Positions 1 through 64,000 of a stretch of 64,000 bases of DNA are shown piece by piece. The position numbers and the translations under genes were made by a program. Position 1 is the first letter of the stretch. Every line of letters begins with the position of its first letter. This DNA comes from Chrysophaeum taylorii (Eukaryota > Sar > Pelagophyceae > Pelagomonadales > Pelagomonadaceae). A model generated the notes under the pieces. The model saw only the letters and a list, made by a program, of their open reading frames with translations. It searched no databases and was not told where the DNA came from. The DNA lies in the NCBI GenBank assembly GCA_029834535.1, contig JAQMWT010000526.1, positions 343,459 through 407,458 of the forward strand, given 5' to 3'.

Positions 1-1
1 G

Positions 2-262
2 AATGAGTTCGAGGCCAAAGCCAAAGCGGGGCCGAATGCCCAGACGCCGCTCTTCTGGGGTCACGGTATCTTTGACGACATCGTCCTCGTCGAGCAACAG
101 GAGCACGGCGCCGAGCTTATCAAAAAGGCGGGTGTTCCTGTTCTCGCGCGCGAGTACCGCACTTCCCACTCGAGCCACCCCCTCGAGATCGAGGACCTCG
201 CGAGTTTTCTCCTCTCCGAAGCGTGGGCTCCTTCGAGCGGCGGCGGCGGCGGCGAGTGCTAA
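2..262 (+). CDS. Acyl-protein thioesterase / lysophospholipase-like carboxylesterase (3' end only)
   Basis: The gene enters from the left edge, so only the last 86 residues are visible, read in the frame starting at base 2 and ending with TAA at 260-262. The segment 'TPLFWGHGIFDDIV' matches the family block that carries the catalytic Asp (G-H-G-x-x-D-x-x-V). 'REYRTSHSSHPLEIEDLASFL' style spacing downstream supplies the catalytic His followed by the conserved Glu and the final FL helix. This is the C-terminal third of the alpha/beta hydrolase family PF02230, whose members remove palmitate from proteins or fatty acid from lysophospholipids. A glycine run from a GGC repeat precedes the final Glu-Cys. 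The catalytic Ser would lie upstream of the window. The next gene is on the opposite strand and converges with it, 38 bases away. The family call is good; the exact substrate is unknown. Confidence 0.8.
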   Translation, partial: NEFEAKAKAGPNAQTPLFWGHGIFDDIVLVEQQEHGAELIKKAGVPVLAREYRTSHSSHPLEIEDLASFLLSEAWAPSSGGGGGEC

Positions 263-300
263 AAATATATTATGTGCATGCAGACCATAAACAGAAGAGA

Positions 301-2955
301 TTACGGCAAAAAAATGTCGTCGCGAGACTTTCGCTCCTCCTCGACAACAGATTGGTGCTCGACGACGTCTAGGACGACCGGGCTGAAGACGGGGGGAGGC
401 GGCGGGGGGGCTGCCGCCGCCGCCGCCGTGAGTCCTCCGGGAAGCGAGCGATACCGCCGTCCTCGAGGCGCGTCCTCCTCTTCCGACATCGAGGAGGCCA
501 CGCGGCTCGCGGGCGTGGCGTCGTCGGTGCCCTGACTGCCGCCGCTCTCTTGATGACGTCCTTCTCGTATTTTTTTTTTGTTCGGCGGCGGCGGCGGCGG
601 CGGCGTCGTCTTCGAGTCCTGGCGGCGTCGAAGCTGGACGAGGATTTCGTGGATCTCGTCGAAGGTGGGCCGGGCCAAGGGGTCTCGGTGCCAGCAGCGG
701 CGCATGAGGGCGACGAGGTGAGGGTCAAAATTCGGGTCATCGGTGTTGGGGCGGCCGTCCTCGAGGACTTTCTGGAAGAGGTTGTCGCAGCCGGGCCCCG
801 GGTCCTCGCCGTACCAGTTGGTGCGGTGCGCCGAGATCTCCCAGAGCAATATGGCGTAGCTGTAAACGTCGATCTTGCGGTCGTAGGATACCGTACCGCC
901 GCGCACCAGGAGCTCGGGCGCCATGAAGAGCGGCGTCCCAACTTGAGTCGTGAGGAACTTGTCGCCGCGACGGCGCGACGCCGCCGCCGCCGCCGGAGAC
1001 GCGTCGTCGTCGTCGTCGCCGTCGCTTTGACTATTGTCGTTTTTTCCGTCCGAGGCGCCAGGGCGCCAGCGGTCGAAGAAGAATCCTCGTCGGAAGTCGA
1101 AGAACTTCGCAGCGGCGAGGATGGCCGCCGAACGATAGGTGGGGCGGCGAGCGCGGCGGGATCGTCGGTTCGAGGAGGAGGAAACCCTCGTCGGACGCGG
1201 GGGAGGCGCGAGGCTCGGGGGTTTCTCGAGAAGGACGCGCGAGGTGCCCAAGTCGGCGACCTTAAATTTGAAATTGAGGGGGTGGAGCGTCCGGCGCTCG
1301 GTGTCGACGAGGACGTTGGCCGACTTGAGGTCGCGGTGCGTGACGCGCACGGCGTGCATGTACCTGAGCGCGTCGGCGACGTGTCTGGCGACGCGGCGCG
1401 CGAGCGCCGGTCGATACATGGGGAATATCGAGGCACGGCGCTCGTCGCCGAGAATGTCGAAGAGGGACCCACCATCGAGGTACTCGGTGACGAGACACGG
1501 GCCGAGTCGCGGAGACTCGGCGATGCCGTACGACAAGACGATGCGCCGGTGGACGAGCTTCGCGACCCGGTAGGCTTCGGTCCTGAGGAGCTCGAGCTGG
1601 TGTCGGACCCAGGTGATCGCCTCGACGTCCTCGTCGCCCGTGTCGTAGGGCGAAAAAGACTTGACGGCCACCTCGCGGACTCCGGCGTCCAGGAGCTGCC
1701 GGCCGCACGAGACGTGGCCCGCGCCCAGCCTCCGCACCGTGCCGAACGTGCCGCGTCCGACGACGGGCGCGTCCAGGAGCGCCGCGTCGTCGACGCGGAT
1801 CAGGTGGAGCGGCGCGATCGACTGCGCCCACGGCGCGTAGGCCCCGGGAGGCACGCCGCCGCCGGCGGGCAGGTGCGTCGCGAGCTCGAGGCTACTTTGT
1901 CGTCTCGCCGACGCGGGCGAGTCGGCGTCGATAATAATTTCGCCGTCGTCGTCGGCGGCCGCGCGGTCTCTCTCGCGTCGTCGTCGTTGGCGGTCCTCTT
2001 CGAAATCGGCCCACGGCGAGTTCGAGAAGAAGGCCACCGCGTCGAGCGCCCCGAGCACCGCTAAGCTGCACTCCATGGTGCTCCGGACGAGGGGCCACGC
2101 GCCTTTCGTGCGCCTTTTGCCGCCGCAAAAAGGACGACGACGACTGAGCGAGTACAAGAATATGCAGGCGAGGACGACGAAGAGGGTCCTGACGGCGTGC
2201 GCGAGGGCGACCAGCGAAATAGCGCGTCGCACGCGGCGGGCCTCGGCGCGCGGGTACGAAGCACCGGCGCGGAGCGCGACCTGCCTGCACATGACGAGCG
2301 ACGCGATCGTCGCGGCGCAAGCGCCGAGCGCGACGACGACGAGCGCCGATTCGGCGAAGTGCCAGGCAAAGGATACGAGGGCAGCCAGGACGTAGGTGGC
2401 CGCAATCGTCAGGCGCACGCGGAGGCGCAGGGTGTCGGTGCGGAGGGCGACGGCGAGGCCCGGCCACCGCTCGTCCTCGGTCGGTCGCGCCTCGAGGTCG
2501 GCGACGTCCTCGAGGGACCCGAGCGCAGCGATGCGGGTCGTCTTGGACTCCTCGGGCGGGGAGGCCGTCTCCTTACGACGAAGCCGTCCCCCACCCCCAA
2601 CGCTCGCGTGGACGAGCCTCGTCGAGACCGTGGCGAAGACGCACGTCGCGAAAAACGCAGCGTACGCGACGCCGAAATGAACGTCGCGAGCTCGCGTCTT
2701 GAGGGACTGCGCGAGCGCGACGACGCCGCCCGAGGCGAGGGACGCCGCCAGCACGGCATCCGTCACACCGACGCTCGTGATCGGGTCGCTCACCGCGCTC
2801 CCCAAGGATCGCGTCGCCAAGAGGTACGAGACGACGGCGATCGAACCGACAAAACTCACGCCACACAGCGCCAGGAACAAGCAACACAACGGCACCGGAG
2901 CGTCGACGCACAGGTAAAACAGCGCGCACGACGCCTCATCCCTACCGCCGCGCAT
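301..2955 (-). CDS. Seven-TM-like membrane protein fused to a TKL-type protein kinase
   Basis: The 884-residue product starts at the first in-frame ATG; the open frame extends 14 codons further only through a GTG. The first ~315 residues hold about seven hydrophobic segments (roughly residues 23-46, 61-84, 90-115, 180-202, 203-226, 245-270, 292-315), an arrangement like a receptor or GPCR. A basic/acidic linker follows, then a kinase domain from about residue 395: glycine loop 'GRGTFGTV', ATP lysine in 'VAVKSF', catalytic loop 'HRDLKSANVLVD', magnesium site 'DLGTS' (DLG instead of DFG), activation-loop end 'GTPLFMAPELL' and 'DVYSYAILLWEI'. This is the TKL Ser/Thr pattern. An Asp/Ala-rich insert sits inside the activation region, and a proline-rich, disordered tail ends the protein. 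Expected place is the plasma or an internal membrane with the kinase in the cytosol. It is divergent from the PX-GOLD gene, with 115 bases between start codons. Confidence 0.8.
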   Translation of the reverse strand: MRGGRDEASCALFYLCVDAPVPLCCLFLALCGVSFVGSIAVVSYLLATRSLGSAVSDPITSVGVTDAVLAASLASGGVVALAQSLKTRARDVHFGVAYAAFFATCVFATVSTRLVHASVGGGGRLRRKETASPPEESKTTRIAALGSLEDVADLEARPTEDERWPGLAVALRTDTLRLRVRLTIAATYVLAALVSFAWHFAESALVVVALGACAATIASLVMCRQVALRAGASYPRAEARRVRRAISLVALAHAVRTLFVVLACIFLYSLSRRRPFCGGKRRTKGAWPLVRSTMECSLAVLGALDAVAFFSNSPWADFEEDRQRRRRERDRAAADDDGEIIIDADSPASARRQSSLELATHLPAGGGVPPGAYAPWAQSIAPLHLIRVDDAALLDAPVVGRGTFGTVRRLGAGHVSCGRQLLDAGVREVAVKSFSPYDTGDEDVEAITWVRHQLELLRTEAYRVAKLVHRRIVLSYGIAESPRLGPCLVTEYLDGGSLFDILGDERRASIFPMYRPALARRVARHVADALRYMHAVRVTHRDLKSANVLVDTERRTLHPLNFKFKVADLGTSRVLLEKPPSLAPPPRPTRVSSSSNRRSRRARRPTYRSAAILAAAKFFDFRRGFFFDRWRPGASDGKNDNSQSDGDDDDDASPAAAAASRRRGDKFLTTQVGTPLFMAPELLVRGGTVSYDRKIDVYSYAILLWEISAHRTNWYGEDPGPGCDNLFQKVLEDGRPNTDDPNFDPHLVALMRRCWHRDPLARPTFDEIHEILVQLRRRQDSKTTPPPPPPPNKKKIREGRHQESGGSQGTDDATPASRVASSMSEEEDAPRGRRYRSLPGGLTAAAAAAPPPPPPVFSPVVLDVVEHQSVVEEERKSRDDIFLP

Positions 2956-3070
2956 CGGGGGGTGGGTTTTTTCGTGGCGTGAAGAAGCCGCCGCCACCCA
3001 TAATAATACTAATAATAATATTCTATCGGGAGCAAGGAAAGAGCGGTACGTTGATCACTCCTTCCTTACT

Positions 3071-4230
3071 ATGGATGATGTCGGGTCTGCGCGCGCGTCG
3101 TCGACGTCGACGCGGCTCGACGGGCGCGGGCTGCTCGACTGCAGCGTCGAGTCTTACGAGAGGCTGAACGACGGGTCGCTCGCCGAGGAGCACGTGTTCG
3201 TGATTCGCGTCTGGTGCGAGCGCACGTACACGTACGCTATCCGGCGCACGGCGATGGACTTTATGATCCTCAACGCGGCCCTGCGGAAACGTTTCCCGCG
3301 CGCGGGGCTTCCCGAAGTTCCCATTGCGGGGGCCATCAAGGCGCGACGGTCCCTGGCGCTCGGCGGGGGGGTCGGCGTCGCGCTGGTGCGCGACCGTCTC
3401 GTCGTTCTCAGGCCGCCGCAGCAGCAAAAGCCGCGCGGCGGCGTCCCCCAGCAGCGATCCTCGATGTTTTCGTCGTCGGGCTACGACACCGACTCTGGGG
3501 GGGGGGTGGTCACCGCCCCCAAAAAAGCCCACGCGAAAAAGTCGACGTCGACGCTCGTCGTGACGGACGCGTCGGACGCGTCGTCGATGGCGTCGTACCG
3601 CCAGCCCCTCGAAAGATGGCTCCGCGAGCTGATGGGGGTCTCGGAGGTGGTCGGGGCCGAGGAGCTCATCTGGTGGCTCGGGGACGTCGGCGAGGACGTC
3701 GACGAAGTCCTCGTTACCGAAGCGGATTTCGCGCTCGAGGACGAGCCCGTAAGACGCGCCGTCGTGCGCCACGGCGCCTCCTTCGACATCGAGCTCCGCG
3801 TGCCGCGAGGCCACTTTCTCGTCTGGAGCTTCGCATCGAGGCCCCGCGACGTCGCTTTCTCGCTCGAGTGCGACGGCCGCGAGGCTCGGACCTACGAACG
3901 CGTTCCGTCGCACGAGAGGCTCTTCCAGGGCGTTTGGGAAAACGCGGTCTACTCGCCGCGCGGCGCCTCGGAGGACGGCGTCGACGTCGACGCCCTCGTG
4001 AGTAATTCGCAGGTCTCGCTGGTTACCGTGCGCTGGGGCAACGAGTACGCCAAATGGCGCGACAAGCGCGTCTACTACCAGATTGCCGTCCTGTCTCCGC
4101 GCGCCCTCGACGTCGCGCGCCGACGACACCGCGAAAAGGCCGAGCTCGAGGCCGAGCGCGATGCGCACCGCGAGGCCCTCGAGCGCGTCGCCAAAAAGCT
4201 CGCGACCAACGCGATCCACGACGACGACGA

Positions 4231-4262
<32 letters not shown>

Positions 4263-5239
4263 GAGATTTTGCCGGAACGCCGAGACTCTCGCTCGCCGAC
4301 GACGATTCCGCCGACGAGGCGCGCGTCCGCGCCATGCCGCGGCGAGAGCTCGAGGCCCTCGCCGTCGCCGCGACCAAGAAGACGGCCACGCTTGCCGACG
4401 CCCTCGCCTACGTCGAGCGCGAGGCCGCGACCGCGGCCTCCCAGCGCGACGACGCCGTCGGCGACAAGAGCGCCCTCACCGAGCGCCTCGCCGCCGTCGA
4501 GGAGGACAAGGCCGTCCTCACGGCCTCGCTCGCCGACGAGAAACGCAAACGACTCGACTCCGAGGAGCGCGACCGCGAGGCCAGGGCTCAACTTATCGAA
4601 CTCCGCGACGCGACCGACCGCATGAAACTCAAGCTCGAGGCCGCCGATCGCGCGGTCGCCGCCCTCAAGCGCGAGCGCGACCTCCTCGCGCAGGCCGCGC
4701 GCGGATACAAGGACTCGGCAGAACTCGCGCGCGGCGACGCTCGCTGCGTCCGCGACCAACTCGAGTCCACGCGCGAGGCCATCGCCGTCCAGCAGTTAGC
4801 CCCGGCTTCCGCTCCGGACAAAGACGACTTTCTCCTCGCCGACCTCGACGACGACGACCTCCTCAAGCGCGTCGACGCCCTCCAGTCCAGAATCGACTCG
4901 GAGCTCAGCCACGTCGACGAACCACATACGCGCCAGCCCTCCCCCCCTAAACGCCGGCCCCTCCTAAACGCCCACGACCCCACGCCCCACCACCTTCCCG
5001 CCAAGCCGCCTCCCCCCGCCGAAACGTCGACGCCTACTACCACGCAATCGCCGCCACCGCCGCCACCGCCGCGCAAGGACCCACTCCAGCTCAAACCCCG
5101 TCGCCACGACCTCCTCGTCCTCCCGGGCTACGGACCGGGGGACGAGATGCCCTTTAACGTCGAGGGCTTGGACCTTTCTGTCGTCGTGCCGGCCGGCTTG
5201 CGCCCTGGAGACACCTTCACCATCGAACTGCGCTTTTAG
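3071..5239 (+). CDS. PX-like, GOLD-like, coiled-coil membrane-trafficking protein
   Basis: Product of 722 residues. Residues ~35-85 ('VFVIRVWCERTYTYAIRRT', then 'LRKRFP' and 'LPEVP') look like the N-terminal half of a phox-homology (PX) domain, and 'YRQPLERWLRELMG' at ~177-190 like its last helix. A low-complexity Ser/Gly insert separates the halves. Residues ~230-345 ('FLVWSFASRPRDVAFSL' ... 'VTVRWGNEYAKWRDKRVYYQI') match a GOLD beta-sandwich like that of Sec14-GOLD and TMED proteins. A long Arg/Glu/Ala-rich coiled coil runs from ~350 to ~620, then a proline-rich linker and the C-terminal motif 'VPAGLRPGDTFTIELRF', a short beta module often seen at the ends of stramenopile proteins. PX domains bind phosphoinositides, so an endosomal or Golgi role is the natural inference. 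PX is the weaker of the two domain calls. Confidence 0.7.
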
Positions 5240-5417
5240 GCAGGCAGGCAGGCAGGCGAACGAGCCCGCGGCTTGAGCTGCTCCTCTTTTCTCGTCGAGA
5301 TCCTCGACCCCCCTTCGCTTTAGATCGAGAACCCGTGTTCTCTTGTCGTCAAAAAGTCAACGGGGTGCCCCCATTCCATACCCGAGTTTCAACAACTAAC
5401 CAACCAACCAACCAACC
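5239..5417. repeat. Two tetranucleotide microsatellites downstream of the PX-GOLD gene
   Basis: A (GGCA)n run of about five units starts right after the stop codon (5239-5257). An (AACC)n run of about five units lies at 5396-5416. Both are simple slippage repeats. The bases between them hold no gene that I can support. Confidence 0.85.
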
Positions 5418-5436
5418 TCGAGACTAATAACAATAG

Positions 5437-5694
5437 TGTGGCGGTCTACAATACCAGATTATTTTTTCATTCTCCGAGTTCTACGGCGACCGCTTCTTTC
5501 TCCAGATCTCGTCGCGGCTCCAAGTGACCTGGTATTACTTGGGGGAGACGCCAACCGTCGGCGAACGAATTTATTTCGACGGCGAGCTGCTGAGCGACGA
5601 CGCCGAGGCCGCGAAGTACTCGCTCGCCGTGTCGTCGCGTTTCCTCGGCGACGACTTTGCGTTCGCCGGGGCGCTGGTTGGAGTTCGCACATAA
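5437..5694 (+). pseudogene. Coding remnant, family not recognised
   Basis: An 85-codon open stretch with protein-like composition and the C/G-ending codons typical of local genes ('FYGDRFFLQISSRLQV', 'GETPTVGERIYFDGELLSDD', 'SRFLGDDFAFAGALVG'). It begins directly after a TAG with no start codon and ends at TAA 5692-5694. I read it as a fragment of a once functional gene on the plus strand. The other frames over the same bases are arginine-rich and not protein-like. It is the first of several decayed fragments up to 8.7 kb. A last exon of an intron-bearing gene is possible, but no matching upstream exon was found. Confidence 0.4.
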
Positions 5695-5952
5695 GTTCCC
5701 GCGTTGTCTATCGGGCACTGGCCTTGGTTCCCCCCCAAAACCGCCTTGGAACTCGACGACGAAACCGCTGAGTTGCGAGCTCGCGACGGTGGTGCCAGCC
5801 TTTTTTGAGCGGAGTTGATATCTCTCTTATCAATCGGGCTGCCACGATGAGGGTACCGGAAAAAGGATATTACATTTGCCCGCGCAATAGGAGAAGAAGG
5901 TCCCTTCCTCCGAGATGAGGCGATGAAGCCAGCGCCCGCCGCTGTACACTAG

Positions 5953-6138
5953 TTCGAGCTGCCGGCGAGTGTGGTGTCGGAGATTCGGGATCTGAAGGGT
6001 CTTCGACGGCCAACGACCTACGCCGCCCGTTTGAAAATGTATTTGACGGAAGAGTTACTCTTCGACATTGACAAAAATTGCGTTCTCTTCTTGCACAAAA
6101 ACAACCACAATGAGTCGGGGCACATCGGGATCAGCTGA
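5953..6138 (+). pseudogene. Coding remnant, family not recognised
   Basis: A 61-codon open stretch bounded by TAG upstream and TGA at 6136-6138, without a convincing full-length start. The residues look natural ('LPASVVSEIRDLKGLRRP', 'MYLTEELLFDIDKNCVLF'), with one internal Met at 'KMYLTEELLF'. It may derive from the same parent gene as the fragment at 5437-5694 or from another one. Nothing in it identifies a family. Confidence 0.35.
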
Positions 6139-6268
6139 CTACTTGCGAGGGACCGCCGTCGAGGAGTTAGCGGTGGTGGCGAGCGGGGGGCATTGGTAAA
6201 GGACACCGAATATTACGGTCCGGATGAGCGGTCGTACGATCCGTATAAACTCATCTGTTGCTGTATCT

Positions 6269-6721
6269 TTACGCGTTGGCGGCAGCGCCCAGGTGATCGT
6301 CCAGCCCGGCTTTGAGGCCTGCGTTCTCCTGCTCGAAGGCGTCGATCTCTCGCAGTTGAGCTCGCGCCCCTGCTATTTCTTCGCCCCGACCCGTTTCCGC
6401 TCAGCCATCCGCGCACGCACCGCCTCCACCTTGGCTTCCCTGAACTTGATGATCTTCCGAGTCAGCGCCCGACGTACAGGATCAAACTCGTTGCGCCTCC
6501 ATCGCGAAGCGCGCTGCGAGTCGACCGGGCGCGAGACCGTCAATGTCGCTCGCCCATATTCCCTCGATGTCGCGTCGTCGCCCTTGACCCGAAGGCATGG
6601 CAATACCGCGCTCGAAGCTCATGAAGTTCTTCTCTTTTGCCAGCGACCTACGCGTTCGGATCCCACGCAAAGCATTGAGTCCCCGCGTCGAAGGGCTCGT
6701 GGCTACTCTTAGTCTCCACAA
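6269..6721 (-). pseudogene. Frameshifted coiled-coil coding remnant
   Basis: Three minus-strand reading frames carry natural-looking peptide in succession: 'TRGLNALRGIRTRRSLAKEK', then 'EFDPVRRALTRKIIKFREAK' running into 'VEAVRARMAERKR', then 'EEIAGARAQLREIDAFEQEN' to a TAA at 6269-6271. The changes of frame imply at least two indels. The last two pieces together are charged and heptad-like, as in a coiled coil. I cannot name the parent family. It lies in the gene graveyard between the PX-GOLD gene and the F-box gene. Confidence 0.4.
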
Positions 6722-6785
6722 ACCAACCTAACCGCTTCAGGGATCCTAAGCTTAAACCCTGATTCGTTGGAGAGACACACCAGCC

Positions 6786-7031
6786 CCACCCAGGCCACCC
6801 GATCCCAGCAGGACGTCACCCTTCGTCACACATACGTCCGGCGGCAGCACGCGTACGACCTACGGGCGGGGCCCGTCCTCTCTTCGCCTGCCCCACGCCT
6901 CGGCGATGACCCCGACTAGGTCCCGCGTACTTATCTCCGCCCGTCAGGCACATCCCTCATACCCCACAAACCCACCCACATCCTTCATGCTCCCCACACA
7001 CACCCCCCCCCTCTTAGCAGTCGACATTTAA
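6786..7031 (+). mobile_element. 5'-truncated non-LTR-like retroelement copy with target-site duplication
   Basis: This 246-bp segment is nearly identical to the 3' end of the retroelement at 59.0-59.28 kb: the last ~40 codons of the coding region ('RRQHAYDLRAGPVLSSPAPR'), the stop, and the 3' untranslated part ending in 'GTCGACATTTAA'. It is flanked by a perfect 13-bp direct repeat, AGACACACCAGCC, at 6773-6785 and 7032-7044. Missing 5' sequence plus a short direct duplication is the hallmark of target-primed reverse transcription, so this is a dead-on-arrival insertion rather than a shared gene end. No poly(A) tail is seen. Confidence 0.85.
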
Positions 7032-7086
7032 AGACACACCAGCCTGTGAACACAAGCCAGGCTTTGTGCGGCACAACACAAATCTG

Positions 7087-7455
7087 ATGAGCTCCACGCA
7101 AGTGTCCGACAAGCCATTCGAGAATGGCGCACAACGTATTGCGGATCGCCTCGGCGACGTCGGTGAGAAACTCGGCAAGCGCGGGGAAAACGTTGCCAAG
7201 ACTGGCCTGACCAACGTCGCCGTCGGCCTCGAGACTGGCCTGACCAACGTCGCCATCGGCCTCGCCATCATTGGCCTCACCATTTTCGCGAGCTCCATCA
7301 TCAACTCTCGCGCGCGCGACGGTCGCGACGACGCTCACGAACGTTTCCGACCGAACCAGCGACGCTCCGAAAGCGTCCGCGCCTTCATCAAAAGACGAGG
7401 CGACCTTGCCGTCGCCGCGCGCACCGCACCTCGGCCCTCCTTCCTCCGTTGCTAG
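7087..7455 (+). CDS. Small hypothetical protein with one possible membrane segment
   Basis: An ATG-started frame of 122 codons. The first half looks protein-like: a charged amphipathic start, two copies of 'TGLTNVA(V/I)GL' encoded by near-identical tandem bases, and a hydrophobic stretch 'VAIGLAIIGLTIFASSIIN' that could cross a membrane. The second half becomes arginine-rich and is less convincing. It begins 43 bases after the retroelement's right-hand target duplication. The opposite strand is also open here, so coding on either strand is uncertain. No family recognised. Confidence 0.35.
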   Translation: MSSTQVSDKPFENGAQRIADRLGDVGEKLGKRGENVAKTGLTNVAVGLETGLTNVAIGLAIIGLTIFASSIINSRARDGRDDAHERFRPNQRRSESVRAFIKRRGDLAVAARTAPRPSFLRC

Positions 7456-7586
7456 GGTCGGATGAGGAACGCGGGGGTCCAGCGCCGGGGCCAAAAATCC
7501 CCAAGGACCGGCCGGCTTTGCGGTCTGTCCTCAAGTTGACCTAAAGTGGTCCCGATTTTACACTGGAATCGACTGGAATCGACCAC

Positions 7587-7925
7587 TCACCTCGCGATGT
7601 CTGCCTTGAGGACCTTCGACCCCGGAGCGTCACTCGGGAGGTGCTCAAGTGCCGCGTCGAGTCGACTCTTGAGTGTCGAGAGCTGGGTCATCCCGAAGGA
7701 GGCATGCTCTTCGACCACGATGTCGACCTCGTGGTCGACCTTCATGGCATCCAAGGCCTTTGCGTAGTCGGGGACTTCTCGACGGCCGCGGCGGCGCGAC
7801 GGCGGCTTTGCTCCATCGCCACCTTCCGGCGCGCGGCAGCCTACGCCTTGTGGGTCTGCCGCGCGCGACAAGCCACCTTCAAGCTCAACGTATAGGGTCG
7901 GATACGAAACCTGGGGATCTACCAC
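7587..7925 (-). pseudogene. Coding remnant, family not recognised
   Basis: The last ~65 codons on the minus strand ('PDYAKALDAMKVDHEVDIVV', 'TLKSRLDAALEHLPSDAPGS') read like an authentic helical protein, while the upstream part becomes low-quality Arg/Gly/Pro sequence. It ends at a stop at 7587. I take it as the 3' part of a decayed gene in the graveyard region. A short real gene cannot be excluded. Confidence 0.3.
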
Positions 7926-8108
7926 CGGCCGAAAATCACCAAGGATTGGCCCGGATTATTGAAGTATTCTGAAATACAAGACTCTCACAACATGCAACGT
8001 GGATTCAAGAACGAACAAACTCTCCGCCGTGATCACCGGGCGGCGGGTCCGGCATCGGGCGTGCTCAAAAAGAAGTCGTGGCAAAGCGTGCAGGAGGGCA
8101 TCGTTTAG

Positions 8109-8565
8109 GATAGAGGCGCCGTTTTTATCAACGACCGAGACCACGGCAAACTAGAGGATGCTGCCAAGGTGATCGAACCCGCGGGCGCCGAGGTGGCGAT
8201 TCAGGCCGCGGAGATCTCCGATCCCAAGCCCGATCTCGTCGTGCTCGCCGAGGAGTAGATCGGCGGCCTGAATCCTCTTCGGTAACACGGGAATCTTGAG
8301 CCTCGAGGGTAGTTCTTCAGTTCTTTACTGCGGAAGTGGCCGAGGCTATGCGCAAGCGCAGCAGTGGCGCGATCGTCCACACGGCGCACCAGACGATCGG
8401 CGCGGCGCCGTCGGTCGCGTATGCATAGCCGTCCTCATCGAATGGTCCACGCCCTCGTGCTGAACCTCGCGCCGGATTATTAGTGCAATACGGCATCCGC
8501 GTCAGCGGCGTCGCACCGGTCGTGGGGCGTTCCATCCCATCGGTGGTCGCAGCGGGCTTCCCGAG
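8109..8565 (+). pseudogene. Decayed short-chain dehydrogenase/reductase (SDR)
   Basis: Plus-strand fragments follow the order of an SDR fold. 'DRDHGKLEDAAKVIEPAGAE' and 'AIQAAEISDPKPDLVV' resemble the beta2-alphaC-beta3 region with the 'D-V-S-D-P' motif. 'AEAMRKRSSGAIVHTAHQTI' then 'GAAPSVAYA' matches the active-site strand that normally reads G-x-I-V-N-x-S-S and ends near the catalytic Tyr. 'VQYGIRVSGVAPVVG' is the classic 'GIRVNxVxPG' segment. The pieces are broken by at least three in-frame stops (TAG after 'VLAEE', TAG after 'AYA') and by frame changes. The catalytic Lys after Tyr is not recoverable. The gene is dead; the family call rests on the order and spacing of the motifs. Confidence 0.6.
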
Positions 8566-8826
8566 GATGTCCCCGAAACCCGGCCACAGACAATGGTTTA
8601 TAGGTCGCAGGCAACATCCTCTACGTGGAATGGGGCGTTGTAGCTTGGGCGCACCTGAATAAACTCTCGGCTTGGGAGTGTCCGGAGCGGACAAGCGGGG
8701 TTCTGCCCTTTGCGAGGCTCCTACGAAAACTATAGAGTAGACGGTTGGCTAATACTCGGTGGTGGCGCACAGCAACAAGCGCGCGCTTATCGTGATGTTG
8801 GAAAACAAGCTCATAAATACAGATCA

Positions 8827-10020
8827 TCACGCGGGTGTGGGGAGTCGGAGCGGCGGTGGGGTGGTTCGAGGATGGCGCGCTGCGAGCTTGATCGTAATCT
8901 CTGTGAGGAGGATGTGGAGGACGGAGCGGTCGTTGTAGGTTGTGGCAGGGTCGGCGCCGGCTGTGATGAGGTGTTCAAAGAGGTGTGTGACCTTGTGGCA
9001 CCACGGGAGGGTCGACGTGCCGGGTCCACCAGCCGGCGGATTTGTCATGGTCAAGAGGACGAGGGGGGGTGGGACGCCGGCGTTGGGGTCGGCCCCCGCT
9101 GCGACGAGGGCGCGCGCGCTGGTGATGTCGCAGCACAGCACTGCGTGGCCGAGTGCGGTGATCTTGCGTCCGGTTGCACTGAGCGCGTTGACATCGACGT
9201 TCAGGTCGCACAAAAGCCTCGAGAGAATGTCGAGGTGCGCCTTACGGCGTCCAAAGCGAAGGGAGCTCGCCCAGACGCATATTGCAGGGTCGGCCACGTC
9301 CGAGCCGCGGACGTCGATCGGGTCGTCGAGCATGTTGGCTGCGTGAGCGTGCATGCCCCAGAGGAGCGCTGCGCGAAACGCGACCGACGGCGGCGCCGCC
9401 GAGAGGATGTCGGCGAGAACGCGTCTCGTGGGCGCGGGCGCATATTCCCACGGAAAGAGTGACCTTGTCAAGTCGTCGAGGGAGCCGATGTGAAGGACCT
9501 CGAGCCTCGGGAAGGCACCTTCGCGGAACGCTTCGGCGATCTTCTCCAAGTGCGTCGCGCTCGCGACCTCGGAGAACGCCGCGCGGTAAACCCCTAGCGT
9601 CAGAGAGCGCCAAAGCTTGGCGGCGCCCGCGCCGACTCCCGCGACGAGCGCACCGAGGTCGCCGCGCGTCGCGCACTCGAGCCTCACGACCTCGAGCGCG
9701 CGAAAACGTGATCCCCCGCCGCCTTTGCCAAACAGCCACGGGCCGCTTTTTGCGCATAGGTGCGACACGCGGCACACGGCCTCCGCGACGGCGCGTGCCG
9801 TCGCCGCCGCGCGCGCCATCTCCTCCCCGCGCAGCGACCGCAGAACAAGCGCCCACAACGCCGCAGGCAGCTGCGTGTCTACCGAATCTTTTTTTTTGCG
9901 CCGCCGTCGCTTCTTCTTGCCCAAGTTGCCCCCGCGCTCCTCGCGCCTCGCCGATGCCGCGAGCGAGCTCAGCCTCTCGAGCCATTCGCTCAGCGAAACT
10001 GGGACTTCGTCAGACGCCAT
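8827..10020 (-). CDS. F-box-like protein with C-terminal ankyrin repeats
   Basis: Product of 397 residues from ATG at 10020. A Lys/Arg-rich tract at ~30-45 could act in nuclear targeting. 'LPAALWALVLRSLRGEEMAR' at ~51-70 fits an F-box-like helix bundle, which would bind Skp1 in an SCF ubiquitin ligase. A middle helical region follows, and the C-terminal third has at least two ankyrin units: 'ALGHAVLCCDITSARALVAA' then 'GADPNAG', and 'LFEHLITAGADPATTYN' then 'RSVLHILL'. Ankyrin units would select the substrate. Such F-box/ankyrin proteins are numerous in microalgae. The ankyrin call is firm and the F-box call moderate. Its upstream side faces a gene-poor stretch. Confidence 0.75.
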   Translation of the reverse strand: MASDEVPVSLSEWLERLSSLAASARREERGGNLGKKKRRRRKKKDSVDTQLPAALWALVLRSLRGEEMARAAATARAVAEAVCRVSHLCAKSGPWLFGKGGGGSRFRALEVVRLECATRGDLGALVAGVGAGAAKLWRSLTLGVYRAAFSEVASATHLEKIAEAFREGAFPRLEVLHIGSLDDLTRSLFPWEYAPAPTRRVLADILSAAPPSVAFRAALLWGMHAHAANMLDDPIDVRGSDVADPAICVWASSLRFGRRKAHLDILSRLLCDLNVDVNALSATGRKITALGHAVLCCDITSARALVAAGADPNAGVPPPLVLLTMTNPPAGGPGTSTLPWCHKVTHLFEHLITAGADPATTYNDRSVLHILLTEITIKLAARHPRTTPPPLRLPTPA

Positions 10021-12992
10021 GTACTTTCAAGCTGCGGCGAGAGTTATTCGGATACGGAAGAAAACATAACTAATAGCAATAGTAATATTATCCCGCTTCT
10101 CACTCGAACTGCTTTTTTGTGGGGTTGGGGGGATTAACGTTGAGCCCATCTTTTCGCCTAGCTCTACGGTTACGGGCTTTCGCGGTGGCACAGCCTCTCC
10201 GTATTTAAGACCCCTCATGAAGCCGCGGCCGTGTTCGACTACTCGATTCTGGCTCTTCGAGCCAAGGTGTTCCATGCCACGAAAAACAATACTCCAAGAG
10301 TCATGTAAAAGCCACGTTCTCGGGAAAACCTCATATTGCGGCCTTGATTATGTGTCACTTAGCCTGAGAATTGCTCGCCATAATCGTACGTTGGTCTTGC
10401 TGACGGTACCTCTGAACCTGCGCCTTGCGAGGGCATCCGTCCTCCCGGCGTAGGTTGGCGCCTGATCGCCTCCCGGGCGGGCAGGTTGGAAGCCGGAGCG
10501 TTCGCAGTGGGGCGAGTTATGGCCGGGAACGCCGAATGAAACATTGACGACAAGGAGTGTTGTCGGTCAATTCTCGGTCTCCGCGTCGCATGGCGACAGG
10601 CGTCACCTCTCCCCCGACGACGCTCCAGTCAGCGCCCCTCGCCTCTCGACCTCGTGACTCTGATCCCACGCGCCACGGCGCTGGGATTAGCCTACGCCCC
10701 AAGCACTGGGCTTGCCTATGGTTAGTAAGTTAGGCCCCTGCATGATCTTTTCCCTCGATTACAGGTGCGGACTGTCCTCGACGGTAGATGGGCGTGGTGC
10801 TCGCAAATTCTGCACTCTCGCAACGCGAACGTTCTATATCTGACGTTTTTTGTGACGGCAGTGCCCATCATGCTCCGCGCTTTGAGGCGCATTTTGGCTC
10901 ATGCGGCCTAGTATAGGTGCCTGGTCACCCCGAAAGCCACAAACCCTCTGGCCGGTTCACTTTTGTCGAGTACCTGCGGGGTATTTGCGATGGCCTCGCG
11001 GCGCATGGTCGATGTGGCGCGGGCGCTCGCGACCCATTTTGCGCGCGTTTCTGTCATGGCCGGCTCTGGTTTGTCACCTTACTGCGGCGTCTTCTTTTTT
11101 GTGGTGTTTTGCTCGACTTTTTTCACGCAGCTTGGTGTTGCGCGCCTTCGTGAATAAGAGACTGTCGATGTCGCCCCTCCTTTGCTTTTTATCTGGAGAT
11201 ATTTAGCCCAGTGTAAGTCCCTCATGGCACGCACCATGCAGGTTAATTTGCTCGTGGCGCAACTACTATGCCTGGGGTTTAATCGTCTCGGATCGCTTGT
11301 GTCGATGTTGTCGCCGCCCTGGTTCTTTCAAGTTGCTTCACCATCTTTTGATTACATGCCCACATCCTACTTTGACGAAGGCGCGACAGAATTAAGTGGC
11401 TACGTTGCTGCTTCATCTAGCTGTACTGGCGAGCACAGCGCTATGAAGCTGTTGACTTACCGTCTCTCTGTTAACCAGACTCCCCTTGTACTGGAATTGC
11501 GGACGCGATTTTTTTCAGCGCTCCCTCTTGCCGATGACACTGATTCCGCCTGTTGTTGCGGCGCGCTGCCAGGGAAGATAAGATCCTTCCCATTCTTGTC
11601 GATTGCGCCGTGGATGCTGATGACATGTGGATAAATTGACGTTCCCCCGCCTCGCCCGGAACAAGCAAGTTATGGCAGCCAGTATTGGATGTATGGCACC
11701 CTGCTGAGACAGCTACATAGCACGTCTCCCTTCATCGCATAGTCTTACGCTGGCCCTTCGTCGATCTACTCCTTCGCCGACATCAGCACTCTTTTTGAGT
11801 CGCCTTTCTGCTTCTTTTGCTCGCAGCTTTTAGTCTTCTTTCTTCTGTTTCCGCTTCTTTGAGGTCATTTATGTATTCTTTCTTTCGCTTCCTCGGCGAT
11901 CCACCATTCTTTGAGCCTTGGAGTTCCGAGTCATAACAATACGGCTTTCCTCCTCGAGGCCCCTGCATTCGGGCGTTCACTTCTTTGGATTCGAAATTCG
12001 AAGTGTTTTGAATATTGTATGATTTCAAGCTACCTGGTAGCTTTTAAAGTGTTTCCTGTGTAGTTTCGGCGATACTTACCACCCTGGGTAGTTTCGGCAC
12101 CGCAGCATTTCGGCAGGATTTCTGTGTTCCATTCCAACTCGAGTAATGCGGAGGTCTCCCAACGTCGAGCGATGCTAGAGCCGCCTCTCCATCTCGACCC
12201 GCTGCCAGCCCGGCCTCGTGGACATTTCACGCCCGTCGGCTCGCCCCGCGAGCAGTCTTCGTGGGACGCTCCGCGGCTCGAACCCATCGCAAAGAACGTC
12301 GTTCCGACGAACGATCCCATCGGCCGTCTGCCGCCACCAAACCATCGCTGCCACCTTGCACCGCTCCAAGCAGATTCCAAGCCGGTCGTTGCCAACGACC
12401 TCGCAAAGCTCGACAATCGTGACTCGCACGCCGACGTCCTGCGCCTCGAGCCCCTTCCAGCGCTCCACCGGAGGTAAACGATGTCGAAAGCACGCTTCCA
12501 TAAGTTTTCACAAGCACCCTTCCTTTGAGCGCTGCCGTTTGCGCTCGATCGCCCGCAGTCATCGAAAGAGTATACGCTTCTATGATTGTAGGACAACTAT
12601 ATTTCCTAGCAAAAGCAAGCGGGCAAACAGGAAAACGCTCGAATCCAACGCTCATTCGATGGACGCGCACCGCGGCACCTCCATTGTTGTAACGATGATA
12701 AAGGTGGTAACGCTATGAAGGCAGAAGAGTATCCGCATACAAGAGAGAAGGAAGAACAGCTATCTCTCTAAGGCTGCTAAAAAGAAAGAAGAACGAACAG
12801 ATATCTCTCTCAGGCAAGAAAGAACAGCTATCTTTCTCAGCGAGAGAAAAGGTGAGCATGTGATGAGCACAAACGAGCGCTGTACAGCGCGAGCCCGACA
12901 AACGCGCACGACGAGGTTTCCACAGTGGTGATGATATCGATGGTGGGTGATGAAGATCGACGCGAGAGGGCATCTGCGAAAAGTAGGACAAC
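10021..12992. other. Gene-poor stretch with weak coding remnants
   Basis: No intact gene is supported here. Plus-strand 11182-11634 is open for 150 codons but starts at TTG. Minus-strand 11783-12028 has 'SPRKRKKEYINDL', similar to the end of a bZIP basic region, followed by a charged helix, but the Asn/Ala contacts upstream are missing. Minus-strand 12175-12501 is protein-like ('VTIVELCEVVGNDRLGICLE') without a start. These may be relics. Base composition is lower in G+C than the flanking genes, which agrees with relaxed constraint. Confidence 0.5.
12745..12845. repeat. Three imperfect ~35-bp purine-rich repeats
   Basis: Blocks of the form 'GAACAGCTATCTCTCT' followed by 'AAGG' or 'CAGG' recur three times (about 12752, 12794, 12824) with substitutions, separated by AAGAAAGAA-like purines. 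They lie downstream of the SGNH esterase gene. No function is evident. Confidence 0.6.
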
Positions 12993-14056
12993 TTAGTCGT
13001 TTTGCGTCGGCTGGTAGGTTGGCGAGTATCCCCCCGAGGATGAGGATGAGGATGAGTCGGAGGAGGAGTCGGATTCCGCCACCGGAGCTGCCGTGGGCTC
13101 GTAAGTGGGAGCGTAGTCTGCTGATGAACTGCCGCTTTCACTCGATGAAGAAGAGGAAGAAGATGAAGAGAGACAGTCAGTACCTTGGAGGGAATCGATC
13201 TCAGTGAGAATCAACGAGTTGATGACGTAGCACGTGTCGACGTTGGGGTGCGTGTCGTCGAAGGTGAAGTCGTCGATGTCGTCTTCGTCATAGAGGGCGT
13301 TAGCATCGACGATACCCGCTCCCGCGTCCGAGGCGAGGCTCGTCGCGAGGTCGTTTTGTTCGTCGATAGAGTCGATCCACAGGCCGTCGTCGGCTTCGCC
13401 GCAACAAGTGGTTGTCCGGTACACGAAAGTCTTGCCGTCGGCAAGCTGGTCGACGACCTCGTCGAAGTCTTCCTCGTAGTCTTCCTCGCATTCCGAGGTC
13501 CAGTCTTCGCCGCAGTATTGGTCCGTGTCGTCGTTCTCCTTGAGTTGCCAGTAGCCTTGGTTGAAGACGAGGATGTCGAAGTCCTCCACGTCGCCACTGG
13601 CGAGGTCCTCCATCGAGGTCTCGCCGTCGGTGTCGTCGTCGCTGCTCCAGACGTACTGAATAAAGTAGAACCTCGTCTCGAAGTCGTCGAATTCCTTGTA
13701 GAAAATCTGGCGCGCCGTCTCGTCGTCCGACAGGGGCGCGTAATCTGTCCACGTTTCGCCTTCGCAACAGTCGTAGTCGTTCGAGTTGTCGCCACTCCCC
13801 CACTTGCTGTCATACTCCGAACTCTTCACGCTCCCCGTCGACAAAAAGTGGTTCAGCCCAAAGTAACCTGCGCGTCGTACTCATGATTCAGTGACCCTCT
13901 CTCGTGTCGTCGACACTCACAATAACGGCTGATCGAGTCCCCGAAGAAGACGATTTTCTTCCCAGAGAGGATGCACTGAGCCTGGCTCAGCGTCACCTCC
14001 GTCGAGGCGGAGCACGCGACGACCAACGCCGCCAAGCTCGTGCGGCGGATCATCAT
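12993..14056 (-). CDS. Secreted SGNH/PC-esterase-like hydrolase with acidic Ser-rich tail (one 53-nt intron)
   Basis: Two exons: 14056-13921 and 13867-12993, joined across a GTGAGT...GCGCAG intron (13868-13920, phase 1), giving 336 residues. Without splicing the frame stops at once; with it the two halves join smoothly at 'GDSISRYCYFGLNHF'. Residues 1-27 are a signal peptide. 'FFGDSISR' (residues 37-44) is block I with the catalytic Ser; 'DILVFNQGYW' resembles the middle block; 'DDTHP' near residue 249-253 gives the DxxH of block V. This order is that of the SGNH esterase clan, close to the PC-esterase/TBL type that handles O-acyl groups on glycans. The tail is Ser/Asp-rich with 'PTYEPT' and 'PTYQPT', as in many stramenopile secreted proteins. 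It lies downstream of kinesin on the same strand, 80 bases apart. Confidence 0.75.
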
Positions 14057-14136
14057 GCTCTTACTTTTTTCGATCTTTTTGCCACGGACTCCTTCCTCCT
14101 TACCTGCCTGCTGAGTGGTAAAAAAAAATCTGCGGG

Positions 14137-16500
14137 TCACCGTCGATCCTGGATGCTCTTAACGTAAGGCAGCAAGGAGGCCGAAAATGACCGCCCTTTT
14201 GAGAGGCCAGGGGCGGGGGGGTCAGCTCGGCGGCCACCGTCTCTGCTCGACGACCCGGCGGTCCGGGGCGGCGCAGTGTCTCCTCCTTGAGGTCCCGCCG
14301 GTGTCGCCGCAATAATAGTGGGGGCTGGGGAGCGCTGCCCCCGCTTCGCCATCGACACAAAGGCCGAGAGCGAGAGGGGCGTCGTGGGCGCCGAGGCGGG
14401 GAGCGGCGTGGTGTCGAGACTCGCCGTCGTCCCGGTGCCAGCCGCCAGGACTTTGACCTGCTTGCCCTCGAGGTCCTGCCAGTGCCGCTCTCCCGTGTCG
14501 TAGAGGACGCAGTGGAGCTTCCGGTGGGCGTCGTAGAGGATGACCTCGCCGGGGTAGGAGCGGTTGAAGCGGTACGAGTACACCTCGACGCGCGCGCCAA
14601 CGTCGCGGCCGTCGCCGAAAAGGCCTTTCGGAGGAGGAGCAGAAAGCGGCGCGTTGGGCGCCTGCCTCGAGGAATATCGCGTCGCCTTGTTGTTGGGTGT
14701 TTTGGGCTGCTTGTGGCGATTCGCCAAGTTGCGCTTCGATCCCGACGACGCAAGGCTCCTGGTCGACTCGTCCCACGCCTGCTTGGACTGCTCCGACGCT
14801 ACAGAGTGCGTCGCGGAGACAGGCTGTGCTGTCGCGGGACGCGGCGTGGGCGCTCCCGACGTGGCGGCGTCGAGTTCGGCGAGCTGGGCTTCGAGGAGCT
14901 CGCGTTCGCGTCGAATCCGCGTCAACTCGGCGCACTCGTTGGCCAGCGTCGTGCCGACGGCGTCCTGCTCCTCGTCCAGGAGGCGAAACATAGACCGCTT
15001 GTCGATCTTCTCGCACTTGGCCCGCAAGTCTTCTCGGGAAGGCGTCTGCGGCGCCGGCGCCGTTGTCGTCGTCGTCGTTCCGGGGGGGAGCGAGTTGTGG
15101 AGATCGTCGAGGAGTGTCTGCATGGCGCGCGCGGCGTCGGCGTTGTTGACTTCCTCGAGTAAAACTTCCTCGTCGACCACGGGCTTGTTGTTGTTGTTGT
15201 TGTTGTTGTTGTTTTTTTTGTTGTTTTTGTTGAGTTGCTCGAGGAGTGCAGCGTTCTCGGCGACAAGCTTGGCGTTAGCCTCTCGCAGGCGGCAGCACTC
15301 GTCGGCAACTTTTGCCTGGTCGACGAAGACGCGGTGTGGCGCGCCCGAGTGCTCGGCGTCCGCGAGGGCTACCTTGAGGCGGTCGATTTCGGCGTAGGCC
15401 TTCCGGAGCGCGCGGCGAAGCGCGGCCTCGTCGCCGTCGCCTATCGTCTCTCGATTCGCGTGCACTGAGCCCACGACGTTCTGCGCGCGCTCGGCGAAGC
15501 GCAACGTCCGCGTCGTCTCGTCGGCGTGGGTGGCATCGGGCGCGACGCACGCGACGATCGCCGTGCGCGAGTTGCCACCGAGCGTGTCCTGCAAAAGCCG
15601 CGTCAGGAGCGAGTCGCGGTACGGCACGTGCGGCCGCTTCTTTGCGCCTTCGGCCAAAGCGGCGACAACGTTCCCGAGCGCCGACAAACTCTGGTTGATG
15701 CTCACGTGTTCGGCGAACTGCCGATCTTTGTGCGGCAGCGTTCCGCCCGAGGACGACGACGACGACGAGTACAGGTCGGCGACGCGCTCGGAGCCGGCGA
15801 GGTCGACGAGGTAGAGCTTTGACCGCGAAAGCTCGTGCTTCTGACAGCCGTCGTCGGCAGTCTCTCGTCGCGTTTCCACGACGAGTTGGAGCACCGCGTG
15901 AGAACGCGACGAATTTTCGTTCACCTTGGTTGCGCGGCTTGTCCTCGAGGCGAGGCCGCGGCGTACGAGCGAAAGGACCTCGTCGGCCGAGCCGCACCGG
16001 TACGACGATTGCCCGCTTACGTAGAGCTCGCGCTGCTGGCCCTGAAATGTTTCGCGAATCCTCAGCGGCTCGCTCGACGTCGCGTTCAACAAATCCGTCA
16101 GTCTTTCCCCGTAGATTTGCAAAAGCGAACAGTGGACCTGCCACTCGTCTTCTGGTCCCTCGAGGCTCGAGAACAGCGACCGCACCGCGCGCGGCACGAC
16201 GCCCTCGTCCTCGTCCCTGGAGATATCCCCGATCATGCTCCAGCTCTTCCCGCTCCCCGTCTGGCCATACGCGATCACGCAGGCGTTAAAGCCTGTCGCC
16301 ACCGACTCGACCATCGGCCGCACCTCTTCGAACAAGTCACCCTGGCTCGCGTCGTCGAGCACGGCCGCAAACCGACCGATGAACGTCTTCTCCTTCTCGC
16401 GCCCGAACGACACGATGATCTCCTCTCCCTCCACCTCCAGCCCGACCTCCTCGTTTGTCGCCGGCCGCACGCGCACGATGACGCGAATCGGTTCTGCCAT
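14137..16500 (-). CDS. Kinesin motor protein with N-terminal motor and C-terminal Tudor-like domain
   Basis: 787 residues from ATG 16500. The motor occupies residues ~1-340: 'RVIVRVRP' at the start, P-loop 'GQTGSGKS', switch I 'NENSSRSH', switch II 'LVDLAGSE', and the neck-proximal 'LGGNSRTAIVACVAPDATHA'. It therefore hydrolyses ATP to walk on microtubules. A coiled coil with a poly-Asn run from an AAC repeat follows (~350-450). Near residues 655-710 a compact beta module, 'VGARVEVYSYRFNRSYPGEV' with 'WQDLEGKQVKVLA', resembles a Tudor-like chromatin or peptide reader. The motor-first layout argues for plus-end movement. The P-loop ends in Ser instead of the usual Thr, which should still bind magnesium. 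The motor is certain; the Tudor-like call is moderate and the cargo unknown. Confidence 0.93.
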   Translation of the reverse strand: MAEPIRVIVRVRPATNEEVGLEVEGEEIIVSFGREKEKTFIGRFAAVLDDASQGDLFEEVRPMVESVATGFNACVIAYGQTGSGKSWSMIGDISRDEDEGVVPRAVRSLFSSLEGPEDEWQVHCSLLQIYGERLTDLLNATSSEPLRIRETFQGQQRELYVSGQSSYRCGSADEVLSLVRRGLASRTSRATKVNENSSRSHAVLQLVVETRRETADDGCQKHELSRSKLYLVDLAGSERVADLYSSSSSSSGGTLPHKDRQFAEHVSINQSLSALGNVVAALAEGAKKRPHVPYRDSLLTRLLQDTLGGNSRTAIVACVAPDATHADETTRTLRFAERAQNVVGSVHANRETIGDGDEAALRRALRKAYAEIDRLKVALADAEHSGAPHRVFVDQAKVADECCRLREANAKLVAENAALLEQLNKNNKKNNNNNNNNNKPVVDEEVLLEEVNNADAARAMQTLLDDLHNSLPPGTTTTTTAPAPQTPSREDLRAKCEKIDKRSMFRLLDEEQDAVGTTLANECAELTRIRRERELLEAQLAELDAATSGAPTPRPATAQPVSATHSVASEQSKQAWDESTRSLASSGSKRNLANRHKQPKTPNNKATRYSSRQAPNAPLSAPPPKGLFGDGRDVGARVEVYSYRFNRSYPGEVILYDAHRKLHCVLYDTGERHWQDLEGKQVKVLAAGTGTTASLDTTPLPASAPTTPLSLSAFVSMAKRGQRSPAPTIIAATPAGPQGGDTAPPRTAGSSSRDGGRRADPPAPGLSKGRSFSASLLPYVKSIQDRR

Positions 16501-16586
16501 GGCCGCCGCCGAACTCCGCAGGAGTACAGACTCAAAAGCTTCGGCGCCACGACGTCGTTATTTAGTGGTCCGTTAAATACGGCACC

Positions 16587-17360
16587 TCAAGAAAAAGAAG
16601 ACACCTCGACGAAGCCATAGTGCTCGTAGAGGAAGTGGTTGCGAGCCGCCTGGTCCATCGAACCGCCGCCGCCGTCGTCGTCGGGGAGATAGGAAATCGT
16701 GAGTTCCTCCTCAGGAGATATGGAGCGCGCGGCGTAGAACGAGACCGAGGCGTCCGCAAAGTGCGCCAAGAGCGTGGGGTCACGGTCGTGGTTAAAAAGC
16801 GAGGGAAGCGCGTACAAGGCGGATACCGTACCGTCCGTAGACCGCATCGCGTTGAGGTGGAGACGACCCAGGATACCCGCGTACCATCGCGGCGTGCACC
16901 AGTCCGGCGCATCGCCGAGGGCCTCGCGCAAAGTGGCGTGGTCTGCCAGCCAGGCCTCGGGTACGACCTCGAGACGCGGCGCGCAGAGCGCGGCTAGGAC
17001 GACGCCAAAAGCGGACGTGTCGCCAGGCTCGCACGCGAGGCGCACGGCGATTTGCGCCGCGAGCGCCGGAAACCGTCGCAGCGAGCCGTCGCTTATGGCG
17101 GCGCCGACGCGCGGCGCCTCCTCCTCGAACCGACGACGTGCTGTCAGCGTTGCAGACCCCCACTGCGCCTCTTCCGGCGCAAGCGTCCAAGGCAAGAATT
17201 GCTTGTTGTGGCCTGTCGCGGCCAATGGCTCGCTCTGCACGACCACGTCGCCGGCGGCGAATCCTTGCCTTGCCACCACGCCGCGGCCTTTTATTCCGCA
17301 CACCTCGACGACCTCCACGCCCCGCCTCGCCGTGTCGAGCAACGTGTTAAGCAACAACAT
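16587..17360 (-). CDS. SET-domain protein (SMYD/RuBisCO-LSMT type lysine methyltransferase)
   Basis: 257 residues from ATG 17360. The N-terminal 'GRGVVARQGFAAGDVVVQSE' is the start of a SET domain that binds S-adenosylmethionine. A helical insert takes up residues ~60-160. 'LPSLFNHDRDPTLLAHF' contains the cofactor-binding N-H (NHD replacing the usual NHS), and 'EEELTISYLPD' provides the catalytic Tyr. No MYND finger or post-SET cysteine cluster is visible, so it is closer to the short SET-only proteins than to full SMYD. The substrate could be histone or non-histone. It is divergent from the Frag1-like gene, with only 29 bases between start codons, and precedes kinesin on the same strand. Confidence 0.8.
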   Translation of the reverse strand: MLLLNTLLDTARRGVEVVEVCGIKGRGVVARQGFAAGDVVVQSEPLAATGHNKQFLPWTLAPEEAQWGSATLTARRRFEEEAPRVGAAISDGSLRRFPALAAQIAVRLACEPGDTSAFGVVLAALCAPRLEVVPEAWLADHATLREALGDAPDWCTPRWYAGILGRLHLNAMRSTDGTVSALYALPSLFNHDRDPTLLAHFADASVSFYAARSISPEEELTISYLPDDDGGGGSMDQAARNHFLYEHYGFVEVSSFS

Positions 17361-17389
17361 TCAACGGATTTAGTAAAACGACGCAGCCA
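17361..17389. promoter_or_regulatory. 29-bp shared divergent gap between SET and Frag1-like genes
   Basis: The two ATG codons face away from each other with 29 bases between them. Regulatory DNA and both 5' leaders must therefore overlap the neighbouring coding region, or the leaders are extremely short. No TATA box is visible. Confidence 0.5.
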
Positions 17390-18691
17390 ATGAAAGTCGC
17401 GAGCTTGCCATACACGTGGGCCGGCGTGACCCTGCTTTTCGGGTGTATCATCATCAGCTATGTGCTGTACCTCCTCGAAGGCACGGGGGATCCGTTCTTA
17501 CCGACGATCAGCGACACATGGGTCATGCCACCCGCCAACTACATAAGCCGCTTCTGTGTGGGCAACGGGTGCATGATGCTCGCCATCATCCAATTGTTTC
17601 TGTACTTTGGCGATCCATCTGCCAAGTTCGCCAAGGTGTCGCTCTGGATGGGCCTCGTAGGCGCGTTCTTTCTGTCGTGGGTCGGAGCAATTTGCGACGA
17701 TGCCGATGCTCCGTCGTGCATGGGCAACAACACCATCCACACGACGTGCGCCGTCATTTTTTTTGTGCTCTACGACTTGAAAATGCTGCTGAACATCAGC
17801 GACGCGGTCGATGCGACGCTGTGTGCGTTGTCGTGCGCCGCGACGGCGTCGTTGGTCACGAGCGAGTGGGCTCTCGCGGTCGTCGAATGGACCGACGTCG
17901 CGCTGATTATGGCCTGGACACTTCGGCAAGTCAGCGCCCGCTGCGGGGGGGTGTCGTGGTGCTTGGCCAAGAAGGAGTCCGTCGAGCCGCTATGGACCGT
18001 CGACGTCACGACGGTGACCAAGGCCACCGCGTTGTTTTACTTTGGGACGCTCGCGATCACCGCGGTCGTTGGCCTTAGAGCGGGGTACTTGCCGACCGAG
18101 CCGGGACAGCTCTGGTACATCAGCGACATGTGGACCCAGGTTCCCGGAAACTGGATCTCGCGCTGGGGTGTGGTGCGCGGTGCTCACTTCGGCTGGCTCA
18201 CGCTCGGCGGCCTGTACGCGGCCGCCGACGGCGACAAGACGCGCCGGGCGCTGCTCGGAATTGGCATGATCGCCTTGTTTGGCTTATCAGTCGTCGGGTG
18301 CTGCAACGAGAACGAAAACTTAACCATTCACTGCTTCGCGGCAGAGGTATTTTTCGTCGGCTACGACATCCTCATGGTCGGAACATTCATCACCTCGCGG
18401 TCGACCCGCCTCGCTGCGTTTGTGGGTGTTTCTTCGCATCTCGTTCGGTCCTTCGCCGTTTTCCCGTCTCTGGCGCCCTTTCTCGAGTGGACAAACGCCC
18501 TTGCTATTATTTTATTCACCATGGCCGACGTCGCTGCGAACTATGGCGCGTGCAAAGGCGTCCTCGTTGGTGTCGTTTCCGCCTCCGAATACCCGCGTCG
18601 GCAGAGACCAAAGCAGCAGCAGCTCATCCTCCACCTCGTTGGCGATGACGACGACGCCATGCCCGTGGACCTCAAACTCCCGCTTGTCTAG
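17390..18691 (+). CDS. Frag1/DRAM/Sfk1-like membrane protein, internally duplicated
   Basis: 433 residues with about ten to twelve hydrophobic segments. The first half has the family signature 'PFLPTISDTW' after TM1, followed by 'YISRFCVGNGCMMLAIIQLF' and 'LSWVGAICDDADAP'. The second half repeats the plan: a TM, then 'LWYISDMWTQVPGNWISRW', 'GLSVVGCCNENENLTIHCFA' and 'FVGYDILMVGTFI'. Family members act in autophagy (DRAM), GPI-anchor remodelling (Frag1/PGAP2) or phosphoinositide regulation (Sfk1). Here two modules are joined head to tail, and the paired cysteines and 'IH' motif recur in both. The tail is Gln/Asp-rich. The general family call is reasonable; the specific role is not decidable. 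Confidence 0.65.
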   Translation: MKVASLPYTWAGVTLLFGCIIISYVLYLLEGTGDPFLPTISDTWVMPPANYISRFCVGNGCMMLAIIQLFLYFGDPSAKFAKVSLWMGLVGAFFLSWVGAICDDADAPSCMGNNTIHTTCAVIFFVLYDLKMLLNISDAVDATLCALSCAATASLVTSEWALAVVEWTDVALIMAWTLRQVSARCGGVSWCLAKKESVEPLWTVDVTTVTKATALFYFGTLAITAVVGLRAGYLPTEPGQLWYISDMWTQVPGNWISRWGVVRGAHFGWLTLGGLYAAADGDKTRRALLGIGMIALFGLSVVGCCNENENLTIHCFAAEVFFVGYDILMVGTFITSRSTRLAAFVGVSSHLVRSFAVFPSLAPFLEWTNALAIILFTMADVAANYGACKGVLVGVVSASEYPRRQRPKQQQLILHLVGDDDDAMPVDLKLPLV

Positions 18692-18927
18692 TGTAGTAGT
18701 GTCGCGCCACTCCACGGTGGTCCGACCACTCCGAGACGACATTGGTCTATCGATCGGGGCCACGTCCTCTTTATCGGCAAGGAAAGCTCGTCGATATTAT
18801 ATATTATTACACTCGTATTACTCTCCGGCTGCGCCCCAGCTTATACCGTCGTAGTTGGCTGCCGCCCGCGGCGCGAGTATAGTATTACTACTACGAGTCG
18901 ACGACGTAAAAGATGTGCACGACATAG

Positions 18928-19919
18928 TTATATCGGGATTGGGAGGGGCATGTTAAGGTCGTAGAGGAGTTTGGTGTGAATAGGGAGAGGGTCACTTTGC
19001 CCCGCAGCGAACGCGTCCATGGACATCTTATAGAACCAACCGTTTCGATAGGAAAATTCCTTTATCGCGGTGGGAAAATGCGACACGGATCGGGCGTACG
19101 CCTTGAGGCGATCGAGATAGCCGGGCGCAAGAGTAATGCCGAGCGCGGCCTCGCCAGCGCTGACCATTTCCTCGGCGAGCTCGTCGAACTCGCTCGCGTA
19201 GTTGGCCTCGACCTCGCCGACGGTGCAGCCGCGGGACGCGCCGACGAGCATGAACGCGCAAATCCATACGTGCTTTTCCAGCATCGCGCGCTGGAAGTCC
19301 TCGCCTTCCTTGACGTGACATTTCAAGCCGGCCTTAGCGAGTCGCGCCTTGAAAGCTGGCGCCCACTTTCCGGTCGCCGTCGTGAGGCCTTGAGGGTCGA
19401 GGTCGGTCACGCCGTCGACCGGGGCATCGCCGAGCTTCGCCACGGCAAAGTACACCAGACCCTGGGTCGCATGTGCAAGGCCCTTCGACTCGAGGTACGG
19501 GCCGAGCATGCCGTTTTGGAGAAAAACCAAATCGTCGCGCCGGTCGACCGGCGTCGCGTCGATGACGCTGTCCAACGCGTCGTTCCGCGTGCAGACGTAG
19601 ATCGGGCCCTCGGCTGGCGCGTCCTCCGGCCACCCCGAGGTGCGCGTCATCATCACGTCCTTCGGACCGAGGCTCGACAAGAGCCCACCTGCACGTCGCG
19701 TCAGTCGCGCACACACCAAACTCATCATCAGAACCTACCAATTCTCCCGCCGCCAACGACCACTGCAGGCACGTCGTTCGGGTCGTCTGGCGGTGGACCC
19801 ATGGCAACCTCTTCCTCCACGACCTCGAGCTCGGTCGAAAACACTCGTCCTCCTCGTCGCACCGGCGTCGAGGGAGGCACGAGGGCCCACCCCACGACCA
19901 AGATCGACAGCAACAACAT
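18928..19919 (-). CDS. NAD(P)-binding ketopantoate reductase/6PGDH-like protein (one 50-nt intron)
   Basis: Exons 19919-19739 and 19688-18928 are joined over a GTAGGT...GTGCAG intron (19689-19738, phase 1), giving 313 residues. Splicing turns 'AVVVGGGRIG' into 'GGGRIGGLLSSLGPKDVMM', restoring a GxGxxG nucleotide-binding loop directly after a short beta strand. A hydrophobic N-terminus of ~40 residues ('MLLLSILVVGWALVPP') looks like a signal or plastid-targeting leader. 'VFLQNGMLGPYL' corresponds to the conserved 'xQNGxG' turn of ketopantoate-reductase-like enzymes, and the C-terminal half is all-helical as expected for that fold. The natural substrate is not evident. It converges with the Frag1-like gene (236 bases between stops). 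Confidence 0.7.
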
Positions 19920-19949
19920 TTTTCTGCTTACCCTTCGCCTTGACCAGGG

Positions 19950-20309
19950 GGGTCAAGGGTCTTGTCGCGCCCAAGGAAGTGATCTCCTCCTCAATCAAGA
20001 ACGCCAACGCCCCCGACCTCAAGGGAGCCTGTGTCGACATCACCTACAGCGGCGCTGACGACGCCAAGGTCGCCCTCATGTACGCCATCGAAAAGCAACA
20101 CCGACGAAAGATTTTCCTTGCCTGGATCCCCGGAAAAGCCCAAGATCAAGTTCAATCCCGCCTTTGCCGCGACGGCCGCCACCACCGATAAGAAGCAAAA
20201 AAACTCTCACTTCAAATTCGGCGGTGGCCTCCAGTTCTCCCACACTCCGACCACCCCCCATCCACCACCCACTGCCCCTGGGCGACATTTCAAGCGCCAT
20301 GAAATCTAG
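19950..20309 (+). pseudogene. Possible coding remnant in two frames
   Basis: Plus-strand residues 'KEVISSSIKNANAPDLKGAC', 'DITYSGADDAKVALMYAIEK' and 'RRKIFLAWIPGKAQDQVQ' look natural, and the peptide then continues plausibly in another frame ('EKPKIKFNPAFAATAATTDK', 'HFKFGGGLQFS'). No ATG begins either frame. 'CGCCTTGACCAG' at ~19939-19950 would serve as a 3' splice site, so a small intron-bearing gene is an alternative. The family is not recognised. It is divergent from the Rossmann reductase. Confidence 0.3.
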
Positions 20310-20622
20310 GAGCTAGTCATCTAGTGCACCCCCAACTTCAGACGGCCATACCGCACCAACGGTCGTATGATATCGGAAAAGCTAGATCATTTACGGAATC
20401 CTCGTGTGGGAATTGGCAAAGTACGAAAAGGCCCGGTCAGTAATTACTCCCAATCTGGCGCCAGTATGCCGTTCCGCAATAAAGCGGACATCACCGGAAA
20501 GCCTGCTAGGACGGACGGACGGACAGACGGCCAACCAACCCGAGTGACCGATTTCAGCGCACTCCAGCCACACTTTACTTTACATGATCGGGCATAATAA
20601 AAAAACTCGCCTGCTACTAATC

Positions 20623-21186
20623 TTATGAAGCGGGGCTACTTATCTCATCCACCAGGGGACTCCCCTCGAGAGGGGCCCATATGTGCTTGAACTCGTCAAA
20701 GTCGACGACGCCGTTACCGTCGCGATCCGCCCACGTCATCATGTCGCGGAGCTGGTGGGCGGTAAGATCGAGTCCGACGGAGGCGACGGTACGCTCGAGG
20801 TCGTCGGCGCTGATCCCGCCAGCGCTTTCCCTGTCGAAGACCTCGAAGGCCTCCTGGAGCTCGCCCTCGTCTCCGGCCGCTGGCAAGAACTTTGCCATGA
20901 GAGCGACGAACTCGTCGAAGCAGATGCAGCCGCTGCCGTCCTCGTCGGCTGAGGCATAAATCTTCTCGAGGTCCTCGGGCGCGGCCTCCTGGCCTAAACT
21001 TCGCATCACCGTCGCCAGCTCCTCCCTCTGGAGCGTTCCGTCGCCGTCCTCGTCAAACGCCGCGAAGGCCTCGCGCAGCTCGTCGATTTCGTCTGGTTCG
21101 AGCCGCCGTGGCTTGACGTCGGTCGAAAATTTCACCACGCGCTTTGCGTGCGAGCTTCTGCGCGAGTTGCTCCGGGTCCGAAACAT
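20623..21186 (-). CDS. Four EF-hand calcium-binding protein (centrin/calmodulin-like)
   Basis: 187 residues from ATG 21186. After a basic 25-residue N-terminus there are four EF-hand loops at about residues 45-56 (DEDGDGTLQREE), 81-92 (DEDGSGCICFDE), 118-129 (DRESAGGISADD) and 154-165 (DRDGNGVVDFDE). Loops 1, 2 and 4 keep all calcium ligands. Loop 3 has Ala-Gly-Gly where Asp/Asn-Gly is expected and ends in Asp, so it probably binds poorly or not at all. The basic N-terminal extension and spacing are more centrin-like than calmodulin. It would act as a calcium sensor, possibly at basal bodies or nuclear pores. Upstream, a Helitron-derived satellite array begins 163 bases from the start codon. 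Confidence 0.88.
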   Translation of the reverse strand: MFRTRSNSRRSSHAKRVVKFSTDVKPRRLEPDEIDELREAFAAFDEDGDGTLQREELATVMRSLGQEAAPEDLEKIYASADEDGSGCICFDEFVALMAKFLPAAGDEGELQEAFEVFDRESAGGISADDLERTVASVGLDLTAHQLRDMMTWADRDGNGVVDFDEFKHIWAPLEGSPLVDEISSPAS

Positions 21187-21348
21187 CGAGAGAAAGGCGA
21201 AGAACCGATCTGTAACGCCGCCACCAAAAGCATTTTTCCAGATACAAAAGAATTCCTTAATATCAAAACTAACCTCCCAGCGCTTAACTTATTATTATCA
21301 TTACTACGTAATTACTTACCCCAACAAAGATTCCGCCGTGCCGCGAGT

Positions 21349-21368
21349 CCTAACTACTAATCGACAGA

Positions 21369-21407
<39 letters not shown>

Positions 21408-23409
21408 TTGTCTGTTTGTCCCTCGATTTAGGGTAAGGATCAGGTAGGCGCGAGAGTAAGGATCAGGTAGGCGCGAGAGCCAGACAGTGAGCCTCCAAGC
21501 CGTCTACGGCGACCTCGCAGACTATTTCCACGACCCGCGGCGGCTCTTTCAGCGCGCCATTCTCTCGCCCCGTCGAAACGATGTTGTCGATGCTGACAAC
21601 GTGCGCATGACCTCGGCCTTTTTTCCCCGGAGACGAGGCGTCGGAGTTCTTTTCGGCCGACTAGGTTGGGTCGGAAGACGACGCCTCGCTCTTTACAGTA
21701 GAGTTTTGAACTCCCTGACGACCAACGGCATGCTGACTTTGATCGCGAGCTTAATGTCTTCGCAACCTCGACCCGTCGCACGGCCACTGCAACGGTACCA
21801 GATACGTGATCGATCGTGTCGTTGTCACCGAGGCTCCTCCAACCTGTATCCCTTAAGGCCCGCCGACGCCAAACGATCAACAAGAGCCAGGGCCAGACGC
21901 CCCGCGAGGTCGGCGTCCTTTTGCCCAAACCCGTCTTCTGCCACGTCCAGCTCTACGTGGCTCCCTGTCGATCGGCAACCCCGAGGATATAATCATCTGG
22001 GTCGACGACTCCACCCTACCCCACACGTGCTGCGCAATACCGATAAGCCCCCTCCCGGCGTCTACACGCGCACTATAGGTGAACTTACTGGGACCAGGTG
22101 AACTTACTGGAACCAGGTGAACTTACTGGGGTTGGAGATTGGAACTAGGTGAACTTAGTGACCAGGTGAACTTACTGAGACCAAGTGAGCTTACTGGGGT
22201 TTTTAGAGTAAACGCAAAGGATAGCGACGTGTGCGGATAAAAGCAGCTTAGATTGGCGGGGTGAGAGCGACGAGCTCAAAGGAGAGTGGGGTGAGTGGAT
22301 GTGAGCACGAGTGGGTTTACGCCGAACTTACTGGGGTTAGAGATTGGGACTAGGTGAACTTACTGGCCTGCACTTGTCCTAACTACTAATCGACAGATGT
22401 TTGTCTGTCTGTTTGTTTGTCCCTCGATTTAGGGTAAGGATCAGGTAGGCCCGAGAGTAAGGATCAGGTAGGCGCGAGAGCCAGACAGTGATCCTCCAAG
22501 CCGTCTACGGCGACCTCGCAGACTATTTCCACGACCCGCGGCGGCTCTTTCAGCGCGCCATTCTCACGCCCCGTCGAAACGATGTTGTCGATGCTGACAA
22601 CGCGCGCATGACCGCGGCCTTTTTTTCCCGGAGACGAGGCGTCGGAGTTCTTTTCGGCTGACTAGGCTGGGTCGGAAGACGACGCCTCGCTCTTTACAGT
22701 AGAGTTTTCAACTCCCTGACAACCAACGGGATGCTGACTTTGAGCGCGAGCTTAAGGTCTTCGAAACCTCGACCCGTCGCACGGCCACTGCAACGGTACC
22801 AGATACATGATCGATCGTGTCGTTGTCACCGAGGCTCCTCCACCGAGGCTCCTCCAACCTGTATCCCTTAAGGCCCGCCTACGCCAAACGATCAACAAGA
22901 GCCAGGGCCAGACGCCCCGCGAGGTCGGCGTCCTCTTGGCGAAGCCCGTCTTCTGCCACGTCTAGCTCTACGTGGCTCTCTGTCTATCGGCGACCCCGAG
23001 GATATCCTCTTCTTGGTCGACGACTCCACCCTACTCCACACGTGCTGCGCAATACCGATAAGCCCCCTCCCAGCGTCTACACGCGCACTATAGGTTAACT
23101 TACTGGGACCAGGTGAACTTACTGGGGTTTGAGATTGGGACTAGGTGAACTGAGTGACCAGGTGAAACTGGGACCAGGTGAACATACTGGGGTTTTTAGA
23201 GTAAAGTTTTTAGAGTAAACTCAAAGGTTGGCGGCGCGTGCGGATCAAAGCAGCTTAGATTGGCGGAGGCGAGAGCGACGAGCTCAAAGGAGTTGGTGTG
23301 AGCTAGGTGAACTTACTGACCAGGTGGACTTATACGAAACTTACTGGGACCACGTGAACTTACTGGGGTTAGAGATTGGGAGTAGGTGAACTTACTGGCC
23401 TGCACTTGT
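21349..23409 (+). repeat. Two tandem ~1 kb satellite units derived from a Helitron helicase
   Basis: Unit 1 is 21349-22377 and unit 2 is 22378-23409, head to tail. Each unit begins with 'CCTAACTACTAATCGACAG', a (TGTC/TGTT)n microsatellite, two copies of a 23-bp direct repeat containing 'AAGGATCAGGTAGGCGCGAG', then ~550 bp of decayed PIF1/Helitron helicase. It ends with a block of degenerate 'AGGTGAACTTACTGG' repeats and 'TGGCCTGCACTTGT'. The same unit forms the larger array at 59.5-64.0 kb in the same orientation. The array lies between the EF-hand and CLASP genes. Confidence 0.9.
22491..23060 (+). pseudogene. Helitron/PIF1-type helicase C-terminal relic inside satellite unit 2
   Basis: Read in shifting frames, the unit spells consecutive blocks of a Helitron RepHel helicase: 'GDLADYFHDPRRLFQRAILT' with 'RRNDVVDADNARM' (normally ERAILxPxNxxVxxxN), 'PGDEASEFFSAD' followed by a TAG, 'EDDASLFTVEF', 'LRNLDPSHGHCNGTRY' in the best copies, 'TINKSQGQTPREVGVL', and 'LYVALCR' matching motif VI (QLYVALSR). 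At least three frame changes and a conserved TAG separate the blocks. An equivalent relic occurs in unit 1 (21490-22045) and in the units at 60166-60720, 61146-61700, 62328-62880 and 63390-63945. The Rep nuclease part is absent. Confidence 0.8.
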
Positions 23410-23620
23410 AATTTTAATTAAAATAAACGCCCAGCGTGGTGCCAGTCGCCACTCCCCCTCTTATTTAGAGCAGCAGTCGCCCCCCATAAAAAAAAAACTC
23501 GCTCGCAACCCGACGACGACGAGGAGGACGACGAGGAGCATGGCCATCGAGAAGAAGATCGATATGGTGCGCGATCGAGACATGGCCGGGGGACGACACG
23601 ACACGACCCGACCCTCTAGG

Positions 23621-26260
23621 TCAGGAAAAGGAGGTCGGGCCTCGCTTGTTGACGTACATGGCTAGGAGTTTGAGTTTGGCATCGGAGAGGAGGGCTTTGA
23701 GGCGGGGGAGGATGGTGTCGCCGAGGACGTGGTAGAATTCGACGAAGACGTCAACGGCGGCCTTGCGGACGGCGGCGTCGGGGGCGTCGGTGGCGGCCGC
23801 GAGCTTGGGGAGGAGGGTCGGGAGGGAGTCGGCGACGTCGGCCGCGGGCGTGGCCTTGGCGGCCTCGGCGACGACCCGGGCGGGCGGCGCGACGTCGTCG
23901 GCGCGCGACGCGGCGAGGTCGGCGGTCGCGAGCGCGAAGACGACCTTGGCGTCGACTTTGTGCGCCGCGGCGACGAGCGCGCGCTCGGCAGCCCGCGTGA
24001 GCTCGTACGGGAGGTGTCGCGTCTTGGCGACGGCGAGGAGGCGCGGCACGGCCGAGTCGAGGACGACGGCGAAGCGGTCGGGAAGGCGTCGCGCGAGGAC
24101 GCGGAGGGTTGCTATGGACTCGAGGCGAGACGCGAGTTCGGAAAGGCTGATCGTCTGCGACTCCTGGACGTCGTCTTCGTCCTCGAAGAAGGACGCGAGG
24201 GGGTCGTGGTGGCGTCGCGGGTCCTGGTGGCGCCGCGCGCAGCCCTTCTCGAGCAGCAGCATGGCGAGCTGGTCGAAGTATCGGCCCCAGGCTTGATGTC
24301 GCTTCGCGGCGAGCTTCGCCACCGTCTGGCGCGCCCTCGAGGCGCGCTCGGCGGCGCCCTCGGGGTCGCCCGCCTCGGCCGCGAGGTCGGCTATGGCTCC
24401 GGAGAGCGCGTCGGAGATGTCCTCGTCGACGGGCGCGGGCTCGTGGCGACGGCGACTCGGACCGGGGGTCGCCGCGGGTCTTTGCTGCTGCTGCTGCTTG
24501 AGGAGGAGGTCCTCCTCGTCGCCGGCGCGCGTCGCGAGCACCATTTTGCGCGCCGCTTGCAGGTGGTCGTCGAATTCGGGCGCCGCGTCGACGAGGGCGT
24601 CGCGGATCGCGCGCCGCATCTCGGGAGCGAAGCTCGCGACGCGCTCGGCAAAGGCGGGCGGATCGACGCGGCGGAGCGCGTCGGCGCACTCGGCCGCCGC
24701 GTTGAAGGCGCAGGCCGCGGGCTCGTTGGCGGCGGGGCGCCTCGCGTCGCCGTGAGTCGCCGTGAGGGTGAGGGCCAGCTTGAACGCGAGCTCGCCGAAG
24801 AGCGAGGGGTTGGGGGCGCGCGCGCGGATCAGCGCGCGCGCGAAGTCGAGGAGCGCCGCTCGCGCTTTGAGCGGAGACAACTCGCCGAGGCTCGGGGCGA
24901 CAGCGCAAAGCAGAGACCCGGGGGGTATCGCGCGTCGGGACGCGTCCAGCACGCGGGTCGCTGCCGCGCGCAGTTGCTGCCGCGCGTCAACCGTTCGTCG
25001 CGCCGCGCCGACCAGCAAAGCGCCGAGGACGAGCTCGGACGTCGGCCGGCTATCACGCGCGAGCGCCTTGGCCGCCGCCCGCAACGCGCACCCCGCGACC
25101 TGATGGTGCGCGTCGCTCACGGCCCCCGCCACGCACCGCCACGCCTCCGGGTCCGACGACCCCACCGCGCCGCGCAGCGACGAGATGGCGTCGCGCCGCA
25201 GGTCCCAGTGCTGGCTCGCCGCCTGCTTGACGAGCTCGCTCACCGCGACCGTCGCGTCGACGTAGTCGTCCTCCTCCGACTCGTCCTCCTCATCCTCGTC
25301 GTGGTGGCGGTCGTCATCATCATCCGGCGGCGGCGCCTCGGTCGGCGGCGGCGGGTCGTCGTCCTCGTCGTCGTCGGTTTTTTCTTCGGGAGGAGGCGGC
25401 GGCGGCGAAACCACGACGACGGGAACGTCGCGACCGTGGTGTGACGTGTGCACCGGCACTCTCTGCGGCAGCTGCTTGGGGGGCTGCGGCGGGCGCGGGG
25501 TCTTGCTGGGCTTGGGCCTCGCGGCGGCCGGCGGCGGGCGTTTGTTGCTGCTCTCCGGCTTGGTCGCCGCGTCGCGATCTAGTTGCTTGCGCGTCGACGC
25601 GTCGAGCCGCTCGCGGGCCCACAACGTCTCGGTCTGAAAGCCCGCGTCGCGCAACGCGAACCACAAGTCCCTCGCCGCGGCGCGCGCGCCACCATCGGCA
25701 TCGCGCGCGCGGTCCACCACGCACTGCGCGAGCGCCGACGCGAACGGCTCGACCGCGTCCCGAGGCCACGTCCGCGTCGCCTCGGCCGCGTACGTCAGGC
25801 AAGCCCGCCGCGTCGGCGCCGCCTTCGCCTTGGTCGCTGACTCGACGAGCCGCGACACGACGAAGTTCGCCTTGTCGACGGTCGACCGGACGAGTGCCCG
25901 CGCCGCGTCGCCCGCCGCGACGCACACCACCTTGGGACTCGACCCAGAGCTCAGCGCGACCATCGCCTCGAGCCATGCCTCGCAGAACCCGTCCCCGCCG
26001 AGGCACTCGGCGCACTTGCACGCCGCGCGGCACGCTTCGGCCGCCACCAGCGACCGCAGGTCCTTGGCATTCGTCGCGACACCCTCCACGATACCGCCTT
26101 TTCCACTGCCCCTCAGCACGACGGCCGCCGACCGTTTCTGCTCCGAGGGCGCGTCGCCCAGACTCGTCGCGAGCCGTTCCAACTCTTTCAGAGCGTCCAC
26201 GCGCACCTTCCACTCCCCGGACTCCAGCCCCTCCACGATCGACGCGACCTCCTCATCCAT
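23621..26260 (-). CDS. CLASP/TOG-like HEAT-repeat protein
   Basis: 879 residues from ATG 26260. The N-terminus ('IVEGLESGEWKVRVDALKEL') and the following alpha-solenoid to ~220 resemble a TOG domain, as in CLASP and XMAP215 microtubule regulators. A Pro/Lys-rich basic linker (~225-280) and an acidic Asp/Glu run (~290-330) precede a second solenoid block ('SQHWDLRRDAISSLRGAVGS', ~340-560). A third block ends at 'DAAVRKAAVDVFVEFYHVLG', which is very like the last CLASP HEAT repeats. TOG arrays bind tubulin and rescue or pause microtubules. Alignment would be needed to tell CLASP from another TOG protein. The 3' end lies 211 bases from the two-unit satellite. Confidence 0.75.
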   Translation of the reverse strand: MDEEVASIVEGLESGEWKVRVDALKELERLATSLGDAPSEQKRSAAVVLRGSGKGGIVEGVATNAKDLRSLVAAEACRAACKCAECLGGDGFCEAWLEAMVALSSGSSPKVVCVAAGDAARALVRSTVDKANFVVSRLVESATKAKAAPTRRACLTYAAEATRTWPRDAVEPFASALAQCVVDRARDADGGARAAARDLWFALRDAGFQTETLWARERLDASTRKQLDRDAATKPESSNKRPPPAAARPKPSKTPRPPQPPKQLPQRVPVHTSHHGRDVPVVVVSPPPPPPEEKTDDDEDDDPPPPTEAPPPDDDDDRHHDEDEEDESEEDDYVDATVAVSELVKQAASQHWDLRRDAISSLRGAVGSSDPEAWRCVAGAVSDAHHQVAGCALRAAAKALARDSRPTSELVLGALLVGAARRTVDARQQLRAAATRVLDASRRAIPPGSLLCAVAPSLGELSPLKARAALLDFARALIRARAPNPSLFGELAFKLALTLTATHGDARRPAANEPAACAFNAAAECADALRRVDPPAFAERVASFAPEMRRAIRDALVDAAPEFDDHLQAARKMVLATRAGDEEDLLLKQQQQQRPAATPGPSRRRHEPAPVDEDISDALSGAIADLAAEAGDPEGAAERASRARQTVAKLAAKRHQAWGRYFDQLAMLLLEKGCARRHQDPRRHHDPLASFFEDEDDVQESQTISLSELASRLESIATLRVLARRLPDRFAVVLDSAVPRLLAVAKTRHLPYELTRAAERALVAAAHKVDAKVVFALATADLAASRADDVAPPARVVAEAAKATPAADVADSLPTLLPKLAAATDAPDAAVRKAAVDVFVEFYHVLGDTILPRLKALLSDAKLKLLAMYVNKRGPTSFS

Positions 26261-27980
26261 GTGCTCCGGCCAGGCGCAGCTCGGCCTAGTTTCAAACGAT
26301 TAGGTTAAGTCTCATAATCACAAAGGGTTAAAAAAAAATCGGAGCTTCCAGGGCTCATCAGGCTATCGGGTAGCTACCGATCGAGAGGGACATCAATCGA
26401 CTCCAATTCCTTCCTGGAGTCGCGAGACAATCTAGGTATTACTTTACCTACCACCGCTGGGACTCATGTGTCTACTGACTGACTACCATATATTTATTTC
26501 ACCGCGGCGTCCGTGCTTCTCGCAATTGCCCGTCGTCGGAACCATCGTTCTCGGGAACTCCCGCCCACTCAGGTGCCTGCCGCCGGCGAGGGAGGGTACT
26601 CGACCTCGCCGTGTTGAAGCACCGTCGGTCGATTACTCGGAATTTGTTTTGGCGCGATGATAGACTAACGTGATACGTTGCTCCTGTTTACGTCGGCAAG
26701 AGTGGACGTCATCACGAAAAAAAGCCGTCGGCGCCTTCCTGGCACGGCGAATCTAGGCCTCCCAACGCATTCTGTGCTCCACCGAGGTCACTCGCGTCCG
26801 AACAGATCTGGACTCGTCGTCAACACGGCTGCTGAGCGAGTTGCTTGTCCAGCGAAGCTGTCACAGCACAGACCACGTGTCATGTTGTCAAGCAAGGTGC
26901 GGACGCCGCGGCGACCATGAGCGCAGGCGCGGAGGCACTTCTTCTAGCGGCGCGTTGTTTTATCGCTACGCGCTCCGAAACAAAACAAGTCCGCATAGTT
27001 AGCACGAGCGACTTAGAAGTGTTGTCGCACCTCGTGCGCGAATGTTCTGTTGTCGCCGGTCCCAACATCAGCCTCAAGCACGACTGCCCACTCGGCGTTC
27101 GCTCGGCCGCATGTGGCAGTGTCACGAGGACAGCGAATCGCCCCGCGCAGTCGAGCGTCAAGCCAATCTTCAGCGGCGGACAGCCACTGTAGGTCTTCCA
27201 CACGTCGTGGCGAGGCAAGACATCCGCATCATCGAACCGCGCGCACCCGGTTGCTGTCGGTTCGCGCTCCCGCTGATCGCACGAACTCCGGCACGACGCC
27301 AGCTAACGCGAGTGAGAACACGTGAAACACCCGAGCGAGGCTGTCTTTGCGTCGATACTCGAATCGATGCCGCCGTCAGTACATTGCACCCCGCTCATGG
27401 TCATTGTCGATATCCAGCAGCCGAAGAGACGTGTTGCTGAAAGCGCACGACAAACGTAGAGAACCCAACACGATGATGAGCGGGCTTGGTTGATACCATC
27501 ACAGACGTGCGAGTCGAGCAAGCTTGTTCGCGACGTTTGGCCCACGGTGCCAACGACCGCATTGAGACCGACCTCACATCTCGCGTCCACCGCTATGATA
27601 TCCTTCGCAGCATCTGTGGCAAAACAGAAATGTGTAAATCACGGCCTTCTCTTCGTGTTCTATATTGGACAAGTAAGCAAGGACGCGTTCGCTGGTCCAG
27701 ACGTTGCTGCTGGACGTTTACTCGTTGCTCGCGGCTCGTCCTAATCGACGCGCTTCGTGTCAGTCGAGATATCTACTCTTCGCGAAAAATTCATCTACAA
27801 AACTGATTCATGATGATGACTTTCTTGAAACCACCAGCCACAGGACGGCGAGCATGGAAGCGCCACGCCACTTACGGTCTTCGGACCACGACTCCGGGCA
27901 ACTGCGTCCGCGAGTCGACAGCAGCCTCGAGTCAATCGCATAGGCTGGAAACATTTTTGCGCTTTCTGATCACCTGCACC
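26261..27980. other. Gene-poor stretch
   Basis: No intact gene. Short open stretches on both strands lack starts or drift in and out of protein-like composition; the most natural is plus-strand 26918-27190 ('IATRSETKQVRIVSTSDLEV'). Small hairpins occur near 26366 (around 'GGTAGCTACC') and 26399-26421 (GACTCCA/TGGAGTC arms). G+C is visibly lower than in neighbouring genes. Confidence 0.5.
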
Positions 27981-28023
27981 CGTTGGTAATCCGCAACCGC
28001 GGGGCATCTCCGCAACCGCGGGC

Positions 28024-28527
28024 TGCCTGCAACCGCAGAGAATCTGGATCTACTACAGGTCCACCTGGCTGCTGCAGATATTCGTGGTTACGGCCGAAAT
28101 CCACAGGTGGGTTACGGTTGCAAACCGCATGCGCGTTAACCGAGATGCATATTTCCAGTTCGGCGTTCTCGTCCAAAAGCGGCTTGGCATCGTTGCCGAA
28201 GGTATTAACGAAGTCGACGAACTGTGTCGATTTTATGCTAGGCTGGACCGTAGCAGCTGTGAGAGCGAAGTCCGCGAGTTGATTTTGTTTTGTGGTGCTA
28301 TGTTCGACGTCGGCCGTTCGCGGCTTCCTGCATGGACTTAAAGAGAAGCAGTTTGCGGCGTCGCGCGCATGCGAAGCGTGGGCCTACAAATCGCGGTAAA
28401 GACGAATCAGTGCTATGTGCGCGTTGAGGAAGGGACCTTCTCATCAACAGATGACGCGTCACCGGACGTGTTGAAACAACTGGATCATCTCCTCAGTGTC
28501 TGTCTGCGTAGAACAGAATAGTGAGGG
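28024..28527 (+). pseudogene. Frameshifted coding remnant (unknown family)
   Basis: Three plus-strand pieces in different frames each look natural: 'IWIYYRSTWLLQIFVVTAEI' running into 'MRVNRDAYFQFGVLVQKRLG' and 'EVRELILFCGAMFDVGRSR'; then 'FLHGLKEKQFAASRACEAWA'; then 'VGLQIAVKTNQCYVRVEEGT' to 'LDHLLSVCLRRTE' and a TAG. This implies two indels in about 500 bases. The predicted protein is amphipathic and helical, with no family signature. It converges on, and slightly overlaps, a broken gene on the other strand. Confidence 0.45.
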
Positions 28528-29420
28528 TGTTTTTGGAGGTCTTGCGTTTGTGTCTCTGTCGGTCCCGACCTTCGCGCTGTGCTTGATCGAAGCGATGTGA
28601 AGCGAAAGCATCGGTGCAGCGGCGAACCCGTTTCCCAGACAGTATGCTGTTGATAAAGGGCAATCTCTCAAAAATCCACAGACAGAGTCGCTCTTGATCA
28701 AGGTTTACGATCTCGCTTGCTGCGTCCACAGCGGCTTCGTAAAGCGCATTTGTATTCGAGTGGGTTTGCAGATTGTTGAAATCCCCATCCACAACCGGCA
28801 TACTAGCACGGATATTGTCCAAGAGTTCTTGAACACCTCCGAAATACATATCGTTGGCAAATTTCACGCGACGGCAAGCGCTTATTACCCCCTGCTTTGC
28901 GGTCTGGGTGTGAAACGAGGTCATCATCGTGGGAATATCAAACTTGGGCGTCGCGGCGACAAAGTGGTAGATTGTCTCTTAGAGATGGTGTGGGGCGATG
29001 TTGAGGATACCTGCGCGCGCTTTCGAGACGATCTTGGTCCAAGCCGCGGCACACATCAGCGCTATCATGTCGTCAGTACTTCGCTGGGCGCAGTCGTCAT
29101 CAAGGATCTGGATGATCAGGCCGGTAGCAGCGATGCGAATCATGCGGAGAGCGCGTGGTGAGGGTTCAACTTGTCATTTCCAGCGCGCCATATTGCTCGC
29201 ACGCACGCGGCACAAGGCCTGCAATGTTCGTCGCGATCGGGTACCACATACCCAATACGGTTGGAAGGGCTTGAGACACAGACGATCCCAAGTACGTGCT
29301 CTTGAGGACATGCGGCCACATTTCACCATCGTAGATGGAAACAGCGAACAAATGAAGCTGCACGTTATCGCTCAGTTTGGACGTATCATTTTTTGTATCC
29401 ATACTCCGACTCACGGACAC
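28493..29420 (-). pseudogene. Broken coding sequence with one frameshift and one in-frame stop (unknown family)
   Basis: Minus-strand reading begins with 'DNVQLHLFAVSIYDGEMWPH' and 'GSSVSQALPTVLGMWYPIAT', reaches a stop near 29166, and continues in a neighbouring frame as 'RALRMIRIAATGLIIQILDD', 'SKARAGILNIAPHHL'. A single TAA (about 28979) interrupts it. The same frame then runs on for more than 150 codons ('ETIYHFVAATPKFDIPTMMT', 'RRVKFANDMYFGGVQELLDN', 'QERLCLWIFERLPFINSIL'). A gene of some 300 codons with just two lesions suggests recent inactivation, or sequencing errors. I do not recognise the family; no membrane or catalytic motif is clear. Confidence 0.5.
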
Positions 29421-29429
29421 ACCACAACC

Positions 29430-30950
29430 TAAATGGCACTCAAAGAAGAGTACCGCGTATCTCGCCGCCCTGTGGGCCAGCTTGTTCTTTTATTTTTTCT
29501 TCGTATAGAAGCCCAGAATCTTCTCTCTCGCAGCACCATTCGACGACATGCAGTGCTGGCTCGTCCTCGAGACTGGACTTTCCCTCGAAGATGAGCCTGG
29601 CTTTGTTGCTTAGCACGCTTTTCCCTCACGCTCTTCGGGTCGTATTGGAAAGGCCGTTATCTGCCACGAGGTAGTCAGTCGGGATCACGATATTCCAACA
29701 CGGTCTTGGACCGTCGAGACTCGAGGCTAGTATTGTGGCGTAAACACGCCACAACGTCATTGCCTGTGGCGACACATCTCGAGCCTCGTCGCTTGTCGTT
29801 TCTCTGACGAGGAAAGAGTATCATATGACATAGGCAGCCGGCCGCTTCGTTAGAAGAGTTGCTGGGTGCTTGACGTAGAGTCGACCACATGCAGCAAAAA
29901 AAGGTACGAGCTGTTGTCTGTCCCCTGTAGTGGTTTTTCTCAAACACCCGCCCCTCTTGGCCGGACCAGAGGCCTCAACAACCCTTTCTCCCAACCCGAA
30001 CCGCGGGTGAAACCACCACACGCCCGATCTCAGCGCAACCACCTCACGCCATCACGAAATCGGACAATTAAAATGAGCGTAATTGGAAGAAGACAGCAAG
30101 AAAGCAATACAAATGCCTAGTGCATTGGGTTCAGTGGAAGCGCAAGTGGGGATGTCAAGATGACACCCCCTCCATAATTGCGAGGTCAGTACCAGAGCAA
30201 CAATCAGGGTAAGTCATGTGGCAGGCAGGCAAGTGGGGGGATGGGCGTTACCGCAGGGGTATATACAGCCCCGGGCACTCGCACACACGAGGACCGGCAT
30301 TCCTACCCCCACCTTTTGGTTTTGGGCCCTTACAGCGCTCGAGGTGGTTCGCGCGTTCGAACCCGCCCCACCGCTGCGCCGCAAGGAGTGTGTGAGTGCC
30401 TTCGAAGCAGTTGCCGTCGCCAACTGCTGGAGCCCAATCGTCTAGCACACACACTAGACCCCCCTCGTCTGGGCGCTCTCACTTACCAGGACCGGATGTT
30501 CATCTCCGACGCAGATGTTCATCTTAAGCAGATGGCGTCGCCGTCTGCTGGGCCCCCGCAGTCACGCATACATGCTTGGCTCGCCCCAGTCTAGATGTTC
30601 ACGTTTCACTATGATGGGGAAGCACAGGGGTATATATAGCCCCGGGCACTCGCACACACCAGCACCGGCAATGCGGCGGCATTCCTACCCTCACCTTTTG
30701 CCATGTTTTGGTTACTGCCACCCCCCCCCCCCGCGCCTGTTTAAAACAGCCCCCCCCTGAAGAAAACGGTCTGCCGTTACGTACAAGAAGCTGACTCGGA
30801 CACAAGAATCGGACACAAGAATCGCAGACCGCCGAGAGGCGCACACAGATGACTTCATACCAGGCCAGGGTGCCGCGATGACGCGGAGTGCGAAAGCGCC
30901 AAGGTAGGTTAGTTTCGCCGCGGTCAGGTTGTGGCACGTCGAGGTTAAAA
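29430..30950. other. Gene-free stretch with low-complexity sequence
   Basis: No supported gene. It contains a duplicated TATA-bearing repeat (listed separately), a CA-rich tract near 30455-30470 and a poly-C run of about 13 at 30720-30732. The sequence immediately 3' of the J-domain gene (30760-30950) holds nothing recognisable. Confidence 0.55.
30254..30701 (+). repeat. Pair of ~75-bp repeats carrying a TATA-like core
   Basis: Copy 1 (30254-30320) and copy 2 (30625-30701) share 'CAGGGGTATATA(C/T)AGCC' , 'CCGGGCACTCGCACACAC', 'ACCGGCA' and 'ATTCCTACC(C/T)(T/C)CACCTTTT'. Copy 2 carries a small internal duplication around 'GGCAATGCGGCGGCATT'. Each has a perfect TATA-type octamer bounded by G and C runs. 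They are ~370 bp apart in direct orientation. They could be solo promoter-like ends of a lost element. Confidence 0.65.
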
Positions 30951-31781
30951 TTAGCGGACGAGGGAGCAATCCTGGCGTCGGACCATGATGCCATGCTTGG
31001 GGGAGCAAGAGAAGTAGGTGGTGCCTTTGATGGTGCCGTTGTTCTTGCCGTCGGGGAGGTCGAGCGCGACGCCGACCCAGTCGCCTTTGGCGTAGTGGAC
31101 AGGGCCAACGAACTTGACGGTGCCCGTCGCGCCGCGAACACGGACCTTGGCGCCGACGACGACTGCGGCGTTGGTGTCTCTGTTTTTTGTGCCGGGAGAG
31201 CGCTTGTTGGTGGTGTATCTGGGGCGTCGCGGGGGCTTGGGGGGGTCCTCGACGTAGAAGCCGGGACAGAGCGCGGCGCGGGCGAGGTCGTCGAGGTCGT
31301 CGAGGTGCGTCGCCGCCAAGGCCTCGAGGACGTCGTCGGGCAGACCGTCCAAGTCGCAGTCGTCGGCCATGTCGCGCATAACGTTGCGCATTTGGCCGGC
31401 GAGCTCCGGCGAGACGTCGTCGTCGAAGGAGTCGAGCATGCCGTCCAACATCATGGCTCGCGCGAGCTCCGGGGGCGGGGCGGGGATGCCCGTCGCGGCG
31501 CACATCGACTTAAACTGCGCATACATCTCCTCGTATACCTCCTCCATTTCGCGCCGCAGCTCCTCCTCGGAGATACCAGTCGTCTCGGCGACGTAGTTGG
31601 GGTCCGTAAGACATTTGTAGGCCTCTGCAACGCGCTGGAATTTTGCCTTGGCCTGGGGGTCGGGGTTCTTGTCGGGGTGCGTCGCGAGCGCCGCGCGCTT
31701 GTATGCCTTCTTGATTGCCTCGGGGGGCGCGCACGCGGGCACCCCGAGCAGCTCGCACGCCTCATCCTTCCCGATCCCCAT
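30951..31781 (-). CDS. J-domain (DnaJ) / CAP-Gly fusion protein
   Basis: 276 residues from ATG 31781. Residues ~5-65 form a J domain with the diagnostic 'HPDK' after 'IKKAYKRAALAT', which stimulates Hsp70 ATPase. A helical middle region (~70-190) is acidic. Residues ~205-270 are a CAP-Gly domain: 'VRVRGATGTVKFVGPVHYAK', 'GDWVGVALDLPDGKNNG', 'YFSCSPKHGIMVR'. CAP-Gly domains bind the EEY/F tails of tubulin and EB proteins through the 'GKNDG' loop, which is 'GKNNG' here. The pairing suggests an Hsp70 co-chaperone delivered to microtubules or tubulin, analogous in domain mix to tubulin cofactors; this is inference. It is divergent from NOC2 across 52 bases. The ORF extends upstream but has no better ATG. 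Confidence 0.88.
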   Translation of the reverse strand: MGIGKDEACELLGVPACAPPEAIKKAYKRAALATHPDKNPDPQAKAKFQRVAEAYKCLTDPNYVAETTGISEEELRREMEEVYEEMYAQFKSMCAATGIPAPPPELARAMMLDGMLDSFDDDVSPELAGQMRNVMRDMADDCDLDGLPDDVLEALAATHLDDLDDLARAALCPGFYVEDPPKPPRRPRYTTNKRSPGTKNRDTNAAVVVGAKVRVRGATGTVKFVGPVHYAKGDWVGVALDLPDGKNNGTIKGTTYFSCSPKHGIMVRRQDCSLVR

Positions 31782-31833
31782 CGTCACTCTCCCCTCATCG
31801 ATTAAATTTGTCTCCGAAAAAAAAAATCGATCG
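31782..31833. promoter_or_regulatory. 52-bp divergent gap between J/CAP-Gly and NOC2 genes
   Basis: Only 52 bases separate the two ATG codons. An A9 tract occurs at 31817-31826, which may exclude nucleosomes. No TATA box is seen. Both start codons presumably use one promoter. Confidence 0.45.
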
Positions 31834-33963
31834 ATGGGCAAAGCTCGCGGGGTTCGCGCGAAACGGCGAGTTGCCAAGAAGCTTACCAAAATGAAAGGGC
31901 CCGCGGCGGTCCGCGACCTCGACGTCGACGAATTCCTCGCGGGCGAGCACATGGCCGACGACGCTGTCGTCGTGGCGGCCGAGGAGCCCCCAGATGGTGG
32001 CGCCAGCGCGGACGAAGAAGAAGACAACAAGGGCAATAATGCCGAGATCGCCGACGACCACCAGGCTGAACTCGACGCCCTCAAGGACAAGGACCCTGAC
32101 TTCTACAAGTTTCTCCAGGAAAACGACAGGGGCCTGCTCCACTTCGAGGCGGAAGAAGGCGATGCGGACGACGAAGAGGACGACGAGGATGATGACCAGC
32201 AAGTTGACGACGACGACGACGAAGATGACGACGACGAAGATGACGAGCAAGGCGAGGACGACGACGACGAAGAGGAGGAGGATGAGCGAAGAGCGGCGCG
32301 AGTGGTGGAAAGAAAGGTGCTGACGAGCGAACGGCTCGAGGCGCTGCTCGCGTCGTCGAGGCAGGCTTCGCTGCGGTCGATCAAACGGCTCATCGCGCTG
32401 CTGCGGTGCGCCGTCGCGCCGCCAGACGCGGCCGACCTGCCGTTCGAGATCTTGGAGCCCGAGGTGCGGCGGCGTGCGGCCGAAGCCGCGCTCGATCAAC
32501 TCGCGCCCAAGTTTGCGGTCGTCGAGAAGAAGCGCGAGCTGTACGCGCGCGCGACTGTCAAGGTCATCCTCGAGGCTCTCCGGCAGGACGGCACCGTGCT
32601 GCAGCGCATCGCCGTCGCCAAGCTCCGGTCGTACGTCGACGTCGTGCCCCCCAAGCTGGTGACGAGACTGATACGCGCGCTCGTCGACGGCTGGGCCAGA
32701 CCGATCGAAGAGAACGAGGACAACGAGGAGCAAGTCAAGGCTGAACGCACGTACCAGGTCGAGTGCTACTTGCGGCTGCGCGAGTTGATCCCGCAGGAGG
32801 AGGAGTATGGACTTCGAAAGGCATACTCGGCGTTCGCGCGCAAGGTGGCCAACGCCTCTCACAACCCGGCCAAGGCGAGGAAACGCGCGGCGTCGGTGTC
32901 GTTCGCGGCCGCGTGCGTCTCGCAGCTCTACGCGCAGGCCGACGCCCACACGGCGTACCGCGTCGCGTTTGCGTACGTGAGGCAGCTCGCGCTCAAGGTG
33001 CGGAGCGCGCTGGCCGCCCGAGATGCTCAAGACGTCCTGTGCTGGCGTTTCCTCAACGTCGCGCGGTGCTGGGCGTCGGCCGTGTCGCAGAGCGCGCGCG
33101 ACGAGCATCTCGGGCCCCTCGTCTTCCCACTCTGTCAGATATGTTTTGCTGCCGCCGAGGTCGCCAAGAGCCCGCGCTACGCGCCCTTTCGCCTCCATCT
33201 CGCTCGCTGCCTTCACGCCGTCGCGGCGGCGGCCGAGTTGTACGTCCCGACGACGCGCATCTTGCTCGGCGTCCTCGGCGACGCGCCGTCACAAGGCAAG
33301 AAGAAGAAGGGCTCCCCCAAGAAGAAGACGCAGCAGCAACAGCCGAACGGTGGCATCAACCACCAAGCCGCGCAGCTCCTCGCGTTCGCGATCGAGACGC
33401 CCGATGGTGGCGGCGACGAGGTTGGGCGCGAGGCGTGCGACCTGCTGGGCGACTGGCTCGAGCTCGTCCGCTTCTCTCCCGCGTGCCCCGAGCTCGTCCT
33501 CGTTCCCATACTCGCGCTCAAGAAGGTCGCCAAGGACGCTTCGCCCGTACTCCGCGCGGCGTGTTCGTCGGCGGTTGCCGCGATGGAGTCGGCCGCCGAC
33601 GCGGCCAAGACGGAACGCGACAAGCTCCAGGTGGCGCCCAAGGACCTCGCCGGGACATTTGAGCCCCTCAGGCCCGACTCCGCGCCTTCCGTCAAAGACC
33701 GCCTCAGCCAGCGGCGCCACCAGCGCGACAAGCGCCGCGCTAAGCTCGCCGCGAGCGCCGCGTCGAAAAGCAAGGTACCGACGCCCTCTCAACAGCAACA
33801 AAGAAAACAACAACAGTCGGGCGCGAAGGCGCCCGCAGCCAAGCGGCCGCGCCCGGCCATCATGCCCGTCGACGACGCCGCCGCCGCCGCTTTGTCGGCT
33901 GCTGCGACATCGTCGTCACCCGACGATGACGTCGTGACGACTCTCAATATCGACGATTTTTGA
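31834..33963 (+). CDS. NOC2: Nucleolar complex protein 2 (NOC2-like), 60S ribosome assembly factor
   Basis: 709 residues from ATG 31834. A basic N-terminus ('GVRAKRRVAKKLTKMKG') for nucleolar targeting, then 'LKDKDPDFYKFLQENDRGLL', a characteristic NOC2 segment, followed by a very long Asp/Glu run (~105-150). The conserved helical core includes 'VAFAYVRQLALKVRSALAAR', 'WRFLNVARCWASAVSQ', 'LGPLVFPLCQICFAAAEVAK' and 'APFRLHLARCLHAVAAAAEL'. These align with the NOC2 family repeats that pack on the pre-60S particle with NOC1 or NOC3. A Lys/Gln-rich low-complexity piece is inserted after the core ('SPKKKTQQQQPN'), and the C-terminus is basic with Gln runs. The function is pre-ribosome export from nucleolus to nucleoplasm. 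The overall match is clear. Confidence 0.88.
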   Translation: MGKARGVRAKRRVAKKLTKMKGPAAVRDLDVDEFLAGEHMADDAVVVAAEEPPDGGASADEEEDNKGNNAEIADDHQAELDALKDKDPDFYKFLQENDRGLLHFEAEEGDADDEEDDEDDDQQVDDDDDEDDDDEDDEQGEDDDDEEEEDERRAARVVERKVLTSERLEALLASSRQASLRSIKRLIALLRCAVAPPDAADLPFEILEPEVRRRAAEAALDQLAPKFAVVEKKRELYARATVKVILEALRQDGTVLQRIAVAKLRSYVDVVPPKLVTRLIRALVDGWARPIEENEDNEEQVKAERTYQVECYLRLRELIPQEEEYGLRKAYSAFARKVANASHNPAKARKRAASVSFAAACVSQLYAQADAHTAYRVAFAYVRQLALKVRSALAARDAQDVLCWRFLNVARCWASAVSQSARDEHLGPLVFPLCQICFAAAEVAKSPRYAPFRLHLARCLHAVAAAAELYVPTTRILLGVLGDAPSQGKKKKGSPKKKTQQQQPNGGINHQAAQLLAFAIETPDGGGDEVGREACDLLGDWLELVRFSPACPELVLVPILALKKVAKDASPVLRAACSSAVAAMESAADAAKTERDKLQVAPKDLAGTFEPLRPDSAPSVKDRLSQRRHQRDKRRAKLAASAASKSKVPTPSQQQQRKQQQSGAKAPAAKRPRPAIMPVDDAAAAALSAAATSSSPDDDVVTTLNIDDF

Positions 33964-34036
33964 GAAGAGGAGGATTGCTGCCCTGAATCCTCACAATCCA
34001 CGCCATCGCAGTGGAATCTGCCACCCACCATGACGG

Positions 34037-34993
34037 CTATTTGGCACGTGGGAGGCAGTAGGATTTGATGGCGTCTTGAACGGTAGTGGGGAAAATAGAG
34101 GGTGGATCGGGGAGGACGGTGGAGTAGTCGTAAACACGGTCTCCTCCGACCGTGCGGAAGACGGAGGCGGGATCGTGGGTCGGGTTCCCTTCGCCAGGAG
34201 GCTTGGAGGCGAGGTCCAAGGAGACGTTGGAGGCCTCGGGAGTGTCGAGTGCGGCGCAACAGACGCGCGCTACGTCGGCACGCGGAATCGAACGGGACTT
34301 TAACTCGAGGAGCTCGTCATCGACGCCGACCAAAAGCTCGCGTTTCTCTGGTGCCTCGTCGACGAGGCCGCCGGGGTGGACGATCGTGTAGTCCAAGCCC
34401 GACGCGATGAGATAGCGTTCGGCTTTGCGCTTCCAGAGTAATATGTCGCCGCCCGACCCGTCTTCTCGTCGGCCAATCGAATTCAAAAAGTTTTCGGGGT
34501 CCGTGCCCCCCATCGAAGACACGAAAATGAATTTCTTCACGCCAGCCTCGACGGCAGCGTCGATTTGGTTCTTCGCGCCGATCCAGTCGACTTCTTCGGG
34601 CGTACCCTTTTGCGGAAATTTGAACTCGGGTCGCCCCGCGTCAGCGCGCCTTAAAATTTGTTTCTTGAACAACACCTTGACGATCGACCACGGCTTGATC
34701 GCCGGGACGGCCGACGTGCACAGGACGACCGCCTCGCATCCGCGCATCGCCTTCACCAGCCCCTCGCGGTCCGACACGTCGCCGCTCACGATCTCATTAT
34801 CCGACGCCCCCTTCTTCGCGAGCACGCGCTTCGCCTTCTTCGACCGGGCGAGTCCCAAAGGCTCGAACCTGGCCGACTCCTTCTTCAAGTTCTCAAACAC
34901 GAGGCTTCCCTGCGCGCGCCGTCAACGACACACACCTTCTCTAAAGATAGCTCCTACCGTTCGCCCGCCAGCGCCGGTTACGAGCACGCGCAT
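34037..34993 (-). CDS. NmrA-like atypical SDR, NAD(P)-binding protein (one 48-nt intron)
   Basis: Exon 1 is tiny (34993-34958, 12 codons). A GTAGGA...GCGCAG intron (34957-34910, phase 0) follows, then exon 2 (34909-34037), giving 302 residues. Splicing creates 'MRVLVTGAGGRTGSLVFENL', a perfect NmrA-type dinucleotide loop (GxxGxxG), which no unspliced frame provides. Downstream features fit: 'GDVSDREGLVKAMRGCEAVV', 'GVKKFIFVSSMGG', 'WKRKAERYLIASGLDYTIV' then 'HPGGL', and 'SIPRADVARVCCAAL'. These proteins reduce or sense NAD(P)H; plant and algal relatives occur in plastids and act on chlorophyll, quinone or stress metabolism. No transit peptide is present here. Confidence 0.85.
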
Positions 34994-35107
34994 ACTAAGT
35001 GCTGGCACCGCGCAAAGGGCAACCATCGACAACATCGAGGAGGCCATTATGAATTACTACTCTTGCGTGTGGTTAGTTGTTGACGTCGCGATCTTCTGCT
35101 CCCTACA

Positions 35108-35212
35108 GGGTGGGTGCGGGTGCGGGTGTGGGTGTGGGTGTGGGTGCGGGTGTGGGTGTGGGTGTGGGTGCGGGTGTGGGTGTGGGTGTGGGTGCGGGTG
35201 TGGGTGCGAGTG
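35108..35212 (+). repeat. (GGGTGC/GGGTGT)n hexanucleotide array
   Basis: About 17 units of GGGTGY run without a break across 105 bases, mixing C and T at the last position. The G-triplets every six bases make this strand able to form G-quadruplexes. It lies just beyond the C-terminal end of the GH1 gene and upstream of the NmrA-like gene's start. Confidence 0.92.
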
Positions 35213-35310
35213 TGCATGTGATGAATGAAGAAGAGAGGTCGGTCGCTGTACGAGGAGGAAGTCTGGAAGAAAAATCCGGAAGGAAAAAAGGGAAGCACGC
35301 CTCCACTTAC

Positions 35311-37287
35311 TCAGACAACGGCGTAGTTCGTGCCGTGGGATGGGCGGGCGGCTGGTTTGGTGTCGGTGCTCCCAAGAACAACGCCATCGTCGGCATCCTT
35401 GATGCGGGGCCCGCGGCGAAGGGGCGCGTAGCCATGATTCCACTTGGAAGCGGCCTTCTTCGCAGAAGTCTTGCTGGGGGGAGATTCAGCGCCGTCGCGA
35501 GAGCCGGCAAAGCGGCAGCGACGGACGCAGAGACAACAGTCGGCCGCGAATTGGAGGAGGCAGATGAGGCAACGTAGGCCGGGAGAGAACTTACTCCCTG
35601 AAGCGCGCAACACCGCGATGAACGACACAAAGACGAGAAATGGCAACAAGAGGTACTTGAAGAAGAAGAAAAAGACGACGACGAATCCGCGGTGGTCGCG
35701 GAAAGCTCGGCCTTCACCTCCGTCGGCGCGAAAAATAAGGTCACAGTCTGGAAGGTCGAGGGTGTCGCGGAAGGTTTTCTTGGGCGTGATAAACCTCCTG
35801 ACGTAGGTCGCCGAGAACTTTGGGGTGCGCTCCTGGGTCTCGTAGTCGACGTAGGTCAGGCCGAAGCGGGTCTTGAAGCCGTCTGCCCACTCGTAGTTGT
35901 CCATGAGCGACCACATAAAGTAGGCGCCGACGCGAACGTCGTCGAGGACGGCCGCCGCGGAGACGTTCGAGACGTAGTCCCGATAAAAGGTGCAGCGCTC
36001 GAGGTCGTTGATTTCGGCGTCCTCGGATTGGGTGCCGTTGCCCCAGCCGTTTTCGGTGATGATCATCGTCATGTTGGGGTAGCGGTTGTTGTAGAAGTTG
36101 AGGAGCGCCCGGATGCCCTTGCCGTAGTTGAACAACCAGCCGGTCGTGGATGGCGTGCCGATTGGTTTTTTTGAAGTGAAGTTGTAGCCAGACGTGGCGG
36201 CCCCCGCGTCGTACACGAAGCCGTACCGTTGGCTCTTGGACGTATTGATCGGCTCGCGCGCGAACATCGACGTGTACGTGTTCATGAACAGGTGGCCGTC
36301 GTGCGCGTCCTTAACCAGCGCGATCTCCTCGGGCGTCCAGGCTAACTTGGTGGAGCGGTCTAAAATGACCTTTGACACCGACGCGGGCCAGCGGCCGTAA
36401 AATATCGGGTCGAAAAACAGCGGCAGTTGCCACTCGAGGGACCGCGTCGCCGCGTCGACGTCGTCGGGCGTGAACGCGACGCGAAAGTCGCCGTTTAACG
36501 TGATCCCCAAACCCTCGCCGGGGCGATCCACTTGCGTCCACTTCTTGAAGGCGTGTCCGTGCGCCAAAATTAAGCCCTTGGCGGCGGCGTACGCCTCGAC
36601 GTCGTCGTCGCCGACGTAGCACCTATCGCGGCGGCCGCAGCGGCCAGGCGCGTGCACGCCCGCCCCCGAGTACCCATTCTGGATAATGGTGAGGGGTTCG
36701 TTGATCGTGATCCAGTACGAGACGTCGTCCTTGAACGCCTCGAGGAGCAGCCCCGCGTATTCCCCGAACACGCGAGGCATCCAATCGCACAGCCAAGCGC
36801 TCGCGCAGCCCGTAAGCGCGGCGTGCTCCTCGAGCGACAACGGGAGGTCCCAATGGAACATGGTCAAGGCTACCTTGATACCCCGAGCCTTGTACGCATC
36901 GATGACGGCGCGGTAGTGCGCGATCCCCGCGTCGTTTCTTACTAGCTCGAGGCCGTTCGCGTACGTCGCGACTCGCGTCCACGACACAGACAACCGCGCG
37001 GCGCCGAACCCGTACTCCTTGGTCAGCTGGGCCGACTCTTCGTACCTCGCGAAATCCTCGTCGGCACGCCCCGCGTTCTCGCCGTCGTAGACGCGCCAAT
37101 TCCCGTCAGGTCTCTTGGCCAGGATCACTTTGCTCGTCTCGGGGGTATCGAACGCGTCCCAAATGCTCGGCGTCCGTCCGTCGGCCTCCCGATACCCCTC
37201 GACTTGGTACGCCGCGGTCGCGGTCCCCCACAACACCTTCCCAAGGCTCGGCTTCACGCCCAAGGCGCCGACCACCAGTGCGAGCAT
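35311..37287 (-). CDS. Glycoside hydrolase family 1 (beta-glucosidase-like), membrane anchored
   Basis: 658 residues from ATG 37287. A short hydrophobic leader ('MLALVVGALG') precedes the barrel, which opens with 'LWGTATAAYQVEGYREADGR'. The acid/base Glu lies in 'ITINEP' (residue ~197) and the nucleophile Glu in 'IITENG' (~412); 'FMWSLMDNYEWADGFKTRFG' with 'YVDYETQERTPK' closes the barrel. A retaining beta-glycosidase is thus complete. Residues ~530-556 ('KYLLLPFLVFVSFIAVLR') form one membrane span, and a ~100-residue Cys-rich then polar tail follows, unusual for GH1. A perfect GTAAGT donor occurs within the tail coding region, so the last part may be spliced, but no acceptor gave a more convincing end. 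It is divergent from the ABM gene (107 bases). Confidence 0.9.
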   Translation of the reverse strand: MLALVVGALGVKPSLGKVLWGTATAAYQVEGYREADGRTPSIWDAFDTPETSKVILAKRPDGNWRVYDGENAGRADEDFARYEESAQLTKEYGFGAARLSVSWTRVATYANGLELVRNDAGIAHYRAVIDAYKARGIKVALTMFHWDLPLSLEEHAALTGCASAWLCDWMPRVFGEYAGLLLEAFKDDVSYWITINEPLTIIQNGYSGAGVHAPGRCGRRDRCYVGDDDVEAYAAAKGLILAHGHAFKKWTQVDRPGEGLGITLNGDFRVAFTPDDVDAATRSLEWQLPLFFDPIFYGRWPASVSKVILDRSTKLAWTPEEIALVKDAHDGHLFMNTYTSMFAREPINTSKSQRYGFVYDAGAATSGYNFTSKKPIGTPSTTGWLFNYGKGIRALLNFYNNRYPNMTMIITENGWGNGTQSEDAEINDLERCTFYRDYVSNVSAAAVLDDVRVGAYFMWSLMDNYEWADGFKTRFGLTYVDYETQERTPKFSATYVRRFITPKKTFRDTLDLPDCDLIFRADGGEGRAFRDHRGFVVVFFFFFKYLLLPFLVFVSFIAVLRASGSKFSPGLRCLICLLQFAADCCLCVRRCRFAGSRDGAESPPSKTSAKKAASKWNHGYAPLRRGPRIKDADDGVVLGSTDTKPAARPSHGTNYAVV

Positions 37288-37394
37288 CTTGTTTGTTGCC
37301 CAATTACAATTCTTCTGGATGAGTGAGTTCTTCGTTGTACCGGCATTTATTTATTTATTTATTTATTTGTGTACCGGTGGAGAAAAGACGAAGG

Positions 37395-38366
37395 ATGCGG
37401 TCGTGGTGGTGGGTCGCTGTTCTCCTCTCCGACGTCGCTGGTGCGTTGCGAGCCGCGCCCCCCCGGATGGCGGCGACCATGCCGGAGGCAGCCCCGGCGA
37501 GCCTTCTGCCCGCCGAGCGGTACATCGCGTCGAACCGATTCGAGACGCGCTCTGGGGCGGCCGCCAAGTTCGAGGCGCGGTGGGCCAACCGCAAGTCGCG
37601 GCTCGCGACGCTGCCGGGGTTCCGGTACTTCACGCTGCTGCGTCAAGTGCCACTCGCCGAAGTCGTCGGCGACCGCGGTGCGCAGGCGATGGGTGGGAGC
37701 GAGCCCAAGTACGACTACATGTCGTTCACTATCTGGGAGGACGAGGCGAGCTTCGACGAGTGGCGCCAGGGAGACGCCTTCAAGGAGGCCCACGGCGGCA
37801 CGTCGATCGGCGCCTTTCTGTCGGCCATGGTGAGCTCGCTCCGCGTCCTCAAGGGCGCGCCGACCCCCGCGTTCTACGAGGGCATCCTACATCTCAGCGC
37901 GCCGCCGACCGACGATCCCTCGAAGATTGTTAAGGACGGCTGGCGCCTCGTCGAGGCCGACGGCGTCAGCGTGCTTCCGGCCGAGTGCTTCGTCGCGGCG
38001 AACCGCTTCGCTGTGCGCGAGGGCGCGAATCGGGATTTTGAGGACCGTTGGTCGAGCCGCGACTCGGCCCTCGTCGAGATGCCGGGCTTCAAGTCCTTCA
38101 CCATGCTGCGCCGCGACGGCGCGACCAAGAACGACCCTAAGGGCGACACTTTCAACTACATGTCCTTCACCGTTTGGCAGGATAAAGCCAGCTTCCTCAA
38201 CTGGCGCAACTCCCAGAGCTTCAAGGATGCTCACTCGGGTGGCGGGGGGAAGTCTGCCGACGACGGCGACGAGGAGAAGAAGAAGGCTCCACCCCCCTGG
38301 ATCCGCCCGCCCACCGTCGCTTTCTGGGAAGGTGTCCTCGAAATCACCTCGCCCGCCGGAGCTTGA
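37395..38366 (+). CDS. Secreted or organelle-targeted protein with two ABM (antibiotic-biosynthesis-monooxygenase-like) domains
   Basis: 323 residues from ATG 37395; the upstream open frame starts only at a GTG. The first ~20 residues ('MRSWWWVAVLLSDVAGALRA') make a signal peptide, and the following 'APPRM' could lead into a plastid transit region. Two ABM modules follow: residues ~43-155 ('ASNRFETRSGAAAKFEARWA', 'LPGFRYFTLLRQ', 'SFTIWEDEASFDEWRQ') and ~195-320 ('NRFAVREGANRDFEDRWSS', 'MPGFKSFTMLRRD', 'SFTVWQDKASFLNWRN'). ABM folds include the IsdG/HmoA haem monooxygenases, where Asn, His and Trp matter; here Asn and Trp occur in each module but the His is not obvious. The N-terminal (TTTA)n at 37345-37368 lies in the short promoter. 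Confidence 0.82.
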   Translation: MRSWWWVAVLLSDVAGALRAAPPRMAATMPEAAPASLLPAERYIASNRFETRSGAAAKFEARWANRKSRLATLPGFRYFTLLRQVPLAEVVGDRGAQAMGGSEPKYDYMSFTIWEDEASFDEWRQGDAFKEAHGGTSIGAFLSAMVSSLRVLKGAPTPAFYEGILHLSAPPTDDPSKIVKDGWRLVEADGVSVLPAECFVAANRFAVREGANRDFEDRWSSRDSALVEMPGFKSFTMLRRDGATKNDPKGDTFNYMSFTVWQDKASFLNWRNSQSFKDAHSGGGGKSADDGDEEKKKAPPPWIRPPTVAFWEGVLEITSPAGA

Positions 38367-38923
38367 TTGATTTCTTGTGTCTGTGATTCAGCAGCAGCAG
38401 CAGCACCAGCAACCCCACAATTCTCCGCGAATACCTATAGATAATAATAGGTATGTGTGTGTGTCTTTTCTGGGATTTGCAGCAGTCCCGTGGGTTGATG
38501 ATGACCGACAAGTAGTAATACCGCCGTCATTTTTTACTATTTACACCCTTGCGACAAACAGGGCAACTTTTGTGCGATGGTAGCACTGGATGGTCGCGTC
38601 CCCCAATAGGTGACCGTCGAGTGGAGGCAAACTCGAAGAGTACTTTTTGTTAAAATAAAATCGACGCGTCATGTACGCACAAAAATCGCTGCTGCTGCTG
38701 CTGCTGCTGCTGCTATCTGCCGGTGTCTTCCTAGCTTTTCAAATAAAAGCACACATCCTCGCGCACATCATATGGCATCTTTAAGCGACGGCCGCCCTGC
38801 CCCGTGATGCGTCAAGCACTGGAGGATCGATCGAACCCGAGCCGAGCGGATTCGCGATGAACACCTTCCGTCGCCCAATGCCGCGTGGTTGGTTGTCGCG
38901 AAGACGAAGCCACAATACTACTA
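38367..38923. other. Gene-free spacer with trinucleotide runs
   Basis: Contains (CAG)n at about 38390-38405, a (GTGT) run near 38452-38462 and a (CTG)n tract at about 38689-38715. No gene or RNA is supported. Confidence 0.6.
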
Positions 38924-39283
38924 TCACGTGCGCGCCCCATGACGCCGGCCACGACGGCGTCGAGCAAATCTTGGACCGCCCTCGCGACGTACCTTAAAAT
39001 CGCTCGTCCGCCCGGGATCATCTTCGCCAGCAATAGCTTCGAAGAGTCGAGGTGCGTCGACGCCTGCCGTCGCGAAGGCCCACGACAAGTTGGCGAGATC
39101 TTCCGCGCTGAACTCGTCGAGCCGCGAGAGAGCTTCGTCAGCGATGGCGCCAAAGAGTAGAGGAGCATCTATACCGGCTTTCGCGAAGGCCCAAGCCATT
39201 TTGGTCAGATTTTGAGTCGTGAACTCTTCCAGGCGCGTCAGCGCTTCATCTGCTATGGCGTCGAAAAGTCGAGGCGCCTCCAT
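38924..39283 (-). pseudogene. Fragment of an organellar RNA-binding helical-repeat (OPR/RAP-like) gene
   Basis: The first ~75 codons hold two ~36-residue helical repeats with the pattern 'LFDAIADEALTRLEEFTTQN', 'LTKMAWAFAKAGIDAPLLFG', 'LSRLDEFSAEDLANLSWAFA'. This repeat (A-W-A-F-A-x-A-G and L-F-x-A-I-A) is typical of the OPR/FASTK-RAP-like family that is greatly expanded in pelagophytes and usually acts in plastid or mitochondrial RNA processing. After 'APRLFEAIAGED' the frame becomes Arg/Gly-rich, which signals a frameshift. No targeting peptide or RAP domain is present. It is read as a truncated duplicate. Confidence 0.7.
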
Positions 39284-39450
39284 TATGGGTCGCCGGCTGG
39301 TTGAAAGCCTGCGTCCACGTCGTTTTTTTTCTTGTCGCGTTGCTTCCTACTGTTCGGTCTCCTAGGGTAAGCTTTAAGAATAATGCATGCCGAAGAAATG
39401 CAAATTTCGAACAATTGTATCTTCTTTTTTGATTTGGACGACGATGCGCG

Positions 39451-41073
39451 ATGCTCGAGCCTAAGCTGCGGAACCCGAAACATCTCGATGACGCCCTCGC
39501 CGACATCGGGTTGGGTCGATACCACTTTCTTCTCGCTGGCACGGCGGCCCTCGTCGCCGCCGGCGAGGGTATTGAGCTAGCATTGCTGACGATCATCGTT
39601 CCACGCGCGGCGCGGCGTTGGTCGTTTCAGGAGGCGTGCACTTTGGCGTTGGGCGCGTACGGGGCGCAAAGTGCGGGCGTATCGTTGTGGGTGAGGGTTC
39701 GATGCGGCCCGCGGCGCGCGGCGGTCGTGTGCGGGTGCGGTCTGGCGGTAGGCCTCGGCGCGAATCGCTTCGCTCGCGACTTGGGCACGCTGTGCGCCGC
39801 CCACGTCGTGACGGGCATCGCGCTCGCGGGATGCCACTCGCCATTGGACCTCGTGCGCGACTTGTCGCCGCCCGCGTCTCGCCGGCACTTCGCGCTGTTC
39901 CGGGACGCCGCGTGGGCGATCGGCGGCGCGGTCGCGTACGTCGTCGCGTGGCTCGAAGGGAGCGTTCGCGTCGACAACTGGCGCAGCGTCGCCGCGACGT
40001 GTGCGTTCGTGCCGGCGCTCGGCGTGCTCGGCCTTCTCGTCCTGTCGTACGAGTCGCCCCGCTGGTTGGTCGAATCCGAAAGGCATTCCGAGGCCATCCG
40101 CGTCGTCCGGGCCCTCGCCGTGAACTGCGGCGTCCCCGACGCGTTTGACGACGTCGAGACCGTCATCACGCTCGACCCCAAACGCCGGCGCGCCGCCGTG
40201 CGTCTCGACTCTTCGTTGTATTCGACGCAGCGACTCTCGTCGCCGACGGCGAGCGCGGGTAGTATTAGCAACTCGAGCGCCGACGTCCTCCTCCTCGAAT
40301 ACGGCGCGACGCTCCCCGCGCGCCACGTCTCCAAGGCATTTTCTTCGATGCCATTGCTCGCCCCTCTCTTGTCGCTCCTCTTCGCGTTCTTCTTCGACGC
40401 CGCGACCTACGTCGGCGCCGTGGCGATCGTCGCGGCGAGCTTCGATACGAACGGTCGCAATCACTACGGCTTGCTGGCCCTGGTGACCGCGGCAGAAATC
40501 GTCGGCGTCGTGTGCTGGGAGTGCGTTCCGCTCGATCGCAGCGCGGCGCCGTTGTCCGCGCTCCTCGTCGGCGGCTTCGGCGCCGCGACGGTTGGCGTCG
40601 CGCGCCGACGCGCCTTCGTCGTGCTGCCGGCCTTTTTTGCGAGGGCCTCGCTTGGCGCCATGAGCGCGGCCACGCGACGCGGTCCGGCCGACGTCCTCCC
40701 TCCTCTCCTACGTGCCCACGGCATCGTCGCGTGCCAGTTTGCCGCCTGCTTCGGAAGGCTCGCCGCCGCGTATCCCTTCCTCGGCTACAAATCGCTGCTT
40801 TGGCGACGCGCGGCCATTCTCGCCGGTATCTCCGTCGCAACATCGATCACCACACTCTCGATCGGACAGCCTTCGAACACCGACCTCCGCCAACTGCAGC
40901 TCAGCCTCCTCCGAGAGATGGGCATCGCCCCGATCACCTTGTTTACGACGATAGAGGAAGGCATCCTGGACCGTCCCACGGACATGTCCTCCATCTCCGA
41001 GCTCACCGCGGACTCGAAAACTACGGTTTCCACCTCCTCTTTCTCTGGCACGCCCGAACGGAAATCCTCTTGA
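39451..41073 (+). CDS. Major facilitator superfamily transporter (SV2/organic-ion or sugar-porter type)
   Basis: 540 residues from ATG 39451 with about 12 hydrophobic segments. 'DDALADIGLGRYHFLLAGTA' just before TM1 is the typical entry of SV2-like/organic-ion MFS proteins, and 'ESPRWLVESERHSEAIRVVR' after TM6 is the conserved loop of sugar/organic-ion porters. The loop between halves ('TVITLDPKRRRAAVRLDSS') is cytosolic and Ser-rich. The usual 'GRR' motif between TM2 and TM3 appears as 'RCGPRRAA'. The C-terminal tail is Ser/Thr-rich. Solute unknown. The gene begins about 170 bases after the OPR-like fragment. Confidence 0.82.
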   Translation: MLEPKLRNPKHLDDALADIGLGRYHFLLAGTAALVAAGEGIELALLTIIVPRAARRWSFQEACTLALGAYGAQSAGVSLWVRVRCGPRRAAVVCGCGLAVGLGANRFARDLGTLCAAHVVTGIALAGCHSPLDLVRDLSPPASRRHFALFRDAAWAIGGAVAYVVAWLEGSVRVDNWRSVAATCAFVPALGVLGLLVLSYESPRWLVESERHSEAIRVVRALAVNCGVPDAFDDVETVITLDPKRRRAAVRLDSSLYSTQRLSSPTASAGSISNSSADVLLLEYGATLPARHVSKAFSSMPLLAPLLSLLFAFFFDAATYVGAVAIVAASFDTNGRNHYGLLALVTAAEIVGVVCWECVPLDRSAAPLSALLVGGFGAATVGVARRRAFVVLPAFFARASLGAMSAATRRGPADVLPPLLRAHGIVACQFAACFGRLAAAYPFLGYKSLLWRRAAILAGISVATSITTLSIGQPSNTDLRQLQLSLLREMGIAPITLFTTIEEGILDRPTDMSSISELTADSKTTVSTSSFSGTPERKSS

Positions 41074-41158
41074 CGTGACGGACCCACCTGCTGGTCATTT
41101 TTTTGATTCCGTATTATACATCCATCCATCTCTTCTTTGTCTCGGGTGTTCGGTCCAC

Positions 41159-41214
41159 GAATGAACGAACGAACGAACGAACGAACGAACGAACGAACGA
41201 ACGAACGAACGAAA
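41159..41214 (+). repeat. (GAAC)n microsatellite
   Basis: About 13 uninterrupted GAAC/CGAA units downstream of the MFS gene. In other frames it reads as 'NERT' repeats with no sign of selection. Confidence 0.95.
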
Positions 41215-41465
41215 CCGCGCGTCCGACCGTCGGGCGAGGCGCCGCATGCGCAAGGAGCACGGTGGGTCATCACACCGGGTGCGCTCCAGATCCGTTCGGA
41301 TTTCCTTTCTTCTCGACATACGACTCTAGGGTCCGCCACCCGCCGAATTCTTCTTCTTCTGCTGGACCCTGTCCGCTGTGCACCCTGTCTTTAATAACCC
41401 CCCAAACTAGTTAACCGAACCTGTCCTTTACAAGCATACATACACTACATACATGAAAACATGTC

Positions 41466-42010
41466 CTAGGATGTTTCACAGCGAAGCATCATCCCGGAAT
41501 TGGTCATCGAGCCGAATTTTAGCAAGGGAAGACCGCCTGCGCGAGAGATGATGGCAAGACTCGGCTTTGGGAGAAATTGTCGGCTTTTCTTCGAGCGCTG
41601 CATGGGCCTCTGCGTTCGCGACGCTGCGGTACACAAACCAGAACGCAAGGCCACGGCCGGAGTGACGGGCATGGCCATGACGACGAAGAAGTCCGTGACG
41701 ATCAACGCAGCCACAACACCGTGCGTCTCGTGTAACAACGGCCCATCGTGGTGAGCTGTTCGCGCAGGCACATCGAGGTCCCTCCGCCCGAAGTTGCTGG
41801 AAGCCAGTTGGAGCACGTTGACCGACGGCTGTCGCCCGAAGAGATCTTGCCCCGCCCCTTCGAGACGTTTGAGCAGGTCGATCCGCCGCCGGCAGATGGT
41901 CCGGACTGGATCGTCGTCGCCTGATTGAGTGCGCGCAGCGAAAAAGGTGCAACATGAAGCCTCCACAAGCGTCCGTCCGTCTCGCACATAGAAAGAAAGA
42001 AAAAAAAAAT
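41466..42010 (-). pseudogene. Single-TM protein gene with a frameshift (unknown family)
   Basis: On the minus strand 'PVRTICRRRIDLLKRLEGAG' and 'QPSVNVLQLASSNFGRRDLD' lead into a hydrophobic stretch 'ALIVTDFFVVMAMPVTPAVA'. A one-base frame change at about 41650 would then continue it as 'LAFWFVYRSVANAEAHAALE', giving a normal-length membrane helix followed by 'EKPTISPKAESCHHLSRRRS'. In the original frame the helix ends in charged residues. No dependable ATG is present, and upstream coding runs into a poly-Phe tract from an AAG microsatellite (42099-42124). It may be a live gene with a sequencing error or a recent pseudogene. Confidence 0.35.
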
Positions 42011-42427
42011 CCCTCTCTCCTCCCTGCTTGAAGGACCCTCTCACCCCAGCCACGCGACGAGTGGACCACCCGCGGCGGCGGCGGTGGCACTCCAATAAGA
42101 AGAAGAAGAAGAAGAAGAAGAAGAACCACTTTGTACTGAAGGCGTGTGAGCGGATCGGGGTTTCTATCTTGCTCGCCCTTAAAAACCTGTGCGGCGCCCT
42201 CGTAACGGCCGTTACAGCTAGCTCCGGGTTTGCCACTCTCCCGCGGTCACCCTTTCCGGTATTCCCAACCCCGAATGCGCACGAGCGTCCTCTCCCCCCT
42301 TATTAGCAGTCTCGGCCTTTTCGCTACCCTGGCGTTCGCAAACCCCAGTCGACCTTTTAATAAATACCCTTGTTGTATCCACAGTACTCTGGAGTACACA
42401 ACTTCTTCTTTTCCACAGCAGTGGCGT

Positions 42428-43494
42428 ATGTCCCACGCCGAGGTCGCGTCTGCGAGACTCATTCACTCGCACGCGGCGCGGGGCACGACGACGACAAATG
42501 GGCATGGCACGACGTCAAATGGGGAGTCGACGCGCAACCTTCACGCGATCGCGATGACGAACTTGTTGCAGTCGGTGGATTGCACGAACGTGAGTGTCGG
42601 GGGTTCCGTTCCGTTCCGTTGTGAGAGGATCCACAGGCGGAGGCTGTGCGCGAGCACATCAAGAACCGAATCCCAGCGCTCGCGGAGCTCGTGACGGAGA
42701 TGGACGACGCGACCGTCCTCGAGTTTGTCGCGCAGTTCCAGCGGATCGTTCGCGGCGAGCTTCCTCGGCGGCCGCGGCGCAGGATCGAGCCCAAGGCGCG
42801 AGCGTACCCCGAAAACGAAGACGAGGATGAAGAGAAGGAGGACAAACTCGACATCGAGCGCGTTGCATTTCGCTTGGACGGTATAGAGATGTACGCTCTC
42901 GTCGTAAGCCTGACGGCTGGATTCGGGTTCTCTTCGCTCGAGATGATCTCCGATGAGGAGTTCGAGCACTTGGGGTGGCCCTTCACCTGGATTTTTGTCG
43001 TCACGGCGCCGCTCACCGTCCTCTGCGGACTCTACGCCACGATCGTCTTCGCGCTTTGCTCGATGTACGCGAAGACGGCGCTCGGCTCGAACAAGGACAA
43101 GGAGATGGGCGTTTTCATGAATTCCACGGGCATCTATCGCCTCCGCGCCTTTAACCACTTCCTCGTCTCTATCGCGTGCTTCGCCATCGACGTCCTCATC
43201 ATCTGCCTCGCGAAATTCCGGACGAGATTTGGTTTTCTCGTCTGCGTCTTCCTCGCGTACCTACTTTACGACGGCCTGCGCGACACCAAAGCCATCCTTG
43301 CCGCCGCTGGACCCATCTTTGCGCCGCCACCGCCGCCGCCGCCGCCATCCAGCCCACTGGCCGAAAATAGCGACGCCGACGAAAGTAGCCGCGTCGACCC
43401 CCACCGACACAAACAACAACAAAAGAGCCCCCCCGTCTTCACAAAGCGGTCCTCCATGCGCGTCAGTCTCAGCGGCGGCTTCTTTCGTCGCTGA
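42428..43494 (+). CDS. Orai/CRAC-channel-like four-TM protein (one 47-nt intron)
   Basis: Exon 1 (42428-42589, 54 codons from ATG) and exon 2 (42637-43494) join over GTGAGT...CCACAG (42590-42636, phase 0), giving 339 residues. Exon 2 alone has no ATG at its start, and splicing supplies one. Four hydrophobic segments follow an acidic/basic cytosolic start. TM1 is 'MYALVVSLTAGFGFSSLEMI', where the Glu (~residue 156) sits as the Orai selectivity-filter Glu does, after 'GF'. TM2 is 'WIFVVTAPLTVLCGLYATIV', TM3 'ACFAIDVLIICLAKF', ending like Orai TM3 'LCWVKF', and TM4 'GFLVCVFLAYLLYDG'. TM3's Glu is replaced by Asp. The tail is Pro/His/Gln-rich. If correct it would conduct calcium; similarity is by layout, so the call is moderate. 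Confidence 0.6.
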
Positions 43495-43658
43495 CCCTCT
43501 TTCTATATTTTTGGGCTTCTTCCTGTGCTCTCGTAGACGGGCGCGAATTACAACAAAAAAGCATTCATTCAATCCATCTTCTTCTTCGCCTTGATAATAA
43601 ATAATGACGGCAAGCAGGTCGAAAAAATCAAACGCCGGGGGGGGGGTCCTCTTCTCTT

Positions 43659-44660
43659 TCAAAGCAACTCGAGGGCGGTCCATTCGCGCGCGTCGACCTT
43701 CTCCATCGAGACGACGACGCGGTCGCCGTCGATGGTCCAAGAAGAGTCGTCGGGAGCAATCCTCGCGAAGAGACGAGGAACCGAGACGAGGCGCTCGCCG
43801 TTGGCGTCGACGAAGAGGCTCTGGCCTTTGGCGCCGTACGCGACTCTTACCGTCTTCTTCGAGACGGCCGAGCCGACCTTGACGGAGACCTCAAGGTCTT
43901 CCGCCGTTTGCGACCAGTCGTAGGTGTTTGTCGTTCCCCTCTTCATCTCCTTGGCGTCCGACGGCATCGTCTCGAACTCCTTCGCGTGGGTCGCGCGCGC
44001 CGCGACGGCCCAAGGCGCGCGAGGTTCGAGGTCCTCTCGGAGGAAATCGAGATTCTCGATGCCGTGGGGGGTGACCATGGTCCGCCCGACGTAGGCGTCG
44101 CCGTGCACCCGGAGTCCCGTCAGACCCGCCGCCTCGGCCGCGAAGCGCTCGGCTCGAGGATTCCGCGGCCTCTGGCGCAGCGACCCCACTTCGTCCACGT
44201 AGAGGCGGATAGCCTCCCACCCGTTCTCTTCGCTGGGCTGGGAGAGCGGGTAGGCCTCCGCCCCACCACTCGCAGCGAGCTCCTGGATCGTCGCCGTCTT
44301 GGGGGCCGCGAGACCGGCCGTCGAAGCCATCTTCTCGAGCTGGCCTCGCGTCTCGCGCTCGCAGACCTCGGCGTCGAGCAAGCCCGCGTCGCCGAACCGC
44401 GGGCCCACCCACTCCTTCAGCGAGTCACCCTCCCTGTAGTCTCTGGGTGCCGTCTCGACCGTCATGGCCTTGGTCACGTCCGCCGGAATCGACACGAACT
44501 TGAACTCCTTCGTCGACTCCACCACCGCGTCCTCTCGCGGTGGCGCCCGCCGATTCCCGCCGCCCGACTTGTCGTACACCAAGTCCATCTCCACGCCGCG
44601 CGACCGCAGATACGCAATGCGCTCCTCGTGCGTCATCGTCTCTTCCTCGACGGCCGCCAT
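43659..44660 (-). CDS. CS-domain (p23/NudC-like) co-chaperone protein
   Basis: 333 residues from ATG 44660; the frame upstream starts only at a GTG. The C-terminal ~85 residues are a CS fold: 'NTYDWSQTAEDLEVSVKVGS', 'KKTVRVAYGAKGQSLFVDAN', 'RLFARIAPDDSSWTIDGDRV', 'VVSMEKVDAREWTAL'. CS domains bind Hsp90 or dynein-associated partners. The N-terminal two thirds are helical, without a known domain ('MTHEERIAYLRSRGVEMDLV' at the start). A NudC-like or Hsp90-cochaperone role is inferred from domain position at the C-terminus. It converges with the Orai-like gene (164 bases between stops). Confidence 0.85.
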   Translation of the reverse strand: MAAVEEETMTHEERIAYLRSRGVEMDLVYDKSGGGNRRAPPREDAVVESTKEFKFVSIPADVTKAMTVETAPRDYREGDSLKEWVGPRFGDAGLLDAEVCERETRGQLEKMASTAGLAAPKTATIQELAASGGAEAYPLSQPSEENGWEAIRLYVDEVGSLRQRPRNPRAERFAAEAAGLTGLRVHGDAYVGRTMVTPHGIENLDFLREDLEPRAPWAVAARATHAKEFETMPSDAKEMKRGTTNTYDWSQTAEDLEVSVKVGSAVSKKTVRVAYGAKGQSLFVDANGERLVSVPRLFARIAPDDSSWTIDGDRVVVSMEKVDAREWTALELL

Positions 44661-44972
44661 GGTGTGCTGTGCTGCTCCTCGCTCTCTCTCTCTCTCTCTA
44701 ATCCTTACCCTCACCGCTGCCGCCTTTTCGTCTCCGTGTCCCCTCCCTCCTCTCGGGAGATCTCGCCTCGCTCTCCAAGCTCGGTCCTGATCTGCCTCCT
44801 TACATTGGTGCGGTCGTCACTACGTGCGTTCTCCCTACCTACCCATCCTTCTTCAAGTTTGTTTACCCTTCGCTCTTTTATCGCTCGCCGCCGCGCTCTA
44901 CTATGATAACAGAATCAATCTGCCCTACCCCATGATCTTATTCCTTAACCCTTGCACGCCGCCACAACCCAG
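44661..44972. promoter_or_regulatory. Divergent promoter region of CS-protein and nucleoside-hydrolase genes
   Basis: 312 bases without a gene between two divergent ATGs. It carries a (CT)n run at 44682-44700 and pyrimidine-rich patches. No TATA box close to either start. Nothing else recognisable. Confidence 0.45.
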
Positions 44973-45920
44973 ATGACGTTACTGTTCTGGGTCGGCTTGG
45001 CGTGCGCCTCCGCCGAGCGCAGGAAGGTGATCATCATCGCCGACGTCGGCATCGACGACGCCGCCGCGCTCGTGCTTGCACTCGGCAGTCCCGCACTCGA
45101 AGTTTTGGGCGTTGCCTCGTCCTTCGGGTGTCATCGGGACCCACGACAGACGGCTGCCAACGCCCGAACCCTCCTTGACGCCGCCAACAGCTCGATTCCG
45201 GTGTACCTCGGCCCGCGCCACACAATGAGCGGCGAGTCGTTGGTGCGAGACGGCACCGCCTACCACGGCCTCCAGGGCTTTGGGACCAGCGATTTGCCGC
45301 CGCGCGACCCCAAACCGGGAATCCCCTCGGCCGCCGAGTGGATCGCCAGCGAGGCGCGCGCGGCACCCGGGGCAATCAGCGTGGCCTGCCTGTCGCCGCC
45401 GACCATCCTTGCCCTCGCGACCCTCATCGAACCTCGATTGCCCGGTTTGCTCGACGCCGTCGCGATTATGGGCGGAGGCGACCGAGAGTTCAACTTCCGC
45501 TCGGATCCTGCTGCGGCGCGCTTCGTGCTGCGCGAGTTCGCCACCACCCTCGTCGTCGCACCCCTCGACCTCACCATGAACTACCTCGTCGACCAGGCCG
45601 TCATGGACAGCCTCGCCGTCGCCCTCCCGGGACGCCTCGTCAGGCGCGCCTGGGACACCTATCGAGCCGCCTACTGCGAGAACAAGCGAACGGCCTGCGG
45701 CACGACCCCCCTTCACGATGCCCACGTCGTCGCCTACCTTGCCGACCCTTCCTTGTACACCACTTCCATCCAACGCGCCAACCACCTCCTCGGTGATCCG
45801 CTCGACCACGACCAAGCGTGCGCCGCGCAGAATATCACCGTTCTCTCGGCGGCGCACCACCCGCGTTTCGTGGAGACCCTCGTTGCGGCCACGCGCATTG
45901 TCGTCCCCTCGTCCTCGTAA
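44973..45920 (+). CDS. Secreted inosine/uridine-preferring nucleoside hydrolase (IUNH)
   Basis: 315 residues from ATG 44973. Residues 1-14 are a signal peptide ('MTLLFWVGLACASA'). Next is 'KVIIIADVGIDDAAALVLAL', the N-terminal cluster of Asp that binds calcium in the active site (DxDxxxDD in most relatives; the first Asp is kept, the second reads Gly). 'AIMGGGDREFNFRSDPAAAR' matches the ribose-binding loop with 'NxxxDPxAA', and 'PLHDAHVVAYLAD' provides the final conserved Asp region. These enzymes split the N-glycosidic bond of nucleosides; a secreted form would help scavenge purines or pyrimidines from outside. The loss of one Asp might lower activity. No neighbour with a linked role is seen. 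Confidence 0.9.
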   Translation: MTLLFWVGLACASAERRKVIIIADVGIDDAAALVLALGSPALEVLGVASSFGCHRDPRQTAANARTLLDAANSSIPVYLGPRHTMSGESLVRDGTAYHGLQGFGTSDLPPRDPKPGIPSAAEWIASEARAAPGAISVACLSPPTILALATLIEPRLPGLLDAVAIMGGGDREFNFRSDPAAARFVLREFATTLVVAPLDLTMNYLVDQAVMDSLAVALPGRLVRRAWDTYRAAYCENKRTACGTTPLHDAHVVAYLADPSLYTTSIQRANHLLGDPLDHDQACAAQNITVLSAAHHPRFVETLVAATRIVVPSSS

Positions 45921-46127
45921 ATTTCGATATCTTTCGGTTGCAATTTTTTTATTAGGAGAAAGTAAGATCCTCGCGTCTCTCTGGGATTCCACGACTGCGA
46001 CGAGACCTCCTGCGCCACAAAAACAACACACAAGGTGCCAAGGAGCAGCAGCAGCAGCAGCATCCGTCGTCGTCGTGACGATCTCGTCGTGTCTTAATTT
46101 AAAAGAAAAATCCCCATCATTTGAGCC

Positions 46128-46505
46128 CTACGACGCTCGTCTGGGGAGACGCGGCCTGCGCGCAGGGGCGCGCTTCACCCTATTCGCGAGGACCTCGATC
46201 TGCGTCTGCTTCTTGACCAGGCGTCTGACCTGCAAGTACTCGATGTAGTTGGCGCGGACGATGTCGTAGAGCTTGGCGTCGTGCTGCTTTAGGAAGGTCA
46301 CGAACTCTCGCGGCGTCGTATCGAAGCTCGCAATCCAGAAGCGGTTCGGCAGCGCGAGCCAATCAACGGCGCCCTCGTCAACGACGCGGAGGCATACTCT
46401 CATTGCCTCGAGGCTCATCGTCTTGTCGTTCTCGAGTGTGTTCTTCTTCTTGCTGTTCCCACGCATCATCGTGCTTATGTTTCTGTTCGTGCAACTCCTT
46501 CGCAT
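46128..46505 (-). CDS. Small hypothetical basic protein
   Basis: 125 residues from ATG 46505 (further in-frame ATG codons nearby would shorten it). The middle ('LRVVDEGAVDWLALPNRFWI', 'PREFVTFLKQHDAKLYDIVR', 'ANYIEYLQVRRLVKKQTQIE') looks like a genuine helical protein with codon use like local genes. The C-terminus is arginine-rich ('RAPARRPRLPRRAS'). No family recognised. It converges with the nucleoside hydrolase (207 bases between stops). Confidence 0.55.
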   Translation of the reverse strand: MRRSCTNRNISTMMRGNSKKKNTLENDKTMSLEAMRVCLRVVDEGAVDWLALPNRFWIASFDTTPREFVTFLKQHDAKLYDIVRANYIEYLQVRRLVKKQTQIEVLANRVKRAPARRPRLPRRAS

Positions 46506-47285
46506 CCCCACATTGAACTTTTTTATGTCCTAAAGGTTCACACACCAGTCGGGTCCGTATCCCAAGAGGGTCGGGGCTGGCCCTAATTTGGATGCTAATG
46601 TATACTGTATGAAGTTTCGTAATAGGAAGGTAGGAACTCGTACATACAACGAGTTCCAAATTAGTAGAAAGTTACGTGTGTTGACAAACTCTGGTGCTCT
46701 CGAGCCGTGGGGGGGGGTGGGGGGAGCTGCCGTTGGAACTCGTGTCCGGTGGGGACAAGAATTGTCCCCGACAACACGACCGGCCTTCGCCAAAATTGTC
46801 AGCAAGTCCCCATCTCTCGAAAAAGGCGACGACCTCCTCTTACACGCAAGTCTTCTCGCGTGTACGTAGGTACGGGCAACTAACCCTCCACCCCCCTTGG
46901 GCCTAGGGCCGGCAAAGCCGCTGACATCGTCCCCGAGTAAGTCTCACGTCTTTCAGTCCGCCGGAGCGAATGAATGCCTGGCTGCTGTACCCCATAGAAC
47001 CCGTCATCGTCAACAGGGCGGTACTTGCTACGAAAGAAGCGCTAGGAGGCTACGAAGCCTGCATCCGCAAGAATTAACGGCAACGGGCGCGCCAGCGCTC
47101 GTAATATACTTCTTATTCCGAAAACGACGACGACGGCGGCGGCTCAGTCCCCGTGTTGTAGGCGATCAGCAGCACTGAGATGCGTCCCCTGCAAGTGCAG
47201 AGGAAACATAGAGAGAAAGCCGCCAAGATCCACAACGCAGGTGGTGGAGATGCGCGCTTGACGACAAAATTAGAGCCGATGACGA
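46506..47285. other. Gene-free spacer
   Basis: No gene supported. An imperfect hairpin with 'AACTCGTACATACAACGAGTT'-like arms lies near 46625-46650, and a G-run (46711-46724). Both strands have only short, unconvincing open frames. Confidence 0.55.
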
Positions 47286-48344
47286 TTAGGTGGCGAGCAT
47301 AACAACGCCATAGGTAAGAAAGATGACCGCGGAGGCAAAAGAGACATGGTCGTTCGAGAGATCGCAGCAGGTCGTGGCCCCCTCGCGCATCATGTTCCCA
47401 AAATGCTGTCCAACCAACATGAAGCAAAAGGAACAGGCGAAGGTGGCGACGGTGGTAATCCAGGGGTCGAGACCTGCCGCGCCGGCGGCGATGCCGGCCG
47501 CGATGTTGGAGCCGGTGAGCGCGAGGCCGAGGACGAGCGCCTCGCGGGGGCCCATCGTCTCGCGGCTCTGTTTCTCCCGTCTCTCTTCTAAGTCGTCCTC
47601 CTCCTCCTCCTCCTCCTCGTCCTCCGCTTTGGTCTCCTCCCTCTCTGTGCCATGTCGCTTCGAGACGACGCGGAGTCCGCAGCACCAGGCAATGAGCACG
47701 AAGTTGCGCGCGATGGTGGGTACCTTGCAGAATCCGAGCAGGTACACGCGGCGCGGGACGCTGCATCGCCGGCAGCTCGTGCATTCGATCTCAAAGGCCG
47801 ACTGGTCGGTTCTGCTCGAAACCTCCAAGGGAGCGGGGGGACCGTGCGTCACCTTGCGCCTGCTGGGAATCCAGAGCAGGAGCGGTCGGGACCGGTCGGG
47901 CGACGCGTTCGTCACCTCTTCGGGCGCCTCGACCTGAGTCGTCGCGGCGTCGGCGGTGTCCGAGGAGGGCGCGTCCGAGGACGAAGAGGGCGTGTCGTCG
48001 TCCTCCGGTGAAGCAGGCTGCTCTTCGTCCGCGGGCGCGCCGCGCGCTCGAGACGCGTAAACGTTTGCGAGGCGCGTCCCCTCCCAGAGCCCAATCCCAA
48101 TGTAGACGCAACCCGCCATCACCGAGCCCACGCGCTCAGGCGAGCCCAAGCTCGAGGGCATCGCCCGCACGAGCCTCTGGCCAACGAACATCATCGCGAG
48201 CATGCCGGAGCTGTTGATCGAGGCGACGAGCCCGTTGGCGCAACACCCGATCCGCTCGTCCTTGAGCGCATAGCAGAACCCCACAGACAGGTTGTCGAGC
48301 GACGACAACGCGGCGATCCCAATCGCCGCCGCACTCTCTGTCAT
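47286..48344 (-). CDS. MntP/YtaF-like cation efflux membrane protein
   Basis: 352 residues from ATG 48344. The first half 'IGIAALSSLDNLSVGFCYAL' followed by 'VASINSSGMLAMMFVGQRLV' and 'VMAGCVYIGIGLWEGTRLAN' is the MntP/YtaF three-helix half-module with the 'SLDNxxVG' motif. A long Ser/Asp-rich then Cys-containing then acidic cytosolic insert (~95-265) separates it from the second half, 'EALVLGLALTGSNIAAGIAA' and 'ACSFCFMLVGQHFGNMM'. Bacterial relatives export manganese and keep an acidic residue in each half; here the second 'SLD' reads 'GSN', so the acid is lost. The large insert is unlike bacterial proteins. A single-membrane, possibly plastid or vacuolar, location is inferred. Confidence 0.7.
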   Translation of the reverse strand: MTESAAAIGIAALSSLDNLSVGFCYALKDERIGCCANGLVASINSSGMLAMMFVGQRLVRAMPSSLGSPERVGSVMAGCVYIGIGLWEGTRLANVYASRARGAPADEEQPASPEDDDTPSSSSDAPSSDTADAATTQVEAPEEVTNASPDRSRPLLLWIPSRRKVTHGPPAPLEVSSRTDQSAFEIECTSCRRCSVPRRVYLLGFCKVPTIARNFVLIAWCCGLRVVSKRHGTEREETKAEDEEEEEEEDDLEERREKQSRETMGPREALVLGLALTGSNIAAGIAAGAAGLDPWITTVATFACSFCFMLVGQHFGNMMREGATTCCDLSNDHVSFASAVIFLTYGVVMLAT

Positions 48345-48531
48345 AGCAACGACGCCATTCGACGACTTTGCCCACGAGTTTTTTGGCCTGGTGAGGAGGA
48401 AACACCGAGTTTGGTGACGTGTGCACGACCCTTGAGAGAAAATGTCACGCACACGTTCGTTCGTTCAACGGACCATAATAAGTACTCTGGCAAAACGTCG
48501 CCCTGACTTGACCAGCACAAAAGACGTGGTA

Positions 48532-49257
48532 ATGTTGAGGGTGGCGTGCTTGTTCGGAGCAGTGGCGACGGTCGGTGCGACGGTGGGCGTCGACGTCTCG
48601 TCTTACGTGTCCGAGTCCGAGTGGGAGTGTCTTATGACGCCCGGCGGCCAGGGCCCCATCGAGTTTGCCATCGTCCGCATCTACCGCAGCAGCGGGTCCG
48701 TTGACCCCAACGGCGCCTCGACCATCTCGGCGGCCATCTCGGCCGGCGTGTCGACGGTCGACGGATACATCTTCCCCTGCGTCTCGTGCGGCGACGCCGC
48801 GGGTCAGGTGAGCGCGGCCATCCGAGCAATGTCCGGTACCGGCTCGAATATGCTCTGGCTCGACATCGAGAACTACGACTGGTATTCATCGGCCTCGGAA
48901 AACCAGGCCTTCATCACCGACATGGTCGATGAGTGCATGTCCGAAGCAGATCTCTCGTGCGGCATCTACTCGAGCTACTACAATTGGGAGGACATCGTCG
49001 GGCTTTCGTTCGACTACCCGTCGAGCAAGGGCCTCCCGCTCTGGTACGCGCACTACGATAACAACCCCAGCTTCAGCGACTTCACTGCATTTGGTGGCTG
49101 GACTTCTCCGACCATCAAGCAGTACGTGGGTGACGCGACCTCGTGCGACGCGTCCATCGACTACAACTACGCGACGTCTCTCTCTTTCCGCAACATCACC
49201 GAGGGCCCCTCGAAAATCATGAAGAAGAACACCAAGGCGGGAACAGCGTCGGAATGA
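48532..49257 (+). CDS. Secreted GH25-like lysozyme (amoebal/algal type)
   Basis: 241 residues from ATG 48532; a longer start at 48442 is in frame but would bury the signal peptide. 'MLRVACLFGAVATVGA' is a signal peptide. 'TVGVDVSSYVSESEWEC' opens the barrel with the GH25 'GxDxS' Asp, 'FAIVRIYRSSGSVDPNG' follows, 'VDGYIFPCVSCGD' carries the 'DxYxFP' strand, and 'LWLDIENYDWY' contains the catalytic 'DIE' pair. 'LWYAHYDNNPSF' and 'IKQYVGDA' complete the fold. Pattern and length match the short GH25-like lysozymes of Dictyostelium, Entamoeba and nematodes. Likely role: digesting bacterial peptidoglycan, for defence or in a phagosome. The gene is divergent from the MntP-like gene (187 bases). Confidence 0.85.
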   Translation: MLRVACLFGAVATVGATVGVDVSSYVSESEWECLMTPGGQGPIEFAIVRIYRSSGSVDPNGASTISAAISAGVSTVDGYIFPCVSCGDAAGQVSAAIRAMSGTGSNMLWLDIENYDWYSSASENQAFITDMVDECMSEADLSCGIYSSYYNWEDIVGLSFDYPSSKGLPLWYAHYDNNPSFSDFTAFGGWTSPTIKQYVGDATSCDASIDYNYATSLSFRNITEGPSKIMKKNTKAGTASE

Positions 49258-49819
49258 TTGATGATGACCGTCGTGCGCAACCACACTGACTCCGCTGAAA
49301 CAAAGCGCCATACCTACCTTGTTCGAGATACCCTGGCGCCGCGCGTCCGAAAGTGACTTATTACTCTGGTGGCTGTATTGTAGAGGATCGTCGCCTTATT
49401 GCGGCTTCCGGTCGCGCGAGCGCGCGCGCGAGGATGTTACGAAAGGTGTGAAGCATAGCGAGAACGGAGAGAGAAGCTTCGTCTTCGTCTTCGTCTTCTT
49501 CTTCTTCTTCTTGGGTTTGGTGGTTGAGAGAGAGTGAACAAAACGGCAAACTGTACGGGTAGGAAACGTCAGGTGAGGAGGAAGGAGATGGAATATTGAG
49601 GTCCTAGCTGCTTGAGGGACGTCGTCGTTTGCAGAGCGATGCATGTGTCGAATCTTCAAAAAGCGCATGCAAGTGACAGCACCTGGTGTGGTTTGCTTTG
49701 GTTGGTCTTGATTTGGTGCGCGAGCCTCTCGACGCCCGGTGCGTGCAACTTTATGATGACTGCAACAAGGAGATGATGGATGGGCTTGTCGGAAATCCAT
49801 GGGAAGGAATTTGGGGATA
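49258..49819. other. Gene-free spacer
   Basis: No gene supported. Has a (TTC)n run at 49485-49510 and a run of CG-dinucleotides near 49417-49431. Open frames over the (TTC)n are artefacts of the repeat. Confidence 0.55.
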
Positions 49820-51484
49820 CTAGAATCCGCGGTCTTCGATGAGGAGTGAAAGGTAGTCGGTCCTGAGCTCGTCGTCGTCCAAGACAACGTGGGCTAACTC
49901 GTTGTAGGCGACGTGGGTCAGCTCGCGGCACGTTTGGTCCGGGTCCACGAAGCCGGCGTCGTCTCCCAGCGAGTCGTGGGGCGGTGGCTCTTCTTCGGAG
50001 GGTGGCGAAGACTGGCCTGTCTCGCTGCTGGCGCTGCCTGTCTCGTAGTTGCTCGACTCGTCGGCCATGGCGGCGCACCGCGAGTACTCAAGCGGCGGCC
50101 ACGGTGGCCGGAGCATGGTGGCCGGGGCGAGGAGCGCCGCGGGCGTGGCATGCACCAGCCTACCATTTGTGCTGTTGTTGGTTGGCGGGTTGAATTCGTG
50201 GTAGGGTCTGTGGTCAAAGGTGTCGTGCCAGCCGCCAGGGACCGCAGAGTATCCTGTCGGTCTGCATGGCGCTGGAGAGAGCGGCTCATAGGAGGTGGAG
50301 CAACGCGTGCGGCACTGCGGCGGTAAGAAGAGACGACTGTCGTTCGCGAGTGGCGGCTGCCGCGCGCGAATGTCCATTGGGTACACAACCCCGCTCTTGA
50401 GCGGCCAGATCGCGCGACGCAATTCTTCCCAATCGTCGTCGTTTTCGCCGATGTACGGCGATTCAGTCTTGAAGGATGCGGCTCTGTGCGAGATTTCGAG
50501 GCACGTTGCGCAGAACGGCATCGTCGAGGGCGAGACTTCGAGGCCCGCGCCACAAGCGACACACGAGGGGCGAGGTTGCGGGGGGCAGTACGAATATGCC
50601 GGGGGCGTGTCGACACCGTGGTGCTCTTCGGACGGCGTGACGGCAGCGACGGGTTCGTCTCGTGCCGACTCAGACACCGGCGCGGCGAGTTGGAAGATGC
50701 AGCGCACCATCCTCTCGTTCACGGCGACCGATATCGGGATGTGAACGCAGTAGCTGTCCTCCGACTCTGGAGAGTGCGAGGTCTTATCGTTGCGCAGGAC
50801 GCTGGCGCTTGTAGATGTTGAGCCGTCATCGACCTCCTCCTCCTCGTCCTCCTCCTCGTCCGCGAGTGAGGCTTGATCACCGGGCGCCAAGACCGGGAGG
50901 AGGGTGTCTGCGTTTGTCTCCCGCGAGTCCCGGGGAGGCTCTTCGTCGTCGTCGGGAATTGGCGCCGGGAGCGGGGCGTCCTTTGGCGGCGCAAACGGCG
51001 GCGGTTTCTTGAGCCATCGGTCACGATTCGCCTTCTTCTTCTTGTTTGCGTACGCGTCGCTCTCGCGTACTGGCCGGAGGGTGGCGACGTCGCGCGCATC
51101 GTGCAAGGGCGCGCCACGTGTCTTGACATAGACCGATTCGGTGCCGCTCGCAACCTTGTCCATCAGGAAGCCAAAGTTGTTGAGCTGGCGTTGGAACGAC
51201 GCATAGCTCGCCGTGCGGAAGAAGTTGACGAGCTGGGACGTCAGCTTCTTGCGGTCGAATATGACCAAGGCACCGTCTCGCACTTCAATTAGATCGGGCC
51301 GCTCCTGTGCTGCACACTCACATTTCGAACGCTGCCGTCGTACCTTGACGAGCTTGTGGAGGTTCAGCGCGAAAGACGGCGCCTGCCGAGCCCGGGGCTT
51401 GACGCTCTTCCGATCAATCCTCGTCGTTTCCCTCGTCGCCTCGGGGACCGCCGGAAGCACGGGGAGGCGCTCCTCGGCGAACAT
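49820..51484 (-). CDS. HSF-type transcription factor
   Basis: 554 residues from ATG 51484; upstream the frame starts at a GTG. Residues ~38-120 form a heat-shock-factor DNA-binding domain: 'SFALNLHKLVKV', a short Cys-containing loop, 'IEVRDGALVIFDRKKLTSQL', 'VNFFRTASYASFQRQLNNFG', 'FLMDK'. The recognition helix 'SFQRQLNNFGF' is the variant shared by the large HSF families of stramenopile algae. The basic patch 'NKKKKANRDRWLKKPP' at ~155-170 may serve nuclear import. No clear hydrophobic heptad (HR-A/B) region follows, so trimer formation is doubtful. The rest is low-complexity, acidic and Pro/Tyr-rich, including 'CVACGAGLEVSP' with four Cys (zinc-ribbon-like) near residue ~330. It lies head-to-tail behind the DEVH helicase (451 bases). 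Confidence 0.88.
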   Translation of the reverse strand: MFAEERLPVLPAVPEATRETTRIDRKSVKPRARQAPSFALNLHKLVKVRRQRSKCECAAQERPDLIEVRDGALVIFDRKKLTSQLVNFFRTASYASFQRQLNNFGFLMDKVASGTESVYVKTRGAPLHDARDVATLRPVRESDAYANKKKKANRDRWLKKPPPFAPPKDAPLPAPIPDDDEEPPRDSRETNADTLLPVLAPGDQASLADEEEDEEEEVDDGSTSTSASVLRNDKTSHSPESEDSYCVHIPISVAVNERMVRCIFQLAAPVSESARDEPVAAVTPSEEHHGVDTPPAYSYCPPQPRPSCVACGAGLEVSPSTMPFCATCLEISHRAASFKTESPYIGENDDDWEELRRAIWPLKSGVVYPMDIRARQPPLANDSRLFLPPQCRTRCSTSYEPLSPAPCRPTGYSAVPGGWHDTFDHRPYHEFNPPTNNSTNGRLVHATPAALLAPATMLRPPWPPLEYSRCAAMADESSNYETGSASSETGQSSPPSEEEPPPHDSLGDDAGFVDPDQTCRELTHVAYNELAHVVLDDDELRTDYLSLLIEDRGF

Positions 51485-51935
51485 CTTTTGCGAAGATCTC
51501 GGCAGGTCCTCTTCGTGCGTTCGGTATTTCACTAAACGTCGAAAAATAAGAACTTAGGGGCCTAACGGTTACGAATAATGAACTTCAACTACGAGGAATT
51601 TTTTGGGGGGGGCATTATTCGTGGTAGAAAGGGTTAAGCATGATAGGGTAAATAATGTATACAAGCAAATGGTACCTCTCAGAGTCCAAAGGTACCGGAA
51701 CATGAACCACCCAGCGTGTTCTTCCCACAGCGGAGTGTGCACGCGGGATTGCCGATCGGTGTTGTAGGCAAGGGACGCCGTAAAACGCGTACAGACCCCC
51801 GGGTGCGCGCAGAATGTATGTTGTTGGAGCCGCGCGTAGGGCGCGCGATATTTAGAGAGACCCGGCGCATTCATTCCATTTAAAAAAAAGGCGTCGAGCT
51901 GGGGCAATAATTAGGAATGAGTATCAAAACACCGA
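51485..51935. other. Gene-free spacer between helicase and HSF
   Basis: No gene supported. A minus-strand frame of up to 112 codons (51569-51907) has no early ATG and mixed composition, so it is left out. A G8 run occurs at 51605-51612. Confidence 0.55.
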
Positions 51936-54038
51936 CTACCGAGCACCTTCGTCGTGGTTGTGATCCCGGCGGCGTCGCTGAGTAGACGACAAGACCGACT
52001 GCGGGACACCGTTGATCGCGGTAGGAGCGCAGATGGGTGTCGTCGGCTTTGGCACCCTCGCAGCAGGCGCAGGTTTCGTCGCAAAAAAAGCCGGCGCCAA
52101 CGAGGGCAGGCGGATGGCCGGGACAGCGGTGACGCCGCGGACGTAGCGCTTATTCGTGACAACGCAGGATGCGAAGATGACGGCATCGGGCGGCGGGTTG
52201 CGGCCGTGGAGGACCGACGAGGGGTGCACGTAGACGTCATGCTTGCCGCGGCAGGTGCGGAAGCACTTACGGTTGTGGTCGCGGAGCGCGGCGTTGACGG
52301 CGCAGAGTCCCGAGACGAGGCAGTCGAGCGTGGTCTCGCGACCGGCGTCGTCGTGGTCTGAAATGTGCTGCAAGCCTAGGCGGCGGCGCTCTGCGTCGTC
52401 GATGGCAGATATTTGGTCGGCGGCGCGGGTGGCCGCTCGGACGGCCGTGTGCGAGATGCCGTTGTGGTCGCACCACGCGCGGGCCCGCTTGGCACGAACG
52501 AGCTTGAATGCGCGGTAGGCGTTGAGCTCGGTGAGGAGGTCGGAAGTACGGTCGACGAAGGCCTCGTTGGTGGCGCCGGGCGCGAAGACCGACTCGGCAG
52601 CCGCGAGCAGCGCGACAAGGTCGACGACGGCAGTTCTCGCGTCGGCGAAGCGGTCGATCCTCGTTTCCAGGACGAGGTTGGCGAGGAGGGGGGAGAGGGG
52701 AAATCTCGAGAGGGCATCACCCTTGGAGGTCATCGCGCCCGTACCGTCGAGCGCCCGTAGCGCGAACAGAAGCTCGAGCGCGCGGAGGAGCGCGTCGCGC
52801 GGCGGCTTGGTCACGAAGTCGAAGGCCTCGGGCTTGTCGACGCCCATCGCCTTGAGCTGGAGAACGACCGACGCGAGGTCCGACCGCTCGATCTCGGGGA
52901 CGGTCTCGTCGTCGAGGTTGAAGAACTCGGTCTCGGGGTACAACCGATAGCAGGTGCCGGGCGCCTCGCGGCCGGCGCGGCCCGCGCGCTGCCTGGCCTG
53001 CGCCTTGGACGTCGGCACGACCTCGAGGGCCTCGAACCCCGTCGCGGCCGAGAATCGTCGCGCCTTGACGAGGCCGGGATCGATCACGTGACGCACGCCA
53101 CTGATCGTCACCGAGGTCTCGGCGATAGTCGTCGCGACGACGACCTTGCGAACCGGGCACGGCGCGAACACCTCGAGCTGCTGGTCGGCGGCGAGCGCCG
53201 CGAACAGCGGCAAGATCTTGAGGTCGTCGGCGTCGTCGCCGAGCTCGCGCCGCAACACCGCGACAAACGCGGCGATCTCCTCCTGCCCCGGCATGAAGAC
53301 CAAGACGTCCCCGACGCAGCTCTTATCTCGATGAAGCTGTCGCGCCGCGATCGCGGCCGCGTCGATAAAATCGTCCTGCGGCTCCTTGCAATAAAACACG
53401 TGGACCGGATACAATCGGCCCGGGACGCGGATCACCTCGACCGGCTGGTCGAAAAAGCCCCGAAACGCGTCGACGTCGAGCGTCGCCGACATCGCGACGA
53501 TTTTGAGCGGCGCGCCTTTTCGCCGAGCGCGCGCGGCGCGCTTGCAGAGCCCGCACAGCACGTCCGTCTCGACCGAGCGCTCGTGGACCTCGTCGAGGAT
53601 GACCACATTGTAGTCGGCGAGCAAAGGGTCGCGAACGCACTCGCGAACGAGGTACCCATCAGTCGTGAACTTGACTGCCGTCTCGGGGCCAGAGCGATTC
53701 TCGAATCGCATTGCGTACCCCACCCGCTCGCCGACGTCGCACCCGACCTCGGCCGAAACGCGTCCGCACACCGTCGTCACCGCGACGCGACGCGGCTGCG
53801 TGATGACGCACCGCGTGCCCCGCGCCGCGCCGCAGTACCCCGCCTCGAGCAAGAACTGCACAACCTGCGTGCTCTTCCCGCTCCCCGTCTCGCCGACGAT
53901 AAGCACACTCTTGATCTTCCGGGAGTTAATCGCCTCCACGATCGCAGCCTTGGCCCCAAAGATCGGGAGATCGCTGTCGGCGCGCTGGGGCGCGCCGCCT
54001 GTGCGCTTCGACGCGACGCGCTTCACGCGTCCGCTCAT
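51936..54038 (-). CDS. DEAH/DEVH-box RNA helicase (DHX family)
   Basis: 700 residues from ATG 54038. Walker A 'VGETGSGKST' (~48-57), motif Ib region 'VITQPRRVAV', DExH box read as 'LDEVHERS' (motif II, DEVH in place of DEAH), motif III 'AMSATLD', motif IV 'VFMPGQEEI', motif V 'VVATTIAETSVTI', and motif VI 'QRAGRAGREAPGTCYRLYP'. The helicase-associated winged-helix/ratchet region follows, and the OB-fold end is visible as 'RTCRGKHDVYVHPSSVLHG', 'VVTNKRYVRGVTAV'. The order is complete for a DHX protein such as those in splicing or ribosome biogenesis (Prp43-, DHX33/35/40-like). The short N-terminus points to a DHX33/40-like factor, but the specific orthologue is unclear. It is divergent from ATG12 over 31 bases. 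Confidence 0.95.
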   Translation of the reverse strand: MSGRVKRVASKRTGGAPQRADSDLPIFGAKAAIVEAINSRKIKSVLIVGETGSGKSTQVVQFLLEAGYCGAARGTRCVITQPRRVAVTTVCGRVSAEVGCDVGERVGYAMRFENRSGPETAVKFTTDGYLVRECVRDPLLADYNVVILDEVHERSVETDVLCGLCKRAARARRKGAPLKIVAMSATLDVDAFRGFFDQPVEVIRVPGRLYPVHVFYCKEPQDDFIDAAAIAARQLHRDKSCVGDVLVFMPGQEEIAAFVAVLRRELGDDADDLKILPLFAALAADQQLEVFAPCPVRKVVVATTIAETSVTISGVRHVIDPGLVKARRFSAATGFEALEVVPTSKAQARQRAGRAGREAPGTCYRLYPETEFFNLDDETVPEIERSDLASVVLQLKAMGVDKPEAFDFVTKPPRDALLRALELLFALRALDGTGAMTSKGDALSRFPLSPLLANLVLETRIDRFADARTAVVDLVALLAAAESVFAPGATNEAFVDRTSDLLTELNAYRAFKLVRAKRARAWCDHNGISHTAVRAATRAADQISAIDDAERRRLGLQHISDHDDAGRETTLDCLVSGLCAVNAALRDHNRKCFRTCRGKHDVYVHPSSVLHGRNPPPDAVIFASCVVTNKRYVRGVTAVPAIRLPSLAPAFFATKPAPAARVPKPTTPICAPTAINGVPQSVLSSTQRRRRDHNHDEGAR

Positions 54039-54069
54039 CTCACAGGGTAAGCTTCCGGAGGAGGAGACA
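54039..54069. promoter_or_regulatory. 31-bp divergent gap between DEVH helicase and ATG12
   Basis: The two ATG codons face away with 31 bases between. No TATA is seen; the core promoter must lie in the flanking coding regions, or the genes have very short leaders. Confidence 0.45.
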
Positions 54070-54369
54070 ATGGCCTCCTCTTCTTCCTCCAACGAAAATG
54101 CCGCCAAGGTCAAGATTCACCTCAAAGCGGTAGGAAACGCGCCGATATTGCGGAAGATGAAGTTCCTGATAAGCGGGCGCGAAACGTGCGGTACCCTGGA
54201 CGCCTTCTTGCGCGAGGAGCTCAACTTCGCGAGCCACGAGCGGCTCTTCCTCTATTGCGACGCCGCCTTTGCCCCGAGCCCAGACGACAAAATCGCACAC
54301 CTTTTCGAGTGCTATGGCAGTCGAGGGGAACTCGTCGTCAACTATTCCAGATCAGCAGCCTACGGCTAA
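54070..54369 (+). CDS. ATG12: Ubiquitin-like autophagy protein ATG12
   Basis: 99 residues from ATG 54070. After a Ser-rich N-terminus, 'AKVKIHLKAVGNAPILRKMK' is the first strand pair with the hallmark 'VGNAPIL' of ATG12. 'FLREELNFASHERLFLYCDA' with 'AFAPSPDDKIAHLFECYG' is the central part, and 'GELVVNYSRSAAYG' the last strand and tail. ATG12 is conjugated through its C-terminal Gly to ATG5 to form the E3-like complex for ATG8 lipidation. Here the usual 'WG' end is 'YG'; the Gly is intact. The C-terminal Gly is directly encoded, so no processing is needed. Its last 18 coding bases overlap the 3' end of the sugar-porter gene on the other strand. Confidence 0.95.
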   Translation: MASSSSSNENAAKVKIHLKAVGNAPILRKMKFLISGRETCGTLDAFLREELNFASHERLFLYCDAAFAPSPDDKIAHLFECYGSRGELVVNYSRSAAYG

Positions 54370-54427
54370 TTTTTTTCTCCTTCTCGGCGATGGACATTCT
54401 AGGGGGGTTGCATCCGTCGTGTGCGCC

Positions 54428-54461
<34 letters not shown>

Positions 54462-56043
54462 CGTTGTCGTGTAGTTCGTCGATGTCCTCCGCTTTTTTCT
54501 TCCCTCGTCGGGGATGAGAAGACCCCTCCTCTTCGTCGTCCTCCTCCTCCTTCTCCCGAGAAGAAGAAGAAGAAGAACGGGTCGCCCGCCCGCCCTCGTC
54601 GGCGACGGCGGCGGCGGTCGTCGTCGTCTCCGGCAGCGCGACCATCTCGAGTTGGCTATACTTGGTAGTCGCGACGGGGTTAAAGGTGGGTTCCGGGTCG
54701 TCGTCGTCGTCGGCGGGTCTAGAGGAATAAGAGAACTCCGATTGGATCTCGTCGAGGCTCTTATTTTTGGTCTCGGGGAGATGTCGGAGCACGAGGAGCC
54801 AGACGACGACGGCGACGACAGCGAAGACCGCAAAGTAGCCGGAAAACGTGCCCGGCATGGCGTGGGCCCACGTGAGAAAGGTGGACGAGATGACGAAGGA
54901 GGTGAGCTTGTTGGCGCAGGTCGCCAGCGCCATACCCTTGGCTCGGCACTGGAAGGGGAGGATCTCGCTCGCATAGAGCCAACAAATCGGGCCGATGCCA
55001 AGCGAGAACGCGCACATGTAGAGCCAGATGAGCACGACGACGCCAACCTGGGCGTCGAGCGCGAAACAGAGCGCGATGCCGGAGAGCGAGGCGCCCATCG
55101 CGGCGATGCCTATTAACAGCAGGACGCGTCGACCGCGCGAGTCGAGGCATCGTCCCGAAATTACGGCGCAGATCGTCTTGAGGAGGCCCATCGCGAGGCG
55201 CGCCGCGAAGATCCTCGCGCGCGGCAAGTTCATCGCGCGGAGGATCTGCGGCTGGTAGTAGAGCAGCACCTGCTCGGCCATGACCTGCTGGGAAACGGCG
55301 ACGAACAAAGCAAGCCCCAAAGCACGTTTGGCACGCCACAGGTCGCGCCACGAGCCCTGAGGCTCGGCGCTCGGCGGCTGCTCGAGCCTCAGCCGCTCGA
55401 GAACGCGTTTGGCCTCCTCGAGGCGGCCGTGGGCCATAAGCCACTTCGGCGACTCGGGCATGACGGTCAGCGTCAACGCCGTCAGCAGGCACGGCGCCGG
55501 CAGTCCGCACGCGAGCATGAGCCGCCAGCTGCCCAGCGCGTACGCCGCGACAAAGCCCGTTACGATACCGAGATTCACGGCGACCTCGCTCCAAGTCACG
55601 AGCTCGCCGCGGTGATGTGGCGGCGCGATCTCGGCGATATAGACGGGGTCGACCGAGAAGCCCACCCCAACACCAATGCCCGTACAGACGCGAAACGCGA
55701 ACAGCTCGCCGTAGCTCGTCGAGAAACACATGCCGCCGACGCCTAGGATGAACGCGCAGCAGCTCGCGACGAACGTTGCGCGCCTCCCCTTGCGGTCATT
55801 CACGACGTGCGCGCTCGCCGCGCCACAGATGGCCGCGAGCTCCAGCACGCCCACCAGCGTCTCGAGCTGCGCGTCCGAGAGACCCCACTCCTCTTGCACC
55901 CGCAACGCGGCGTCGGGAAACACGCCGATGTCGAAACCCAAGTTCATGCTGTTCAGTGCCGCGATCGACGTCAGCGCGTACACGTACAACCCCACGCGCG
56001 GCGACGACCGCGCGTTCATCCGCGGCGACGACCGCGCGTTCAT
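54352..56043 (-). CDS. MFS sugar/inositol porter
   Basis: 563 residues from ATG 56043, beginning with a duplicated 'MNARSSPR'. Twelve TM segments and the family motifs: 'GFDIGVFPDA' near TM1, 'DRKGRRATFVASC' between TM2 and TM3, 'EIAPPHHRGELVTWSEVAVN' (PESTRG-like between TM4 and 5), 'PESPKWLMAHGRLEEAKRVL' after TM6, 'DSRGRRVLLLIGI' between TM8 and 9, and 'HLPETKNKSLDEIQSEFS' after TM12. The substrate may be a hexose, pentose or inositol. The C-terminal tail is long, with Thr/Asp/Ser runs from GAC/GTC repeats. Its stop lies within the ATG12 coding region: the two genes overlap tail to tail by 18 bases. Confidence 0.93.
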
Positions 56044-56081
56044 CCGTACGAAAAAGCACAGGGTCGTGTGATCAGGGTTAA

Positions 56082-56528
56082 GACCCGTTCTCTACCGGAT
56101 TACCAAAGCGAAAGTTGGCCGAATAGTAATTGCAGCTTATTTGGCCCACTTTACGTGTCGGTTCTCTACCAGTGATGTAAAACGAAATGGATTTGATGGT
56201 TGTTTTGCGGCTATATATAATATTTAAGGGATCGGTCAAGTTTGGTCAATAAGTTTGGTCAACTTATTTCAAGTTTGCTTGATTTTGATGTATGTTTAAG
56301 GAAAAATTCACAAGTTTGGTCACTTTCAATAGAAGTTTGATCAGATAAGTTTGGTCACTCCGAAGTTGCATTAAGTTTGATCAATCAACCATTGAAGTTT
56401 GATTAATAACCTTTTAAGTTTGGTCAACAAGTTTGATCACTACTCCTCAAACTTCCACAGTATTGACCAACCTGTGGCTTTTTAAATCAAACTTACGAAG
56501 CATTTTCAAGGGGGGTAGAGAACGGGTC
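56082..56528. mobile_element. 447-bp MITE, PIF/Harbinger-like, with internal AAGTTTGRTCA array
   Basis: Perfect 15-bp terminal inverted repeats, GACCCGTTCTCTACC at 56082-56096 and its complement at 56514-56528, are flanked by a TAA target duplication (56079-56081 and 56529-56531). Three-base TAA/TTA duplications are typical of PIF/Harbinger elements. Inside, a second 'GGTTCTCTACC' lies at ~56160, and an AT-rich core carries eight exact AAGTTTGRTCA motifs in one direction (56238-56439) with near matches in between and inverted half-matches at its right end. No protein is encoded. Confidence 0.85.
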
Positions 56529-56531
56529 TAA

Positions 56532-57023
56532 CTCAGTAACGGTGTTCATCGGAGGATTTTTTTGTGACGCGACGTGGACCAAGAAAGGAGAAAAAATGAC
56601 ATCCAGAATCGAGTGTCGTGAGGCCCGCAGACTTCCTAGCTCACGGCACCAAGAGCATCGCCGTACGTGCGGCGCCGCGAAGAATTGGCCAAGCATCCTC
56701 CGAGCCAAAGAACCGGAATAGGGGTCGCAAGGCAGGCAGAAATAGAAGCAAAACGCAATAGTAAAGTGAGAATGTAAAAAATGAGAACTACAATTAAGAA
56801 TACAACTATCACTTCGAGCCTAGAACGTTCTTCCCAGAAGAAGAAGAAGAAGAAGAAGAAGAAGGCGAGTGATTGATGGGAAGTCCCCCAGCACCTCGTA
56901 TTTAAACATAGCAGATGAGCATACGTACCTGCGCGAGTCGAGATACGAAAAAAAACAAGAAATGCGCATTCGAAAGTGTTCGAAATCGATCGACGAAATC
57001 AAAGCTGCCACGACTCCTCGGTG
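56532..57023. other. Gene-free spacer
   Basis: No gene supported between the MITE and the MYND gene. It contains an (AAG)n run at 56838-56862 and A-rich sequence around 56725-56815. Confidence 0.55.
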
Positions 57024-58103
57024 TCATTTTCCACGATGGGCCGTGAGGGAGATGAAGTGCCTTGTTTCATTAACACGCGGATGCTCTGTGCCAAAGATGC
57101 GGGTTTCAACCGTGAGGACGTGCTCCAGGATTGCCTTGGCCTCAATCAAACGGTCCTGCTGCCGCAACGCGTTCGCGTAGTTTTTTCTCACTTGAAGAGC
57201 TAGGGTGTTGTTCAGACCGAGTTTGCGGGATGCACTTGCGACGTTGGTCGCAGCGATGGGTTCGGCCTCATGAGACTGACCTAGGGCAAGAAGTGCGCGG
57301 ACGAGCGCGTCGCCGGTGGCAATGTCGAGGGTGTGATTCCCGGGCAAGGCGAGAGCCTTGTGCCACGCGTCACGCAGGACGTTGATTGCCTGCGCAGTAT
57401 TCCCGGTTGCCGCCAGGGCCCTGGCGCGGTTGACCTCGTTGAGAATGCGGTTGCCGATGTGTTCGTCGTCGCCCGCGGAGAGCAGCAAGGATTGCGCGGC
57501 TTTGAACTCTCCGTGTGCTGAGAGCACGAAGCCAAGATTCGTGCAAGCCCACCGCCGAGTCACGGCACTGGGAGACCTCCTGTGGCGACGCCAAAGGCGA
57601 CGCATCAGCTCGAGCGCCAGGACACCAGTAAATTTTTGCTTACAGATCACGCAGGTCCACCAGCGCTCGAAGTCGTTTGCATCTCCTTGCTCGGCCAAGG
57701 TAGCCAAGCAGTCGACATGGCACCACCCTGCTGAACCGCGACACGCGCATCCTCGGCTCAACGGCTCGTGGTCCCCTAGGCAAATGAAACAAGACGTTGC
57801 CTGCTGAGAGCTATTCTTTGGAAGCGCCGCCACGGCGCGGTCGATTGCGTCTTCGGTCGCCGCAAACGAGTCTAGGGGTTTGTTCGAAGAGCACACGCGT
57901 TGGTGGTCCGGCCGTGCCATTGCCTCGCACGCGCCATCGCAGAAGAATACGGCAGCGCACCGACCGCATCGATGTTTGGCACCCGCACGCCCGCAGCCGC
58001 CGCAAGCGAACGCAGGCATCCTACATACCGGACGATGAAAAAAGGGCGTGCTACATAGGCGATCTGTACTGAGTGGACCGAATTGCTCTTGAAATGTTGA
58101 CAT
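57024..58103 (-). CDS. MYND zinc-finger, RINGv and helical-repeat (TPR-like) protein
   Basis: 359 residues from ATG 58103 (a second ATG at 58019 would begin right before the finger). MYND: C34, C37, C46, C49, C55, C59, H67 and C71 fit the consensus spacing exactly. Then 'SCFICLGDHEPLSRGCACRG', 'WCHVDCL' and 'WWTCVICKQKF' give the C4HC3 pattern of a RINGv (variant RING) domain, generally a ubiquitin E3. The C-terminal half has TPR-like helix pairs ('NLGFVLSAHGEFKAAQSLLL', 'ALVRALLALGQSHEAEPIAA', 'YANALRQQDRLIEAKAILEH'). This MYND-RINGv-TPR combination is typical of large stramenopile/pelagophyte families, so a ubiquitin-ligase scaffold role is inferred. Intact by all motifs. Confidence 0.88.
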   Translation of the reverse strand: MSTFQEQFGPLSTDRLCSTPFFHRPVCRMPAFACGGCGRAGAKHRCGRCAAVFFCDGACEAMARPDHQRVCSSNKPLDSFAATEDAIDRAVAALPKNSSQQATSCFICLGDHEPLSRGCACRGSAGWCHVDCLATLAEQGDANDFERWWTCVICKQKFTGVLALELMRRLWRRHRRSPSAVTRRWACTNLGFVLSAHGEFKAAQSLLLSAGDDEHIGNRILNEVNRARALAATGNTAQAINVLRDAWHKALALPGNHTLDIATGDALVRALLALGQSHEAEPIAATNVASASRKLGLNNTLALQVRKNYANALRQQDRLIEAKAILEHVLTVETRIFGTEHPRVNETRHFISLTAHRGK

Positions 58104-58506
58104 TTCGGATCCGTTTTGATCAAAATCACTAATAAGGCTTATAGGCTAGTTGTTAGAACACGGTGGGTGTCACAAGTCAGAAATTAGAAAAATTAGAAAA
58201 AAAAAGGGCAAATCGGGTATGGAGGGGCGACAAACGGAGCGGGGGGCTTGATAAGGTCGGGCTTGTGAACACGGCGGGCTGCAACGCTGTCGGCAATAAA
58301 GAATCCCACGGCTCTCGTTGTGACTCCTGGGCTCCACTGATGCATGTGCGTGCGGAACGAAGTCCAACTCAACGAGTTTCCGAATCTCTGCGTGGCATTT
58401 CGCAAGCGGTATGAGATGGTACTTTACGAGCACTTGAAGATTTGTTTTCACGTGGCTCGTTTATGACGTCGACCACAAGAAAAACCAGAACGGAACCACA
58501 GGTTAA

Positions 58507-59284
58507 GTCGCGAAAGCAAAGTGGCGACCGACAAAAGCTTACGACGTCAAGTCGTCCCAGACATCGCTCGACAACAAGGAGCAACTCTACGACATCAAAA
58601 CCCTCGCTTGGGGTTCGTCGTACACCGCCCACGCCCTCCATCCCTCCCACCCGTCGCCTGTCGATCGGCGCGCAGCGCAAGTCCACTCCGAATACCTCGC
58701 TCACGCCCGCGGCATCGACGCCATCATCCCCCAGCCGGGTACAGCACCACCGCCTGGCTTCTTGGGCCCTGTCGAACAGCGGCTACGTAGCTACGGCACC
58801 GTCGCCGGCCTCGTCTTCGGTGCCTTCGGTGAGGCCAGCGCGGCGTGCCACGCTCTCGCCCAAACATGCGCAGAGCGCATCGCTGCGCGAACCTGGGTGA
58901 CAAGCGGCTGCGCCAACTTCACAGAGGCAAAGGCGGCCCAAACTCGCCGCATCTACCGTGAGTGGGGGATCGCCAACGCATTAGGCCGGGCTCGCTGTGC
59001 CCTCACCGCCCTCACCCATGTCGCCGCCTCGGGGAACCCCGCCCAGGCCGCCCGATCCCAGCAGGACGTCACCCTTCGTCGCACATACGTCCGGCGGCAG
59101 CATGCGTACGACCTACGGGCGGGGCCCGTCCTCTCTTCGCCTGCCCCACGCCTCGGCGATGACCCCGACTAGGTCCCGCGTACTTATCTCCGCCCGTTAG
59201 GCACATCCCTCATACCCCACAAACCCACCCACATCCTTCATGCTCCCCACACACACCCCCCCCTCTTAGCAGTCGACATTTAAA
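58507..59284 (+). mobile_element. Retroelement 3' end: C-terminal coding region plus 3' tail
   Basis: An open frame of 221 codons from just after a TAA (58504-58506) to TAG 59170-59172, without a start codon, so its 5' part is gone. The protein has 'KAYDVKSSQTSLDNKEQLYD' and 'IKTLAWGSSY', 'RRAAQVHSEYLAHARGID', 'LGPVEQRLRSYGTVAGLVFG' then 'AFGEASAACHALAQ', 'RRIYREWGIANALGRARCAL'. I recall this arrangement (YDVKT, G-P-V-E-x-x-L, F-G-E-x-S) as the C-terminal region of algal reverse-transcriptase polyproteins. The 3' part (to 'GTCGACATTTAAA') equals the inserted copy at 6786-7031, whose target duplication proves it is mobile. It is intact through to the stop but fused to nothing upstream. Confidence 0.7.
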
Positions 59285-59520
59285 GACAGACACAGACAAA
59301 CAAACAAACAAACATCTGTCGATTAGTAGTTAGGACTGCTAAGAGGGGGGTGTGTGTGGGGAGCATGAAGGATGTGGGTGGGTTTGTGGGGTATGAGGGA
59401 TGTGCCTGACGGGCGGAGATAAGTACGCGGGACCTAGTCGGGGTCATCGCCGAGGCGTGGGGCAGGCGAAGAGACGACGGGCCCCGCCCGTAGGTCGTAC
59501 GCATGCTGCCGCCGGACGTA
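59086..59520. repeat. Large inverted repeat of the retroelement 3' tail
   Basis: Arm 1 (59086-59272) and arm 2 (59336-59520) are nearly perfect reverse complements of ~185 bases, both being the retroelement end from 'TACGTCCGGCGGCAGCATG' to 'CTCTTAGCAG'. The 63-base spacer (59273-59335) holds the TTTAAA tail and an inverted copy of the satellite's starting microsatellite with 'GTCGATTAGTAGTTAGG'. The unit could form a long hairpin. Further inverted tail pieces occur inside the satellite array at 62103-62178 and, degraded, at about 63262-63340. Confidence 0.85.
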
Positions 59521-59528
59521 TTTGTCTT

Positions 59529-62500
59529 CCTAACTACTAATCGACAGATGTTTGTCTGTCTGTCTGTTTGTCTGTTTGTCCCTCGATTTAGGGTAAGGAT
59601 CAGGTAGGCGCGAGAGTAAGGATCAGGTAGGCACGAGAGCCAGACAGTGATCCTCCAAGCCGTCTACGGCGACCTCGCAGACTATTTCCACGACCCGCGG
59701 CGGCTCTTTCAGCGCGCCATTCTCACGCCCCGGCCAGGTGAACTTACTGGGGTTGGAGATTGGGACTAGGTGAACTGAGTGACCAGGTGAAACTGGGACC
59801 AGGTGAACATACTGGGGTTTTTAGAGTAAAGGGTTTTTAGAGTAAACTCAAAGGTTGGCGGCGCGTGCGGATCAAAGCAGCTTGGATTGGCGGAGGCGAG
59901 AGCGACGAGCTCAAAAGGAGTTGGTGTGAGCTAGGTGAACTTACTGACCAGGTGAACTTATATGAAACTTACTGAGATTAGGTGAACTTACTGGGGTTAG
60001 AGATTGGGACTAGGTGAACTTACTGGCCTGCACTTGTCTTCCTAACTACTAATCGACAGATGTTTGTCTGTCTGTCTGTTTGTCTGTTTGTTTGTCCCTC
60101 GATTTAGGGTAAGGATCAGGTAGGCGCGAGAGTAAGGATCAGGTAGGCGCGAGAGCCAGACAGTGATCCTCCAAGCCGTCTACGGCGACCTCGCAGACTA
60201 TTTCCACGACCCGCGGCGGCTCTTTCAGCGCGCCATTCTCACGCCCCGTCGAAACGATGTTGTCGATGCTGACAACGCGCGCATGACCGCGGCCTTTTTT
60301 TCCCGGAGACGAGGCGTCGGAGTTCTTTTCGGCTGACTAGGCTGGGTCGGAAGACGACGCCTCGCTCTTTACAGTAGAGTTTTGAACTCCCTGACAACCA
60401 ACGGCATGCTGACTTTGATCGCGAGCTTAAAGTCTTCGCAACCTCGACCCGTCGCACGGCCACTGCAACGGTACCAGATACATGATCGATCGTGTCGTTG
60501 TCACCGAGGCTCCTCCAACCTGTATCCCGTAAGGCCCGCCGACGCCAAACGATCAACAAGAGCCAGGGCCAGACGCCCCGCGAGGTCGGCGTCCTCTTGC
60601 CCAAGCCCGTCTTCTGCCACGTCCAGCTCTACGTGGCTCTCTGTCGATCGGCAACCCCGAGGATATCCTCTTCTGAGTCGACGACTCCACCCTACCCCAC
60701 ACGTGCTGCGCAATACCGATAAGCCCCCCCCGGCGTCTACACGCGCACTGTAGGTGAACTTACTGGGACCAGGTGAACTTACTGGGGTTTGAGATTGGGA
60801 CTAGGTGAACTGAGTGACCAGGTGAACTTACTGGGACCAGGTGAACTTACTGGGGTTTTAGAGTAAACTCAAAGGTTAGCGCCGTGTGCGGATCAAAGAA
60901 GCTTAGATTGGCGGGGGTGAGAGCGACGAGCTCGAGGGAGTGGTGTGAGCACGAGTGGGTTTACGCCGAACTTACTGGGGTTAGAGATTGGGACTAGGTG
61001 AACTTACTGGCCTGCACTTGTCCTAACTACTAATCGACAGATGTTTGTCTGTCTGTCTGTTTGTCTGTTTGTTTGTCCCTCGATTTAGGGTAAGGATCAG
61101 GTAGGCGCGAGAGTAAGGATCAGGTAGGCGCGAGAGCCAGACAGTGATCCTCCAAGCCGTCTACGGCGACCTCGCAGACTATTTCCACGACCCGCGGCGG
61201 CTCTTTCAGCGCGCCATTCTCACGCCCCGTCGAAACGATGTTGTCGATGCTGACAACGCGCGCATGACCGCGGCCTTTTTTTCCCGGAGACGAGGCGTCG
61301 GAGTTCTTTTCGGCTGACTAGGCTGGGTCGGAAGACGACGCCTCGCTCTTTACAGTAGAGTTTTGAACTCCCTGACAACCAACGGCATGCTGACTTTGAT
61401 CGCGAGCTTAAAGTCTTCGCAACCTCGACCCGTCGCACGGCCACTGCAACGGTACCAGATACATGATCGATCGTGTCGTTGTCACCGAGGCTCCTCCAAC
61501 CTGCATCCCTTAAGGCCCGCCGACGCCAAACGATCACCAAGAGCCAGGGCCAGACGCCCCGCGAGGTCGGCGTCCTCTTGGCGAAGCCCGTCTTCTGCCA
61601 CGTCCAGCTCTACGTGGCTCTCTGTCGATCGGCAACCCCGAGGATATCCTCTTCTGGGTCGACGACTCCACCCTACCCCACACGTGCTGCGCAATACCGA
61701 TAAGCCCCCTCCCGGCGTCTACACGCGCACTGTAGGTGAACTTACTGGGACCAGGTGAACTTACTGGAACCGGGTGAACTAACTGGGGTTAGAGATTGGG
61801 ATTAGGTGAACTTAGTGACCAGGTGAACTTACTGAGACCAAGTGCAAGTTACTGGGGCTTTTAGAATAAACTCAAAGCTTAGCGGCGTGTGCGGATCAAA
61901 GCAGCTTAGATTGGCGGGGGTGAGAGCGAACGAGCTCAAAGGAGAGTGGGGTGAGTGGGTGTGGGTTTAAGCCGAACTATAGAGATTGTGTTTACGCCGA
62001 ATTTACTGGGGTTAGAGATTGGGACTAGGTGAACTTAATGGGGTGAAAATGCTGGGGTTAGAGATTGGGACTAGGTGAACTTACTGGCCTGCACTTGTTT
62101 GTCTTTAACTTTAAATGTCGACTGCTAAGAGGGGGGTGTGTGTGGGGAGCATGAAGGATGTGGGTGGGTTTGTGACGTATTTGTCCTAACTACTAATCGA
62201 CAGATGTTTGTCTGTCTGTCTGTCTGTTTGTTTGTCCCGCGATTTAGGGTAAGGATCAGATAGGCGCGAGAGTAAGGATCAGGTAGGCGCGAGAGTAAGG
62301 ATCAGGTAGGCGCGAGAGCCAGACAGTGATCCTCCAAGCCGTCTACGGCGACCTCGCAGACTGTTTCCACGACCCGCGGCGGCTCTTTCAGCGCGCCATT
62401 CTCACGCCCCGTCGAAACGATGTTGTCGACGCTGACAACGCGCGCATGACCGCGGCCTTTTTTTCCCGGAGACGAGGCGTCGGAGTTCTTTTCGGCCGAC

Positions 62501-64000
62501 TAGGTTGGGTCGGAAGACGACGCCTCGCTCTTTACAGTAGAGTTTTGAACTCCCTGACAACCAACGGCATGCTGACTTTGATCGCGAGCTTAAAGTCTTC
62601 GCAACCTCGACCCGTCGCACGGCCACTGCAACGGTACCAGATACATGATCGATCGTGTCGTTGTCACCGAGGCTCCTCCAACCTGTATCCCTTAAGGCCC
62701 GCCGACGCCAAACGATCACCAAGAGCCAGGGCCAGACGCCCCGCGAGGTCGGCGTCCTCTTGGCGAAGCCCTCTTCTGCCACGTCCAGCTCTACGTGGCT
62801 CTCTGTCGATCGGCAACCCCGAGGATATATCTTCTGGGTCGACGACTCCACCCTACCCACACGTGCTGCGCAATACCGATAAGCCCCTCCCTCCCGGCGT
62901 CTACACGCGCACTGTAGGTGAACTTACTGGGACCAGGTGAACTTACTGGGGTTGAGATTGGACTAGGAGTGAGCTAGTGACCAGGTGAACTTTCTGGGAC
63001 AGGACAGTGAGCTTACTGGGGTTTTTAGAGTAAACTCAAGGGTAGCGGCGCGGCGGATCAAAGCAGCTTGGATTGGCGGGGCGGTTGGAGAGCGACGCGA
63101 GCTCAAAGGAGTTTGTGTGAGCACGAGTGGTTTTACACCGAACTTACTGGGGTAGAGATTTGGACTAGGTGAAACTACTGACCAGGTGAGCTACTGGGAC
63201 CAGGTGAACTTGCTGGGGTTAGAGATGGGACTAGGTGAACTACTGGCCTCATTGTTTGGTCTTCAAAATGTCGATGCTACGAGGGGGGTTGTGTGTGGGG
63301 AGCGGGGAATAATGTGGTGGTTTGTTGGGGTATGAGGGTTGTCCCGCGATTAGGGTAAGGATCAGGTAGGCCCGCGAGCCAGACATTGATCCTCCAAGCC
63401 GTCTACGGCGACCTCGCAGACTGTTTCCACGACCCGCGGCGGCTCTTTCAGCGCGCCATTCTCACGCCCCGTCGAAACGATGTTGTCGATGCTGACAACG
63501 CGCGCATGACCGCGGCCTTTTTCCGGAGACGACGAGGGTCGGAGTTCTTTTCGGCCGACTAGGTTGGGTCGGAAGCGACGCCTCGCTCTCAAGAGTCGAG
63601 TTTTTAACTCCCCGACAACCAACGGCATGCTGACTTTGATCGCGAGCTTAAAGTCTTCGCAACCTCGACCCGTCGCACGGCCACTGCAACGGTACCGGAT
63701 ACATGATCGATCGTGTCGTTGTCACCGAGGCTCCTCCAACCTGTATCCCTTAAGGCCCGCCGACGCCAAACGATTACCAAGAGCCAGGGCCAGACGCCCC
63801 GCGAGGTGGGCGTCCTCTTGGCGAAGCCGTCTTCTGCCACGTCCAGCTCTACGTGGCTCTCTGTCGATCGGCAACCCCGAGGATATTGCTCATCTGGGGT
63901 CGACGACTCCACCCTAACCCACACGTGCTGCGCAATACCGATAACCCCTCCCGGCGTCTACACGCGCGTAGGTGAACTTACTGGGACCACGTGAACTTAC
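59529..64000 (+). repeat. Helitron-helicase-derived tandem satellite array (at least five units, open at right edge)
   Basis: Units start at about 59529, 60041, 61022, 62185 and 63339. The first is short (about 510 bases) with the helicase part deleted from 'CACGCCCCG' to a 'GGTGAACTTACTGG' block. The next three are about 980, 1163 and 1150 bases. The last runs off the window. Each full unit carries the (TGTC/TGTT)n start, a 23-bp direct repeat (two copies, three in the 62185 unit), the decayed helicase, and tandem 'AGGTGAACTTACTGG' copies. Units share the same TAG and frame shifts in the helicase. Toward 63 kb the copies become more eroded with many small deletions. No intact gene is present. 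Confidence 0.92.

Follow-up and report, generated by a model that had tools for sequence, protein, structure and literature searches.

The window, a 64,000-nucleotide stretch of Chrysophaeum taylorii DNA, carries two arrays of a tandem unit of about 1 kb, both of which were detected by self-comparison of the window (Table 1). The larger one (array 2) fills positions 59528–64000 with about five copies, confirming the tandem unit that an earlier, sequence-only reading had followed to the end of the window, and a second array (array 1), consisting of two units, was found at 21348–23408. Array 2 is cut off by the end of the contig, which coincides with the final base of the window (contig position 407458), and its visible extent is therefore a minimum. 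Array 2 is also uneven, in that unit 1 lacks most of the helicase part and LINE-like fragments break the array at two places. The two features that had been described at the ends of the unit, a (TGTC/TGTT)n microsatellite head and a tail of AGGTGAACTTACTGG-like copies, are both present. Across the window and the fetched loci, 43 units could be measured from end to end; their median length is 1043 bases (range, 509–1306). The stretch from 301 to 58103 of the window looks gene-rich, as Pfam families were seen in seven of the nine long ORFs scanned (kinase, kinesin, Frag1, sugar transporters, glycosyl hydrolase 1, and MYND/TPR).

Table 1. Units of the two arrays and the adjoining LINE-like sequences in the window (a slash within a sequence marks an element boundary).
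Feature	Position	Strand	Remarks
Array 1, unit 1	21348..22376	+	Left flank ..GCCGCGAG/TCC
Array 1, unit 2	22377..23408	+	Spacer-free joint to unit 1; right flank CTTG/TAATTTTAATT
LINE-like 3' part	58600..59290	+	Final ORF plus 3' end, which continues into GACA/AACA repeats; adjoins array 2
Reversed unit 5' end	59285..59335	-	Joined to LINE-like sequence at ..CTTAGCAG/TCCTAAC
Array 2, unit 1	59528..60036	+	5' end TCCTAACTACTAATCG, TGTC microsatellite, helicase start; 3' end CTTG
Jump from helicase start to tail in array 2, unit 1	about 59732/59734	+	
Array 2, unit 2	60040..61020	+	Complete, about 1 kb; 3-base spacer TCT separates it from unit 1
Decayed C-terminal part of RepHel helicase in unit 2	60163..60737	+	81–85% DNA identity to family A helicase; TAG and frameshifts
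Array 2, unit 3	61021..62097	+	Complete; spacer-free joint to unit 2, ..GCACTTG/TCCTAACTACT..
5'-truncated LINE-like 3' end between units 3 and 4	62098..62183 (approximate)	-	Sequence identical to 59320–59400
Array 2, unit 4	62184..63250	+	3' end degenerate (self-comparison, unit comparison)
Second LINE-like 3' end fragment	63260..63340 (approximate)	-	
Array 2, unit 5	63341..64000	+	Without 5' end; truncated by contig end

A further copy of the 3' end of the LINE-like element that adjoins array 2 lies at 6784–7039. We infer the LINE identity of this element; a Pfam scan of its ORF and of short unit pieces gave no informative match, the one hit among them being weak and unrelated (E = 0.071). 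Its 3' end (..CTTAGCAGTCGACATTTAAA) occurs 23 times (window positions 59265 and 7013; loci L019, L025, L030, L032, L033, and L041; and the examined stretch of contig C268), and about nine of these occurrences, judged by eye, continue into three or more GACA/AACA-type units. GACA/AACA is the complement of the TGTC head of the tandem unit, and the LINE-like element may favor GACA/AACA-type targets.

The core of the unit had been read as a decayed helicase of a Helitron RepHel protein, and this identification held. In a tblastn comparison of two RepHel proteins from the same genome with the window (E up to 1e-3), only the units matched, from 59635, 60151, 61132, 62314, and 63389 in array 2 and from 21493 and 22476 in array 1, with the matches split across shifted frames and the best E value per unit ranging from 6e-25 to 4e-9. 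The DNA identity given in Table 1 is that of the helicase segment of the unit to the helicase of a Helitron family referred to here as family A, as compared at L034, L035, and L036, of which L034 and L035 are 99.7% duplicates, and L035 was excluded from the unit comparisons. A Pfam scan of two short stop-free pieces of the unit (47 and 46 aa) returned no helicase match, which, taken literally, is the outcome that the sequence-only reading had named as speaking against itself; given the shortness of the pieces, this null result is outweighed by the DNA match to the RepHel gene and the tblastn matches.

An identical TAG is present in all 51 of the unit helicase segments compared. In addition, eight indels relative to one family A copy (1, 1, 19, 1, 4, 1, 4, and 1 bases) are each found in 48 to 51 of the 51 segments, where one of the eight may be a change in the reference copy, which has its own stop nearby, and two apparent deletions at the alignment edges are cut edges and were excluded from the count. 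Because these lesions are common to the copies, the unit copies descend from one already broken sequence, and the unit was broken before it multiplied, in line with the earlier claim that amplification followed the death of the helicase. The opposite case, also named beforehand, was a family of functional helicase genes in tandem; the helicase motifs are indeed recognizable, but the common TAG and the frame-breaking indels rule this out for the 51 copies, and we give it virtually no chance. The unit codes for nothing recognizable, no host role was seen for it, and its comparison with a plasmid collection gave no match.

The genome assembly (70.8 Mb in 697 contigs) contains 40 Helitron_like_N and 45 PIF1 matches, and two abundant Helitron families, A (e.g., on C268, C6, and C3) and B, are distinguishable. 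On C268, family A has a 1092-aa open frame with Helitron_like_N (200.6 bits), PIF1 (213.6 bits), and Pif1_2B domains, and the protein matches the Helraiser structure (7lcc) with an E value of 9.4e-185. The family B protein is approximately 49–54% identical to that of family A. A weaker group of Helitron_like_N matches (37–64 bits), seen on C58, C496, C564, C605, and C472, is perhaps a third Helitron family.

The sequence-only reading had proposed a search for an intact Helitron with the same 3' end as the unit. The 3' end of family A, ..AACTTACTGGCCTGCACTTG/T, is as in the unit; the copy examined on C268 has a stop upstream of the last helicase motifs. The unit starts with TCCTAACTACTAATCGACAGATG, followed by the TGTC/TGTT microsatellite. 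Family A contains the ..GTTTGTCCCTCGATTTAtGGTAAGGATCA.. of this head, and GTTTGTCCCTCGATTTATGGTAAGGATCA, located upstream of the family A gene, is one base different from the head sequence of the unit; in one examined copy, the family A head is interrupted by LINE-like and reversed-unit pieces, so that the sharing of the 5' end is seen in part. The microsatellite head, which had been called private to the unit, is thus the 5' end of the element, and it is not private, as it is partly common to family A.

The 5' terminus begins with TC: across the window and the fetched loci, 56 5' ends read TC(C/T)TAACTACTAATCG, whereas two unit copies located behind family B ends (L018 and L019) lack the TCC. 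Family B starts with TCCACAATAATTAATTGGG and ends with CTAG/T. Helitrons characteristically terminate in CTRR at the 3' end, with a hairpin shortly upstream, and insert between A and T, leaving the target unduplicated. The unit and family A end instead with CTTG, and three unit ends and two family A ends fold no better than shuffled sequences (z = 0.49 to 1.22), while the family B end (CTAG) forms two stems but does not clearly outdo its shuffled versions, 24 of 200 of which fold equally well (z = -1.15). In the fetched loci, each of the 28 3' ends that are not part of a spacer-free joint is followed by T, and the base preceding the 25 5' ends outside exact joints is G in 11, T in 9, and A in 5, several of these being altered joints. 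At a nested site (L030), the LINE-like host sequence resumes after the 3' end, with five extra bases on the left side. At L036, two same-strand 3' ends about 1.2 kb apart (5995 and 7194) have an identical 16-base flank, TCTTTTTATAAATACT, as if it had been copied along with the element. Since the unit retains from a family A-type Helitron the 3' end and at least some of the 5' end, it is best read as a non-autonomous Helitron of family A, which appears to share its ends with an element predicted to encode a Rep (HUH) domain and a PIF1-like helicase.

Exact ends are abundant in the genome: 2508 3' ends of the unit or family A and 1762 5' ends were counted. At about 1 kb each, 2508 copies would make up about 3.5% of the assembly, which is an upper estimate, as fragments and family A copies account for some of the 3' ends. 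In 418 places, a 3' end is joined to a 5' end with 0–6 bases between them. Of the 100 such joints that were listed, 85 are spacer-free and the other 15 contain 2–5 extra bases, with A as the last spacer base in seven of the 15 and T in six. A further 44 matches have 7–37 bases between the ends; 11 of the 44 begin with a spacer-free joint already included in the 418, and in six (and in a seventh with one base changed) a second copy lies at the same A^T within the 5' end of the first copy. Family B to family B joints number 116 and are spacer-free throughout among the matches listed. On C30, C118, C273, and C490, family B joints are unevenly spaced (about 1 to 6.5 kb), and the neighboring copies seem to be unequal in length. 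Twelve joints span the two families: in six of the eight B-to-unit joints TCC directly follows CTAG, and in the other two TCC is absent, whereas three of the four unit-to-B joints are spacer-free and one has six bases; overall, TC immediately follows the 3' end in nine of the 12. Reversed-pattern controls yielded zero matches for all seven of the end and joint patterns.

These joints bear on the earlier suggestion that the arrays were seeded by Helitron concatemers, that is, that one excised circle was copied for several rounds and inserted as a complete string of head-to-tail units. The head-to-tail joints at Helitron ends stood, and the spacer-free state of the 85 listed unit joints and of all listed family B joints is consistent with concatemers, as is the preponderance of joints within one family. 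Conversely, the 2–5 extra bases in the remaining listed unit joints argue against them, and joints of mixed family cannot arise from copying the circle of one element.

Concatemers of a single circle would also give clonal arrays. Among 30 segments, the difference was 2.1% within the 12 adjacent pairs and 3.2% between loci (P = 0.001). In the set of 51 segments, it was 2.0% for 28 adjacent pairs and 2.5% both for the 61 non-adjacent pairs within the same array and for array units from different loci; units with less than about 520–540 bases of the helicase segment or with less than 90% identity were left out. The 28 pairs, drawn from nine stretches of which several were chosen for their many joints, comprise 18 spacer-free pairs, two with a spacer, and eight with an altered or interrupted joint. 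At the 22 sites with shared variants (minor allele in at least four of 39 array units), neighbors differed at 31% of the sites, compared to 38% in shuffled pairs (P = 0.006). Across three cut-offs, the values were 20, 31, and 37% for the neighbors and 24, 38, and 45% for the shuffled pairs (P = 0.001–0.006), whereas copies from one circle would give about 0. The spacer-free pairs alone gave 31.5%, compared to 37.8% after shuffling (P = 0.038), and were no more alike than the others (2.1%, compared to 2.0% overall).

Local duplication does occur: in the array at L040 (C1:5801–13800), a short unit variant of about 0.77 kb is repeated several times, with two neighboring pairs differing by 0.55%, and this locally multiplied variant accounts for part of the likeness between neighbors. 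Overall, neighbors have some history in common but are mostly different, and the arrays examined are mostly non-clonal. Since the likeness between neighbors exceeds that between units of separate loci by a small margin, concatemers of one circle are not the most economical explanation, and together with the mixed-family joints this makes a single-circle origin doubtful; we consider it unlikely, though the above-chance likeness of neighbors is a point in its favor.

The shared-variant sites also revealed heavy mosaicism, with all four variant combinations present at 160 of 171 site pairs, and recombination or conversion among units could therefore have erased an originally clonal array. Widespread mosaicism and the local multiplication on C1 would likewise fit growth as a satellite, in which chance side-by-side insertions were expanded by unequal crossing-over and gene conversion without the transposase. 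Such growth, however, requires that the first exact joints pre-exist on many contigs, the counted joints fall at element ends, and the copies and short arrays are spread across many contigs; we regard it as improbable.

The arrays are dispersed in the genome. Copies are present on 10 of the 11 lowest-numbered contigs among the matches listed, and arrays lie well inside contigs C11, C15, C20, C57, and C99, as at 264–268 kb of the 380 kb of C57 and at 27–33 kb of the 226 kb of C11. The C1 array is at most 15 kb from a contig end, and array 2 of the window is at a contig end. Four-fold TTAGGG and three-fold TTTAGGG had no exact match anywhere in the assembly, and placement was therefore judged from contig positions. 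These lend no support to the proposed centromere or chromosome-end satellite, because the arrays are dispersed and several are well inside contigs, and nothing in the contig positions indicates restriction to such places.

We consider it rather likely that the unit, about 1.04 kb long, is a non-autonomous Helitron derived from family A, and that its arrays formed mainly by end-to-end landing, followed by local duplication. The unit would have arisen in the same genome by internal deletion of an autonomous RepHel Helitron of family A, a deletion that would have retained the 5' head, a piece of dead helicase, and the 3' end. The family A RepHel protein would mobilize the unit in trans. An incoming copy would then land at the end of one already in place, so that different copies stack head to tail; the resident CTTG/T end could itself serve as a purine^T site, with the transposase working at ends. 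Local duplication would afterwards multiply some of the units. The mostly different neighbors and the mixed-family joints lead us to favor, with moderate confidence, end-to-end stacking of insertions, combined with local duplication, rather than concatemers of a single circle. Two findings run counter to the stacked-insertion account: joints within a family (418 and 116) far outnumber mixed joints (12), as concatemers would also give, and neighbors exceed chance likeness at every cut-off tried.

Tandem Helitrons are already known from bats and plants. Those of Myotis lucifugus (Pritham and Feschotte 2007, as cited in passages of PMC2267711, PMC5876387, and PMC7492417) have exact head-to-tail joints, and for adjacent Helitrons of maize, the pertinent part of PMC2267711 posed two models, rolling-circle repeat and consecutive insertion, and favored the latter for one of the cases. 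Sections of PMC5876387 and PMC5148889 invoke the bat and plant arrays in support of rolling circles. The present arrays resemble the bat and maize cases, as there described, in their exact 3'-to-5' joints, but differ in having hundreds of joints, two families, and mixed joints, and in that the unit and family A end with CTTG without a detectable 3' hairpin. The plant centromeric arrays (Xiong, Dooner and Du 2016, as cited in passages of PMC5148889 and PMC7492417) are likewise multiple tandem truncated Helitrons, whereas the copies here are dispersed; according to the corresponding passage of PMC7492417, inner copies are often cut at the 3' end, unlike the joints counted here, which have the whole 3' end.

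For Helraiser, experiments demonstrated circles in which the two ends are precisely joined, as described in a section of PMC5876387. The likeness to Helraiser lies in the RepHel protein match; Helraiser is an active reconstructed element, whereas the unit and family A are known from sequence alone. The Fusarium oxysporum Helitrons, in the account given in part of PMC5148889, share non-canonical ends, self-insertion, and duplicated 5' ends with the present elements, with few tandem cases, and their end sequences and target sites differ from those described here. The oyster HINE/Helentron elements, as presented in a portion of PMC7492417, are also non-autonomous rolling-circle elements bearing short tandem repeats, but their repeats lie within one element, whereas whole elements repeat here and the tail minisatellite is minor. 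A Phytophthora agathidicida paper was set aside as a parallel, as its head-to-tail remark, in the passage concerned, refers to genes and not to Helitrons. A literature phrase search for "helitron concatemer" matched no paper.

What is useful in the present case is the scale, the mixed joints, and the non-clonal arrays. The unit illustrates how dispersed satellite-like DNA can be seeded by a transposon, and with its unit, family B, and mixed joints, this 70.8-Mb genome offers a natural test set for the rolling-circle claim, in which the arrays are short enough to be assembled. It is conceivable, and we put this forward tentatively, that the transposase favors the ends of Helitrons already in place as sites for incoming copies. 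The element would thereby provide its own landing pad, and arrays of different copies would grow one copy at a time. If so, apparent rolling-circle concatemers would mostly be stacked independent insertions.
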